Part shown: positions 1-64,000 of the stretch, piece after piece
Numbering within the stretch: position 1 is the stretch's first letter
How the letters are laid out: every line of letters starts with the position of its first letter
From: Calonectria ilicicola
Lineage: Eukaryota > Ascomycota > Sordariomycetes > Hypocreales > Nectriaceae
Direction: 5' to 3'
Assembly (NCBI GenBank): GCA_020809705.1
Contig: CP085826.1
Location: 8,060,001 to 8,124,000 of the forward strand
DNA: 64,000 nt
Notes under the pieces: generated by a model
Databases searched by the model: none
What the model saw: the letters and a program-made list of their open reading frames with translations, nothing else
What the model was told of the DNA's origin: nothing
Position numbers and translations under genes: made by a program

Positions 1-519
1 ATCGCAATGCACCTTTGGAGCAGGGCAGATGGCATCTGTCTTGGAATTTCCGACAATTGGTGGAAACAGCAAAGACGCCTCATCCTTTTCTGAGATTTGT
101 CCATTTTCTTCTGTGTCTGTAGCAGAAAGGGGGTCGTTTTCATTGTACAATTGACTTCGAAGCACCGCTGCGGATACGACCACTTTCTTGCACCCCGTCA
201 ATTTTTGAACGAATTTCTCTACTTCCGGGAAATAGATTTCACGAAGCAGTTGCTCATTGTTCCAACTTGCACGATCGTAAGGGGCCGAATGGAGGGCCGA
301 GTGATGTTGGCGAGCAGTGAAACCATGAACGGAGAGCTTGTACGGGGAATCATCTCCAAGGTCCAAAGAGTGTTTCATGTCCGTGAGGGGTAGGGTAGGA
401 ACATCATTAAACTCGGAAATAGGTGGGAGCAGATACGCTTCTTTGCTTCCGGCTGGCTTAGCACCTCGGTTGAGGTAACGGAACTTCCCCCAGTGAGACG
501 TGGGCGTGAGAGAACCCAT
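1..519 (-). CDS. CmcJ/AsaB-type (GA4 desaturase-like) oxygenase, 5' part, cut by window edge
   Basis: Reading the minus strand from the ATG at 519 gives 173 uninterrupted codons to base 1, so the gene continues outside the window. The protein starts [19 protein letters not shown] and includes [10 protein letters not shown], then a conserved-looking stretch [17 protein letters not shown] and [11 protein letters not shown]. It ends at PAPKVHCD, which I read as the start of the iron-binding HxD motif of the CmcJ/AsaB hydroxylase/desaturase family (non-heme Fe(II)/2-oxoglutarate type). Family members tailor fungal natural products; AsaB sits in the aspergillic acid cluster. Here the gene is divergent from the dimodular NRPS across a 1.4-kb shared promoter, so a tailoring role on the NRPS product is a reasonable inference. 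The C-terminal half with the remaining iron ligand is not visible. Family call is from recalled motifs, not an alignment. Confidence 0.72.
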
Positions 520-1900
520 TGTAGGCAATGATGGGAATGATAATGATGACGATAGTATTGTGCCTACTGAAACATGAGGCTTTCAATCGCAAATGACAAG
601 TTCACATGAAATATCCCCATCAGGTTGTTGACACTTTATGTTTGCGTCATCATACATATATCCCCGATATCGCATCCGGCCCTCCGAATCATGGCTCAGT
701 TGCCGTCCTGGGTAGATACTCTCAGACCTTCGGACCATTGTGGCAGCCCATGTTGATGAAAAGATCCATTAAGGGAAAGGAAACCACTTTACTCGTATGA
801 CCGACCAGATGTAACCATTCACCCTGGATAGCTACCACCACCACCGACTACCAATCCTCTCCATGACGTGGATAAACACTTTGACTTTCTTGCATTACGT
901 AAAGACTGCGATACAGTTTCCTGATCTGCATTGATTAACTCCCACTCCATCACGGCTTGAGGGCCACTTGCGGGATTTACAGTCGATAGCGTCTTACATA
1001 CATCGGAGGCAAGGTCAATTCCATCACCGTGACACCAAAATTAAAGCCTATTGGTGCACAAATATTTTTCGAGGATCCAGTCAAGAGACAGTCGTTGAAA
1101 GGTCTAAGACCTACTCGAACTAACTCACCCTGCAGAGGAGCACTGAATACTTCCGTGGATCAGGGTCCAGCAGAAAGATCCACTGAATGTCACTGCTCAA
1201 TCCTTCAGCTTGGTTTGTGCCCCAGGTCTGTATGAGGCTGGGGTAAATATTTTGCGGATAGGTTGCAGTGGCAAAGTTCACTGGATCTCACCCCTTGATC
1301 CTTCGGTCCGGCCAGGGACCAAGTACAGGTAACGCCGGGGTAGATCTATGGATTGGGTTGTAATGCAAAGGCCCACTGGATGTCACCACAAGATCCATCG
1401 GCCCGGCCCGGGGGGACGAGGAGTGGATCGAGAGGACCCTTGCACCTGGTGCCCTGGCTCTTTTGTACACCGTGCAAAGAAATAATCCTTGCCAATCTTG
1501 TTTATGAAGCAATCGATTGGATCCGATGCAGCGTAAAGTCCTCATCCCCATCTCCCTGCATGTCGGTGCGAACTTTGGCGCCGGCCGTGATGGCTAGCGT
1601 CTTGCTCGGTTGCGGCGGATGTTCGTAGTAACCATGCGTGCAAGCCTCAGAATGCAGTCTGATCCCCGCATGATATGAGGCGGCGCACTTGTTTATTCCG
1701 TACTGTCGTGCTCAAGTGGAGTGCGAATCAATTCCCTCGCTATGCAATGCAAAGTATCTACTTGAAAAAGGTCGAGGAGGCTAATAAACAGGTATGGGTA
1801 TCAGAGATCAATACTGATTATTTTCTCATGTGTTGAGATCATTAAAGCTCTTTATTGAGTCATTAATCAAACAAAATTTCTGTTGCGAAAATCACTCTCT
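520..1900. promoter_or_regulatory. Divergent intergenic region between oxygenase and NRPS
   Basis: No convincing gene is seen; the open frames here are short and overlap on both strands. The region must carry both the oxygenase promoter and the NRPS promoter. It contains a diverged direct repeat (see 1261-1415). No CGGAC-N12/13-GTCCG pair, the site found in the 15.8-25.3 kb promoters, is present. Confidence 0.5.
1261..1415. repeat. Imperfect direct repeat, about 95-bp period
   Basis: The segment beginning GGTTGCAGTGGCAAAGTTCA at 1261 recurs at 1356 as GGTTGTAATGCAAAGGCCCA. Both continue through ACTGGAT-TCACC, then GATCC-TCGG-CCGGCC. A third, weaker match (CACTGAATGTCACTGCTCAA) lies near 1180. 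Copies are too diverged for a recent duplication. They could be promoter elements or an old minisatellite. Confidence 0.45.
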
Positions 1901-4900
1901 ATGGCTCCCCCGTCCGTATTACCGTTGTTTGCTTCGCAGACCGGGATTCGGCGAGACTCACAAGACAGCGAAACACCAACTGTTACGGTCAATTTTCCGT
2001 GCACACGCCTGAGTCGCAAGCTTCTTGCCAATTGGCTAACCGAGGAGCACAAAAGCCAGTTGGAACTTCTTCAGGCTGCATGGTCGATTTCACTCCGGAG
2101 TTACACTGGCTCTGACGACGTCTGGTTTGATTGTTTAAGCTCCAAAAAGTATGTAGTCCATTGTCACTCATCTTCTTGGGTTCTGACTGACAGTTTGTAA
2201 TGAAGAAGTTGTTACTGCCATGTTTCCCCATTACAACCTGTCCAAAGCCTCTTCAATATTCGCCGTGTAGAGTTAGAAGAGGACGATGGTGCGGTTTACC
2301 AGGGAGCCAACTCTGTTGTCTACGTTAGTGAGGGGCATGAGGACACCGATAATAATGCAGGACTTTGTGATCTCGGAAAGGTGAGAATTAGCTCTGAAAC
2401 ATACGATGAATAATTATCCAATACTAACAGTTTCACTATAGTTCGATCTTGCTGTCTATCTCTCGCAGGGGACAGAGACAAATTCTCCAGGCATTGGGGT
2501 TCACTACCAATCTTCGGTTCTATCGGCCGACTCTGCGTCAATGATTGCAGCAACAGTGGCCAAAGCCATTGAGGAAATAGTTTTCCACACTAACTCTCCC
2601 ATTGAGTCACTGGATATATGCAGTGATGCAGATATCGACTGTCTTTCACGTTGGAATGCGATGCAAGATGATGAAATAGCTTCCGTGCAGTGTGTACACC
2701 ATGCAATCTCTCGAAAGTGTGCTGCACAGCAAGAATCTATTGCTATAGAGTCATGGGACGGAGAACTTACCTATGCAGAGTTGGATAATCTATCTTCAGC
2801 TCTAGCAATACACCTTCAACACTCTGGGGTTGGTCCAGAGACCTTCGTTCCACTTATATTTGAGAAATCAAAATGGGCAGTCATTTCACTACTAAGTGTC
2901 TTGAAGGCTGGTGGTGCTTATTTCTTTCTCAATCCATCTCATCCAATAGATTATAGCCGCGGACTATGCTCATCTCTATGTCCCCAAATTACCCTGTGTT
3001 CACCAAGGCATAGCATACTCGCCAAGGCTTTCACCGAAAAGGTCATTACCATTGGGGAGGACCCCAGTGAACTCATGGCCTCATTATCCGCCAATGAAAA
3101 ACTCGCGCAGCCAACAAAAAGAGAAAACCCGTCAAACGCCATGTACATTACCTTCACCTCTGGAACAACAGGCACCCCAAAAGGCATAGTCACCGAGCAT
3201 TCTGCTTTTTACTCCATGGCCATGGCTAATGGAAAAGCGCTCAATGTGACTGCTACGACAAAAATGTTACAATTCGCATCATACACTTTCGATGTGAGCA
3301 ATCGTGATATGCTCATTACACTAATGTTTGGCGGGTGCATCTGCATTCCTTCTGAGAGTGATCGACTCAATGACCTTTCTGGGTTCATAAATCGCCACTG
3401 TATCACGTTAGCAAGCCTTACACCGTCTATGGCAAGCACCCTGACACCTGCTTCGTGCCCGAGCCTTCAAGGATTAATTCTTGGAGGAGAGCCCATGGCT
3501 GATAGCCATATCTCTACTTGGGCTAAACACTTGCGGCTCTTCAACGCCTATGGTGTGAGCGAAAGTTCTGGAATAGCATCCTTAGCATCAGATATCAAAG
3601 AAGATTGGTCCCCAGGCAACATAGGCTTCGGGTCTGGGTCAACTTTATGGGTTGTCTCAGTGGATCAACGCGACAAACTAGCACCCATCGGCGCGTTGGG
3701 AGAATTGGTGATTGAGGGTCCGTCAGTTGCACGTGGCTATCTAGAAGACAAGAAGCGAACCGAAAAACAATTCACATCAAATCTAGAGTGGAAAAAAAGG
3801 TTTCCTGAACAGTTCCACAAGAGTAATTCGTGGAAGCGGGCCTTCCACACGGGCGATTTGGTGCGATACAATCTTGACGGATCGCTCCATTTTCTGGGAA
3901 GAAAAGATCATCAGGTGAAGATCAACGGACAGCGACTTGAGTTAACAGCGATCGAACATGAGATAGGGACATGCATCGAAGTTGTCGATTCAGGCTTTCT
4001 ACATATAGCTGTCGTCACTGTCAAGAACGAGGCGAATGGCTCCACCAAACTTCTCGCGTTTCTAGGCCTTGATACGTCCAGAGGCTCAGATACTCCATCG
4101 GAAATACTATCAAATAAAACTAAGGGTATCAACAACCTGAAGTCAGCTCTGAGAAGACACCTTCTGCGTTGCTTACCAACATTTATGGTTCCAGTGGACT
4201 TTGTCTTTCTACAACACATGCCACTCACGACATCAGGCAAAATCGATCGTCTTATTTTACAAAAGACAGCTGCACATGCCCTTTTATACAGCCAAAATAG
4301 CAATCCAGATGCGTCTGTTTCAAATCTCAATCAAACAGCCACGCCCAATCAAAAGGCTCTTATCCAAGCCTGGGCCAAGATTTTAGGTATCAAGGAGACA
4401 AGTATCACGCATCAGGACTGCTTTTTCCGGCGTGGTGGGGATTCCATTACCGCAATTAAAATGTCTGCCAGTCTTCGTGAAAATGGCTTTGTTATATCAG
4501 TGTCTAATATCTTCAAATTTTCGACCTTGTCGGATATGGCATTAGCGCTTGTCAAAGACAACAAGGCATTGCCTTTGGCAGTACCTGAGTCTTTTTCGTT
4601 GATAGACAACCCACAGACCATTATTGAAGCGATTTCGGAAGAGCTTGGCGTGCAAAATGACGACATCGAGGATGTATACCCATGCACGCATATGCAACAG
4701 GGGTTAATAGCCTTGACGGCCCAAAACCCCCGCGCATATATTGGTAGTTATACCTGGAAATTAGCCAAGACAGTCGACGTGGAGAGATTCAAGGCTGCAT
4801 GGGAGGCAGCTTGGCTGCACCACCCAATCCTTCGGACTAGAGTCGTGCAAATACCAGATGGTATCTTTCAAGTCGTCATGAGAACTGATATACCGTGGAA

Positions 4901-7900
4901 AACTGTTACCGATATCACTTGTCCAGGAGATGGGAAAGAGTTGACTGAAATTGACATCAATCACGGTCTACTTGTCCAGTTCTATCTCAGCATAGACTCC
5001 TTCCGACTAGATATCCATCATTGCTTGTTTGATGAATGGTCACTTGGTTTAGTCATGGCGCAAGTTGAGCGCGCATACGCTGGGGAACGCCTTCATAGGC
5101 AGCCGTTCAGTCCATTCGTTCAACATCTTCTTCACGAACATGATGCGGTAGCGGAAGATTATTGGCGTCAGGAATTTTCTGACCTTCAGGCAGAGCATTT
5201 CCCTACAAGAGCTTCCAAGCCAACCAATGTCGGAGGTGCGACTGAGAAGATAGTCTTGGAACATGAGCTGCAATTTGATGCTGGAATCTCCACCAAGTAT
5301 ACCCTCTCTTCCATCTTACGACTTGCATGGGCGATTATGCTTTGGCACCAAACGGGAAGTGAAGACGTAGTGTTTGGAGCCACTGTTAGTGGCCGTAATG
5401 CGAACGTTGATGGAATTGATCAATTGAGCGGACCGACATTAGCCACGCTTCCTGTTCGCGTCAAGCTTCCAACCAGCCGGCCTGTTCACGAGGGTCTATC
5501 ACAGATTCAAGACCAATTCGTTAACATGATGATTTATGAACAAACCGGGCTGTCACGTATTAGACAGGCTGGGAGAGAAGCTTATGAAGCATGTAACTTC
5601 CAAAATCTGCTCGTCGTACAACCTCAAGAACACAAGACTGAATCTAGTATTTTTGAAACATCAGATAACTCGGCATCCTCCTCTGAAAATGCGAAAGCCT
5701 TTGCTAGCTATCCACTGGTTTTAATATGTCGTCCAGAAAAGAGTGGAATCAACTTGAGAGCAGCGTTTGACCCTGTCATTCTAACACCCGCCGCTGGGCA
5801 AAGTCTTCTCAGACAGATGTCGCATGTTATTCAGCAGCTGATGACATCTGACTCAATGCGTATCTCAGACGTTGTTCGAGTGCCTCCCGAGGATATGACC
5901 ATGTTGAAGGAATGGAACAATACTCTCCCAAAAGCCGTGGACACTTGCATTCACGATCGAATCCGACAACTATGCATTGCTCAACCTGAGGCACTTGCCA
6001 TTCACTCAAGCGACTTAGATTTGACATATGCACAACTCGAGAACTATTCCAATCAATTTGCGCGATACTTGATGAACGCAGGCGTTAATCAAGGTGACTT
6101 TATGCCTCTCTTACTGGAGAGGTCACCCTGGGTTCCAGTCATAATGCTAGCAGTGCTGAAGATTGGTGCTGCTTTTGTGTTGCTAGATCTTTCGCATCCA
6201 ATTCAGAGGTTACGAACGATGTGTTCCATGATAGAAGCAAAGGTTGTTGTTTCTTTCAAGAAACATACCAACACGAGTGATGCTCTTTTGCTTCCTGTCA
6301 TCATTTTCGACCCTGACGCTCATGCACAGTGTTTCGATGGAAAAGACATAAACTCCGAAACCGAGTTGCCTACTGCAGTTATCACTCCTGATGCCCCTGC
6401 GGGTGTTGTCTTTAGCTCGGGTTCTACCGGGTTACCTAAAGGCATTGTTCTACCACATCGCGCTATCGCCACAAGTGCAGCTGTCATGCGCGATCATGGA
6501 ATGCTTTCAGCAAACAGTCGGGTGTTTCATTTTGCTTCATTTGCATTCGACATCAGCATCGGTGAGATCCTATTTACCCTTGCAGCAGGAGCATGTGTCT
6601 GTGTACCACATGAGGAGGAGCGAAAAGGGAACCCAGCGAAGGCAGCGGGTGACCTCCAAGTTACTTGGGCACTTTTGACTCCTTCTGTGATTAATCTGTT
6701 TGATCCAGCAGATGTGCCTACTCTAGAAATCCTAGGGTCAGCTGGTGAACCTCTTACCCCACAAATTGTGGACATGTGGGCTCACAGGGTGAAATTATTC
6801 GGCATGTACGCACCAGCAGAATGCACCGTCATCTCTCATATTGGACGAATCTTCCCCGACACTCACTTCTCCAACATTGGGCAAAGCCCAGGAGCTGCTT
6901 CTTGGGTAGCTGACCCGTCAGATCACAATCGGCTGGTTCCTATCGGCACGATCGGAGAGCTGATCGTGGAAGGTTCTGTAGTTTCATCTGGATACCTCAA
7001 CGAGCCAAAGAAGACGGATGAAGTTTTTATTACCAATCCATCTTGGCTTTCCGAAGTTCGTTCTTACTCCGGGAGAATGTACAAAACTGGAGATCTCGTT
7101 AGACAGACATCCGATGGCTCACTTCTATTTGTTGGAAGAAAAGATGACCAGGTAAAGTTGCATGGGCAGAGACTTGAAGTGGGAGAAGTCGAGCACTGCA
7201 TTACCTCTTCATGCACTGCCATCAGAAACGCTGCTGTTGAGTGTATTAAGATCCCGGAACAAAATAACCGAGCTGCTTTGGTTGCTTTTATTTGTCCACA
7301 AACAAATGGAGAGTGGGGAAAGTCCTTGGACAATGAATTATTGGAGCCGGGTGATCCGGAATTAATTGGACCCCCAATCGATCATTTTTACTCGACAATT
7401 CAATCATTGGAAGAATCCCTGAGAGAACTACTTCCAGCATATATGGTTCCATCCTTCTTTATACCACTTGTTGATGTCCCTCTATCGTTGTCAGGCAAGG
7501 TCAATCGACGTCTGCTCCGGGACCAATCCAAACGCTGGCCATTGAACAAACTGGAATTATATCAGTTGAGAAACAAGACTCTCTCCGCAGAAGAGGTTCC
7601 TATCACGAAACATGGCCGGGAAATCCAACAGATCATTGGCCAAGCTCTAAATATGGCCCCTGAATCAATAGCAATGAATAGTAACTTTTTCGGCCTTGGA
7701 GGTGACTCGATCTCAGCAATGCAGGTTTCCATGCTTGCAAGGCGCAGAGGAATACATTTGACCGTTGCCAGCATCTTCACGGAACAAATTGTTTCAAAAA
7801 TAGCTTCAGCTTGCGCTACAGATAATGAAGATACCCCCATGGTCAACCAAGAAGCATCCAGACCAACCATGGATTCATCAAGTCATTGCGACATTGACCA

Positions 7901-9230
7901 CGATAAACTCCCCAGCAGCCTACCACAGGAAATTATTGATGATATTGCTGAAGCCATGCCCGCCACAGAATTCCAAGCAATGACTCTCCACAACTTCTAC
8001 AGCCGATATCTATGGATCTCATTACCTGAAGTGGTCAATAAAGAGCATCTGATGAATGCATGCGAGAAGCTCGTTCAGAAACACTCGATCCTACGCACTG
8101 TCTTTTACACGAATGATGACAAGTCTCTTGTACAACTGATCTTGCGAAAAGTCAACCTTGATTTTGTCCATTATCGAAAGATCAAAAACCTTGAAAAACA
8201 TTGCGCAGACGATTCTCTTGCTATGGGAGTTCCGATAAACGGCCAGCCGGGATTTCAGATACAGCTCATCACCTTGAGGGACTCGGGGATGTTCCTAGTT
8301 TTGCGATTGCCGCATGCCCTATTTGACGGGCTTTCATTAGATATCATTTGCGATGATCTCAGTTCTGCATACAGTGGAAATTCGCTTCCCCCCTGTGCTC
8401 AATTCTCAGACCACGTTCGACACGTCTGGGATAAAAGGACACCAGCAACTTACAATATATGGAAAGAAGTGCTGGGCGATGCTCCCATGACAGGCTTGAA
8501 CAAACGTTTCTTGCGCAATTGGGACAGACCCGACGAAAATGAGAAGCCAACAATAACAGAACAGCCCAGATTAGTGACGGCAAGAGCAGAGACTTTGCCA
8601 ATTTCTCCTCCACCCAATATCACAATGGCAACGTTGGTCAAGCTAGCTTGGGCAATCACAATATCTCGTCTATTTACCTCAACCCAAGAAGAGACTGGAC
8701 ATGAACAGGGCTTGGGTGATGTTGTTTTCGGCCAAGTCATACATGGTCGAGGACTTGGGATCTCACATGAAGACCGCATCGTCGGTCCATGCCTCAATAT
8801 CATCCCTGTGCGAGTGCACTTCCCTCCACAATCAAATAAATTTGACCTTCTTAGTCAGGTCCAGCAACAGCACATTCAAACCATGTCAGTCGAAAATCTT
8901 GAACTTGACGAAATTGCCCAGAATTGTACATCGTGGGAGACTGGAACAAAATTTGGCAGCTTTGTCAGGTTCCAAAACTTTACCAATAATGACGATTCAA
9001 CTTGTTCTTTTGATGGGTATACCTGCGAAACAGGTTTATATAGTCTCCCGAATCAGCCATCTAGCACAGCCAATGTGCTTGTTGTCCCTCGCGGGTCCAC
9101 ATTGACCATCACCATGACGGTATCCAACTATGTACTGGATACAGACTCGGCGGATTATGTCGTTGGATACTTTGGTGACGTTATCGGAAGCCTGGCAAGT
9201 GAACAGACTATATGTGAATTTCTTTTATAG
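1901..9230 (+). CDS. Dimodular non-ribosomal peptide synthetase, partial C-A-T-C-A-T-C(T)
   Basis: Model: exons 1901-2148, about 2209-2380 and 2442-9230, giving about 2402 residues. The first ATG with NRPS-like sequence is 1901 ([20 protein letters not shown] is typical C-domain text). The second exon start is uncertain (2206 and 2209 both keep frame). After a short degenerate C remnant come A1 ([12 protein letters not shown] near residue 380, [13 protein letters not shown] near 630), T1 (GGDSI near 805), C1 (HHCLFDE near 1000), A2 ([11 protein letters not shown] near 1465, [13 protein letters not shown] near 1705), T2 (GGDSI near 1893) and a last C domain (PHALFDG near 2096). There is no thioesterase. 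A terminal C domain in fungal NRPSs usually releases by cyclisation, so a cyclic dipeptide-type product is likely. Hand-read specificity codes: A1 DVRSIGAGI, A2 DIGLGAMVI; substrates not assigned. Both A domains keep Asp235, so alpha-amino acids are likelier than anthranilate. Confidence 0.93.
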
Positions 9231-9733
9231 TAACTCGATAGATCTTATTCATCTCTTATGAAAAGACAAATCATCAGATCACTATTTCAAAGGAGGATTT
9301 ATATCATCTATGTAGATTGCAGTGCTCGATAAAATCATTTAAATTGAAGAATATAAGAGAAATTTTCTTCTGTGCATAAAAGATAAATTATTACAAGTAA
9401 AGAATTTTGTGAGGTATTGGTTCCATCCGCCACCTTAGTGTCAAGTTGTTCTAGGGGAGGTCCTGTTTGAACCTGCTGCTTGTTTCTAGCTATACATGAA
9501 TTCCAACGCTTTACATAATAAAATCACTCGGCTTTTTATCTTTAACCCCACAAATAACCCACTAAGAAAGGCCTTACTTAATCGAAAATGTCATGCCTAA
9601 GTTAAATACCTCTAAACCCCTCACTGCGATTTTACGATCACCTACCTTTCCCCTAAATCCCCCCTATATCTCCTGCTCTTGATTCATTCAAAATCCAGCT
9701 TAGCGCGCCAAACTACTGGGTTTCTTTGACATA
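9231..9733. other. Intergenic region, NRPS 3' end to amidotransferase-like gene
   Basis: AT-rich, no gene seen. It should hold the NRPS transcript end and the promoter of the gene starting at 9734. No CGGAC/GTCCG inverted repeat is present. Confidence 0.5.
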
Positions 9734-10552
9734 ATGGGTCACAGTAACTTTCGTGTTGCTATTCTCCAGAATTATTTAATTTCGGAAAATGGCGGTAAGC
9801 AGATGATTGAAAACATTTCGAATCTTGTCCTCAAATCAAAACCGAATGCTGAAATCGATGTTTACGCACCGATTCAGGGCGACACATTCCCCGATGTACA
9901 TAACTATGATTTAATCATTCTCACTGGTGGACCTTTTAATCTTTTGCAAGACGAAAAGCCATTATGGGTGACCGACACCTTGGATTTCATCAAAGCCTCC
10001 ACCAAAGATCAGACAAAGCCTAAACTTTTAGGTATTTGCTGGGGTCAGCAAGCAATTGCCCTAGCCCTTGGAGGCTCTATGGGGGAGTCAAAAACAGGTC
10101 TTTGTGTAGGAATTCCTGTATAGAAACAAAAATGACTCCAGCTAATTCATTCGTCAGATGGGGGTTGAGACTATTTCGTTGACCTCTAGTGGTGAACGAT
10201 TCTTCAATGCTGAATCACTAGTATGTGCCGCAAAACGTGCTTTGGGATCAAGAATATAAAATAACTTCGACAGAACATACATAAACAACATACACTTGTC
10301 GTAACTGACATTGGCCCTCACCTTTGTTGCCTAGCTCTCAACAACGAAATTCTCCTCTCAAAAAATAACCAAATCCTCACTTTTCAAGGCCATCCTGAGC
10401 TTGACGCCATCCTTTCCCAAACTTTGGTAGGCATAGATGGTCCTGGTCGACTTGAAATGAAAACAGGTATTAAGGGGGTTGATTCACCACATGATGGGGA
10501 AGCTATCTTTGCAAAAGTTATGGAATGGGCTTCGGGGAACATTGTTCTATGA
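9734..10552 (+). CDS. Class I glutamine amidotransferase-like protein (first copy)
   Basis: Three exons: 9734-10105, 10158-10220 and 10274-10552 (introns 52 and 53 nt, all phase 0), giving 237 residues, normal for stand-alone GATase1-like proteins. The nucleophile elbow is LGICWGQQ (Cys near residue 99). Splicing restores MGVETISLTSSGERFF, IHKQHTLVVTDIGPH and the His-Glu motif TFQGHPELD near residue 183, so the full Cys-His-Glu triad is present. The family hydrolyses glutamine or gamma-glutamyl amides; stand-alone fungal members have varied, often unknown substrates. It starts about 500 bp after the NRPS on the same strand, so it may belong to that cluster. Without the introns the frame appears broken at 10123, which could mislead automatic callers into a pseudogene or a 129-residue fragment. 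Confidence 0.85.
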
Positions 10553-11522
10553 GTCACTAAATATTAAGGCTTTGAAGGCCCATAAAATACGCAATACATT
10601 GCACAACTTTAACGGAAAACGCCCAAGTCTTCTGCGTGTGCTATATTTGGCGCATCGCTTTAGACAAAAAGACACTCGCGTGAATCCGAAGTTTTTCTGC
10701 AGTGAAGATTTATGCACCTACATAATTGTATGGAAAATGAATCAGATACTTGACTTCCTCGATTGTACCATCGCTTTCGGCTGATTACACATACAAACCA
10801 TCATCATAGTGAAAGTTGTTCCCTCTTGGATTGAGCTTGCCCTTGCCGTTGGACTAATCTTATGCCGCCTGAATTGATCATCATCCTCTTCGTAACAATT
10901 AGCAAGTTTAGAATCATATCCCTTCTCTAATTTGGTGCTACTGATTCGAGAATCGTTGGAGCAACATACTTCTACATTAGATTCAGCCACCCACAACTCC
11001 CGACCCAACCTTGGCTACATCTACAATCTGGTCGTTTATTTTGCCCTCTCAAAACCCGTATTTGTACTACAGCTCAAGGTGCGTCATATTTGCTAATACA
11101 TTCGTCATGAGGTGATATCAAACTTTTACAGCCAGTAAGACGTCTACTCCACCTCTGATGACTGGTGTGATGCCAGCGTGTGCGAGCTCAACATATGTAC
11201 TATGTACTACACCTCACTGCGCTCGTCAGGCTATCAACGTAAATGGAGCGAAGCGATCCAGAAATCTGCTGTAATTTTATTTGTGCAAATCAATTACCTC
11301 ATCCTATCTTATAGTCAGTATCAATAGCTGGTTTCCGGAGATCTCCATAAGCTATAGCTGAATTACGGAAACATATGTTCAAAGGAGTAAATTTTATGTC
11401 TTATTTTAACATAAAAAAAAAGGAAACTATGAAAGCGTGTGTATCATAATATGTCATACAAATATCATGTCTAACAATGGAACTCCAACGAACGCCATAT
11501 GCAGATTTGCCAAATAACGGGA
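10553..11522. other. Intergenic region between convergent genes
   Basis: No supported gene. Short open frames at 10742-11008 (minus) and 10479-10784 (plus) have no family likeness and the latter overlaps the real 3' exon. The region should hold the 3' ends of the amidotransferase-like gene and of the small gene at 11523-11816. Confidence 0.5.
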
Positions 11523-11816
11523 TTACCAGCCCAAGATGTTGAAGAGACTTGTTCGAGGGTCAGCGACGGTTCCCTCGAAAGCTTTTGCCCGCACAGCTTC
11601 GCTCTTAGTGGTGTTTTGCTGGCTGAAGTACCGGTCAAAAGTGCGGGACTGTGTCCTGAGCTGAGAGCGAACATAGATACCAACTGCACCTGCACTGCTG
11701 ACGGCCATGATGGCGTTGATAGCCCTGGAACTGTTAGATTACAGTGGTTGAATACAACGGTGGGCGAAGACTCACTTGGTGCCGACAGGGACAGCCTTGA
11801 CAATGGGAGAGATCAT
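11523..11816 (-). CDS. Small unrecognised protein, two exons, possible membrane segment
   Basis: Exons 11776-11816 and 11523-11724 are joined across a 51-nt intron with GTGAGT donor and CAG acceptor, giving 80 residues. It starts MISPIVKAVPVGTKAINAIM and ends RTSLFNILGW. Residues 15-32 (AINAIMAVSSAGAVGIYV) are hydrophobic enough for a membrane or mitochondrial-inner-membrane segment, followed by a basic stretch RSQLRTQSRTFDRYF. I do not recognise the family. The clean consensus splice sites and the way the intron joins two short in-frame pieces support a real gene. The upstream DNA (to about 12.3 kb) is more GC-rich than its surroundings and carries a CACGTGA box near 12294, as in promoters of expressed genes. 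Confidence 0.6.
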
Positions 11817-13491
11817 TTTAATTGGTTGGTGACCTTGCAGAAAGACCCACTTGAGTTGAGTGGAAATGTTTTTTTAGCTGTGAGGAATGGTTTGAATGTG
11901 ATGGTAGTGATGAGCAGATATTGACTTGGGAGTTGTTCAATTCATTATATAGATATTTTTCCTGACTTTTCATCATCACGAATGGCAATGGTGATGATAG
12001 TCTCGAATGTTTGGTATGTTGTGCGATGATGAGTCGACCCCCTGGTGGTGTGCTGAGTGGTGGGACGATGTCCCACAACCCCAGAATCGCTTGATCGGGA
12101 GCCGCCGGGACACGGCATGAACGCGACGAACCATGCAATCGGGGCATCCCCACGGCAGCAAGAACCAAGGAGCGTATCGAATCGATCATGATCTTGCATA
12201 GCATACTAGAGGATGCTTCGATTTCGCTCCGATCCGACTTCGGCAGCTTACCGAAGCCATCAACCGGCCCCAGGGGCAGTGTTGCTGTCAGGTCACGTGA
12301 TGATTCCGTCACAATGTAAAACCACCCCCTAACTTCTCGTAATAGCGCAAAAACTACGCATCAATTTTGATGATATGCATCGCTTTCTCATCTTCGCTCA
12401 ACGGGAATTCACATCATCCTGCTGCCATCCATCAATTAAAGTGGTGTCGTGATGCTGATCTTTCCCTGTGGAGTTCCCCGAACCAAATATCCAACGCCAA
12501 GGCAACAGCCAATACAAAACGCCTGATGACCTGAGCCGGCTCCTACCGAACCCGCCAATTACCGATGCAGCCCCACCTCAGTCGCTCGTGTCTATGATCC
12601 AGAGATCAATCCAGTCATTCACGACAAAGAGCCTTGAGTTGGCCCGATTTTCATCGTAGAGATCTCCTAAAACTAATATTATGTGATTATTAAGGGAAAT
12701 TATGCTTCAATATTCCAAGTCCGCGTATTTGGTTCATCACTAGATGTCCAACTTAAAAAATTCCATTGAAAACCCACAACTCACCCAAAAAATAGCAACC
12801 TTCACGGGATCATTTTGAGGCTTACGTCCACAGCACTTTTTTTGGTTCAAAAATATTGCATTCATGTTTCTACCCATAGCAACCTCTATTCTACCAAGAG
12901 ACCATTTCCCCTGGCATACTTTAATAATAATAGCAGTCTAAACTCATCTATAGGGTAGTCTACTTCTTGATTGTTGAGGCTAGATGGGGTCTATTCCGAG
13001 GATCTGCCGGTTTTCCCCTTGATAAATCACTGGGCTGCAAGATGCAACACAAAAATTTGAGGCTTTATTAAAGTCCCTACGCTCCATCTATTCCCTTATA
13101 TATCCCTCTGAAGCTATTCCTGCTGTTTGCGGCGTTGCCCAAATCCGGGATTGATATGACGTTTTGAGACTAGCTTACTTAGGACTCCTAAAGTGGTGGT
13201 CCTGCGGGTCTTTGTTGTTCCGACGCCACCCTTTTCGCCACTTAACTTAGGTCGTGCACAGACGGCTCTCCCAGAGAGACTTTCGGTGCTGATCGTGTCC
13301 TATGCGTTAGTGGATAGCTGCGCATCCTCCTTTTGGTGCCTAGAATGTGTTGAAGAACGTGCATTTTCGGGATATGGTTAATAATATTGTCAAAGCCATA
13401 AAGATCTTCTAATTGTGCCTCGCCAGTTTATTGTCCGCCTCTGAGACGGATCCTTGTGGTCTTCTAACATTGTGGTGGCTATTCTTTGGAC
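11817..13491. other. Intergenic region upstream of small gene and downstream of NCS1 gene
   Basis: 11817-12312 is GC-richer and looks like the promoter of the small minus-strand gene (GTCACGTGAT near 12292). No gene is convincing in 12313-13491; a proline-rich frame at 12468-12659 lacks an ATG start and any recognisable domain. The end near 13492 holds the 3' end of the permease gene. Confidence 0.45.
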
Positions 13492-15516
13492 TCAAGCCCC
13501 TTTAAAGGATTCCTCTGTAATCTTGACAACATTCTCGGCCTCAAGACCTTCTGCTGTAGAGCGGTCCCCTGCTTCATCATCGAAAAATCCATCTCTATTG
13601 CCCTTGGCCAGATATTCCCAAGTGCATGGGGTTTCCTGGTAGCCCCTCGGGTACACTGCTGGCTTCCAGATCTGTGTACATGCCAAATATACAACGGCAA
13701 CAGTCGCTGCATATAATACCCACCCTATTTTATACATATTTTTGGCTGCTTGATTGACAGCTGTAGGCTCATATGCGCCAACTAGCCCGGGAATACCCAT
13801 GGCAACACCAGCACACCATGCCACCACACCAGGAATGTGGACACCAGACGTAAACCAATAAAGTTCTTTTGGATTTCCCTTATAGAGTGATGGGACATGT
13901 ATATTCCCTTTGCGAATGACTACATAGTCAATGATGATAATCTAACCAGATGCTTGATTAGCACATTTTTCTTTTCGCTTTATTTTGCCATTCTTTTTAG
14001 TTCTGGAGAAAAAAAAAAAAAGAAAACTCACAGCACACAAAGGAGCCATAAAGATATTGTAGCTGCCCAGAAAAGTGATGAATTTCTGGGCCGTTGCAAT
14101 CAACTCCCAAGGCACAAAGCACACGCTTAGCATGGCGCATAGGACTTGGCCTCGACGGATAGTCAAGTACTGTGGGAAGAGACCTGTCATATCAGCACCA
14201 AAGGGGATAGAGTTGGCGCCGATGTTCATTCCAAAGACGCTGTATAAATATGTTAGGGAAACAAAGAAGACGCCTGCACGACCAGTTGCATTCCAATTGC
14301 GATCCAAAATCGCTTCGTTTAGATCCTGTTACATTTCATTAGAACGTCGGGGCATACTCTAGAATCAAATCATACCCAAAAATTCCAATATGTTTCTCCC
14401 CATGCTCCTTGAATTGAGCTGGTAGCGGCAAGACCCAAGAACATAACGAGAACCTTGGCGAAAAATACAGACAAGCCTTGAGGTATACCCGCATCTCGTG
14501 GCGTCTTGCAGTACCGAGAGAGATCAGGTTGGTTCACGAGCATAGGTGAGAGAGTGCCTAGGATCGTGTTGATACCACTCATGACAGCCCATCCTAGAGG
14601 AACCGTAGTTGCGTTTCCGGAACCTGCAGTATTTTGATAGTCCATATTAGAGAGGCCAGAACCATGGGCCATGCACCAGCCAAATATACCGAATGTTGCG
14701 ATCGGAACCAAGATGCCTTTTAGTGTGAAAAGATAATGAATCTTCGTGGGGTGAATGAAGCACTATGCTAGTTAGAATCTGTCAAAAAGAGGGAAACGGA
14801 GAAGCTTACTAATGGGAATTGCAGTAACCAAACTAAGAAGAAGCACAACAGGGTTTTCGACGAGACGTGCGCTGACTCAGGAAGCTTGTTGGGCATGTTC
14901 TCCCAACGAGATCCGAATATGCATCGTAAACAAGTTGAAAGTAAGTTGGCACCATAAAAGGTCTGAATTCCAAAGGCGATGGTGCCAATAATTGCACGGA
15001 TGAAGATGAAAAAGAAAGAACCATACATGCCCATTGAAGAACGGACTAGGACAGGATAGCCGATGTGGTATCGAGCTCCAGCACGAGCCATACCCACCAC
15101 CACAAGACCACTAATAAAGGAACCCAGAACGCATGATATAAAAGCCTGTTGCCATGTCTTTACATAAAATAATTAGTGACCATGAGTGCAATGTTAGCGT
15201 CTACAACGTACGAGGCCAACGGCAATTAGGGATGCAGCAACATTCCACCCCGCTGTTCCAAAAGCTGTAGAGAGCCAGTAGAGGGGCAAATTATACCTAG
15301 TTAATGAATTAGTAATGAGCGTGGAACTGGGATATTGGGAATATACCAAGTCCAGGTCCGTTCCTCAGGCAGTGTCGGCTCCAGATCACGATTTGTCCAT
15401 CGTGACCCTGGTACGCCCACGGTTTCATGACCGCCAGGAGAAGTCGGAGACCGGATGAACCCAACAAAGGCGGCTCGGGACCGAAATGGTGCCTGTATTG
15501 CTTTTAATGAGCGCAT
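13492..15516 (-). CDS. NCS1-family permease (allantoin/uracil/hydantoin-type)
   Basis: Six exons: 15347-15516, 15212-15296, 14810-15157, 14376-14762, 14032-14325, 13492-13941; total 577 residues, the usual length of fungal NCS1 carriers with about 12 membrane helices. Family landmarks: TPTSPGG near the N-terminus, WTNRDLEPTLPEERTWTW, GTAGWNVAASLIAVGL (helix 1), RAGARYHIGYPVLVRSSMG, the HPTKIH-type loop CFIHPTKIHYLF, SPMLVNQPDLSRYCK and IRKGNIHVPSLY. The family imports purines, pyrimidines, allantoin, hydantoins or vitamins by proton or sodium symport at the plasma membrane; the substrate cannot be read from these residues. It is divergent from the SnoaL-like gene, and the shared promoter has a CGGAC-N12-GTCCG inverted repeat (15803-15826). 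First gene of the putative regulon. Confidence 0.92.
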
Positions 15517-15802
15517 AGCGGCTAGCAGTATTTACAAACCTCCACTGGGAATGAGCGAATCGAGCTGCTTGTTCATTGATCGTTTCAGGACTGAGCATCG
15601 CGTTGTTTCTTGACCAAGTATTTATTGACATGCTATTAATAATTCCTACATGAGCGTACGAACTTATCGCAACTGCGACCAGCATGATTATGCTAAATCT
15701 CACTATCTGATAAAAATTATTATCGGTGTCAGATTGATCCAATGCCGACATCCTGGAAATGAACCTAAACCCGTTATGGTGCGATAGTGTTATTTTACTA
15801 CG

Positions 15803-15826
15803 TCGGACTTTTCAGAGTCAGTCCGA
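15803..15826. promoter_or_regulatory. Inverted repeat TCGGACT-N10-AGTCCGA, likely regulator site
   Basis: Perfect 7-bp arms; the core CGGAC and GTCCG are 12 nt apart. It lies 287 bp upstream of the NCS1 start and 172 bp upstream of the SnoaL-like start. One of five such sites in the 13.5-26.9 kb block. Inverted CGG-type triplets are the usual target of dimeric Zn2Cys6 regulators. Confidence 0.75.
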
Positions 15827-15997
15827 TGATCAATGCTCCAGTCGGGAAAACTCGTAACAAGAGAAGAAAAAGTGCTGCGCTATGACCCATCCAGCTAAAC
15901 TTTTCTCTTTTATAACCGCCAAGCATGGAGAGCTTGGATTTTGAGATAATAAACCGAAACTAGTCGAATAACAAGAAAGTACCGTCGGCAACCCATC

Positions 15998-16553
15998 ATG
16001 ATTTATCAGCCCACTCTCGCGGAGCTTGCAAGGCACACATTTGAGTATGATAGTGCCGTTCTAGACAAGCCCCTGGCAGATTTTCTCCAAAAGTTTTATA
16101 CCTTGTCTGATGATAGAGAGAATGCCGATAGCTGGGCTGCTTGTTTCACTGATAATGCGACGATGAAACGGAAAACGGCGGATGCGGTCGGTCGCGATGG
16201 TAAGCCATTGGTTTCGCTGACTAGTGCGCACTAGAGCTGATATGATGCTTAGCTATCGCTGAGATCAACCGCGGTTCGTGGGAGGGCCAGGCCGCCCGGC
16301 TCCATATTGTGTACAAGGTCTTCCCTTTTTCAGCAGGAAGCACAGACGAGCTTATGCTCCATGGGCTGAGCAAATATTGGTATGAAGATGGGACGACTGG
16401 GCAGATGCCTTGGGCTGCAAGATTGCACTTCCAAAGATCCAATGGGATTGCGATAGACTTTTATCAGATTTATGCAGTGAGCATATTATCCACCTATGAA
16501 ACAATGGTTCTTCTAATCAGTCCCAGGGTCTACTCCAGCAGCCAGCAGAATAA
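15998..16553 (+). CDS. SnoaL/NTF2-like small protein
   Basis: Exons 15998-16199, 16253-16476 and 16521-16553 give 152 residues. The sequence runs FLQKFYTLSDDRENADSW-AACFTDNATM, then IAEINRGSWEGQAARLHIVY, ELMLHGLSKYWYEDG and FYQIYA. This is the alpha+beta cone pattern of SnoaL-like/NTF2-like proteins, which act as hydrolases, isomerases or cyclases, or as binding proteins. The last intron (GTGAGC...CAG) is optional: reading through instead ends at 16590 with a different tail. It is divergent from the permease and shares its promoter with the inverted repeat at 15803. Its reaction is unknown; its position suggests a step in the same pathway. Confidence 0.75.
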
Positions 16554-16979
16554 TTTGCTCCGGTTGAAATACTTTGAAAGCACAATATGAATTGATTTAG
16601 AATTTATCTACCGGGAACTGCATTTCCTGTAACATGTATGTCGTGAGATCGCTTTTAAACTTGGAGCTGGAAAAGTCAATGAGTGGGCGGATTTTGTTTA
16701 GGATTTAGACTGAGATCCTTTTTTTAAGGAGTCTAATTGATCGAGTTTACATAATCTTAAAAGATATTCAAGTTGATGGATGGTATGTTTTGCAATACAT
16801 CGAATTGATCGTACCCTTTGATGGAAAAAATTGATTAATGCCACCACATGAGGCTTACTAGTTCATGTGATATTAACGAGAAGCCTACTCTCCAAGACTT
16901 ATGCAAAATGTGCCTATAACACGATTCCGCTCTTCTAGCTTCTCTGTGACTAACAATCTGCATAGATTTTAAATCACCA
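16554..16979. other. Intergenic region between convergent genes
   Basis: AT-rich 3' flanks of the SnoaL-like and MFS genes. No gene or notable repeat is seen. Confidence 0.5.
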
Positions 16980-18672
16980 CTAGCAGACGTAACGGAAGTC
17001 CTTCTTTTCCTTATCTGTTAGATCATCCCCGCCATTCGACCCATCTGCATCGTTTCTAGTGACTATACCATAAAGTTGATCTCTTTTCTTATTCTCCCAC
17101 TTGACACCAAAGTAATAAATGGCCATCAAAGCCACAGCAGCGCTTTCAACACCAATAATGGTATTGTATCCTGTGCTATATATGGGGGCTTGTGACGCTC
17201 TGAATGTTTGCGGTGCTACAATGTTGGCGATACAGTAAGCCAGGAATACCATTGCGTTGACTGTAACCTTTTTCGTGTGTCCTGAGGTGTTTGCCATTGG
17301 AAGACTCAATGCTACAGCATACGGACCCCAAAAGAAGTAGAAGAAGTAATAGGCCGTCAACAAACCACCCTGGTTAGAGGAGGGTAGTTTGCGGATGATG
17401 ATGGAGCAGGCCAAAGGGATCAAACAGCAGATGCCTGCCGACAGACATCGAGTGTCTTTGAAGTATCTTGGAGGTAGTGTAGCGATAATAGACGATAGAG
17501 CCTGGATGACACCGGTCGGCATTCCCAACAAGACTGTGTTGAGAGTCGAAAAACCAAATCCAGAGACTATTTGTGCTGAGAAGGTATTGAGTCCGCCATT
17601 CGCCACATTCATGCAAAAAAAGAAAAATGCAATAGTCCAGGACTTCCAGTCAAGTAGAGCTTCGATAACTTGATAACCTTTGAATTCCTGAGATATTTAA
17701 GCATACGGATTCATTATTGAGGGAATATAATACATACCTGGGTGGCGGTACCCGTGTTATCATCTCTTTGCCGCTGTACGGCAATGTATGCTTCCTTTTC
17801 AGTCAAAAATCGCCCAGCTTCTGGTCGGTCTGGGAAGAAGAAAAACATTGCAAGAGAGAAGAGAAAACTGAGACTTCCAAGAAAAATGAAAAGCAATTTC
17901 CAAGACGCGATACTGATGTGAGCGTTTCCAATACCGTATGATACTAGTCCCACGTATACCTAAACCCGCGTTAGTAGCTGTTGGCTTTAATTTGTTTTTG
18001 GAATTCACAACGTACTGATGCGACAGTAGAACTCCATAAAGCAACTCTCAATGGTTGTTCCCTCTTACGATACCACATTGCGGTGACGAGTGTCAAGCTT
18101 GGCAAGGCAGGGGCCTCCATCATACCCATCACGAACCGCAATGCCATCAGTCCCGCAGCATTATGAGCTGTCGCCATCAAAAGAGTCATGATGGACCAGC
18201 CAAATCCAGTAAAAGCTAGGAATTTTCCAATGGGCAAACGGGCCATCAAATGGACCGCAGGGAATTCTGCGACAAGATAACCAAAGTAGAAAATGGACCC
18301 GACTGCATACACCAATTAGTTTCATCAACTTGCTTAATCATGCCACTTACCCCAGCTATACTCCTGGCCTTGGAGATGAGTGTCTTTAGTCATGCCGTAC
18401 AATGCAGCGTTCGACACAATGACTTTCTAGTCGTGATTAGCAAGGCGAATTCTTAGGTGGATACATTGCCGTGGATCACCTACATCTACAGCAGACAATA
18501 CAGCGTATCCCCAGAGAAATGGCATAATACGCCAATCAATTTTTCTGACAAGTTTGCGGACGTCATCTTCGGTATAGTCAAAATACACCCTCGCTTCTGA
18601 TGTAATGATGTTTGGTTCTTCCTTATCTGCGTGATCCTTTGACGTGGTCGGAGATATGGCGCTGGCCGACAT
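16980..18672 (-). CDS. MFS transporter, anion:cation symporter (allantoate permease, DAL5-like) family
   Basis: Five exons: 18484-18672, 18351-18426, 18016-18302, 17738-17959, 16980-17687; total 493 residues, typical of the fungal ACS/DAL5 group. Landmarks are the N-terminal YTEDDVRKLVRKIDWRIMPF followed by VIVSNAALYGM, EYSWVGSIFYFGYLVAEFP, the helix 4 region GLMALRFVMGMMEAPALPS, WYRKREQPLRVALWSS and the tail WENKKRDQLYG. The family imports organic anions such as allantoate, ureidosuccinate, nicotinate or dipeptides across the plasma membrane. The promoter side (18673-19677) has the inverted repeat at 18893-18921. Together with the NCS1 permease it gives the block two uptake systems for nitrogen heterocycles or ureides, which is the reason to suspect a catabolic role. 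Confidence 0.92.
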
Positions 18673-19677
18673 GGCGACAACAGAATTTGAACGGCAAGCA
18701 GGACAGTCTGATAATGAGACTGCTTCAGCAAGAGTACGATGAAAAACTAGGAATTTAGGGATAAGTAGTAGGGCCAGGGGATATTAAGTCTTCTCTGCCA
18801 TTGTTACAGTCTGATATCCTGCTTTGACGCGGCCGGAGTGCAGGGAGGGCCATCAACATTCACGGCCTGGTGGAACAAAAACAGGGCCCTTCTGGCGGAC
18901 ATGGTCGCAAAATGTCCGCCATCGAGATTTTGTCGACCCACTTCCGAATTCGGAATAGTGGACTAGAACTCAAAGTGGAGCTAGCGGACATTTTATTGAA
19001 AGATGCAGGTTTGGCGCTATTTTGACTACCGACTTGGTAAACGCGTGATCCCCCCTTGAATTGCACAACTGTGTATCATGCAAATTTGCGCTGATTGATC
19101 GGTCAAGACGGGTCATCTTGTGAAGAGAAGGTTGGTTCAGAGGAGTAATGGGTAGAGTCTTGGGTACACATGGCAGGCCAATGCATTCGAGTTGATGAAT
19201 TTCCCTAAAAGTAACTCCAACAGACACAAAATTCGACAACATATACAATACAGTGCACATTCCATGATGGGGAACATAGCCTATCATTAATAACCCGGCC
19301 GTTATCGAAGAATTTAAATTAGGATACTGACGGCTAAAAGAAAATTGAACGGAGTTGTGTTTTTGTTACTGACGTATCCCGCAAGATTGCTTCTAACTTG
19401 CAAAGTACGATTTTGTTCACTCGTTTGATAGTACAGATACTGAGAATTCATTTAGAAACCAGAGTTAGGGAATTTTATTTATCACTGGAGGTCAATGTAG
19501 CCTGCAAGGTATGGCGTGCATTCCAGAGGCTTTAGAGTAATCAATTCTTAAACAGACATATATAAAAGATGAGATTTGACCACGTCCGCAATCATCGTTG
19601 AAGCTAGCGTTAGCACGTGAATGATGAAAATGACAGTGAATCGGATGAATTTGGGCGACAGTGTCCCTATCACCCAC
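18673..19677. promoter_or_regulatory. MFS promoter region and 3' flank of regulator gene
   Basis: No gene seen. The MFS-proximal part holds the inverted repeat 18893-18921 and a further GCGGACA half-site at 18984. The distal part is the 3' flank of the Zn2Cys6 gene that ends at 19678. Confidence 0.55.
18893..18921. promoter_or_regulatory. Inverted repeat TGGCGGACAT-N9-ATGTCCGCCA
   Basis: Perfect 10-bp arms, the longest of the set; CGGAC and GTCCG are 13 nt apart. It lies 221 bp upstream of the MFS start codon. A half-site follows at 18984. Confidence 0.8.
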
Positions 19678-22207
19678 TCAATCATCAAAATGTTCGTATT
19701 GAATCCACTGGGTTTCTGAAATGGAGAGAGGGCTGAAGCAAGGACGAGGGCCTCTCAACATCGTCTTCAGCATCGATACTACCTTTGGCTGAGCCTTGAG
19801 ATCTTCCATCTCATTAATTAGGTGTTGTAGATCTTCAGCGCGAGCAGGGGGGATAGCCCACTGTTGCATTGGATCTCCATATTCGGCAATTGGGAGGCAC
19901 TCTGTGAGAATCTCGAATACTTCACGAAATACCCTTGCAAGTTCCCATTTATTTGAAAAGTCAACTAAAGTGGCCAGCCCGGCAAATAGGGATTCGCATA
20001 TTGTCCGTCGATCGTAAAACTCCAGTTGCTGGTGAGTAGGTGTAGCCCAAAGGCAAAACACCACTGTCACTGCTGCTTGGAACTGGTGCAATAGCTAGAC
20101 CCAAAGAGTTAGTGTGCGTGACATTACAAGAAATTTCGAAATGAACCAACCGCAGTCCAGGTGTAGCAAGTGGTGTGATCTTTCACTCTTGAGCGTCGAA
20201 ACGTGATCAACACTGAACATGCTGCCTTGACCAAATATCTAGCGTCGCCACCACGAACAGCCAGCGACGGATTAGGAAAAAGAGACATCACGGTGTAGTC
20301 GGCCAGCTTTTGGAGCCACGCTGCAGATAAAAAACGTCTTTGGCGTTCTGGAGATGCGCTCAAGTTCGAGATGCCCTGCCTCCATTTATCCAACTCGTGT
20401 TTCGGCCATGAACGCCAGAGGTTAGGGACGGGGTGGCCGTCAGTATTGGCATCCTTCTCAAGTTTAGTTGTTATTCTTAAAATGCGATATTGGATTCGTC
20501 TGAGCCAAAATGTGTATTCTTCCAATGCAATGTCTTGCGGCAACGGCGGCACATCACCATGAGCATAAGCTAATCGGAGTTCTTCGGAGCTAATGCTTTC
20601 GCTATCTTGGTCCTCTAGGTCCTGTCTAACGTTAATTTCTAAACAACCTCAAACCTAATATACAATAAACACACATACCTCGTCTGATACCGAAGTTCTA
20701 TCAATGGAGACTTGATGATCCATAGAGTTGGAGAGAAGGATATCAATGACTACGCAAGTACGCAAAGTCATCTTGTGGATAATCTCCTCAATGCCTTGAT
20801 TCGGGGATGACTGGCCATAGAGCTTGGCTTTGTGATATGCCAAGCTTGATAAAGTACAGTTTTTTATCGCTTCAGACGCCCTCGAAATAAGTTCACTGAC
20901 CGAGTCAAGATGCATAGCATGGACTGTGAGTAAAAGTGAAGATTGAGTCTTGAGGGTCGGTGATATGTCCTGAGAGCTAAAGCGATTATACTTGGCTATT
21001 GCACGTTGGTAGGCAATCTTGTTTTTGCATTAGAATATCTCCGAAGCAGATCGCGCGGAATAACCCCTACCTTGGACACATTCATATGGTCTGACGACGA
21101 ATCAGAACTGCTCACTAAGAGTGCTCCAACGGAGAGAACCTTTTCGTGTCAGCTAAGTTCACGTTGTGTTCATAAAATGGAGATCTGGCAAACCATTTCT
21201 ACAAAAAATGTTCTCCAACCTGATGGTTGTTGTTCCCTTGCAGGCCCTTTCCAATATGCCCACCAACCATCCCACTGTTTATGGTGGAGGAATGGCCACA
21301 TTGGATGGGCATTAGTGAAATATTCTCTCATATATTTGCTAGCAATGCCCTCAACCATGTAAGATTCTGAGATTCTTTCTGCTCTCATGTCAATACGTGG
21401 GGCAATGTTCTGCTCATCGAAATCTTCGTCGCGGACATGGTTCTTCACATCCGAAACATCAATGACCCTACAATTAGAAGGTATGCTTAAAATTTCTGGA
21501 GATGGCTCCCAGCCTATAAGTGTTTGATCTCGTGGCGTGTTCGAATCTAGCATTTCGTTGCCCGGCAGGGTGGGGACATCCTCAAAGGTATCGAAGAACC
21601 ATCCCGGGTTGTCAGTACCCCCCTGGGAGCTCATGAAAGCAATAAACGATGGACTAGTACCGCCAAGCTCCATCACAGATGGATCTGCATTGCTCGAGCC
21701 CCGTAGCATGTTTGATTTGTCTGACTGCCGTGTTAAGTGGTCAGTAATAGCAGCTGGGTTCGACTTTTGTAGCTTTGTTTCTAGATTTGCAATGTGCTCT
21801 TCCAACAATTGAATGTAACTTTCTCACTTGCGATTAGAATTCTGCTTTTTTTCTTTCCTTTTGGTCGTGTATGCATAGTTGTTTTTACACTCACCGTGCT
21901 GATGGTTCATTGATGATGTTGGACTTTTTGGGCATTAGCGGGATGCACTCTGTCCTCATTAGCATGCAACGACTGGCATTTCGACGAATGGCAACATCAC
22001 TAACCTGCTCCTGTTCTTGAGCACTCCCCGCAGATGGGGCGTCGCTTATCGCACTGCATAGCCCAGTGTCCATCAGTTTGATGTGACGATATCTATAGAT
22101 CATGGGTGTCGGAGAGTACCCACCTTCTTCTTGCGCCTTCGGCATCGACAACAAGCAATGTCACGAGGGGCTCTTAGCCAGGGTATTTGCAATGATCGGA
22201 ACTCCAT
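19678..22207 (-). CDS. Zn2Cys6 transcription factor, probable regulator of the block
   Basis: Eight exons: 22124-22207, 22005-22053, 21895-21949, 21194-21818, 21071-21139, 20679-21017, 20151-20606, 19678-20094; 697 residues. Splicing the first three exons builds a perfect binuclear zinc cluster C-x2-C-x6-C-x6-C-x2-C-x6-C (CCRCRRRKKK|CDKRRPICGECSRTGA|EC). A short coiled segment follows (YIQLLEEHIANLETKL), then the fungal middle homology region (YFTNAHPMWPFLHHKQWDGW, EMVLSVGALL). The seventh exon is uncertain: the best splice acceptor (20623) gives an acidic linker that runs out of frame by one base near 20572, while a weaker acceptor (AAG at 20607) keeps the frame. The promoter between this gene and the divergent amidotransferase carries the site 22386-22413, suggesting autoregulation. 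It probably binds the CGGAC-N12/13-GTCCG sites as a dimer (inference). Confidence 0.85.
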
Positions 22208-22528
22208 TGCAGCCTTTCCTTTGTCTTGAAAATTCTGTCTCTCAATCTGGATTGAGTTGGAGTTGAAGAACGGGGTGTGGAGAGAGTAAAGTCATGCACA
22301 TGACTCGTATCCTTATCTTGGCTCTGCGCGATAACAAAAGGCGTTACATGACAGCCGCCCCACCAATACGGGTGAGCTTATCAGCTGTCGGACTCTTTGA
22401 ACAATGTCCGACAAGTGGCTCCATAACAAGCGTAAAGCATACCATGCGGCTCTGTTTTAATAAGTGCTATCAGCGATGAGACGGCTTGGTGGAGGATATG
22501 GGCTCACTCGCCATTGTCTATTATCAAA
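22208..22528. promoter_or_regulatory. Bidirectional promoter, regulator and second amidotransferase-like gene
   Basis: A 321-bp divergent intergenic region with no gene. It contains one copy of the CGGAC-N12-GTCCG inverted repeat, so both genes could respond to the same factor. Confidence 0.7.
22386..22413. promoter_or_regulatory. Inverted repeat TGTCGGAC-N12-GTCCGACA
   Basis: Perfect 8-bp arms. The site is 179 bp upstream of the regulator start and 116 bp upstream of the amidotransferase-like start. Confidence 0.8.
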
Positions 22529-23396
22529 ATGGCTGTTGTATCCTCGCGCCGTTGCTTGCGAGTCGCGATTCTACGTTGCTTCACGATCCCTCCCCATATT
22601 GCAAAAGAGCGAGGCCAATTCGATAAAATCTTTGCCGCTTGGATTCGCGCTGCTGTTGAGAAGCGAAATAAGAAACAGGCTACGGGCGACTTGGTGGAGA
22701 CAGAGGTGACTGGCTGGGATGTTATCGATAAAGGGGAATATCCCCCATTGGGCCAAATCGACGCGCTAGTCATAACTGGCTCAACAGCTTCTGCATATAA
22801 TCCGGACCTTTGGATCCAAAAGCTGTCCAAATTTATTCAAGGTTAGCTGGAAATACACGTGGGCCAGAATCAGTTCTAACTAGCTAGATGTATACTACAA
22901 CCATCCTAAAGTCAAGGTGTATGGTGGCTGCTTTGGCCACCAGATTATTTCGCAGGCACTTTTGGCTCAGTTTGGAGTGCAGGTGGCACAGAACCCAAAG
23001 GGCTGGGAAGTGGGCGTGCACGATGTAAAACTCACCCCCGAATTCCAGTCAGCTTTCCCAGTGCTTCTTGACGATGGAAAGATTTCTTATCAATTCCTTC
23101 ACCAAGATGAAGTTGTGATCAAAGATGCGAAGATCCCCTCAAGCTGGATCTCTCTCGGGTCATCTGCTCTTTGCGAGGTGCAAGGATTTCTGAAGCCTGG
23201 CCGAGTTTTAACTTTTCAAGGCCATCCTGAATTTGATCGAGTAATTAATCAATTAAGCACTGAATCGCTTGGAGCTTCAGGAGCTATATCTCGAAAACAC
23301 CTTGAAGAATTCAATGATCTCATAGATCAGGATGACACAGCAGGATTGGCAGGTGAAATCTTTTTGGAGTTTTTGTGCACACCCTTATTAAATTAG
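22529..23396 (+). CDS. Class I glutamine amidotransferase-like protein (second copy)
   Basis: Exons 22529-22841 and 22888-23396 (46-nt intron, phase 1) give 273 residues. The ATG at 22529 is the first in frame. The order matches GATase1-like proteins: LRVAILRCF strand at the N-terminus, IDALVITGSTASAY (oxyanion strand), nucleophile motif VYGGCFGHQ, GWEVGVHDVKLTPEF, FLHQDEV and the His-Glu motif LTFQGHPEFD. All three triad residues are present. Such proteins remove ammonia from glutamine or hydrolyse gamma-glutamyl conjugates, as PuuD does in bacterial polyamine breakdown; which applies here is not clear. It is divergent from the Zn2Cys6 regulator and shares a promoter with the site at 22386. 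Similar in fold to the copy at 9734 but clearly diverged, so not a recent duplicate. Confidence 0.88.
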
Positions 23397-23688
23397 ATAG
23401 ACTAGTAATCCAAATTTGATGGAGTTAAAGAAAGCTCAAGAGTTGCATGACGAGCGAAATAATGCCGGGGAGGAGAGGAATTTCGTTTGTCCACGCGTAA
23501 TTAATTTAAACCCGAATAATTTCAGGCACACATCATGTTGTTTATATTAAATCAAATCTTTAACTTTAATGTATGAGAATAATCCATGCTGTGAATTGTT
23601 CAATGAGTCAGATAATCTGTTGGTAATTAGCGAGCATGTGCAAACTAGAACCAATATCAAATTTATGACAAACTAAGGACTAATCTAT

Positions 23689-24867
23689 TCACTCATTTGC
23701 AACATGGGGTTTCGCAGGAATTCTTGCCCCAGTGGGTGGCACGTTTCTAGACTTGAACTCATCACAAATATCCTCCATTTTTACAAACTCCACTCCTTCT
23801 TTTGTCAGAAGATATTTTATGACTCTATTCAGACTCATGTTAGCATAATGCTTAAGAGCCACATTTAGGAATCTTCATACCTCTCAAGCATTTTTAAAGC
23901 ATGCGGATGTCCGCAAACATCAGGGTGAATTGTGACCGGAAAACAGAAATTGTCGTAGGTCTCATAGAAGTAATCAAAATGATCCTTCCATAAATCTTCC
24001 ACCACACTGGGATGTACCCAGCCGTGACTATTTGTCATATTCTTGATGAACATCTAAGAAAAAAACTGTTAGATGTCTTTGATACCGTAATTAATCACAT
24101 GCATACCATTGGAGGAAGGTCATCCAAATACCAACTGGCGGGAATCTCGACTAGCCCGGTTGTTTCTCCTCGCTTAAGAGGTTTCATCCAAGTATCTGGA
24201 TGCTGCGAGTAGTCGATGTTGGTCCATGTGTCACCAACTCTAAGCCAATGGGGGAGAGCATCATGGTGCGAAAAAGAGTGATCGTATTCTAACCCTGACA
24301 TAGTATTAGTAAAGTTGTCACTATATTGACGACTATAAATTTCATACCATATTCCATCATCAATTCAGCTCCTTCCTTTGAAGTCTCCCACCAGGGAACG
24401 ACGGATCCTCTCGGTGGCTACTATTGGTTAGTATTGTTTGAAACTGTGTCAATTAATACACACCTTTCCACAAAAATCGGTAATCATGTGGCATGTCTTG
24501 TCTAAAACAATTCTTTGTTGCTCAAGGGTCATTTCCTTTGGATTTTCATGAGAGTATCCATGCAGGCCGATTTCATGACCCGCATCTCGGATCAGGGCGC
24601 ATTCTTCGGGAAACGTTTCCAAACTGTGCCCAGGGATGAACCAAGTTGTTTTTATGTCGTACTTTGCAAAGAGATCCAGCAAGCGACGTACTCCGACTGT
24701 CCCTGCAAAGTAACCTTTATGCCAAATTTAATATTGTACGAGGACATGAGGCTAATTTACATACCTCTTGAAATATCAGATACAGACTCTTCTCCGCCAT
24801 ACGATCCAATCCATCCACAAACAGCGTCGATGTCAACCGAAAAACAGCATAGTGCTTTTGGAGCCAT
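23689..24867 (-). CDS. CE4/polysaccharide deacetylase-fold hydrolase, cyclic-imidase or PuuE-like
   Basis: Six exons: 24765-24867, 24464-24714, 24348-24417, 24107-24294, 23881-24053, 23689-23824; 306 residues with no signal peptide, so probably cytosolic rather than a chitin or cell-wall deacetylase. Fold landmarks are FSVDID (catalytic and metal Asp), LHGYSHE (metal His-x3-His), [10 protein letters not shown] and [10 protein letters not shown]. This set resembles the intracellular branch that includes bacterial PuuE allantoinase, cyclic imide hydrolases and Helicobacter PgdA-like proteins. To my knowledge the fungal nicotinate-utilisation cluster uses a cyclic imidase of comparable type (HxnM). 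A ring-opening amidohydrolase role fits the two nearby transporters. It is divergent from the aminotransferase, with two CGGAC/GTCCG sites in the shared promoter. Confidence 0.85.
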
Positions 24868-25065
24868 TGTGGTGATAAAAATATTCAATAGCGCGGGAAA
24901 GCAGGTCGTATGAGCAAGTGATCAGAGTACAATCGACAGGTCCGTGATAGAAAACAAGACTGTCATATTATCTAGATAGATGAATTCGTATTATAATTTA
25001 GTAATTTGGGGCGTATATAAGGCCATTGGGTAACACCAGTTGGACAAACAGGACCCGCTTGATGT

Positions 25066-25087
25066 CGGACATGATAAAAATTGTCCG
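25066..25087. promoter_or_regulatory. Inverted repeat CGGACA-N10-TGTCCG
   Basis: Perfect 6-bp arms, CGGAC to GTCCG gap 12 nt. It lies 199 bp upstream of the hydrolase start codon. Confidence 0.75.
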
Positions 25088-25288
25088 CAGTGGACCAAAG
25101 TCGAGCGGCATGAAAGAAAATAAGACCGATTAGAACTTCCATTCATATTTTGTGACTTGAATTATCTAATCACATATATGTATATTTCACAAAGGTTCTT
25201 TGATCGTAGACTGTCACGCCGCCGGGATTATCCATTGCTAGGCTCCATATCAGTAAGGTGGGTAATACCTATTCCGATAAGGTCGTGG

Positions 25289-25311
25289 CGGACTTTCAAG
25301 CACTGAGTCCG
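25289..25311. promoter_or_regulatory. Inverted repeat CGGACT-N11-AGTCCG
   Basis: Perfect 6-bp arms, CGGAC to GTCCG gap 13 nt. It lies 205 bp upstream of the aminotransferase ATG. Confidence 0.75.
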
Positions 25312-25515
25312 ACACCAGTAAAAAGCCTCGCAGATGTGGCAAATCATTCTAGATAAGAATAAAATTGGCTCGCATAGCTTGGGCCAGGTTCACCGCGAAA
25401 CGCATGGCATCGATATTTACTGCAATTTGACATACCCACCATCCATTCATTTGGACATCTACTATTCCTGAACTCATTGGATATTCGCACCATTTCTGAT
25501 AATCAAATTTCAAAA

Positions 25516-26901
25516 ATGATTGCCAAGACATCGGAACCTATGGCCCACATCAATCTACAGGGTGGCTGGCCAACACCCACTCTTCATCCGAGCCAAGCGA
25601 TGGCAAATGCAGCCTCTGGACTTTTTGCCGACAAAGAAGTGAATATCCAACTCCGTTATGGACCTGAGCTTGGAAGTGCATCTTTCCGTAAAGGTGTTGC
25701 GAAGTGGTTGACAGAAATCTATTCTCCAAACTCTGGGGCTACATCTGGTGATAGAATCATCATCACTAATGGCGCCTCCAACGGACTGAGCACAATTCTT
25801 CAGAAATTTTCTGATACTACCTACACTCAGGGTGTTTGGATGGTAGAACCTACCTACTTCCTTGCCTGCCCTATCTTCAGGGACGCAGGCTTATCTGGCA
25901 GGATTTTTGGCGTCCCAGAAGGAGAACATGGTATTGATATAGGGTTTCTACGAGAAGGATTTGAACATCTTAGCCGAAATGAACAACCCTCGATTTCTAG
26001 AAAGGAGATCAAAGCTGGATACCCGAAGGTGTATAGACACATAATTTACCTTATACCCACCTTTTCCAATCCTAGTGGCAAAACAATGGGTATTGAAACT
26101 CGGCGACGACTCATTCAATTGGCAAGAGATCATGATGCACTTGTGGTCTCGGACGATGTCTATGACATGCTTCGTTGGCCGACTGCAGAGAATGCCCCTC
26201 TTGAGACGGCATTTCCATGTCCTCCTAGGCTTGTTGATATCGATAGAGAAATGCCTGGAACTTCGACATGGGGTAATTCGGTTAGTAACGGATCCTTCTC
26301 TAAAATTGTGGCGCCGGGAATCCGAGTTAGCTGGCTTGAAGCACAAGCTGCATTCATTTCCAATATGGGAACTGTGTGAGTAATCCAATACCCACTGAAT
26401 GATGTGACCTAATAATCCAATAGTGGTGCGACTGTTTCTGGGGGATGCCAAGGTCACTTTGGTTCACTTGTTATTGAGAGGCTGTTAGCCAGCGGATCCC
26501 TTTCAACACATATTAACAAGATATTGATTCCCATTTACCAGAAGAGATGGCGAAAGATGGTCAAGGCAATCAAGGAGCTTCTATATCCATTCAATGTTCG
26601 AATTATTACCGAAGAACATGAAGGATTTGCTGGCGGCTTTTTCTTATACCTATCATTCAAAGAATGTTTAGCCAGCGGGCCAGCGATTGCTGAAGCTGCC
26701 CTTCGCGATTACAATCTCCGGATAGCGTCAGGAGAAATATTCTCTGTTCCAGATGACGTTCAAAGTAAGCAACGAGGATTAAACACTTACTATCACGGGG
26801 CACGGCTATGCTGGGCATGGAACGAAGAAGACGTTCTTGTTGAAGGAATCCATAGACTGGCTCGTGCAATCGAACAGGCGAATGCGGAGGCTGTACAATA
26901 G
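25516..26901 (+). CDS. PLP-dependent class I/II aminotransferase
   Basis: Exons 25516-26375 and 26424-26901 (48-nt intron, GTGAGT...TAG, phase 2) give 445 residues. The first in-frame ATG is 25516; a second at 25540 is possible. Typical fold-type I features are INLQGGWPTP, RYGPELGSASFRKGVAKWL, ITNGASNGLSTIL, PTFSNPSGKTMG (substrate-carboxylate region), VVSDDVYDMLRW (Asp for the PLP ring nitrogen) and SNGSFSKIVAPGIRVSW with the Schiff-base lysine. It is closest in pattern to the 2-aminoadipate/kynurenine aminotransferase group. It would exchange an amino group between an amino acid and a 2-oxo acid, or act on a product released by the neighbouring hydrolase. Divergent from that hydrolase, with two regulator sites between them. 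Confidence 0.92.
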
Positions 26902-27793
26902 AGTACATAGTGGATCAAATTTAGATACTAGCAGTCTGCTTTTATTCAATCTTGAATTACAGAGTGATATGTCAGGAAAGGAGATGAAGTAATTGATTTG
27001 TCTTGGCAATTGACAATGTTTTGAAAGGGTTGTAAAAACTGGGTCACAAATATGTTTTCTTCCAATTAATTCGTTTTCACGATTTTGCTAGCCAAAGCCT
27101 AACAAGTGCTGGCCATTTCCAATTATGAAGTGGTAAAAATAAAGTATGGGTTTGATAGTTCTCAAGATGCGGACCGTTAAGTGAGTCAATATGGCCGCGT
27201 ACACCGTTCTGTTCTTCTTTCTGCTGCTATATGCAATGGCGGACCGGCATTTTCAGGGGGCGAGGGACGCACATGGCCTCCTTTTACAGTATAAAATCAG
27301 TCTGGTATAAATTCTACATAACCAATTTCGTTGCCCAGATTTGGTGGATGTGTAAAATTATTGTCACGAGTGGAGGTAGACCAAATTCAAGTTGTTGGGA
27401 CATTGCTCACCCACGGGGACCGCAACGAGAGTTATAGCTCGTGGATATATTTCGAGTTTAGGAATACGTGGATAAAGACGAGCTTGAGAAATTGCTATTC
27501 ATGCAATCTCCTTTACAAATTGCTCGTGTCCCGATGTTTCGAGAGTGGATTCCCGGAAACTAGTTTAAATAGAAGAATATCGACATGCAATCTAACGAGT
27601 AATGCGGTTGTTGAGAGATGATCCAGCAATTGGCACGTCGCTTTAATATGAATGGCCTGAATTATTATTACCACAGGTCTACACTGTCATGTATCGCAAA
27701 AATGTGTCCGGCTCTCGTATAACCTTGCCCACTGCAAACGCCTCGATCGCCTTTCCCCAAAAGTTTCGATGGGACTGGGTTCAAATTAAACCA
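26902..27793. other. Intergenic region between convergent genes
   Basis: No supported gene. Two GCGGACC half-sites occur near 27168 and 27239 but neither has a paired GTCCG at the right distance. Several small open frames lack ATG starts or family likeness. Confidence 0.5.
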
Positions 27794-28847
27794 TTAATCG
27801 ATAAGTGGAAGAACGCCGCGTTGAACATAGCCAGTCTCAACAATAAGGGGCATATACCCAAACATTTTTTCAAAATCTCCTACACACATATTACGGCGGT
27901 CGAAATGCCCCGGTTTGTGACTGATACCCACGGCCGGGACGTAGTTCACATGCGGCTCAGAGCCGCTGACAAGCAATGGCCCTTCGCGAGTTAAATGCGC
28001 TTGGACAAAATTGAATGCGATGTCCTCACAATTGAAGTATTTATCAACATACTCACGAACTTGTTTCATGAGGGGATCGGCTGAGGAGTAATAATCGAGG
28101 ATGGAGATATGCGAGAAGCATAGGTTGGTGAGAACCATGGAGTAGTCGTTATCTGTTTCAGACATCGAGGGCATTGAATACTGCCATTGCCCTTGCGGAT
28201 TGCGAGTGGCCTTGCGAGGCAATGCACCAACAAGGCGATTCTTGCCGAATTTTCTCCAAGTCTGGAACACAAACTCGAGATCTTGGGGTTGATAGTAGAT
28301 ATCATCATCGGATAGGAGGATTGCCTGTGTTTTATACGCGGGGTCTGCCCATAACTTCTCGTTTAGGCTGTCGATTCCGGACTGGCGAAATCTTACAGGG
28401 ACACCATGCGCAGATGTATAGTTCTCTGGCGGTTTGGTATCACCATCACCCCAAACAACCACGATTTCTTCAAGCGATGGGATCTTCTCCCCGGTTAGGA
28501 CGGCGAGTGTATCGTTCAATTCCTTTGGTCGCTTGTATGTCTGGAGAGCAATTCTGAAGAAAGCAGACAAGTTAGTTTTAATGCGAACAGCCGAATATCA
28601 AAAGCCATGGTCTGAATACCAAGGTCTAACGTCGCAAGGAAAGCATCTCGACTTACGTGAATTTATTCTCTGACAAGGTGCTGTACTTTGCCTGGGTGAC
28701 TGTCCAGCCATCTGTTGAATCTGGCGGCAAGAAGTTTTTGAATGCCGGAAGCTTGTTGTGCGCACTTGCGAACTGCACTGTGATGATGAGTGCAAAGGCG
28801 AAGATGATTAGTGTAACGGCGACGGGCCGTGTGGGGGTGCGGATCAT
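27794..28847 (-). CDS. GT64 (exostosin-like) glycosyltransferase, type II membrane protein
   Basis: Exons 28657-28847 and 27794-28553 (103-nt intron) give 316 residues. The ATG at 28847 gives a short cytosolic tail (MIRTPTRP) followed by a single membrane anchor (VAVTLIIFAFALIITVQFA, residues 9-27), as expected of a Golgi enzyme. The catalytic part shows FTIALQTYKRPKELNDTL, EEIVVVWGDGD, the metal-binding DDD in LLSDDDIYY (residues 146-148), YFNCEDIAFNFVQAH and HVNYVPAVG. This matches glycosyltransferase family 64, which in animals adds HexNAc in heparan sulfate synthesis; fungal roles are mostly undefined. It is convergent with the aminotransferase. No regulator site is in its promoter, so it probably lies outside the regulon. 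Confidence 0.88.
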
Positions 28848-29855
28848 AGCGACGTCGACTAAGGAACTTGAGCTGCGTACTGGATGATGGTGGGTGTATC
28901 TTATCGTACTAAACGACAGTGCAGCTTTCAAACAAGAGTGGCAAGGGGAGAATCAATCAGGAAATATTCAGCTTATTATTATCAAAGCACTGCCAATTAA
29001 TCGCCCTTGGCATAAGACACCAGAGTTTAGTAGAACAACCCTGCCACTTGCAATGGGGCCAATGTCAATCCTCACGGTTTGATCCCTTGATAGGGAGGGT
29101 GGGCTGGGAATGATGGAACAAGTTTGATGAGGGTCTTAAAGTGCTGTTCTTTGATTCGCCTTTGAGCCGGGACATGTTTCAGTAGTGGAAATTTCACCAC
29201 CAAAAACGCGCACTAAGAGGAGCGAAGAATTCCAGCGCTACCCTCCCTTTATTATCTATTATTTGGCACTCACATTTCTACTTCGGAAGATGGTGGTGAA
29301 TCACTAGCTGTGTGGCCGATTGTAATTAAACTCTGAAACATTCCTCTATTCTCTAGAAAGTGCAGGACCCCTTTTATCGAGGCGGAATGCCATCATTTAA
29401 ATTCATTTGGCTTAATGACTAGCAACTGTGCTTATTTTATAGTGCTCTTAGCCGTTATAAGAGACTCCGACTGACCAGCGGGCATGTTTACTTCATCAAG
29501 CACCTAAAATATGGCAGAGCAATGAAACGTTGACCTAAGATGACCTACCTGAGAGAGAACCCAAGACTCTCGCAATTTTTCAGACTGTGTCGGAACCTCG
29601 GCTTCCTGTTCGGCATGTGACGATAAAACAGTTTCTGCAACTATTTGCGTTGTTTCCCTGAAAGTAGGATGTTGAACGTGTTACTTTGGCTGTTGGAGGG
29701 GGGTTTTGAGTAAAAGTTGCTTGGATATGTGCCTAGAATTGTTCGATCTGCCTTGAAATTATTGACTTCAATGGTTTTGCAGTGTGCAGGTGAGAAATTT
29801 TAAGAGTAGAGAACAAGAAGAAAAAGAAATAAATAAAAAGAAGGGTTGGATCAAA
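28848..29855. other. Promoter region of the GT64 gene and flank
   Basis: No gene seen. Contains AT-rich stretches and ends at the degraded TIR element. Confidence 0.45.
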
Positions 29856-29856
29856 C

Positions 29857-30643
29857 AGCCCCAACCTCAGCGTAATAAGTGTCATGGCTATGCTATTGAC
29901 CGTTGTACTATGGGGTAAAAGATATGTTAATAGCTGCTATTGCGGTAACCACTGTAGCATGTAACGGCACCTAAGAGCCCCTGTGAGAGTGATCAGGTCA
30001 GCACAAGGTTTGGTACGGGTGATCAAGTCGTAACAACAAGCAGCCAAATTGTAGCTTGGCCCTCTTACTAAGCTAAAGACATCCAATATCATATTTCTCA
30101 TTAAATTTACCCATGAATCAAGACATATGAAGTCCTTCGCCTTATAACTGATACGGTAGGATTAGAACAGTAGGGGTCTTAATGATATGTAGTAGGAAGG
30201 TTAATGTCTTCTTCTTTATCTACCCTAGTAACGGGCTTATATATGCCTTCCAAGGGTGCCTAAGGCACACACTTACAGGGTTCCATATGTGTTGACACCA
30301 TTTCCGTATCAATAACCCATCCACACATCTATCATATAAATTTCCAATTAATTTAAAGTTTTTAAGATTATATTTAAAACCATTTTTATAATAGAGGCAT
30401 TTATTAAATTAGATTTTGCTTCTTATAAGAAGGCTTAATATTACTAAATATAAGGACTATAGCATAGCCTCATTATTTATTATTAGAAGCTGATTGCTAG
30501 CTTAATGCAGTTTATTCTATATAACAATAAAGCTTAACTTGAAAAGGGATAATTTTAGTATTGATTTCCAAGCTCAGAAGTAGAGAGTCGTTACGCCACA
30601 ATCCAGCCACAATTTGGCTGCTTGTTACACTGAGGTTGGGGCT
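29857..30643. mobile_element. Degraded non-autonomous DNA element with terminal inverted repeats
   Basis: The sequence AGCCCCAACCTCAGCGTAAT at 29857 is matched inverted at 30643 (read on the minus strand: AGCCCCAACCTCAGTGTAAC), giving about 23-bp termini. A second inverted pair lies inside: CAAGCAGCCAAATTGTAGCT near 30037 against its complement near 30605-30628. The inside is AT-rich with no open frame, so it looks like a MITE or a dead TIR transposon. The target duplication is not clear. Confidence 0.6.
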
Positions 30644-30878
30644 AATTAAGCCGGCCCAAAAAGAATTTCATATTTAAATTGGATTTATTAGTAATAGACA
30701 GGTATCAAATAATCTATGGGCTAGAGAATTTCACTTGTAATCTTATTAAATCCGACGAGGCATCTTGCGGAATTACTATGAGTTACTACCCGAGCTCATT
30801 CTACCCTTTAGCAAAGTCACATGAGAAAAGACCCTTCTGTCTCATTGAAGAGGAGAGTAAATCGCTTTGCACACCTGA

Positions 30879-31771
30879 CTACAACCTTGTGCTCTGTAGC
30901 TTGAGCCAGGGTAAAACAACATTGGCGACACCGGAGAGATTCTCAGGGAATAGCGCGTGCGAAGCATTCGGCACTACCGCAATAGTTGCGCGGTTGGGAA
31001 ACTTGTCGATTGTGTAGTTCCATTGAGCTTTTGGCTGGAAGGGATCTTCGGCCGGGATAACTTCGAGTACTTGTGTTGAATTTGCGCCGGCCCAGAATGT
31101 AGCCATATCACCGGCGGCTTCGATCGCCGCGTGCTCGAAGGCAAGCGTCTCTAGGTACCACCAATCGAGCCAGATGCGAGCGTTGTCTTCGGGTGTGAAG
31201 AAACCTTTTTCCAGAGCCGCAAGGCGCACACTCACAGGCAATGTCAAGTTTCCACACACAAGCGGCAGGGGAGCAATGTCTGCAGGAATATCTGGCGCAC
31301 CCGGCGCGGCAGTGATAATGGCCGGTACTTTGTCCGGGTAGTTGAGTGCTGTGCGCTTCGTAACAAAGGTGCCAAAGGCATGACCAAAGATGATGGCCCG
31401 ACCTCCAGCAAGGGTGTCAATGACCTCAGCCACGTCCGCAGCGAGGTCGTCAAGGGTCACATTTGACATGGGGCCAACAGAGCCCATGATACCTCTGGGC
31501 TGAGGGCGAAGAACCTTGTAGCCAGCATTGACAAGGATATTGCTGATCCCGTTAAAGTCTTGGCCGCCATCACGACCATAGGAGGGGTAGATGAGTACGG
31601 AAGGACCGCTACCCTGTACGAGGACTCTCAGAGTCGACTTCTCGGTTTTATCCACTGACTAGGCCACTCAAGATCATCAGCACTCATGACGGTCGTCGTG
31701 GAACCGATAGGCGCAGCTTTGGCCAACTGTGTGGCTCCGATCAAAGCCAATCGGCTTTTAAATAAGAACAT
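30879..31771 (-). CDS. Alpha/beta hydrolase-fold protein with GHAFG elbow
   Basis: Model: exons 31705-31771 and 30879-31654, 280 residues. The N-terminus (MFLFKSRLALIGATQLAKAA) looks like a signal or membrane segment. The body has LVQGSGPSVLIYPSYGRDG (oxyanion region), LRPQPRGIMGS, IIFGHAFGTFVTKRTALNYP and the late His in VVPNASHALFPE. The nucleophile position of the usual GxSxG elbow is Ala (G-H-A-F-G). I recall GHAFG in a subfamily of hydrolases, so this may be normal for the group, but classical Ser hydrolysis is then unlikely at this site. The joining intron is 50 nt with a poor donor (GTTCCA), so the first exon is uncertain. The main exon alone is 258 residues and is secure. Confidence 0.72.
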
Positions 31772-33202
31772 GACGAGAGCTGACAGGGGGCTTGAAAATA
31801 TGATTGAAATAAGTTGTCCTGATTGAAGAAAAGGAAAAGCCACGCAATAAGCTGGTATGTCGGTTCTTTGAGTCTTCGGGTTTAGATAGAGATCATCAAC
31901 GAAAGATGCTGAGGCAGGTCTTGAAGTAAGGGCGGAAATGTAGATAGAATCGGGACATGAGGATCATCTTTATAGCTGATCTACGATACCGCTACGTCAC
32001 CAAGACACTTCTTTTCTTCTGCTTTAGAGACTGTACTGCAAACAATACCTCACGACAATTTCGGTATCTCGTATAACATCATGAGCCGTAAAGCCCGCTT
32101 CTAAGCAGGGTGGCGTTCGTTCTCGGGCTTTGCATTAGTGGAGATAGCGCTCTGGACTCTTGAGTTGGGCAAGTGGAGGGGCGGGATGCATTAGAATTCA
32201 AATGTCACATGATCCAGACTTTTTGTACCTGGGGTTGCAGCGGCTCCGGTCATGCTCGGCGGTGGCGCCGAGCATCTTAGTACAACTTCTAATTTCATGC
32301 AGAGGGTCAAAGACACGATGACATCAATGATAGGTTTATCATTTCAAGATACTAATACAGGGTAAGCTTTAGAAGGTATTCCATCCTTATTAAAAATGCA
32401 CTGGATTAAATTTCTGTAGGCAGGGAACTGGCTATGGTTGCTAACCTCAATTTTATCCTTCTCGTTGAGCTGGAACCTTGGCGAGACAATGTAAGATGTG
32501 CTGCTTTTTTTTATATGATGCGGGCAGCTAGGAGAAGATGTCGCATGAATGTTTGAACTGTTGCGGGATAAATTCTCAGGACATGGGGATGGATACGCAA
32601 GTATGGTTCTTGTTGTTGCAGGAACCAGCTAAACCCTAGCCTCAACGGATGCGCCGATAGATCCATGCTAGAAAAGTCCAAATGTCGCTTGGTACTGACC
32701 CACAATGACGTGTATTTTTCGGTAAACGCTTGCTGCTGAATAGAATCCAGCACGCAAAACTAGGAAACGATACGGTTTCTTCTCAATGCCTCGAGGAGCT
32801 GACCCGACGTGGTGTTGGAAAGGCTGCCTGACAAAACCGCGCTACTGGTTAGTCAGCCGCGTAATATCTCACAAAGAATCCCCACGGGCCGAGACTTGGC
32901 ACAGAAAGTGCGTTTCCGTCTAGTTTCCGACGAATTATACACTCTTGCATCATCATGCCATGACCGACCGCCTCCCAGCCGAGCATCCAGAGAAACTGTC
33001 GCATTGAGGACGCAAGAAATTGCACAAGGTGGCAAATAATTTAAATTTATAAAATATACCTTGAGCCCACGTTCCACCGTCCATATAGATCGTGTCAATT
33101 TTCAAGCAGGAACTTGAGGGACTAGGGCTTTCACACCACTCATCACTTTATCAACCAATTTCTACTATCTCAACTTGAAGTCATTACGACTCACAAATCT
33201 TC
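31772..33202. other. Divergent intergenic region between hydrolase and GRE2-like gene
   Basis: No secure gene. It contains the 24-bp palindrome at 32252-32275. A minus-strand open stretch at about 32511-32760 (VLDSIQQQAFTEKYTSLW...) reads like protein but lacks a start codon and any family match, so it may be a gene remnant or an exon I cannot connect. Confidence 0.4.
32252..32275. promoter_or_regulatory. Perfect palindrome ATGCTCGGCG-GTGG-CGCCGAGCAT
   Basis: 10-bp perfect arms with a 4-nt spacer, about 480 bp upstream of the hydrolase start and 930 bp upstream of the GRE2-like start. The CGG...CCG core fits a Zn2Cys6-type operator; a hairpin is also possible. Confidence 0.5.
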
Positions 33203-34270
33203 ATGACTCAAAGAGTGCTATTAACAGGTGCAAACGGCTTCATCGCCCAGCACATTTTGTCACAACTTCTGGAAGCTGGTCACTTGGTCCGAGCAGTTGT
33301 CCGCAGCCAAGGCAAGGCCGACCAACTGCGTCGTTCTTTTGCCAAGGACGTCTCACAACAGAAGCTAGACTTCGCCCTGGTGCCCGACATAACCATCCCC
33401 TACGCCTTTGACAAGGCATTGATCTCGGAGCCACCGTTTGATACGGTTCTCCATACCGCGTCGCCTTTCAACTATCGTCAGGTTACGAATAATCTCGAGT
33501 TCCTCGAGCCCGCTCAAAAGGGCACCAGTGAGATTTTGCAAGGCATCACCCGTGTAGCACTAAACGTCAAGCGGGTTGTCTTAACCAGCTCAATCGCCGC
33601 GGTCCTAGACTTCTCTGCACCCAAAGAAACCAACCCAGCTAGGATTTATACTGCTGATGACTGGAATCCCACCACCTGGGAAGCCGCCCTGTCAGCAACA
33701 GTTATAAACACCGCATATGTTGCGAGTAAAAAGTTTGCTGAAAAGGCAGCATGGGATTTCATTGCCGACAAGAAACCTGGTTTTGACCTCGTCGTTATCA
33801 ACCCGACCATGGTCTACGGGCCACTCTACGACCCTTCCATTTTTGATAGTCCACAGGAACTCAACCAGAGCAACTTTGGCCTATGGAATAACTTTCTCAG
33901 GACGGGCTTGAGTTCTTCTTCACCCGTGCCAGCCAACGCCCTGCATTTATATGCTGACGTTCGCGACGTCGCTCGAGCCCACGTGCTATCTGTATCAACT
34001 GCGGAAGCAAGCGGCAGACGATTCATTATCAGCGCCGGCAGTATCTCCAACCAGCGCATCGCCAACATCTTCAGATACGCGCTGAAAGATCTCGAGGGTA
34101 GAATCCCAAAGGGAGAACCAGAGAAAGATTTGTTACCGGAGGGGTCGTACGGCGCTGACTCATCGCCAGCACAAACCATCCTTGGATTGGAGTTCCTTAG
34201 CGAGGAAGAGACTTTCATACAAGTAGCCCAGCAGCTAGTAGAAATCGAGAAGCGGTCTGAAAATAAGTAA
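33203..34270 (+). CDS. GRE2-like NADPH-dependent aldehyde/ketone reductase (extended SDR)
   Basis: Single exon of 355 residues with an ATG start. The N-terminal Rossmann motif is VLLTGANGFIAQHILSQLL (GxxGxxA type). It is followed by VRAVVRS, LHTASPFNY, VKRVVLTSSIAAV, the catalytic Tyr-x3-Lys in AYVASKK (Y172, K176) and VVINPTMVYGP. This is the yeast Gre2/dihydroflavonol-reductase-like group, which reduces methylglyoxal, isovaleraldehyde and many ketones with NADPH in the cytosol. Length and motifs are normal and no intron is needed. No cluster partner is evident. It may be a general carbonyl reductase or a tailoring enzyme. Confidence 0.93.
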   Translation: MTQRVLLTGANGFIAQHILSQLLEAGHLVRAVVRSQGKADQLRRSFAKDVSQQKLDFALVPDITIPYAFDKALISEPPFDTVLHTASPFNYRQVTNNLEFLEPAQKGTSEILQGITRVALNVKRVVLTSSIAAVLDFSAPKETNPARIYTADDWNPTTWEAALSATVINTAYVASKKFAEKAAWDFIADKKPGFDLVVINPTMVYGPLYDPSIFDSPQELNQSNFGLWNNFLRTGLSSSSPVPANALHLYADVRDVARAHVLSVSTAEASGRRFIISAGSISNQRIANIFRYALKDLEGRIPKGEPEKDLLPEGSYGADSSPAQTILGLEFLSEEETFIQVAQQLVEIEKRSENK

Positions 34271-34960
34271 AGTTTGACACTTTGGTATTTACCTAGATTT
34301 CAGGTTCGTCGAATTAGTTGTTCGATTATAGATCCATGCTATTTATTTAATTAAATATCACTATTTTCAATTTCAAGGTTGATTAAATCCAGTTGTCTAC
34401 GCTATTTGGTTAAAGTTGGCATTCATTACAATACAACTAAGTTATATTATAATGGTTTGCTTAAGTTTGAAGGCCAGCATGTGCAGAAACCCATGCTAAC
34501 TTTATTGAGGGAAGTGGTTTGCTAATTTTATTGTACAAAATTGTGGTTAGTGCCATAGTATTTACTTGCACCTAAATCCGTGCTCCTGGAGCATCTTTAC
34601 TAACAAGTAGAGTTCTAAATCTTTGGTATATTTAAAAAAGGAGTTTACTAATATTGGGCTAGACTTTATAAATGTACCCCATATCAAAGGAGGTTTCCTT
34701 GAATCCAGAAAGTAAGATAAGACGGGTTTTCATGTTTGAAAAACGAAGTAACAAAGTAATATGCCATATTGACGGTATCGTACGGCGCAAAGGATACAGG
34801 CTGCAGCGTTGCCATCGCCTCTAGCAGGCAAGAATAATCGGGCCGCTCCTTAGGCAACTAGGTAGAGCTGTCTCTCATAGGTGATATGCAACTAAGAACA
34901 CATATGTCATAGTGATTGTAAGAAACTTGTCGACACCCCTTCGATGCTACCTTGAATTCT
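34271..34960. other. Intergenic region between convergent genes
   Basis: AT-rich 3' flanks; no gene, no notable repeat. Confidence 0.5.
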
Positions 34961-36274
34961 TTAGTTTCGCAATTTATCGTAGCCATGCTGTCTTTCAGTA
35001 ATCTGAGCAGTTCTTTGTGATTTAGAAACAAAAACCATATCCGATGGAAGTACTTCTTTCAGATTCTTGAGCAGCACCTTTTGTGTAGAAACCCAAATAT
35101 CACTTGGGGCATCATTTGAAGGTTCCAGCCCTTGAAACCTCACCAACATCGTCCCGGCCCCATTTTCCGTGCTTTGTATCCAGTTGTAAACACCTGGGTC
35201 TGATTTACTCAAAACGATTGTGGATGTTCCATTCCGGTTTGCTATGACCTGATTATTGTTAAGTGACTCCAGACGGTCGCGATAGTTATTGGTGATCATA
35301 AACATTGAATATGTTGGAAGAACCCAATATGTGGATAAGCCAGGATTAATCGTCATCACGAGAGCCTCCTTGCTCGTGATGTTGTAGTGGCCAAAAATAG
35401 ATGCTTGTGTAACAAGTGTTCCCAATGACTGAGATTGTGAAAGACTGTCCAGATTATTTGGAGATTTGGAAAGCGTCAAGTTGGCAAGGACCAAATCAAT
35501 AAAGGCCGGGATTGACTCTGAGAAGTACTTTCTTGCCGAGACAATAGTTGAATTGCCTGTTTTTGTTTCGCAACGCTTGTTTTCCTCAACAAATTCTATT
35601 TCAAGAGAATCTGGGGTTTCCAAACTCCAGTTTCCAATATTATTGCGAACAAACAATTCCTTGGTGTTTGGTGGGATATATAGATGGTTAGATCCAGAAA
35701 TGATGGTTGAATTAAGCGTTATAGTAAAGGATCCATCGCTTTCCACCACCAGGCCCTGGTTATCCAGAATGCCGACCGAGACGGGGACAGTTATGTCGTC
35801 GTTCAAGGAGAACGACGCATCCGCAGGGCCAGATCCGAATCGTTTCCCGCGCAAAATATAGCTATAAGAGGAATTGATAGGAATTGTGCGGTATATAGCA
35901 TCTGGGTTATCGTACGCAAAGCGCCCACCAGGCAAGTTAAGCTCTGAGCTCTGATACGGAGGTCGTATAAAGGCATAGACTTTTGGGTCGCATGGATTAT
36001 CATTCATGGCTTTCTGCATCGCGCCAAAGGCAAGTTCCTCGACAGCTTGGTCCAGTTGCTCGTGTGGGAGATTTGTATAGCCGTGCTTTGCTGTTGCGGA
36101 AAGGAAAGCCTGACGAGCTGTAATTTTGATATCGTCATATGGATGTGTATTATGGAGGGATGTTGCCAACGCATCAAGCTTCTGTTGGTCGGGTGTATCC
36201 AGATAGCTCTGCTGAGAAATAACGGGAGATGTGCCACCCAGCAGGAGTACAATTGAGAAAAGTGTTTTCTTCAT
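34961..36274 (-). CDS. Secreted protein with DUF1214-like region
   Basis: Single exon of 437 residues. The N-terminus MKKTLFSIVLLLGGTSPVISQQ is a clear signal peptide with likely cleavage before QQS. There are many N-glycosylation sequons (NSS, NST, NWS, NLT, NIT, NGT), consistent with secretion. The central stretch VESDGSFTITLNSTIISGSNHLYIPPNTKELFVRNNIGNW resembles the beta-rich DUF1214 domain, which often follows DUF1254 in secreted or periplasmic proteins of unknown function. There is only one Cys pair-like set (NPCDP and RCETK). Enzyme activity is unknown. It is convergent with the GRE2-like gene. The family call is tentative; the protein itself is well supported by its long open frame and signal peptide. 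Confidence 0.75.
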   Translation of the reverse strand: MKKTLFSIVLLLGGTSPVISQQSYLDTPDQQKLDALATSLHNTHPYDDIKITARQAFLSATAKHGYTNLPHEQLDQAVEELAFGAMQKAMNDNPCDPKVYAFIRPPYQSSELNLPGGRFAYDNPDAIYRTIPINSSYSYILRGKRFGSGPADASFSLNDDITVPVSVGILDNQGLVVESDGSFTITLNSTIISGSNHLYIPPNTKELFVRNNIGNWSLETPDSLEIEFVEENKRCETKTGNSTIVSARKYFSESIPAFIDLVLANLTLSKSPNNLDSLSQSQSLGTLVTQASIFGHYNITSKEALVMTINPGLSTYWVLPTYSMFMITNNYRDRLESLNNNQVIANRNGTSTIVLSKSDPGVYNWIQSTENGAGTMLVRFQGLEPSNDAPSDIWVSTQKVLLKNLKEVLPSDMVFVSKSQRTAQITERQHGYDKLRN

Positions 36275-37889
36275 GTTAAGGGTATGTTGAGAAATTGGTA
36301 AAGGGTGTGTTGAATATTGGGATGAAAGGGATAGAAAAGTTGTTTCTAGGACGACTAATGAAATATTGGTTTATTTATATATTTTATATGCAAAATGTTC
36401 TTGGATGCTGCGGAAATGAAGCGCTGTCTTTGATAACGACAGGCCACACCAATCAGAACATTGACTTTTTCAGAGCCTTTCGGGGTCGAACGAATTAATA
36501 CGAGCAATTTCCGTTGACCAGGATGTAAAAGCAATCCCCACTGGGGATTTTTCCGAAATGGTTGGAAAGCAGTCTTTCCTGGGTATAGTGAAGTCGTACC
36601 TGAGCTCCGTGATAAATCAAATCCCTAACGCACCACCTCTTACAACTGGGCACCACTTTGCCAAGGCGCTAAATTCTTCCCCACCACAAAGCCCGACCGT
36701 ATTGTAGGCCAATCAAATTATGCCAAAGTGAGCGCCGATACCGACGCTTCATAAAAACTCTTTTTAGAACGAGACGTTGTCCATTCAACTATAAGGTTGG
36801 CGCTAGAATAAGGACTGGCAAAAACGTAGCGCGTCATGCGCTTGCGTACCAAACTGTCCCGATGAGACAGAAAGGCAAGCACTTCAGGGCAGAAGCTCCC
36901 CGTCTGTTGACAAGAGTAGGTGTCAGTCAGTCTTTAGTTCTTTGCCTCATTGCTTCATTTGACAAATCGGACAAAATGCTGCTAGCCTAGATCGTAATAT
37001 CTGAGCTTAGGAAAGCAGCTGCATATCTGAAAATCATACCAAGACCCTTAGTATCAAGTCATCGCCTTTAATACTGAGAACACGACCAGGATCTCAGCCC
37101 GTAGCGCCAACAGCGCCGACACTCGATTAGTCATTAATCGAATCTGAATAGGTACTTCGGAACATCTTGGGCGAAGAGTTGACATGGGCATCGATAGCTC
37201 TACTAACATGTCACAATAAAATGTCTGTCCCACTTTGGTTCCCAGGCATATCGTTTCGGTGGCCAATTTTAGGGTCAGCGGAATTTATATCCGTTGTTTG
37301 GATAGTCGCCATTGCTAAAAATAAAGATATTGAATAATAGATACATAAAATCTTGATGATATATTTGCATGATATGAATGTTTTTCGACCATTCCCATGT
37401 AACTGAAAACTAACCTTTAGGGTAGGGTTATCAACAACCACGGGAATGCAACTTAACAGAAGCCGCAGTCTATAGAACTTTAAAGAGATGACCATTGAAA
37501 GCTTCTAATGCGATGAACAAGTTTATATAATTAGAAGAGTGCGATGGCCTTGTCTGTAAAGACGAATCACCATTCCAATCACACAAGCCGAACCAAACAT
37601 ATGCACACTACTCCTACGTTAACTCCCAAGTAATGTACCCTATGCAAGAAAGCAAATGACCATTAGAGTTATCCAAAGGATTAAGCAATGACATTTCTAA
37701 AGAATGCCAAGGAGTTTAAAAATCCTTAGTAGAGATATATCAAATAGAACTTGTTCAATTACATGTGGCAAGTGGGTATTTGCCGCTCATTTGGGTCCAG
37801 GCGGTCAGGTGCGGCAGAATACGAAGCGCTCCTGAATCCTATCGTTAGCTGAATGTCCAAGGCTGACGGAGCAAAACAAAGCCTTTGTC
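36275..37889. other. Intergenic region, divergent promoters
   Basis: No supported gene in 1.6 kb. A lone CGGAC half-site lies near 36967. Short open frames at 36295, 37054 and 37211 have no recognisable domains. This region should carry the promoters of the secreted protein and the gene at 37890. Confidence 0.45.
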
Positions 37890-39515
37890 ATGGCCTCCCA
37901 CAAGAAATTCCTTGCCGATCTGGCGGTGGCCAATCAACAAGTGAATATTGAAATAAACAGCCTGTGCGAAAAGGTTAATAATCCGATGAATGAGGAAGCT
38001 CAGGCTATGTTAAAAGCACTACTGCTTAGGATTTATAACTCCATTACCCTCGTCGGTGAGCATCGAGGGCATCCGCAGACTCCAAACAAAATCATTCTAC
38101 AGGGCTATCGCAGTTTCTTTGAGCCCATTCACGCGCTTTCAAAACTACCGTCAGGCGACTTTCTCAGCGTGCGCATGTTCCTTTACTTGGCAGAGGCAAT
38201 CTCGGACGAGCAGGCCCTAGATAAGAAGTTTGTTAAAAGTAAGGCCCGGGCCAGTACCTCCACCTTGTTTGAGTTTTGTGTTAGTCTGGATGATGCCGTA
38301 CTCACACATCTCAAAAACCTTTGGGTGTCCAATAGAGAGGAACAAAATCTAACTTGGGTCTTTGGAATTTACTCTGTGCAGTGTTGGCCATTGGTTGGCA
38401 CGCCCCTGGCAGAATCACAAAGGGCTCAGAGCCAAAGACTTGCCCAGGCGCTGAACGCAGAAGAACTGTTTTCTCTTACTGGAAACAAGAAACGACAATA
38501 TATGTACCAGTTCAGAGACGAACAGGAAATCTGGCGCCCAGTTCCAGATTACATTCAAGATGTTTCCGACATTCGCTATCTCAACCCTGATCTTAGAAGC
38601 GAAAGTGAGCTCGTCTTCATGCAAGCGGTTCCGGATGGCCCTCTTTCCAGCAAAATGGCCTTTCATGTGGTTAATGAGAGCAACGAGCAACACTATCACA
38701 GTGTCCATATTCTTCGACGGTCGTGGCAGTTTGTGTATGATGCAAACAAGATCAAGGAGACAATTCTGTCCAAGAAGAGACTTTGCCTTGCACAGAAAGT
38801 ATTCAGGCAGGCTAAGCTTCCACCCGAGATCCAGATGCAAATATCGGGCTTTCTAGAGCAGCCCAAACCACACCCATATCTCACTCATCTTAACCTCGCC
38901 GCTGCATACGCCAAATTCCCTGAAATCGCTGTAAAGTCTCTATGTTCTGAATGTGCGTCCAGAAAAGGTGGCGCCGACGCTCGTCAGATGAGATTAACAT
39001 GCTCAAGCGCTACGATGTATATTTGGAATCTGTCCTTGCGGACTTTTCACGTATTTCACAAATCAGACGCGACAAACTGGAAGTTGTGCAAGCATGGATT
39101 TGACTGTCAAGGGCATCACAAAAATGGGGACTGGGCTGTTAACTCGGAGCTTCAGCTTGTCCAGTTGGTTGAGGCACATATTACCCAGGTTTGCGGAGCT
39201 CCCACAACTTTATCCCAGCTTGGATTTGGCCAAGTACCCGTGCTGAGGCTGGAACGTCAGCAAGATGACCGCATGAGACTAGAAATCCTTTTCCCCGAAA
39301 TCCCGATATTCCAAGATGCTAAAATAGAAACGGAGATGAACGGCGGGATCGGTGGGTTGATAGACACCATGGTTCATCACCGATTGCTGTTAGGTGCTTG
39401 GACAAATGGACATAGCACAACACAGTCTCATTGGTCGTGGGCACGCAACTTGATTGAAGCGAAGCAAGTCGCTGACGCACTTTCTGAGCTTCATATTCGC
39501 TGTGATGTTTGCTAA
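37890..39515 (+). CDS. Unrecognised 541-residue fungal protein
   Basis: Single exon, ATG at 37890, 541 residues. No signal peptide or membrane segment is visible, so it is probably intracellular. The middle holds LPPEIQMQISGFLEQP (near residue 313), which has the spacing of a short F-box-like helix but without other F-box residues. The later part has scattered Cys/His (CSECASRK, CKHGFDCQGHH, near residues 350-412) that could bind zinc. I do not recognise a family. Codon use and length support a real gene. It ends only 174 bp from the convergent decarboxylase gene. Confidence 0.7.
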   Translation: MASHKKFLADLAVANQQVNIEINSLCEKVNNPMNEEAQAMLKALLLRIYNSITLVGEHRGHPQTPNKIILQGYRSFFEPIHALSKLPSGDFLSVRMFLYLAEAISDEQALDKKFVKSKARASTSTLFEFCVSLDDAVLTHLKNLWVSNREEQNLTWVFGIYSVQCWPLVGTPLAESQRAQSQRLAQALNAEELFSLTGNKKRQYMYQFRDEQEIWRPVPDYIQDVSDIRYLNPDLRSESELVFMQAVPDGPLSSKMAFHVVNESNEQHYHSVHILRRSWQFVYDANKIKETILSKKRLCLAQKVFRQAKLPPEIQMQISGFLEQPKPHPYLTHLNLAAAYAKFPEIAVKSLCSECASRKGGADARQMRLTCSSATMYIWNLSLRTFHVFHKSDATNWKLCKHGFDCQGHHKNGDWAVNSELQLVQLVEAHITQVCGAPTTLSQLGFGQVPVLRLERQQDDRMRLEILFPEIPIFQDAKIETEMNGGIGGLIDTMVHHRLLLGAWTNGHSTTQSHWSWARNLIEAKQVADALSELHIRCDVC

Positions 39516-39688
39516 AGTATTTCAGACTTGACATAGTTTTAATAGCATTGCTTTGACCAGTACTAAATGAGAATTTGGGGTTACAAATTGATGTATATTT
39601 ATATAGAAAATGATAGTTAATTTGATCCTGCGTGCGAACAGGAACAGTTACACTCCAGGTAGGGAATGGTTTTGTTGATGGCGTAAGA

Positions 39689-40963
39689 CTAATTCTTTCT
39701 CGAACAACGAGCCACAATAGTCCTCAGAGGTACGTTGAGCGCTCGACCCAAGTCGACCTGGGATTCGAATTTCACATCCACTCCATTTTCAAAAACCAAG
39801 CAATGAGTCGACCCTCCATAGTGAAAACTTCCAAGATCCTCCCCAGCTTCAATGTAATCTCCCTCTTTGACCGTTGGGACGCAAGATGATACCTCAAGCA
39901 TGCCCACTGGGATAACGCATACCATACCAATACGAGGATCTTCAGCCTCAATAAAAATTAAGGCACGGGTTGCAATCGCGGTAAGATAACTCTCCCTCTC
40001 AGACATTCCGTCTAGAGTAGGAGCCAAAACTCGGGGATAATAGCTCCCATCGACCACCCGAACTCGCTTAACAGTACCGGAAATAGGTGCGTTCCATCGA
40101 TGGTAGCTGAGAACAGTGAGGTGAGCTTGATATACAGTTCCGTTTATAAACCTCTCAGCCAATGGATCATTGTCAAGCATATCAGTAATAGAGTATGGGT
40201 GTCCTTTCAGCCAGAACTTGTCATTAGCTGAACAGTTATAGGCAATTCTCATCGCTTGAGACTCGCAAGCATTGAGAATTGGTGCGCCCTCTTTGCTCGC
40301 CATAGCCTGTGGAGTTGGCAATGGACGAATACCGGGATTGAAATGCCTGGAAAAAAAGGCGTCCCAAGAGTCAAACCCGAGAGTTTCAAAGTTATTTGCG
40401 TCTGGACATTTAAAAATCTCGGTAAATATTCGTTGATGTCCAGTAGGCTCATTGGCAACAGCCTCTAGTTTCGTAACAGCGCTCGGGGACAACCATCCAT
40501 CTTTCGGATTCAGCGCATGCAATGACTCTGGCGACTTAAGAAAGCTGCCCCAGCTATTAAGAATATTTTTAAGACATTTATTCACATCTCTATCAGAAAA
40601 GAACATCGACCCACTGGGTGTGTCGATAAACGTCGAAAATATGTTTGTCAAAGGCAGACCAACGAGATATTTTGCGTCATCAAGGTTCTGCCATTGCGGT
40701 GTTGTACGAATAAGCAAGTTCAATTCGTGCATTAGGGACGAAATACTATCCGGGACAGGATATGCCGGCAACGAATTTTGCAATTGTCCGGACTTCTTTG
40801 CTTCATGGAGCATTAAGAGGGAAAGTTGGGCGAGCCTACCATCACCTTCTATAAGGGCTTGGAACGCCCTAATAGCAGGATCAAGAGCGGCTTCTGGAAG
40901 CTTGATCAACGACTCACTCTGACCCAGAAGAGTAGTTTTGGGATCGATTGAAATGACGCTCAT
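39689..40963 (-). CDS. PsiD-like phosphatidylserine decarboxylase-family enzyme
   Basis: Single exon. The ATG at 40963 gives 424 residues; an in-frame ATG at 41125 would add 54 residues that look like leader DNA. The N-terminal third matches the extra domain of the PSD-like group (FQALIEGDGRLAQLSLLML, NMLNLLI-type helices, FDSWDAFFSRHFNPGIRPL). The catalytic part has HRWNAPISGTVKRV, IFIEAEDPRIGMVCVIPVGM and the self-cleavage motif SFHYGGSTHCLVF, where Ser385 should become the pyruvoyl group. No mitochondrial or membrane-targeting segment is seen, unlike true PSD1/PSD2. Soluble fungal relatives such as PsiD decarboxylate aromatic amino acids (L-tryptophan), so an amino-acid decarboxylase is as likely as a lipid enzyme. 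A cluster link is not evident. Confidence 0.88.
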   Translation of the reverse strand: MSVISIDPKTTLLGQSESLIKLPEAALDPAIRAFQALIEGDGRLAQLSLLMLHEAKKSGQLQNSLPAYPVPDSISSLMHELNLLIRTTPQWQNLDDAKYLVGLPLTNIFSTFIDTPSGSMFFSDRDVNKCLKNILNSWGSFLKSPESLHALNPKDGWLSPSAVTKLEAVANEPTGHQRIFTEIFKCPDANNFETLGFDSWDAFFSRHFNPGIRPLPTPQAMASKEGAPILNACESQAMRIAYNCSANDKFWLKGHPYSITDMLDNDPLAERFINGTVYQAHLTVLSYHRWNAPISGTVKRVRVVDGSYYPRVLAPTLDGMSERESYLTAIATRALIFIEAEDPRIGMVCVIPVGMLEVSSCVPTVKEGDYIEAGEDLGSFHYGGSTHCLVFENGVDVKFESQVDLGRALNVPLRTIVARCSRKN

Positions 40964-42429
40964 TTTGACGGTTGACAGAATGAATCGTGATATTGGATAT
41001 TTCGGTAATGTTCCAATGAAGTAGTACAATGCAGAAGATGGTAGCTTTGAACTGAAGGGGGGGCGATTCTTAGCTCTTAGGGGCGATGTATCTATAATAA
41101 CAGGTCCTGTCCTATTATACCGCATTGAAACATGAGTCTCAAACGAATATAGGATATGATTGGACTCCGCAATATTAAAGTGTCAATTTCCTTTTGCCGT
41201 AAATGTGATTGTGATGTGATTGTGATGTGACTGTGATGTGACTGTGATGTGATAGTGAGTAGAAATGTGAGGCGTCAGAGTGAACACTTGGTTTCAATTA
41301 TTCACAACATGCCGTTTTATTTGCGGACCCATCACAGTGCACAGTGTATATCACTCTACTCTACCCCTTTGTTAGTCCTATTAGGGCTACAAATTTCCCA
41401 CAGTATGCAAAGTGATCAAACCGTGCTTTGTAATGTCTAGGTTGACCATAAAAAAGCTTAACGATACCAGTAGTTCCTATCTGTTATTCATACCCTACTC
41501 AAGCCTAGAGTAGGTTTGATTTACTGTGAGAGGGCACGTGATACTGTAAGTACAGGGGTAAAATAGGGGGTTAAAGTAGGGTTTGTAGAGTAGGATTGGT
41601 TCCTAGTTGATAAAATGTATAAAAATTTGTAAGTTGGTTATTAATTTAGATTTTAGTATACTTATGAATTTTTAAAGTAATTAAATTATTAAAAGTAGTT
41701 ATTTTAATGAGAATGAATTTGATAATAAGTGAAGATAGTATTTATTTTGATAAAAATGTAATATTAATAAGTAAATATTATTAAATTAATTATTATTTTT
41801 GTTATTAAGAAATATAAATATTATATTTATAAAAAGTAAATATATTAATAATAAAATATATAAAAAAAATAAAGATAAAGAAAATAAAAGTTTATAATTT
41901 ATAAAATATAATATATATAATTTAAGATATAATCTATTAAACTATTTATTTATTTACTCTAATATGGCATACTAATCTATAAAAATTGCTAATTTATATA
42001 TATTAGATATAAAATCAAAGTTTATCTAGTATATTAATACTATCAAGATTATATAAGAAAAAAGGCCAAAAATATTATAGCTTAAATTTAATAACTTAAT
42101 AATATTATTTATATCTAGTAGTAATTAAGAGACAATTTCTAATTCTTATCCCCTAATAATACAATTATTTTATTTCTTAAGCTATTTATTATAGATGTAT
42201 ATAAGTGCTATAAATGTAGATATATTAATTAATATAATAATAAGATAAATTTATACTATAATAAGAAGTATAGCTAGGTTAATCCCCAAGGGCCCAGATG
42301 CAGTACAACTTTGGATATTAGCAAGTTACTATATATTACTAACGTCCGTTATTAGTAGTTTTTCAAGAACCAATATATAAGTAGATAGTTTAAGGTAGAA
42401 TGCTTATACCAGTAGCCGGAAGTTATAAT
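40964..42429. other. Decarboxylase promoter and transition to AT-rich block
   Basis: 40964-41500 is normal-composition DNA carrying the promoter and a small tandem repeat (41210-41253). Composition shifts to strongly AT-rich near 41.6 kb, and no gene is seen from there on. Confidence 0.55.
41210..41253 (+). repeat. 11-bp tandem repeat TGTGATGTGAY, four copies
   Basis: Four head-to-tail copies of TGTGATGTGAC/T, with a partial unit just before. It lies about 250 bp upstream of the decarboxylase start and close to the composition boundary. Confidence 0.8.
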
Positions 42430-42949
42430 TGTTATGACCCATGACACGCCCAGGCGGTCAAAGATGGCAGAACCAACATTCACTTACCTTATAGCCCCAT
42501 ACCAACCAATAAGGAAGCGCTTATAAGCGATCACCTTCAATATTAGTAATCATCCTATGATTAATACCTCGATTACTAATACATTAGATAGAATTAATAT
42601 AGTGAGTGCCTACTAGGTAATAGTATATAATGTTATGACCCATAACACGCCCAGGCGGTCAAAGATGACAGAACCGACATTCGCCTACCCTATAGCCCCA
42701 CACCAACCAATAAGGAAGCACTCATAAGTAATCACTCACAACATTGGTAATCACCTAGTGATTAATACCTTGATTACTAATATATTAAATAGAACCAATA
42801 TAGTAAGTGCTTACTAGGTAATAGTATATAAATAGATTAAAATCCACTTTTATAATTAATACTAACTAGCTTTTAATATAATTTAATTACCTTAATTACA
42901 ATTAACTATTATCTAATATAATATCTTTATTATTTTATTTACTATAACA
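42430..42949 (+). repeat. LTR of outer Gypsy element (5' LTR, with internal duplication)
   Basis: Starts TGTTATGACCC and ends CTATAACA, so it has TG...CA ends and a TGTTAT/ATAACA inverted terminus. The first 201 bp (42430-42630) are repeated directly at 42631-42831 (GTTATGACCCAT-ACACGCCC in both). Either the LTR has an internal tandem duplication or a partial LTR is followed by a full one. A diverged inverted copy starts at 60225. Confidence 0.65.
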
Positions 42950-43080
42950 CACCTAACTATCCTACTAATAATAAATCTTTTATTTTAATTAATTTATTAA
43001 ATTGGAAATTGATTAGATTATTATATATTAAAAGCTCTTATTTAATTAGTTACCTATATTAACAATTAAGTAATAATAAT

Positions 43081-43495
43081 ATTTTCGCAGTGGTCTAGGG
43101 TATGTTGGTGGATCTTGGTCATGGGATAAGGGATTTGGTCCATAAAAGAAAGATCTACCCTCAAGTTGATAGAAAAATCAAGCATTTTTGGCCCATTCTT
43201 TCATTTTTTAAAAGCTTTTATAAGGCAGACTAAACTGACCTAAGACTCTTGATTTATATTATATTATTTTATTTTTAAGGGATATACCTTTAGTAAGTTA
43301 TTATTTTTAAGGATTATATTTTTATTTAAATATTTTATTTTTTTTATTATTTTATTTAATAATAAAGCCTCTAATTAAAGGCTTAATAATTATTTAGCCT
43401 TATTAAATTATTACTTTTTCTCAAAATACTATATTATAGATAGATAGCTATAAATAGTATAATATTTTTATATAATTCTCTTCCCTACTATAAAA
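43081..43495 (+). repeat. Left terminal repeat of the ~12.9-kb element
   Basis: Matches 55614-56028 along its length. It is heavily G-to-A/C-to-T changed at its 3' end compared with the right copy. Confidence 0.75.
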
Positions 43496-46400
43496 TTAAA
43501 GATTATAATAAGAAGACCAAGTTATTATTATAAATTATTTAATTATAATAATAATAATACTTCTAAGTTATTATATAAAATCTAAGAAAAAAATTAAATT
43601 AGAAGTTTTATAATATAATTTTAAAAAGAATAAGTTAATCTAGAGAAATTAGGTAGAAAGTATAAAGATCTAGAATACTACCAGCCAGCAACTTATAATC
43701 TACTATTAACTAAAAAGGAAAGATGGTTTAAAGGAAAAGGAACCAATACATAAATATACTCGGTTTTATAGGGAAAACTAGGGAAGCAGTGAGCTATTTT
43801 TAGCCTGTTCCTATACAAATGGTAAGCTAGGCCCGGCCTACGCCTAAAGGAGCTGAAAAACTGGTCCTAAGGACAAAATCTAAGCCTAATTATTAGGTAA
43901 TTTATGATTATTAGCTTATAAACCTTAGTTTAGTTGTTATTACTTTATTATTAATAGTTAAGACTTTATATATAAGTATAATAGTTAAATATAAAAAAAA
44001 GAAGCTCTTTAAGCTAAGAACTCTAGTAGTTTATTATACTATTTTATTAATAGGAACCCTTAGAAGGGACTACTTACTAGCCTTAGCTATAATAATTTTT
44101 CTTTATATAAGCTAAGGCTAAGTTATTAAGACTAAGATGGCAAAGAAATAATAGACCAGATAAAAGAAGCCCTCCACAAATAAGAGCAATAAAGCTATAG
44201 AAGAACCTTCTCTTCTAAACTATTAATCCTCTTATTCAACTTCTAAAAACTTAATATATACCTTTTCATTTCAAATAGACCAGCCAGCAGATATAGCTAC
44301 TAAAAAATATCAATCCCTAATGAGCCTTAGGCATAAAGTATCAAGAAGTATTAGTCAAAATAAGGCCAATATTAATCAATAGGTATATAATAATAATCTT
44401 AATAACCAAGAAGTACTAGAACAAGGATCTTAAGAGAAATTAGAAGTTATAATAAGACCTCTTAATTAAATAGTAATAATAACTCCTCTTAATATCCTAT
44501 TTAATTATATCTTTAATAGTATTAATATTATAAGCTTTTTAATATATCTCGATAATTATATTAAAGGTTGCTTTACTTTTAATAAGCTTATTAAAAAGTA
44601 TATAATTATTTATACTACTTTTAGGTATTAAGAAGAAATAAGATAAGTTCTTATTAAACTATTATAAAAGGATAGGAAGGAAGCCTTAAAGGAGGAATAT
44701 ATTTACTTTAATAAGGAAAAACCTAAATCTTTTGCTAATTAGTTATAAATATTATATATAATTTAAATAAATACTTATAATTATTTAAAGATACTTAGTA
44801 AAATAAGTAATTATAAGTATCTTATATAAATAGTAGATAAGAAAGATTGGAAAGAATTAATTTCTCTCTTTATTAGACTCTTAAGTATCTTACCTCTATA
44901 GATTACTAAAGGTCTATATTAGTAGAAAGGACTTGACCTTAATGATCTAAGGTATAAGAAATATAAGAACCTAGTTATACTAGTAAGGGGCTTTGTAATT
45001 ACTTCTGATAGATAGAAGAGAATAATTAGCTTTTTTTACCTTTATTTAGAGAAGAAATAGAAGAATATTAATTAAGATTTCTTTATAAAAGAAAAGAAAT
45101 AATTAAAGAAAATATAATAATAGATTTCTAAAGATTCTTTAGAGAAGCTATATAATAATATATAATAGTTAATAATTACAGTAGCTATATCCAGCAAGAA
45201 TAAGGTAAAGGATATTATAAAGATACTCTTAAGAATAATTAAATAAAAGAATATCTTTATAACTTTTTCTAATAGAATGAATATATTATATATAATATAA
45301 TTATAATAAATTCCTTATATTAGAAATACTAAGGAGGATTTACTTATATTTAATATATTTATATCATCCTTATACTAAATAAAGAGATACTATTATTATA
45401 GGAAGTCTAGCCATTTTCTGGATAACTACTATACCCTTAATAATTATAAAAAAGCTAGATTTATTAACTATAACTTAGAGTTAAATTATCTTTAGATTGG
45501 GAGGTATTAGTTATTAATGCTTTTAAAAATGGTTTATTAGTATTATAGCTAGTCTTTAAGTGTAATAATAATTTGGTTTATTATAAACTAGATAGAATTC
45601 TTTCCTAGAAGCCCTACTAAGCTTATTAAGTAAGAATTAATAAATAATAAGAATTTTATAAAATTAAAGGAATCTATTAATAAAAAGGTAATTATAATAT
45701 TAAATTAGTTCTTAAAGAATAAAGACCCTTTTTATAAGGAAATAAATATTAAATATTACCTATAAGTATATAATTAGGGGATTAGTATTACTTTTATTTT
45801 ATTTAAAAAAAGAGCTCTAGTCTTTAGTATTATAAAGGTAATAAAACTAATAATCATTTAGAACTTTTATAAGGGGTAAATGCCCTTACTAGCAAAAAGG
45901 ACATTACAATAAACTTTAAGAAGCACCAAAAGGTAAAGAATATAACCAATATAGAAGAAAATACAGCAATTAAGCTTATATTAATCCCTAAGATTATAAA
46001 TCCTACCTTAGTAAAGGATAAGAAGTTTATTAAAGTAATTTTCAAGCCTAATCCTATCTTTTAAAAGAAGAGGGCCTAGTAGGTGGAGATAGCTTAAACT
46101 ATTATTAATTAGATCCTTAGAGCAAAGATATATACTATAGGAGATATAATAAGCCTATATTTATTGCTTAGGTTAGCTATAGCTATATATATTATAGATA
46201 TTATTTAAAAAGTTAAAGAGAACTACTAACTATTACCTTTAATAGAGTTAAAGAAAGTTTATAAGAAATCTCAGATAAATATTTTAATCTTATTAGGAGT
46301 AGAGAAAGATTTTTCTAAGACCTATTTTAACTAACTTATATAAGTAAATAGGATTAATACTATCCTATAAGAAAGTAATATTAAGGAGTAAGACTTTTTA

Positions 46401-47639
46401 GTAGGACCTTTAGGAAAAGATAATTTCCTTTATAAGGAGGATAGAGTAATTATTTATTTCTAAGCCTAGGATATAAATGCTAAGGAAGCTATTAAGGACC
46501 TTAATTAAGCCTATAATTAGAGGCTTTTTAAAAGTAAGGTTATATTATTGGTAAATTATATTAGCTAGTATTTTATTACTTTAGAAGGAAAGGTACTTAT
46601 ATATAAACAAAAGCTCCTAAAGATACAAGTCTAACTTAATAATCTAAAAGAAGCTACTTAGAATACCCTTATAAATACTAGATTTAAAAAGAATATTATC
46701 TTTAATCAAATAATAAAGGTTTATAAGCTACTTATAGTCCCTATAGACTTTATTATAACTTCCTTCTTAAATAATAAGGTAAAGATATTAGAAGAAATTA
46801 ATATTAAGATATTTCTTAACAATATATAGATTAAATAGAGGGCTATTATTACATTTATTGATTATATCTTAATACCTTTTATCCTTAAAATACCCTTTAT
46901 TAAAGCCATAAAGGCTACCTTTAACTATTAATTTTTTAAAGAGAATATACTTATATATTATTAGCTAGGCACTATAAAGATTACAACCCTAGTTACAGGT
47001 CCGACTAGATAGGAAGCCTCGAAATATAGCTCTGCCATTTAGGGTAATCAAAACTAAACTCTAATATCTTCTCTAAACCTTTTTATTATTAAATATAAGG
47101 TTTAAAGGAAAATAATATCATAAAAATAGCACAATATCTAGACAAGAAATCAACAGAGGCTATAATCAAGCTAATCCTAAAGGACTAAATAATGAGAAGA
47201 AAGAAAGAGGCTGAAAAGGAAGAAAAAGCAATAAAAGAAGAGGTGGAAAACAGTAATTATAAAGATTACAAAGTAAAGGTTAATATAATATACAAAAGTA
47301 AAGCATATAAAATCCACCCATTAAATAATATCCTATCTAATAGAACAATACCTAATAGAGACCCTTACTAGAAGGAGAAGAGGTAAAAGAAAGTGAAGGA
47401 AGCTTAGAAAAAGATAGAAAGTATATTAAATATATTATCTTTAAATTCTTTAAGCTTAAAAGAGAAAAGAGACTTATAAAAGATCGGCTTAAAATAATCC
47501 TAAATGACTTGCCTCTAGGGATTATTATGGCTAAAAGGGATATCCTTGCAGAGATTCTCTACAATAGGGAACAAGCTTTTGCCTAGAACTTTGAAGAATG
47601 TAGGCTAGTAAACCCTATAATTACACCACTATAATCTAT

Positions 47640-48000
47640 TAAGACTATCCCTTATAAGGCTTAGCAAACTAGGAATATTCCTATTCTAAAAGACCTTAAA
47701 GAGAAAGTCATTAAACTCCTTTGAACTAGAATATATAGAGGTATCCTAGAAGAATCATATATAGCCTATTATAACTTATTTATATTAATTATAAAGAAGG
47801 ATAGAGGGTTAAAGCTAATTAATTTAATTAAAAGATATAATACTATTACTATTTATAATAAACTTATACCTCCTAGGGCTAATAAGTTTTTAATAGAATT
47901 TAAAATATATAAAGTCCTTACCCTTTTAGATTTCTTCTTAAACTATAATCAGATCCTTTTAAACAAAAAGAGCAAAGATCTTACTACCTTTAACACACCT
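47640..48000 (+). pseudogene. Reverse transcriptase remnant (Gypsy-type)
   Basis: Read through stops, the plus strand gives a stretch with KKDRGLKLIN...YNTITIYNKLIPP, the start of the RT palm in Gypsy elements. Not a working gene. Confidence 0.6.
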
Positions 48001-49259
48001 ATAGGGCTACTAAGAATATATATACTCCCTTAAGAAGCTATTAACTCAATTACCTAATTCTCTAGAATTATTATTTAAATCCTTTTTAATCTTTTATTAA
48101 AAGTTTATAAATCTTTCCTTAATAATATTATAATTAAAGGACTAAAGACTACCTATAATAATAAAAAGGTCTTACCTAGAATAAGAAAATATATCCTAAA
48201 GCATCTAATAAACCTTAATAAAACCCTCCTAAACATTAAATTAACTGGATATATAATATCAACTAGTAAATTAAAGTTCTACTAGAAGGCCATACTAATT
48301 ATAAGATATATATATAAAATTAATAATTAATTACCTCTTTAAGAAAAGATTATTAAAATATAAAAGTAAATAAAATATAACAAAATCATTTAAATTTAAG
48401 CCTTTTTAAAAATCACTAGCTATTATAAATAATAAATTAAGAAATATACTTAAATAGTAAAACTATTAATATATCTCCTAAAAAAAGATATTAAATAAAA
48501 TTAAAAAAAGATTAAGTAAAGATTATAATTATATTAAAAGAAAAAATTATTAAAACCCCTATCTTAATTATACTTAACCTTTCCCCTAAAAGGGGCAAAA
48601 TTATCCTAATAATTAATTCAAGTATCCTAAGTTAAAGTGCAATATTATTATAAGTCTATAAAGATAAAAAACATCCTATACACTATAAATCTAGAATATA
48701 GACAGAAGCTAAGAAAAGATATAATATTACTAAGCTTAAGTGCAAAAGGCTTTTATATATAATTAGAAGATTAAGGGGTATCTCTATAATATTTACTTTA
48801 CCTTAGAAACTAATTCCTAAGTCTTAGTATACTAAATTAATAATAAAGCTAATAATATTTCTAGAGTTATAATTATTAGGTAGATAAGCTATCTCTTACT
48901 CTTTAATTTTATAATTAAATATATATCTAAGAAAATAAATCTTATAACTAATAGACTTTTTAGGAAAGGATAGAGACTTTTTAATCAAATAGATTAAGAA
49001 GTAAAAAAAGATCTAGAGGAATTCTTAGACTTTTACCTTAATACTACTACCCTAAAGTCTAATAAGAAGAAGCTTAAAGAAAACTATTTAAGTAATTAGC
49101 TATAATTAAAAAGTTTTTTACTTACCTTAAAGCAACCTAAAGGATTAATATCTAAAAGTTTCTATACCTTAAAATTAAAAGCTACAAAGTTCTTTATATA
49201 TAAAGGGTTCTTATAATCACAACCTAAGGACTTACACAATAACCCCCAACTAATAATCA

Positions 49260-49900
49260 ACAACAAAGAGATATAAGAAACACTAGTAAGAAGGGTATAC
49301 CAAGAGCTTGGCTATAAAGGAAAGGATATAACCTTAAACACCCTAACTAGGCAATATTTATAAGTAAAAATGTAAAAAGATATAGCTAAAGTTATTAAAT
49401 GCTGCCCTAATTGTTAAGCATATGATCAAAGGAGGCCCTATAAGCCTACAATATATACTATACCTTATTACCCTATAATAAAGATCTATATTAATAGGCA
49501 ATATATACTAATTAATAAAGAAAAGGGGTTCTTACTTAAAGCTTAGTATCACTTTATAAGTTAAGTAGAAGCTATACTAATACCCTAACTTATTACCTTT
49601 TATATAAAAAAGTTTATTAATAAAATTATTTATTAATATAGAATACCTTAGAAGATAATTATTAATAATAAAAGCAAGTTAAAGAAAAAGATACCTAAAA
49701 ATCTAAAAGAATTAGGTATAAAGGTAATATAAATCTCAGCCTACAATCCAAAGTTAAACTTAATTATTAAGATTAGCTATTTCTTCTTAATATTAGGTAT
49801 AAAGAAAAGAGGAATTATAGGAAAATAAATTAATATTCTATCCCAAGTCTTATTAGCTAATAAAACAATAATTAGAGGATTATATAGGTTTTTACCTTTC
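49260..49900 (+). pseudogene. Integrase remnant (zinc-binding and core start)
   Basis: Read through stops, it gives ELGYKGKD...TRQYL, then CCPNC and AYDQRRPYKPTIY, matching the integrase HHCC region of Gypsy elements. Follows the RT remnant on the same strand. Confidence 0.6.
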
Positions 49901-52900
49901 TACTTTCTCTATAGTTAGGAACTTATTCTCCCTCTGGAGATTAAAATCCCTACTTAGTACCTAATTTAGTAGAATAAGATTAAGACCTTTGAGAACCTAA
50001 TAAGTATAAGAGTCTAAATATTAGAAAGGTATTAGAAGGATATTAAAGTTATATAAGCTAAAGTTATAAAATACTAATTAAATCTTATAATTAAAATTAT
50101 AAAATTAAATAAGTTCTAAATAAAAAAAGTCTTTTTAATTAAAGGAGACCTAGTTTTATAATTTAATAATCAGAACTATAATAATATAAGGTAAATAGCT
50201 AAAATAAAGCTAAAATGAAATAGGCTATTTTAAGTTAAAGCTAGATTTAAAGTAACTTATACTTATATTCTAAAGACTTTAAATAGGGTAGAAGTTATAA
50301 GAAAAATATATAATAATCAACTAAGGAAGTTCATTTAGAATAAGAATAGCTAGTAAACTAGTACAAATAATATTAATACTTTTAGTATTAGGTGGTTAGA
50401 TGTATCTTTGGAAGAAGCTAAAACTAATAAACCTAGATATAATAAATCTAATAATTATAACAAGGGATACTATATAAAGCTCTAAAAAAGGAAATCTACT
50501 ACCCAAATCAAGGAAAAGGACCCAGTCTTTATAATTAGATCAAGATATAGATTAAAAGAGTATTTTAAAGTCTAACTTCCTAAAATACTATAAAGCTAAA
50601 AAGAAACTTACTAAGTAATTAAAGATCTTTAAGCTAGGCAAAAAGGTAAAACTACTTTTATTATTAAAGACAGCATATTATAGTTTGAGGAAAGGTTTAA
50701 GGTTAAAGCTTAGAAAGTTAAAAGCATAAGACCCAATAAACAACCCAACCAACCAAGCTCTAGCAATAGTATAATTAGTAAATAAAGATAGATAGTACAG
50801 TATTTAAAAGATTATAGAAAAAGCCTAGAAGCTCTTAACAGCAGAGAAAAATAGTCATGGATATGATATAGAATAGGTCTAGTATACCAAATCTGGTAGA
50901 TAGAATCTATATGGAATGATTATAGATTCTAGATAGAGTAGTCTAAAGAGCTCATAAAATGCCCTAAATAGTTTATAAAATTAATATAAAGTAAAATAGA
51001 TAGGAGTTAGTAAATCCAATTTAATAAAGTTAATATTATAATAATAATAAATTACTAAAGTAAGGCTTAGGTAATAGTATTTCTAAAGATTAAAGGGAAT
51101 ATATAAAATAAAGATCTAAAAGATAAAAGAAGGATAAAATCCTAAAGGTATTATATTAAGTATTATTAAATAATTAAATAAAATTTATAAAGGTAAAAAA
51201 ATTAATTTAAACTATTAAAATATAAATACATAAGATTATAGCTTTTATAAAAATAAAATATTTAAAAAGAATAAAATCCTCACTTATAAATCTTATCATA
51301 ATAAGCATTACCAGCTATAATCTAAGCAAGATCAAGAACCTCATTAAGATTAGGCCAGTACAAAGTGATTTAAGAGTAAGAAATATAATTAAGGCAATCA
51401 ATTGTAATAATAGTAGCTCAAAAAAACAAGCTCATAGCTCCATAATAAGTAAAACCATAAGGACCCTTAAAGGAAGATAAAGCCTAATAACCAGAAACAT
51501 CCCTCCAATTACAGTCGCGAGACAGTCAAACATAATTAGAACACTTGCCCTCCATATAATCAGCCAATACAATATACTTATAAAAAGGTGTTAAGATGTA
51601 GTCATAAATGCTCAAGTAGGTCAATATAAACGATCGAATGCAGCAAAGACAAGGAGACAAACTAATCTAGCTGATAAATAAGAGGATCAGGGCCTTTACA
51701 TACTCCTTACACTAAAACAAAGAACGGCGAAACTAACCGCAAGGGTGACCTCAGTCAGCAGGGATATAAATAGGTCGAGTGAAAGAGGTATTAAAGAGGA
51801 AGTAAAGGCCAGCTATAATGACTTGATTGTTTTTAATATTAAAGTAATAAATAAAAGATAAAAGTATAAAGAATTAAATAGAAGGAGTGGGATTGTCTTT
51901 AAATATAAGCTTAATATAAAGCAACAAGCTAGCTTAGCTAAGGGCAGTATAACTATAGATCTAGAAGTTAAAGACCTTAGCAATCTACCAAAGGGATTAG
52001 AGAAATAAAGTAAGGAGGTAAAGATTATAGGCTTATTATAGCTACCTTTTTAATATCCTCCTAATAATCGCCACACTTGCCATAAGAAGTACTAATCTTA
52101 GCGAAGAAAGAATCTATATATAGTTTATTAATATATAACTTAGAGCTAATATTAGGAAGCTTATTATGATCCCTGCCTATAAGAGGATTGGCTATATTGG
52201 AAAGAGTGAGGTATAAAAAGAAGTAGTAATAAGAGATAAAAGAGATAAAGGAAAGTAATAACTTATAATAAGGGATTTAAGTAAGTTAAAAAGAGAAAGA
52301 AGAGAAGGAAATTAAAGAAGGAAAAAAGAAGTAAATAATATATTAAATACCTTAAGGCCTATTAGGCTGAAAGTATTCTAAATAATTCACTATTTAGAGT
52401 AATTTAAAAATAAACTCTGTAGGCTGTATGTTATAAAGGTAATAATCCTTTTAATTATATATTACTTTAAATTTTACAAACCACTTACACCACCTATAAT
52501 CATAGGCTTTTCCTACCTTATATATACTATAAGTTACTTTTAACTTTTTTAAGATTTAATTAAGAATATTTTTTCTTTTCTCTTTCTCTTTTTTATCTTT
52601 TATTATAATTATTAGCTTTAGCTTACTTTAGTCTATAATAGCTAATATAAAACTCTCTAATAATCTATACTACTAATTCCTTATACTTACTTAAGGTAAT
52701 AAACTTTATAGTAGAGTTATTTGTGATAAAGGAGGCACTTAGAGTTTCCTTAATGAATAAGAAAGTTATATAAGATCTAAACTCCTTGTAATACTTAGCG
52801 ATCAACTTATTACTTTTTAGCTATATATTAACTAGACTTATTTTAATAATTCTAACTTTCTTTTTATATACCTCTTAAAGGTAATAATCAATCCTTGAGA

Positions 52901-55613
52901 ATTTAGGCTAGAATAGTTGAATTTTATAGTGACTTTTACCTCTAAGGAGAAGATAATTGAATCCATTATTGCTTTAATCTTTAAAATCTTTTTTTTGCCC
53001 TTTAATATAATTAAATAGCTAATAACTTTAGGATTCTTTATATTCTATAGATCCTAACCTATAAACTTAATAATACTATTATAATCTATTACTCTAAAAT
53101 TACTTTTAGAACTAATTAGACTATTAAGAATATCCCCCTCTTAAAGTAGTATTTCTCTTATCTCCCTAATAACTACTAACTTACCAATTGTAGGCCTACT
53201 ATTGGTCTTGCCCGCCCAGCCTTCCTTACTATTATATATAATAAATAATTCTTTATTAAAATAGCTTTTTTCTCTATTAATTAATATTAGATCTTTTATA
53301 TATAAGATTATACTACTACCTAGCTACTTATTTATAACTCTTATTATAAAAATTAATAACTTTAGGCTAAGCTTTTAGCTCTAAGCTAAAGATAGTTCTT
53401 TATTAAAATAAATTAATCTTTTAACTTTATTATTTATAGTATATTAATTATAAAGTAATATAAGAGCTAGAAGTATAAATATTTAAGGCTATTTAATTAC
53501 TTTTAAGCAATTAGAGAATTAATTAGATTAACTGATTAAGATATAGAAGGAATAATTATTTAAAGAGCTCTTAATATTAGTAATCATCTCTCTCTTCTAA
53601 GCTAACTAATTTCTTTTTATTTTTAAAACTAGATCCTTAAACCTTAGAAATATTTTAATAAATTACCCTTATATAAAGTAAATATTAAAAGAATTACTAT
53701 CTTTCTTAACTACATTATCCTTAATAAATTAAATATTAATATCTTTAAGTTCTATAACCTTAAAAGAGTTTTTTATATAATCACTAGATCTTAACTTATT
53801 TTTTATAAAAAGTATATTAGAATGGTTGGAATTAATAATTTAAAACTTTTTATTTTTAGAGAAGGATTCTCTTACCTTTAGTAGAACCCTAGTATTAAGG
53901 TTTTTAACTAAAATAAAAATAAATATATTAATTAGCTTACTATCCTTTAACTTTAAGGCTTTTATTAACTTATAATCACTATTTTAAATAATAATTCTCC
54001 TCTAGCCTTTAATCTTAAGCTAAAAAAGAACTATAAGGCTTATAGAATTACCCTAAGAGAAGGCATCTTGTAACCATAAATAAAGACTTTAGCCCTTAAT
54101 GGCCCTAGTATTATTAAAAAAGTTAAGAAGTAATTTACCAAGTATATAGCAGCCAAGCACTTACTAATACCACCTAAAACCCCTACTAAGTAATTAACTT
54201 TATTAATTATTAAAACTTTAAGTATCTAAGCCTTAAAAAAGAACCTACTAATTATTAATAGTAAAAATAATAATTTATTTATAATAGCTATAAGCAAGCC
54301 TCTATTATTAATTTCTTTATTATCTTAAAAATCCTTTAATCTCTTTACTTCTCTCAGATAATATAGCATTCTTATAATAGCTAAAAGTAAGAGAAGCATA
54401 CCTAGCAATAACAAAGAGCCTAGTCCAGTAGAAACCAGTAGTAAGAATCCTAGTCCTAATAATCCTAGCCCTAAAGAGCCAAAACCAGGTCAAGAGTTAG
54501 TTCTAGCCTCAAGATTGCAGTCGCTAAGTTTTCAACTTAATTAGAATATAGGTAATGCCTACAGATCTACTTTACCCACTATTCCTGCTCTACCTAGTTA
54601 ATATACCCCGATAGCTATTTCTTTCTCACTTGCCTCTTTCATAAGCCCTATGTATAAGAGCTTTAGCCTAGATTTACCTTAATTAAAGGAATTTCCTTAT
54701 TTCTCTAAACCAACTCTTATACTAATAGAAAAGAGAGTTAGTTTTATTATAAAAATAAGATATAGACCTCATAATCCTACAATTATTGATATAACCAGCC
54801 AGGCTAAGAGACTATAGCCTACTACTTCTAATTTAAATAATTCCAATTACAAGCCCCTAATTCCTAATTTACAATAATAAAGCTAATAAAGATTAATAAC
54901 TCCTTTTTAAGTATAATATAAAATAGATACATTAATAAGAGATATAATTAATAAGATTATATAGCTTTTAATATAAACTTCTTCTTATTAAATTATTAAT
55001 AATAAATACATTATCTACCTTAAGAATAGACTAATTAAGTATACTAAGGATATTATTTTTAATAATAATAAAATAAAATAATAATATAATAAGGTAATAG
55101 AAGGATCTTTTAATAATTATATTAATAATTGCTTAAAATACTAGGATTACTTTAAGCTATCTACTATTCCTGACCGCAAGACTTATAATATTACTCAGCC
55201 CTAGATATATATAAGCTATATAATGACTATACTTACTAGTAAAAGCTAATTAAATAAAGCTCTTAAGGTTACTTATAATACCTTTTAATTAATAATTGTA
55301 GCTTTACTCTCTTACACTAAGCGCTATATAGCTTAATAAGAAAGCACCTTTAAGCATGCTTATACTAAGAAATAAGTAAGTAATATTATAGGGATAGATA
55401 GGTAAAAGTGATAATTATCATTTAAGAAATTATAAGTATATTGGTTTTATAGTATAAGAGGATCTATCTGAGGAGATATAATTATAGGATTTATATATAG
55501 CTTATAAGATTTTTTGGGAGGATATTTCCTTTATTTTATTTTACTTTTATTTATAAGTTTTTATATTACTATTATAAAGTAAGTAAGAGTACTCGGTGAT
55601 AGTAAGGGGAGGG

Positions 55614-56028
55614 ATTTTGTAATGGTCTAGGGTATATTGGTAGATCTTGGTTATAGGATAAGGGATTTGGTCCATAAAAGAAAGATCTACCCTCAAGTTG
55701 ATAGAAAAATCAAGCATCTTTAGCCTATTCTTTCATTTTTTGAGAGCTTCTATAAGACAGATTAAACCGACCTAAGACTCTTGATCTGTATTATATTGTT
55801 TTATTTTTGAGGGATATACCTTTAGTAAATTATTATTTTTGAGGATTATATCCTTATTTAAATACTTTATTTTTTTTATTATTTTATTTAATAGTAAAGC
55901 CTCTGATTAGAGACTTAACAGTCATTTAGTCTTACTAAATTGTTGCTTTTTTTTAAAATACTATATTATAGATGGATGGCTGTGGGTGGTGTGGTGTTTT
56001 TATGTGGTTCCCTTCCCCGCCGCGAAAA
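55614..56028 (+). repeat. Right terminal repeat of the ~12.9-kb element
   Basis: Second copy of the 415-bp repeat. Its last 55 bp (about 55971-56024) are unusually G-rich and unmutated compared with the left copy. Confidence 0.75.
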
Positions 56029-59000
56029 TATTTAGAAAAAATCTTGTTGCTATTACTTTTTCTAATAATATTAAGTTAATTATAGAATTATAGTAAATTA
56101 AGAAGAAACTTATAAATATATAAGCTTAGCTTAAAGTAAAGAAAGCTAGAACCACTATAATTAAAGGAAGTAAAAGTAAAGATATTAATAAAATTCTAAG
56201 ACCCTTAGCCTTAGAACTTTTCCTAAAAAAAGCTGCTAATATAGTCCCCTTTCTTATCTAAATGAAGGAATACTTTTATTTCTTTTTAACCTAACTTATA
56301 ACTCTTAAAGCCTAAGTATTATATATTAAAACCCTTTTTAAGAAGATATAGAAGTATAGTTTAAATTTATTATAAAAGATTATTTGGAAAATAAGAATAA
56401 TATTAATTAAATTAAAGAAATTTAAGAAATCTTTAAAGATTAGGAAAATTTTAAGATTATTATTAAAAATAACTTTAATATAATTAATATAGAATAATAA
56501 GCTATAAATTAATTATATAAGCTTAAATAAATAAAATCCTATAACTAATATTTAGCCAAGTTTAAAAGAATTATAATACAAATAGCCTAAGATAATAATA
56601 TATTAATAGAACTTTATTATAAAGGCTTAAAAAGTAAAATTAAAAATAAAATCTTTAAAGAAAATTAATTAAAAAACTCTTAAAATATATTAAAAGTACT
56701 ATTAAGATTAATAAAAGATAATTTAATTAATATAAAGAATATACCTAAAATAATAAAACCTTATATATCCTAAATAAAGAAAAAACCTAGAATAAGTAAT
56801 AAAGTACTATATATAAGACTTATTTAAGATTAATAGAACTTAATATTACTTAAGATTATAATAAAAGTAAGATTACTTACTTTAACTACAGAAAGAAAAA
56901 TATAAATCTTTTAAATATTACTTTTTAAAAATAGAAAATCAATTTAAACTTATATTAAAAAAATAGAAATAATTTAATATTATAAAAACTTAATAAACCT
57001 TAATACTAAAAAGAAAAAAGAATATTATAAAAAAAGTTATTCTTATTATTATTAAGAAATATAAATCAATCACTATAATCAAGTAATATACAGAAGACCA
57101 TAAATTATACAAAGTAAAACTTACTTTATAATAAGAAATTAATAAAATTATCCGAAAAGTATAATTAATTTAATAAGAAGGCTAGTCCTACCTTCCCTAT
57201 AAATAGCTAGAACAAGCCAAGAAGATAAAAATCCTTATATCTATCCTAGATATATATACTAATAAAATACCAATATAATAGAATACTTATACTTATAATA
57301 AAAATAAAAATAAGAAATAGATAACTAGTAATAAAAAAATAGCCTAATAAATTAGAAAACCTTTATAGGATAGAGATAAAATCTTCTTACTTACATAAAG
57401 TAAATAATTAAAAAACCATAATCCCTAACCTATCTAATATAAAAAAATAATCTTAAACTAAATATAATATATAAAGAATATAAAAATATCTTATAGGTAA
57501 GCTACTACAATTACAACTATCTCTAATATATAGAGCAAAAATAGTATATAGTATATTTCCCTATTAAGATAGAAGATATAATTATTTACTATACCTATAG
57601 AAGATATTTTAACTAATACAAAGTAATAAAAAGAAACCCCCACTACTAGTTTACTATATTAGAACTAAGTAAGTTTAAGTTCTCTAACTACAGCAAATTA
57701 CCTTAAAATGAATACCAAAACCTTAAGTATAATATCCACATACTAAACAAAGCAATAGCCTAACACTAAGCAAAACTAAAAAATAAGTAAAGCCCTCTGT
57801 AGAAGAGCAGTAGAAGCAGCTAGAGCAATAACCTCTAGAGTTATTAAAAGAACTTCTTAAAAAGCTTTATACTTTATAACTAAAAAGCAACTTTAATAAT
57901 AATTAAAAATAAAAGTAAAAATTAAAAGAAAGTAATATAATATTATAATAAATAGTAAAACTAAGTAGAATTATATAAATCCTTAAGTAATTAACTAACT
58001 TCAGCTATTATAGATAATAAAAGTTAACCTATATAAAATTATTAATATAAAAGGAACCCCTTTTAACTACAATAATAGTATTATAAATAAAAAGATTAAT
58101 TACCTAAAAGTCTTTATTAAAGAAAAAACTAAGAAATAACCTTTAATATTATTAATATTAGATAATATAACCTAGTTTTAAAATACCTATAATTATATTA
58201 ATATAATTTTAATATCTATTAATATACTAGCCAGGTACAAATACCTAAGAAGTATAATATAACCAGTAATATTTTTATAAAATATAATAAAAGATCTTAA
58301 ACTCCTAATCTTAACTAAGTAGAAAATATAAGTAAAGAAGAATCTTTACTATCTAAAAAAACAAAATATAAATATAAAAATAATTAAAAAAAATAAAGGT
58401 AATAAATAATTATCTATCTTAAAATATAATTCTAATAAATTAATAAAAACCTTAAAAAAATAAAAATTAAAGTAAAAATAGATAGATTATATAATATACC
58501 TTTATAGTATTAAATCTATAAAAAGCTCTTTATAAAAGAACTAGACATTAGACTACCTAAGTTTAGCTAGTAAGATTATAAAATTATTCTTAAAAATAAA
58601 TCTAATATCTAATTTTACCTTATTTATAATCTTAATTAAATTAAGCTTAATACCTTAAAGAAATATATTTAAAATATACTTAAAAAAGAATATATTTATA
58701 TTTTAAACTCTAAAGCCAATTACCCTATTATATTTATATTTAAGAAAAATAAGAAATTATATCTTATTATAAACTATTAATAATTTAATAATATTATTAT
58801 TAAAGATTATACTTTATTATTATTAATTAATAAAATAAAGGATTGCCTTTATAAAGCTAATATCTTTATTACATTAGATCTTAAAGGAGCATATAATCTT
58901 ATTTATATTAAAGAAGAATATAAATAGAAAACCGCTTTCTGAACTAAATTTAGACTATTTAAATATCTAGTTATATCTTTTAGACTTATAAATATACTAA

Positions 59001-60180
59001 TATTATTTCAATAAATAATAACTAATATATTATAAAAATACTTAAATATCTTTATTATCTACTATCTAGATAATATCCTTATTTTCTTTAAAAATAAAGA
59101 AGAATATAAAGAATATATTTATAAGATCTTAAAAGCCCTTTAAAATACCAAACTCCTAATTAAATTAAAAAAAGTAAGTTCTATACTTAAAAAGTAGAAT
59201 TTCTAGAATATATTATTAACTTTAATAAAATTTATATAAATCTAAAGAAAGTTACTATAGTAAAAGATTAGAAGGAACCTACTAATATAAAGAAAGTATA
59301 AGCTTTTCTTAGATTTATTAATTATTATTAAAGATTTATTAAAAGGTTTAGTAAAATCATCTTAAGTATAATAGAATTAATTAAAAAGGAAATACCTTTT
59401 AATAAGGAATTAAAGTATAATAATTATTTAAAATTATAAAAAATATTATTTTAAAAGAACCTATCCTTATAATATTTAATCTTAATAAACCTATAGAGCT
59501 AGAAACCAATACATTAGACTTCATCTTAGGGGCCTAGATCGGACAATAAGATAAATAAGAAAATCTATACCCTATAGTATTTTACTTATATAAGCTATAT
59601 AGCCTTAAGTTAAATTACTCTATCTATAATAAAGAATTCCTTATTATTATTAATATTTTTAAAAAATTCTAATAATATCTTTTAAAAAATAATTATAAAA
59701 TTATAATATATACTAATTATAAAAATATTACCTACTTTACAACCACTTAAAAACTTAATAAAAAGTAATTATAATATATAAAATATTTATCCGAATTTAA
59801 TTACTAAATTATCTATATTAAAGAAACTAAGAATAATCATACTAATATAATTAGCTGCCAACCTAACTATAATATAAAAAAACTAAAAACATAAGAAAAA
59901 CTATTAATCTATAATACTAACAAAGGCCTAAAACAAGCCTTAATTAATAAAATAATAATAAAAATAAAGAAAATAATTGCTATTATAAGAGTAGAAGGAC
60001 TGCTATATACAACCAAAACTACTATTATAGAAATACCAATATAATAAGTAAAATAAAGTAATCTATTACTAAGAAAAATCAAAAAATACAATCTAATATT
60101 TCTAGAAAAAGAAAAAATAGATTATTTACAAATACCAAAGAAATATCATATAACAGTCTGGTCAATTCCCAACTTAATAA
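56029..60180 (+). mobile_element. Body of outer Gypsy element, interrupted and truncated
   Basis: Plus-strand read-through from 56.03 kb gives a gag-like start, then protease/RT/RNase H in Gypsy order. RT is recognisable at about 58.5-59.2 kb (LDLKGAYNLIYIKEEYK, KYLVISFRLINILILFQ, YYLDNILIFF). RNase H follows at about 59.45-59.72 kb (IELETNTLDFILGA, LNYSIYNKEFLII). The YxDD box reads YLDN, probably from point mutation. The body starts directly after the ~12.9-kb element, so it is probably the continuation of the LTR at 42430. It stops within the integrase region at about 60.18 kb. Confidence 0.75.
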
Positions 60181-60224
60181 ACCAATCAGAATGAAGGATT
60201 TATTGTTAGTAGGATGGTTAGGTG

Positions 60225-60640
60225 TGTTATAGTAAAATAAAGCAATGGAAATATTATATTAAATAATAGTCAATCGCAATTAAAGTAATTAAGTTATATT
60301 AAAAGTTAATTAATTCTATTTCTTATAGTAGGATCTAATCTATCTATATACTACTATATCTAAGATTCTATTATTATAATAATTAAATAGAGTTAATTTA
60401 ATAATATTTGCTATAATCTTCAGTAATATTAAATAAGGGCTATTCGACTTTACTCTTATTGGTTAGTTATGTGGGTCTAGGGTAATCTTATCATAATTAG
60501 TTAGGGTTCTATTTATAGTCACCGCTTTTAGGTATTTGGATTATAATATAATACTCTCCCTCTTATTGGTCTTATCCTAAGGCCAGGTAAATAGGCCAGT
60601 TTCCCCACTTGTAACTATTATATATTTTTTCCTCTTTTAT
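60225..60640 (-). repeat. Diverged LTR, inverted relative to the 42430 copy
   Basis: Forward sequence TGTTATAGTAAAATAAAG at 60225 is the complement of the 3' end of the LTR at 42949. Similarity continues outward on the flank (GGATGGTTAGGTG against CACCTAACTATCC) and inward for about 150 bp, then becomes weak. The far end is approximate. Confidence 0.55.
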
Positions 60641-63600
60641 CTTTTTATAATTTAAGTATTAATAGGATATTAGGCTATATTACCAAAGTTATTCCTTATT
60701 CTAAAGTAATTAAAGCTTATTAAAAGAATATTATTAAATTAATTAATAAATTTGGTTTTAAGATATCTTATTATTCAGCTTATTTTCACACCAGGCAGCT
60801 ATCCTATATTATAGCCAAGGAAAAAAGCCACTACAAATTTTACATAAGAAATAAGTATTCTAGCTATAATTTTAAAGGTGTTTCTGCTTAGGCTTATAAG
60901 TATATTCCTTCTTTTACTTTTGTATACTTATTTTCTTCTTAATTAAGTAGATTTCTTATAAAAAGGATTAGATTAATAGGGAAAAGGAAAAGATTAAGAT
61001 AGATTTAATAAGTGCTTTAGCTCGGTTATAGTGTTTATGTACTTAGGAGTATTATTTATATAAGAAGGTGAAGGAGATGATTTCTTAGGGTTGTGAGGAT
61101 TTGGATGAATTGGAAGAAAAGGAGTATACTAAGATATTAATGTTATTGGAAGTATAATTATTTAAGGATTATAGGATTATTGACTGGAGCGGTTTGCTTG
61201 ATTTCTTTTATATTAATTCTAGAGAAATACTTTTAGTATCTTTAAGCAATATATAAGGTATTTAGTAGGTTTTTAGATTATTTCTTTATAGCCTTTCTAT
61301 TTAATTTTAAATTTCCTATCTTTTTCTCTTCTTTATAGGATTTTTTCAACTTCCTATTAATCTTCTAGGTTTTCTATTTGTGGTTTATAGCTAGGTCTTA
61401 TATTAACTTAGATACTATTATTAGATTCTAATAATGAAATATAAAAAATAAAGTAAACTTTAATATTATCTAGGAGATTAAGTTTATAGTTATTTTCTAA
61501 TATTTTTCTTTTAATTAAGTATAGTCTAATCTATATAAAATCAATTTTTTTATTTTATTTTTTTATTATAAGATTTTTTATTGCTAGGTAGACCATATCT
61601 CCCTTTAAGAAAGATAGTCCCTTTAGCCTTTTTAAATTATAATATCTTTTTATTATATTACAAATAAACCCAAGTTCTATCTTTATTTCTTTATATAATT
61701 TTCTTAAATCATCTAACTTAATTATAACTTTTATTTAAATTATACCTTCTAAAGGGGCTTAGTAAGTGTCTAATATAAAGCCAAAATTAGCTTTTGCTAG
61801 TGTTGTTTTAATACTATAATTATAGAATATATTATATACTAACTATATAATAAATAACTTTTCTACCCAATTGATTTACTTATAATTAATATAGTATTGT
61901 AGATATTACTTAATTTCCTGGTTTTAATATTTAATTTGCCCATTTATTTAAGGGTAGAAGATTATACTTAGCTTATAATTTAACCCTATTAAGAACATCA
62001 AGCTTTACCAAAACTTAAATACAAATAATTATCCTCTATCCAAAATAATTTCAGTTAGTAATCTATATATAACAACTATATATTAAAAGAAAAGGTAAAC
62101 AAATTATTTCTCTTTTATTACTTTATTATAAAAAAGGTAATATATTACTTTTATAAAGCAATCAACAATAATAAAAATACTATTATAATATACTTCTATA
62201 GTAAGATCTACTAATAAAAGAAGATTGGTAATAAAGTCTATTATAATTAAGTCCTATAATCATTATATAATAGGGGATAGTTGTAATAGTCTATATGGTT
62301 TATATCTTGGTTTTTTAGAGTGTCAATATAAACTACATTCCTTACACACTTATTCAACTTTCTTTTTCATCTTATTAAAGGAAAATATTTATTTAACTTA
62401 TTTAAGGGTTTTATTAATATCTTTATGGCTATATAAGGAATATTTATAAATATCCCTTATTAACTCTATTTAATATTCCTCTAATATTTGTAGATAGTCC
62501 GTTTTTTCCTCTTTTAAAAATGCTAGATTATATTCTTCAATTTTCCTTAGTAATAAATTGCTCTATTCCATTTATTATATTAGTATTTCCGTAGTAGTGG
62601 TTCTAGTTGTATATGGCAATCCTCCTATTCTTATAGTAGTAATTATTTTCTTTATTTCTATTATTATTTTACTAATTAAGGCTTATTTTAGTCCTTTATT
62701 AATATTATAGATTAATAGTTTTTTTTATATTTTTAGTTTTTCTATATTATAATTAGGTTGGTGGCTGATTGTATTAACACAGCTATTTTTAATTTCTTTA
62801 ATATAAATAATTTAGTAGTTGAATTTGGATAGGTATTCTATATATTATAATTACCTTCTACTAAGTTTTTAAGTAGTTGTGAAGTAGGTAATGTTTTTAT
62901 AATTAATATATATTATAATTTTATAATTATTTTCTAATAAATATTATTGGAATTCTTTAAAAGCATTAACAATAATAAGGAATTTTTTATTATAAATAGG
63001 ATAATTTAGCTCAGGGCTATATAGCTTATATAAATAGAATGCTATAGAATATAGATTTTCTTATTTATCTTATTATCCAATCTAGGCCCCTAAGGCAAAG
63101 TCTAATATATCAGTTTCTAGCTCTATAAGCTTATTAGGGTCGAATATTATAAGGATAAGTTCTTTTAAAATAGTATTTCTTATAACTTTAAATAATTATT
63201 ATATTTTATTTCTTTATTAAAAGATAATTCCTTTCTTAATTAATTCTATTATACCTAAGGTAATTTTACTAAATCCCTTAATAAATCTTTAGTAATAGTT
63301 AGTAAATCCAAGGAAGGCTTATACTTCCTTTATATTAGTAGGTTCCTTCTAATCTTTTACTATAGCAACTTTCTTCAGGTCCATGCGAATTTTATTAGGG
63401 CTAATAATATATTCTAAAAATTCTATTTCTTAAGCATGGAACTTACTTTTCTCTGGTTCAACTAGGAGTTTGGCATCTTGGAGAGCTTTTAAGACCTTAT
63501 AAACATATTCCTTATATTCTTCTTTATTTTTGAAGAAAATAAGAATATTATCTAGATAGTAGATAATAAAAATATCTAAATGTTCTTATAATATATTAGT

Positions 63601-64000
63601 TATTATTTATTAAAATAATATTAATATATTTATAAGTTTAAAAGGTATAATTAAGTATTTAAATAGTCTAAACTTTATTTAGAAAGCAATTTTCTATTTA
63701 TATTCTTCTTTAATACAAATAAGATTATATATTTCTTTAAGATCTAGTATAATAAAGATATTAACTTTATAAAGGCAATCCTTTATTTTATTAATTAATA
63801 ATAATAGAGTACAATCTTTAATAATAATATCATTAAGCTATCAATAGTTTACAATAAGGTATAGCTTTCTATTTTTCTTAAGTATAAATATAATAGAATA
63901 ATTAGCTTTGGAGTTTAAAATATAAATATATCCCTTTTTAAGTATATCTTAAATATATTCTTTTAAGATATTAAGCTTAATTTAATTAAAATTATAAATA
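60225..64000 (-). mobile_element. Inverted Gypsy copy, 3' LTR to reverse transcriptase, continues past window
   Basis: On the minus strand the order is RT (about 64000-63380), RNase H (about 63200-62940), integrase (about 62520-62000) and an LTR (about 60640-60225). The minus strand at 63560 reads FIIYYLDNIL, and at 63100-63180 IELETDILDFALGA, nearly the same as the plus-strand copy at 56-60 kb. The integrase part gives KPRYKPYRLLQ and DFITNLLLLVDLT when stops are ignored. Integrase is better preserved here than in the plus copy. The 5' end lies beyond 64000. Confidence 0.72.

Follow-up and report, generated by a model that had tools for sequence, protein, structure and literature searches.

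The window analysed here (64,000 nucleotides of Calonectria ilicicola) contains a block of seven genes with five perfect palindromes between or beside them (Table 1); starts and exons are those of our own gene models, built without transcript data. The block includes genes for two transporters, a Zn2Cys6 transcription factor, a SnoaL-like small protein, a class I glutamine-amidotransferase-like (GATase-like) protein, a hydrolase of the polysaccharide-deacetylase family and an aminotransferase. A relative of the SnoaL-like protein, 85% identical to it, folds as SnoaL/NTF2-like, and the GATase-like protein has a nearly invariant C119 together with invariant H217 and E219 among 12 sequences. The hydrolase is similar over its full length to HP0310 (3qbu, residues 1-289 of 306), and a cyclic imide is its putative substrate, as judged from its relatives. 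The NCS1 gene is 4.3 kb from the end of a large NRPS gene.

Table 1. Genes and palindromes of the block (positions in the window).
Feature	Position	Strand	Details
Palindrome 1	15803..15826 (core 15804-15825)	.	TCGGACT-N10-AGTCCGA, core gap 12; divergent NCS1/SnoaL promoter
Palindrome 2	18895..18919 (core 18896-18918)	.	GCGGACA-N11-TGTCCGC, core gap 13; centre 235 bp upstream of MFS ATG
Palindrome 3	22388..22411 (core 22389-22410)	.	TCGGACT-N10-TGTCCGA, core gap 12; divergent regulator/GATase promoter
Palindrome 4	25065..25088 (core 25066-25087)	.	TCGGACA-N10-TGTCCGC, core gap 12; nearer imide-hydrolase gene
Palindrome 5	25288..25312 (core 25289-25311)	.	GCGGACT-N11-AGTCCGA, core gap 13; nearer aminotransferase gene
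NCS1-family permease (Transp_cyt_pur)	13492..15516	-	spliced model; PF02133 E 5.9e-83
SnoaL-like small protein	15998..16553	+	spliced model; Pfam matches below curated cut-off
MFS transporter	16980..18672	-	spliced model; PF07690 E 1.2e-25
Zn2Cys6 transcription factor	19678..22207	-	PF00172 E 9.4e-07; first exons 22207-22124, 22053-22005, 21949-21895; later exon borders approximate
Class I glutamine-amidotransferase-like (gamma-glutamyl-peptidase-like) protein	22529..23396	+	
Polysaccharide-deacetylase-family protein, HpPgdA/HxnM cyclic imide hydrolase type	23689..24867	-	3qbu E 5.6e-108
Class I/II aminotransferase, alpha-aminoadipate/multiple-substrate type	25516..26901	+	

The scan of the window bore out the original prediction of five perfect CGGAC-N12/13-GTCCG palindromes, all within 9.5 kb and all with a gap of 12 or 13 (N12, N13, N12, N12 and N13), the coordinates first given for palindromes 1-3 taking in one to three flanking bases per side. 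The remaining gaps from 0 to 39 yielded no CGGAC..GTCCG pair in the 64 kb. The form [GT]CGGAC[AT], with the outer [GT] and inner [AT] common to all, is shared by 10 of the 10 half-sites, which are mostly preceded by G. As also predicted, the sites occupy four promoter regions of the block. Their centres lie 130-300 bp upstream of the modelled ATG for all seven genes, and the five palindromes are all outside modelled coding exons. The rest of the window holds half-sites only, again in line with the prediction, and the NRPS and the adjoining GATase-like gene have no site with up to two mismatches at gap 12/13; besides the five, the only extended site in the window within these limits is at 21431 (two mismatches), in the coding region of the regulator.

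In the genome (69.9 Mb), 65 matches were found at N12/13, counts that may be lower bounds for repeats, with 5 in the block and 60 outside it, so that 0.008 would be expected in the block. At the outside rate, the Poisson P for five palindromes in 9,509 bp is 3e-13 (2e-9 once multiplied by the number of such windows), and in 100 dinucleotide shuffles of the window no palindrome appeared (expected 0.00, largest 0). This genome scan, named beforehand as a refuting test, returned a background rate elsewhere and extreme enrichment in the block. The number of core matches, 65, is close to the background for any gap, as a chance origin would have it, and outside the block the N12/13 core shows no enrichment (60 vs 51.6 expected, P 0.14); however, five sites in 9.5 kb, all at gap 12/13, non-coding and with the extended half-site, led to the rejection of chance on the genome counts, the Poisson P and the shuffles, and it is given next to no credence. 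The longer form [GT]CGGAC[AT] at core gap 12/13 has 16 genome matches (counted from a list of 23), including the 5 in the block. Predicted coding exons hold 4 of the 11 extended sites outside it, so a perfect site does not in itself imply function.

When several adjacent intergenic regions carry perfect inverted repeats, a small mobile element of the inverted-repeat kind can be their source, and the palindromes could be remnants of such an element, or promoter-to-promoter duplicates, without regulatory function. However, the 50-bp flanks of the five are unrelated in an ungapped comparison (9-18 of 50 positions match in direct orientation and 5-17 of 50 when flipped), their spacers differ and they have nothing but the arms in common, which argues against an element much longer than the arms. 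On the flank comparison this origin was rejected as highly improbable.

The Zn2Cys6 gene proposed to have a site in its own promoter was confirmed inside the block, with the centre of that site 192 bp upstream of its ATG. Its zinc motif, CX2CX6CX6CX2CX6C, is intact across two introns and fits the class pattern CX2CX6CX5-12CX2CX6-8C, with a PF00172 score of 29.3 bits vs a cut-off of 21. The zinc domain is nearly unchanged in Ilyonectria and Colletotrichum homologues, and it is followed by a stretch that appears, by eye, leucine-rich and coiled-coil-like. The query used for the regulator was a 648-residue version without about 50 middle and 4 later residues present in homologues; open stretches of the window, flanked by plausible introns, code for matching residues, and the gene is therefore read as intact. 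From the sequence, the palindrome is most likely the binding site of the block's own switch protein, which would turn the seven genes on together.

Alternatively, the sites may be real but bound by another Zn2Cys6 protein (a heterodimer, for instance, or a paralogue); when the genome was searched with the regulator, 31 matches fell outside the regulator gene itself, and 26 of these were to the zinc-domain region at the N-terminus. Moreover, a paralogue on C6 lies in a paralogous MFS/SnoaL cluster in which the same half-site occurs at gap 3/4 (two sites are perfect and two have one mismatch, in a test made on sites already seen), and half-site identity alone thus does not name the binder. Against this, the block regulator has its own-promoter site and shares same-sized contigs with its neighbours in other fungi, and the C6 spacing is 3/4 vs 12/13, save for one gap-13 match with one mismatch in that cluster; binding by another protein is considered unlikely, although it keeps some weight. 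In the models of both regulators, block and C6, 17 residues separate the last zinc cysteine from the tyrosine that opens the leucine-rich stretch. A tentative reading, which we hold to be possible but somewhat doubtful, is that these are two paralogous catabolic clusters whose common half-site would be read at a 12/13-bp or a 3/4-bp gap, a difference of nine bases, slightly less than a helical turn; the spacing would then depend on the sequence of linker and helix rather than on their length, and a near-one-turn change would have separated the regulons while the half-site stayed fixed.

Elsewhere in the genome, an unlinked omega-amidase-type gene on C1 has a perfect N13 site 203 bp upstream of its modelled start (the model has 511 residues with a doubtful tail, and the first 325 were searched); this link is post hoc, it and the C6 findings having been noticed after looking. 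The C10 paralogue of this gene (58%) has no gap-12/13 site with up to two mismatches, and around 12 loci, in 9 other places, that hold paralogues of the GATase and the imide hydrolase, no such site with up to one mismatch was found. No perfect block-type site occurs in the 8 kb read of a C7 group, which comprises a regulator paralogue, a lyase-like gene, a GATase paralogue and the start of an MFS gene; it contains one gap-12 match with one mismatch, inside a coding exon, and otherwise only two-mismatch matches. A pair of perfect N12 sites lies at C6:5.58 Mb beside P450 and reductase-like genes, with no Zn2Cys6 gene modelled in 10 kb on either side.

The block promoters contain 21 HGATAR motifs in 1,951 bp vs 7.1 in shuffles, a threefold excess reached in none of 2,000 shuffles, and eight other promoters of the window are mildly GATA-rich (20 vs 12.7, P 0.031). 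The packing of these motifs in the same promoters suggests that the seven-gene set may also be under general nitrogen control. The sites could instead serve repression, or biosynthesis with the neighbouring NRPS as the main product gene, for which the proximity of that gene speaks. However, the surroundings of the NRPS and of the adjoining GATase-like gene contain no gap-12/13 site with up to two mismatches, on which ground the NRPS was rejected as a target, and the block, with GATA motifs in its promoters, resembles catabolic sets in combining transporters and hydrolase-like proteins with an aminotransferase; a role in repression or biosynthesis is quite improbable.

Here it is proposed that the five palindromes are probably operators for a pathway-specific activator of the Zn2Cys6 type whose gene lies in the block. 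It would control a catabolic regulon, its own gene included, for the use of a cyclic imide or a comparable N-heterocycle, with nitrogen control in addition. We infer binding by the block regulator, activation rather than repression, the substrate and the order of the reactions. A regulator dimer would read two inverted [GT]CGGAC[AT] half-sites with cores 12 or 13 bp apart (CGG-N16/17-CCG), and, by reading the sites in four promoter regions, it would drive seven genes, its own included, as feedback. The two transporters would import the cyclic imide or related N-heterocycle, and the HxnM-type hydrolase would open the ring to a half-amide, whose nitrogen could be freed by an amidase, either the GATase-like protein of the block, the unlinked C1 omega-amidase with the same site, or both. 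The amino or keto product may then be handled by the aminotransferase.

In nine relatives, homologues of the regulator and the GATase are found on contigs of equal size; their locus tags are consecutive in Colletotrichum gloeosporioides 23 and Pestalotiopsis fici. SnoaL matches join the same-sized contigs in three of those nine, as well as in Neocosmospora mangrovei. Overall, 10 of 18 regulator matches have GATase or SnoaL on a same-sized contig and 8 of 18 do not. In Thozetella, SnoaL is on a contig of 501,078 and the regulator and GATase on one of 1,301,518, and in Diaporthe amygdali and Ilyonectria the SnoaL and regulator contig sizes differ, where the SnoaL rows stand for several sequences. 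Conservation of the linkage between the regulator and its neighbours is supported indirectly by these matches. When the GATase alignment was used to look for related fungal DNA in genome and viral contig collections, a pattern matched 43 and 11 stretches, respectively, of which none was confirmed. For a group of Zn2Cys6 regulators seen in Ilyonectria, Neocosmospora, Colletotrichum, Clonostachys, Pestalotiopsis and others, in most cases on contigs equal in size to those of their GATase or SnoaL neighbours, the block supplies a concrete candidate for the regulon.

Among the literature matches listed for fungal imidase gene clusters, the two that name an imidase were the hxn papers, and none of those listed for omega-amidase names it; no CGGAC inverted repeat tied to promoters of Zn2Cys6 gene clusters was found, a weak negative, as short sequence words search poorly. 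In the hxn regulon of Aspergillus nidulans, as described in PMC9304392 and PMC8478523, the cyclic imide hydrolase HxnM is related to HpPgdA, ring opening is followed by an amidase, and control is by a specific regulator and the GATA factor AreA. Similarly, the block has an HxnM-type hydrolase, its own regulator and GATA motifs. Unlike that regulon, its seven gene models include none of the hydroxylase, monooxygenase or dehydrogenase genes of the pathway (none of hxnS, hxnT, hxnV, hxnW, hxnX and hxnN was found among them and their Pfam matches), and it has instead a Zn2Cys6 regulator, an NCS1 permease, a GATase-like protein and an aminotransferase; HxnR is reportedly a C2H2-type factor. HxnM paralogues presumed unrelated to nicotinate have been described in all dikarya investigated (PMC8478523). 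The block hydrolase gene may be one of them, and the block gives such a paralogue a context.

Among zinc cluster regulators, Gal4, Put3, Ppr1 and UaY are said to have classic short spacers, shorter than the N16/17 of the block, and War1 reportedly has a longer one, N23. The orientation and spacer length of CGG pairs have been described to give zinc cluster regulators their specificity, and the yeast paralogues Hal9/Tbs1 and Oaf1/Pip2 differ in the spacing or orientation of the pairs (PMC9000951). The block and its C6 paralogue appear to differ likewise in site spacing; unlike the yeast pairs, each regulator here is in a paralogous MFS/SnoaL cluster, with candidate gaps of 12/13 vs 3/4, and paralogous clusters with the same half-site at different spacing would provide a natural test of what sets the spacer choice of a zinc cluster. 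The AOD2/AOD5 motif described in PMC5295593 has two CGG triplets seven nucleotides apart, whereas the CGG-N16/17-CCG of the block, with its 7-bp half-site, is longer. With a predicted Zn2Cys6 domain and two CGG triplets per site, as in regulators acting on spaced CGG pairs, the block sites would belong to a known kind, that of the zinc cluster CGG pairs, with a long spacer.

All five perfect CGGAC-N12/13-GTCCG repeats of the original prediction were found in the promoters of the block, a set of seven genes (13492-26901), including the one claimed for the promoter of the Zn2Cys6 gene itself. No CGGAC..GTCCG pair at other gaps, from 0 to 39, was present in the 64-kb window, and no palindrome appeared in 100 dinucleotide-shuffled windows. 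The C. ilicicola genome (69,930,349 bases in 12 contigs, with the window at C2:8060001-8124000) has 788 matches to CGGACN{1,30}GTCCG, about 26 per gap, and 65 to CGGACN{12,13}GTCCG. Gaps of 12/13 are thus ordinary genome-wide, with 60 cores outside the block vs 51.6 expected (P 0.14), and it is the block that is enriched, with five palindromes within 9,509 bp (P 3e-13), which bears out the claim that chance was unlikely. The original interpretation is right in substance. Since contig C2 is 8,154,651 long, the block lies ~68-81 kb from its end; towards this end, an abrupt AT-rich stretch occupies 41001-64000 of the window (15-29% G+C per kb).

Palindrome cores in the window and distances from the block genes to their nearest site
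Feature	Core position	Core gap (nt)	Nearest site centre, bp upstream of modelled start
Palindrome 1	15804-15825	12	
Palindrome 2	18896-18918	13	
Palindrome 3	22389-22410	12	
Palindrome 4	25066-25087	12	
Palindrome 5	25289-25311	13	
NCS1 permease			298
SnoaL-like			184
MFS			235
Zn2Cys6 regulator			192
GATase-like			130
Deacetylase-family protein			210
Aminotransferase			216

Genes were modelled with a small gene finder, for which long ORFs of the window served as the training set, and the models were hand-corrected afterwards. Pfam matches were obtained for the NCS1 permease, MFS, Zn2Cys6, glutamine amidotransferase (GATase), polysaccharide deacetylase and aminotransferase proteins. The match of the SnoaL-like protein falls under Pfam's cut-off, and its fold is supported by an Ilyonectria protein (85% identity) whose predicted model (mean pLDDT 91.6) matches NTF2/SnoaL-like structures. 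For the GATase-like protein, the nearest match is gamma-glutamyl peptidase 1; in an alignment of 12 sequences, its H217 and E219 are invariant and its C119 almost so, and we take these to be catalytic residues. A second GATase-like gene (9734-10552), adjoining the NRPS, is 25% identical to that of the block and has no palindrome. The aminotransferase most resembles multiple-substrate and alpha-aminoadipate enzymes. For the deacetylase-family protein, the closest solved structure is HP0310 (3qbu, E 5.6e-108), which PMC9304392 relates structurally to HxnM, the cyclic imide hydrolase of A. nidulans. The hxn regulon, imide hydrolase included, is described in PMC8478523 as controlled by AreA together with a specific factor. 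HGATAR occurs 21 times in the 1,951 bp of the block's four promoters vs 7.1 in shuffles, of which 0/2,000 reached this count; eight promoters outside the block (4,003 bp) have 20 vs 12.7 (P 0.031).

The regulator has an intact zinc motif spanning two introns. Among 7,991 candidates scored, 18 homologues were found, the best from Ilyonectria (57% identical); the Ilyonectria and Colletotrichum proteins show hardly any change in the zinc domain and have a similar next helix, and the linker varies. Matches on contigs of equal reported length, used as a fingerprint of linkage, placed the regulator with GATase in Ilyonectria, Clonostachys rosea, C. solani, Thozetella, Pestalotiopsis NC0098, Seiridium, Xylariaceae FL0804, Colletotrichum gloeosporioides 23 (tags 38829/38828) and Pestalotiopsis fici (08556/08557), and with SnoaL in C. 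rosea, Seiridium, Xylariaceae FL0804 and Neocosmospora mangrovei (014732/014736). These equal lengths, found for 10 of the 18 matches, are indirect evidence of linkage in relatives. The other eight have no length in common with a GATase (E 1e-30 or better) or SnoaL match, and the lengths for SnoaL and regulator differ in Thozetella, Diaporthe and Ilyonectria.

All ten half-sites of the block read [GT]CGGAC[AT], mostly preceded by G. The extended palindrome KCGGACW-N-WGTCCGM has 70 genome matches at inner gaps 1-30, and 16 at core gap 12/13, five in the block and 11 elsewhere vs 3.9 expected from other gaps (P 0.002); therefore, some outside sites may also be used. According to our gene finder, run on 4-5 kb around each, six precede a predicted start by ~1-310 bp (C1:4977200, C9:445683, C8:904782, C6:5581578, C6:5584279, C11:1200000), one by ~685 bp (C6:170313), and four lie in predicted coding exons (C2:7285378, C6:306564, C3:4494820, C7:3012325). 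The N12 palindromes at C6:5581578 and C6:5584279, separated by 2.7 kb, are both perfect and of the TCGGACAC type; they adjoin P450 and zinc-reductase-like genes, and our models place no Zn2Cys6 gene within 10 kb on either side. At C9:445683, a perfect N12 site precedes a gene judged by eye to be amidohydrolase-like, 97 bp before its modelled start.

Unlinked to the block, a perfect N13 site (C1:4977200-4977224) precedes an omega-amidase-type gene (C1:4977530; nearest match YLR351C, E 6e-98), 203 bp before its modelled start. YLR351C/Nit2 are omega-amidases, and the half-amide that an imide hydrolase releases would be a substrate for such an enzyme; joining this gene to the block through the common site, noticed after the search, is attractive. 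Its C10 paralogue (58%) has no gap-12/13 site with up to two mismatches. Around 12 loci in nine places, part of the imide hydrolase and GATase paralogues found, there was no gap-12/13 site with up to one mismatch and a single one with two. In all three N13 sites presumed to be functional (2, 5 and C1:4977200), the left half is GCGGAC, and in the block's three N12 sites it is TCGGAC; other N13 matches in the genome do not follow this pattern, and three vs three sites are too few to interpret.

A genome search with the regulator and the extended-site list also led to a paralogous cluster on C6 (409-421 kb; 409000-421067), with an MFS gene (49% identical), a SnoaL-like gene (27%, E 4e-15), a Zn2Cys6 gene (start 414686) and a second MFS gene. 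TCGGAC-N4-GTCCGC occurs there at 415395 and 419067, and the MFS/SnoaL promoter has a pair of gap-3 variants (411670 and 411689), each with a single mismatch. Four gap-3/4 sites with up to one mismatch were equalled in 0/500 shuffles, these gaps having been picked after the sites were seen; four sites at any two neighbouring gaps were likewise found in 0/500 shuffles of the C6 stretch. The same 17 kb has three further matches with up to one mismatch (gaps 13, 19 and 22), the gap-13 one at 417183, and the separation in spacing between the clusters is therefore not absolute. From the last zinc cysteine to the tyrosine of the next helix there are 17 residues in both regulators (as modelled, counted on the alignment) and 16 in one Colletotrichum homologue. 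A tentative reading is that the paralogous regulators retained the half-site and altered its spacing. On C7 (38473-45889), another regulator paralogue is grouped with a GATase paralogue of 39% identity, a lyase-like gene and the first part of an MFS gene.

No published account of the block was found in literature searches. A pathway-specific zinc cluster regulator with putative operator palindromes is a mechanism of an ordinary type; the long spacer and the paralogous C6 cluster lift this putative regulon above the routine case.
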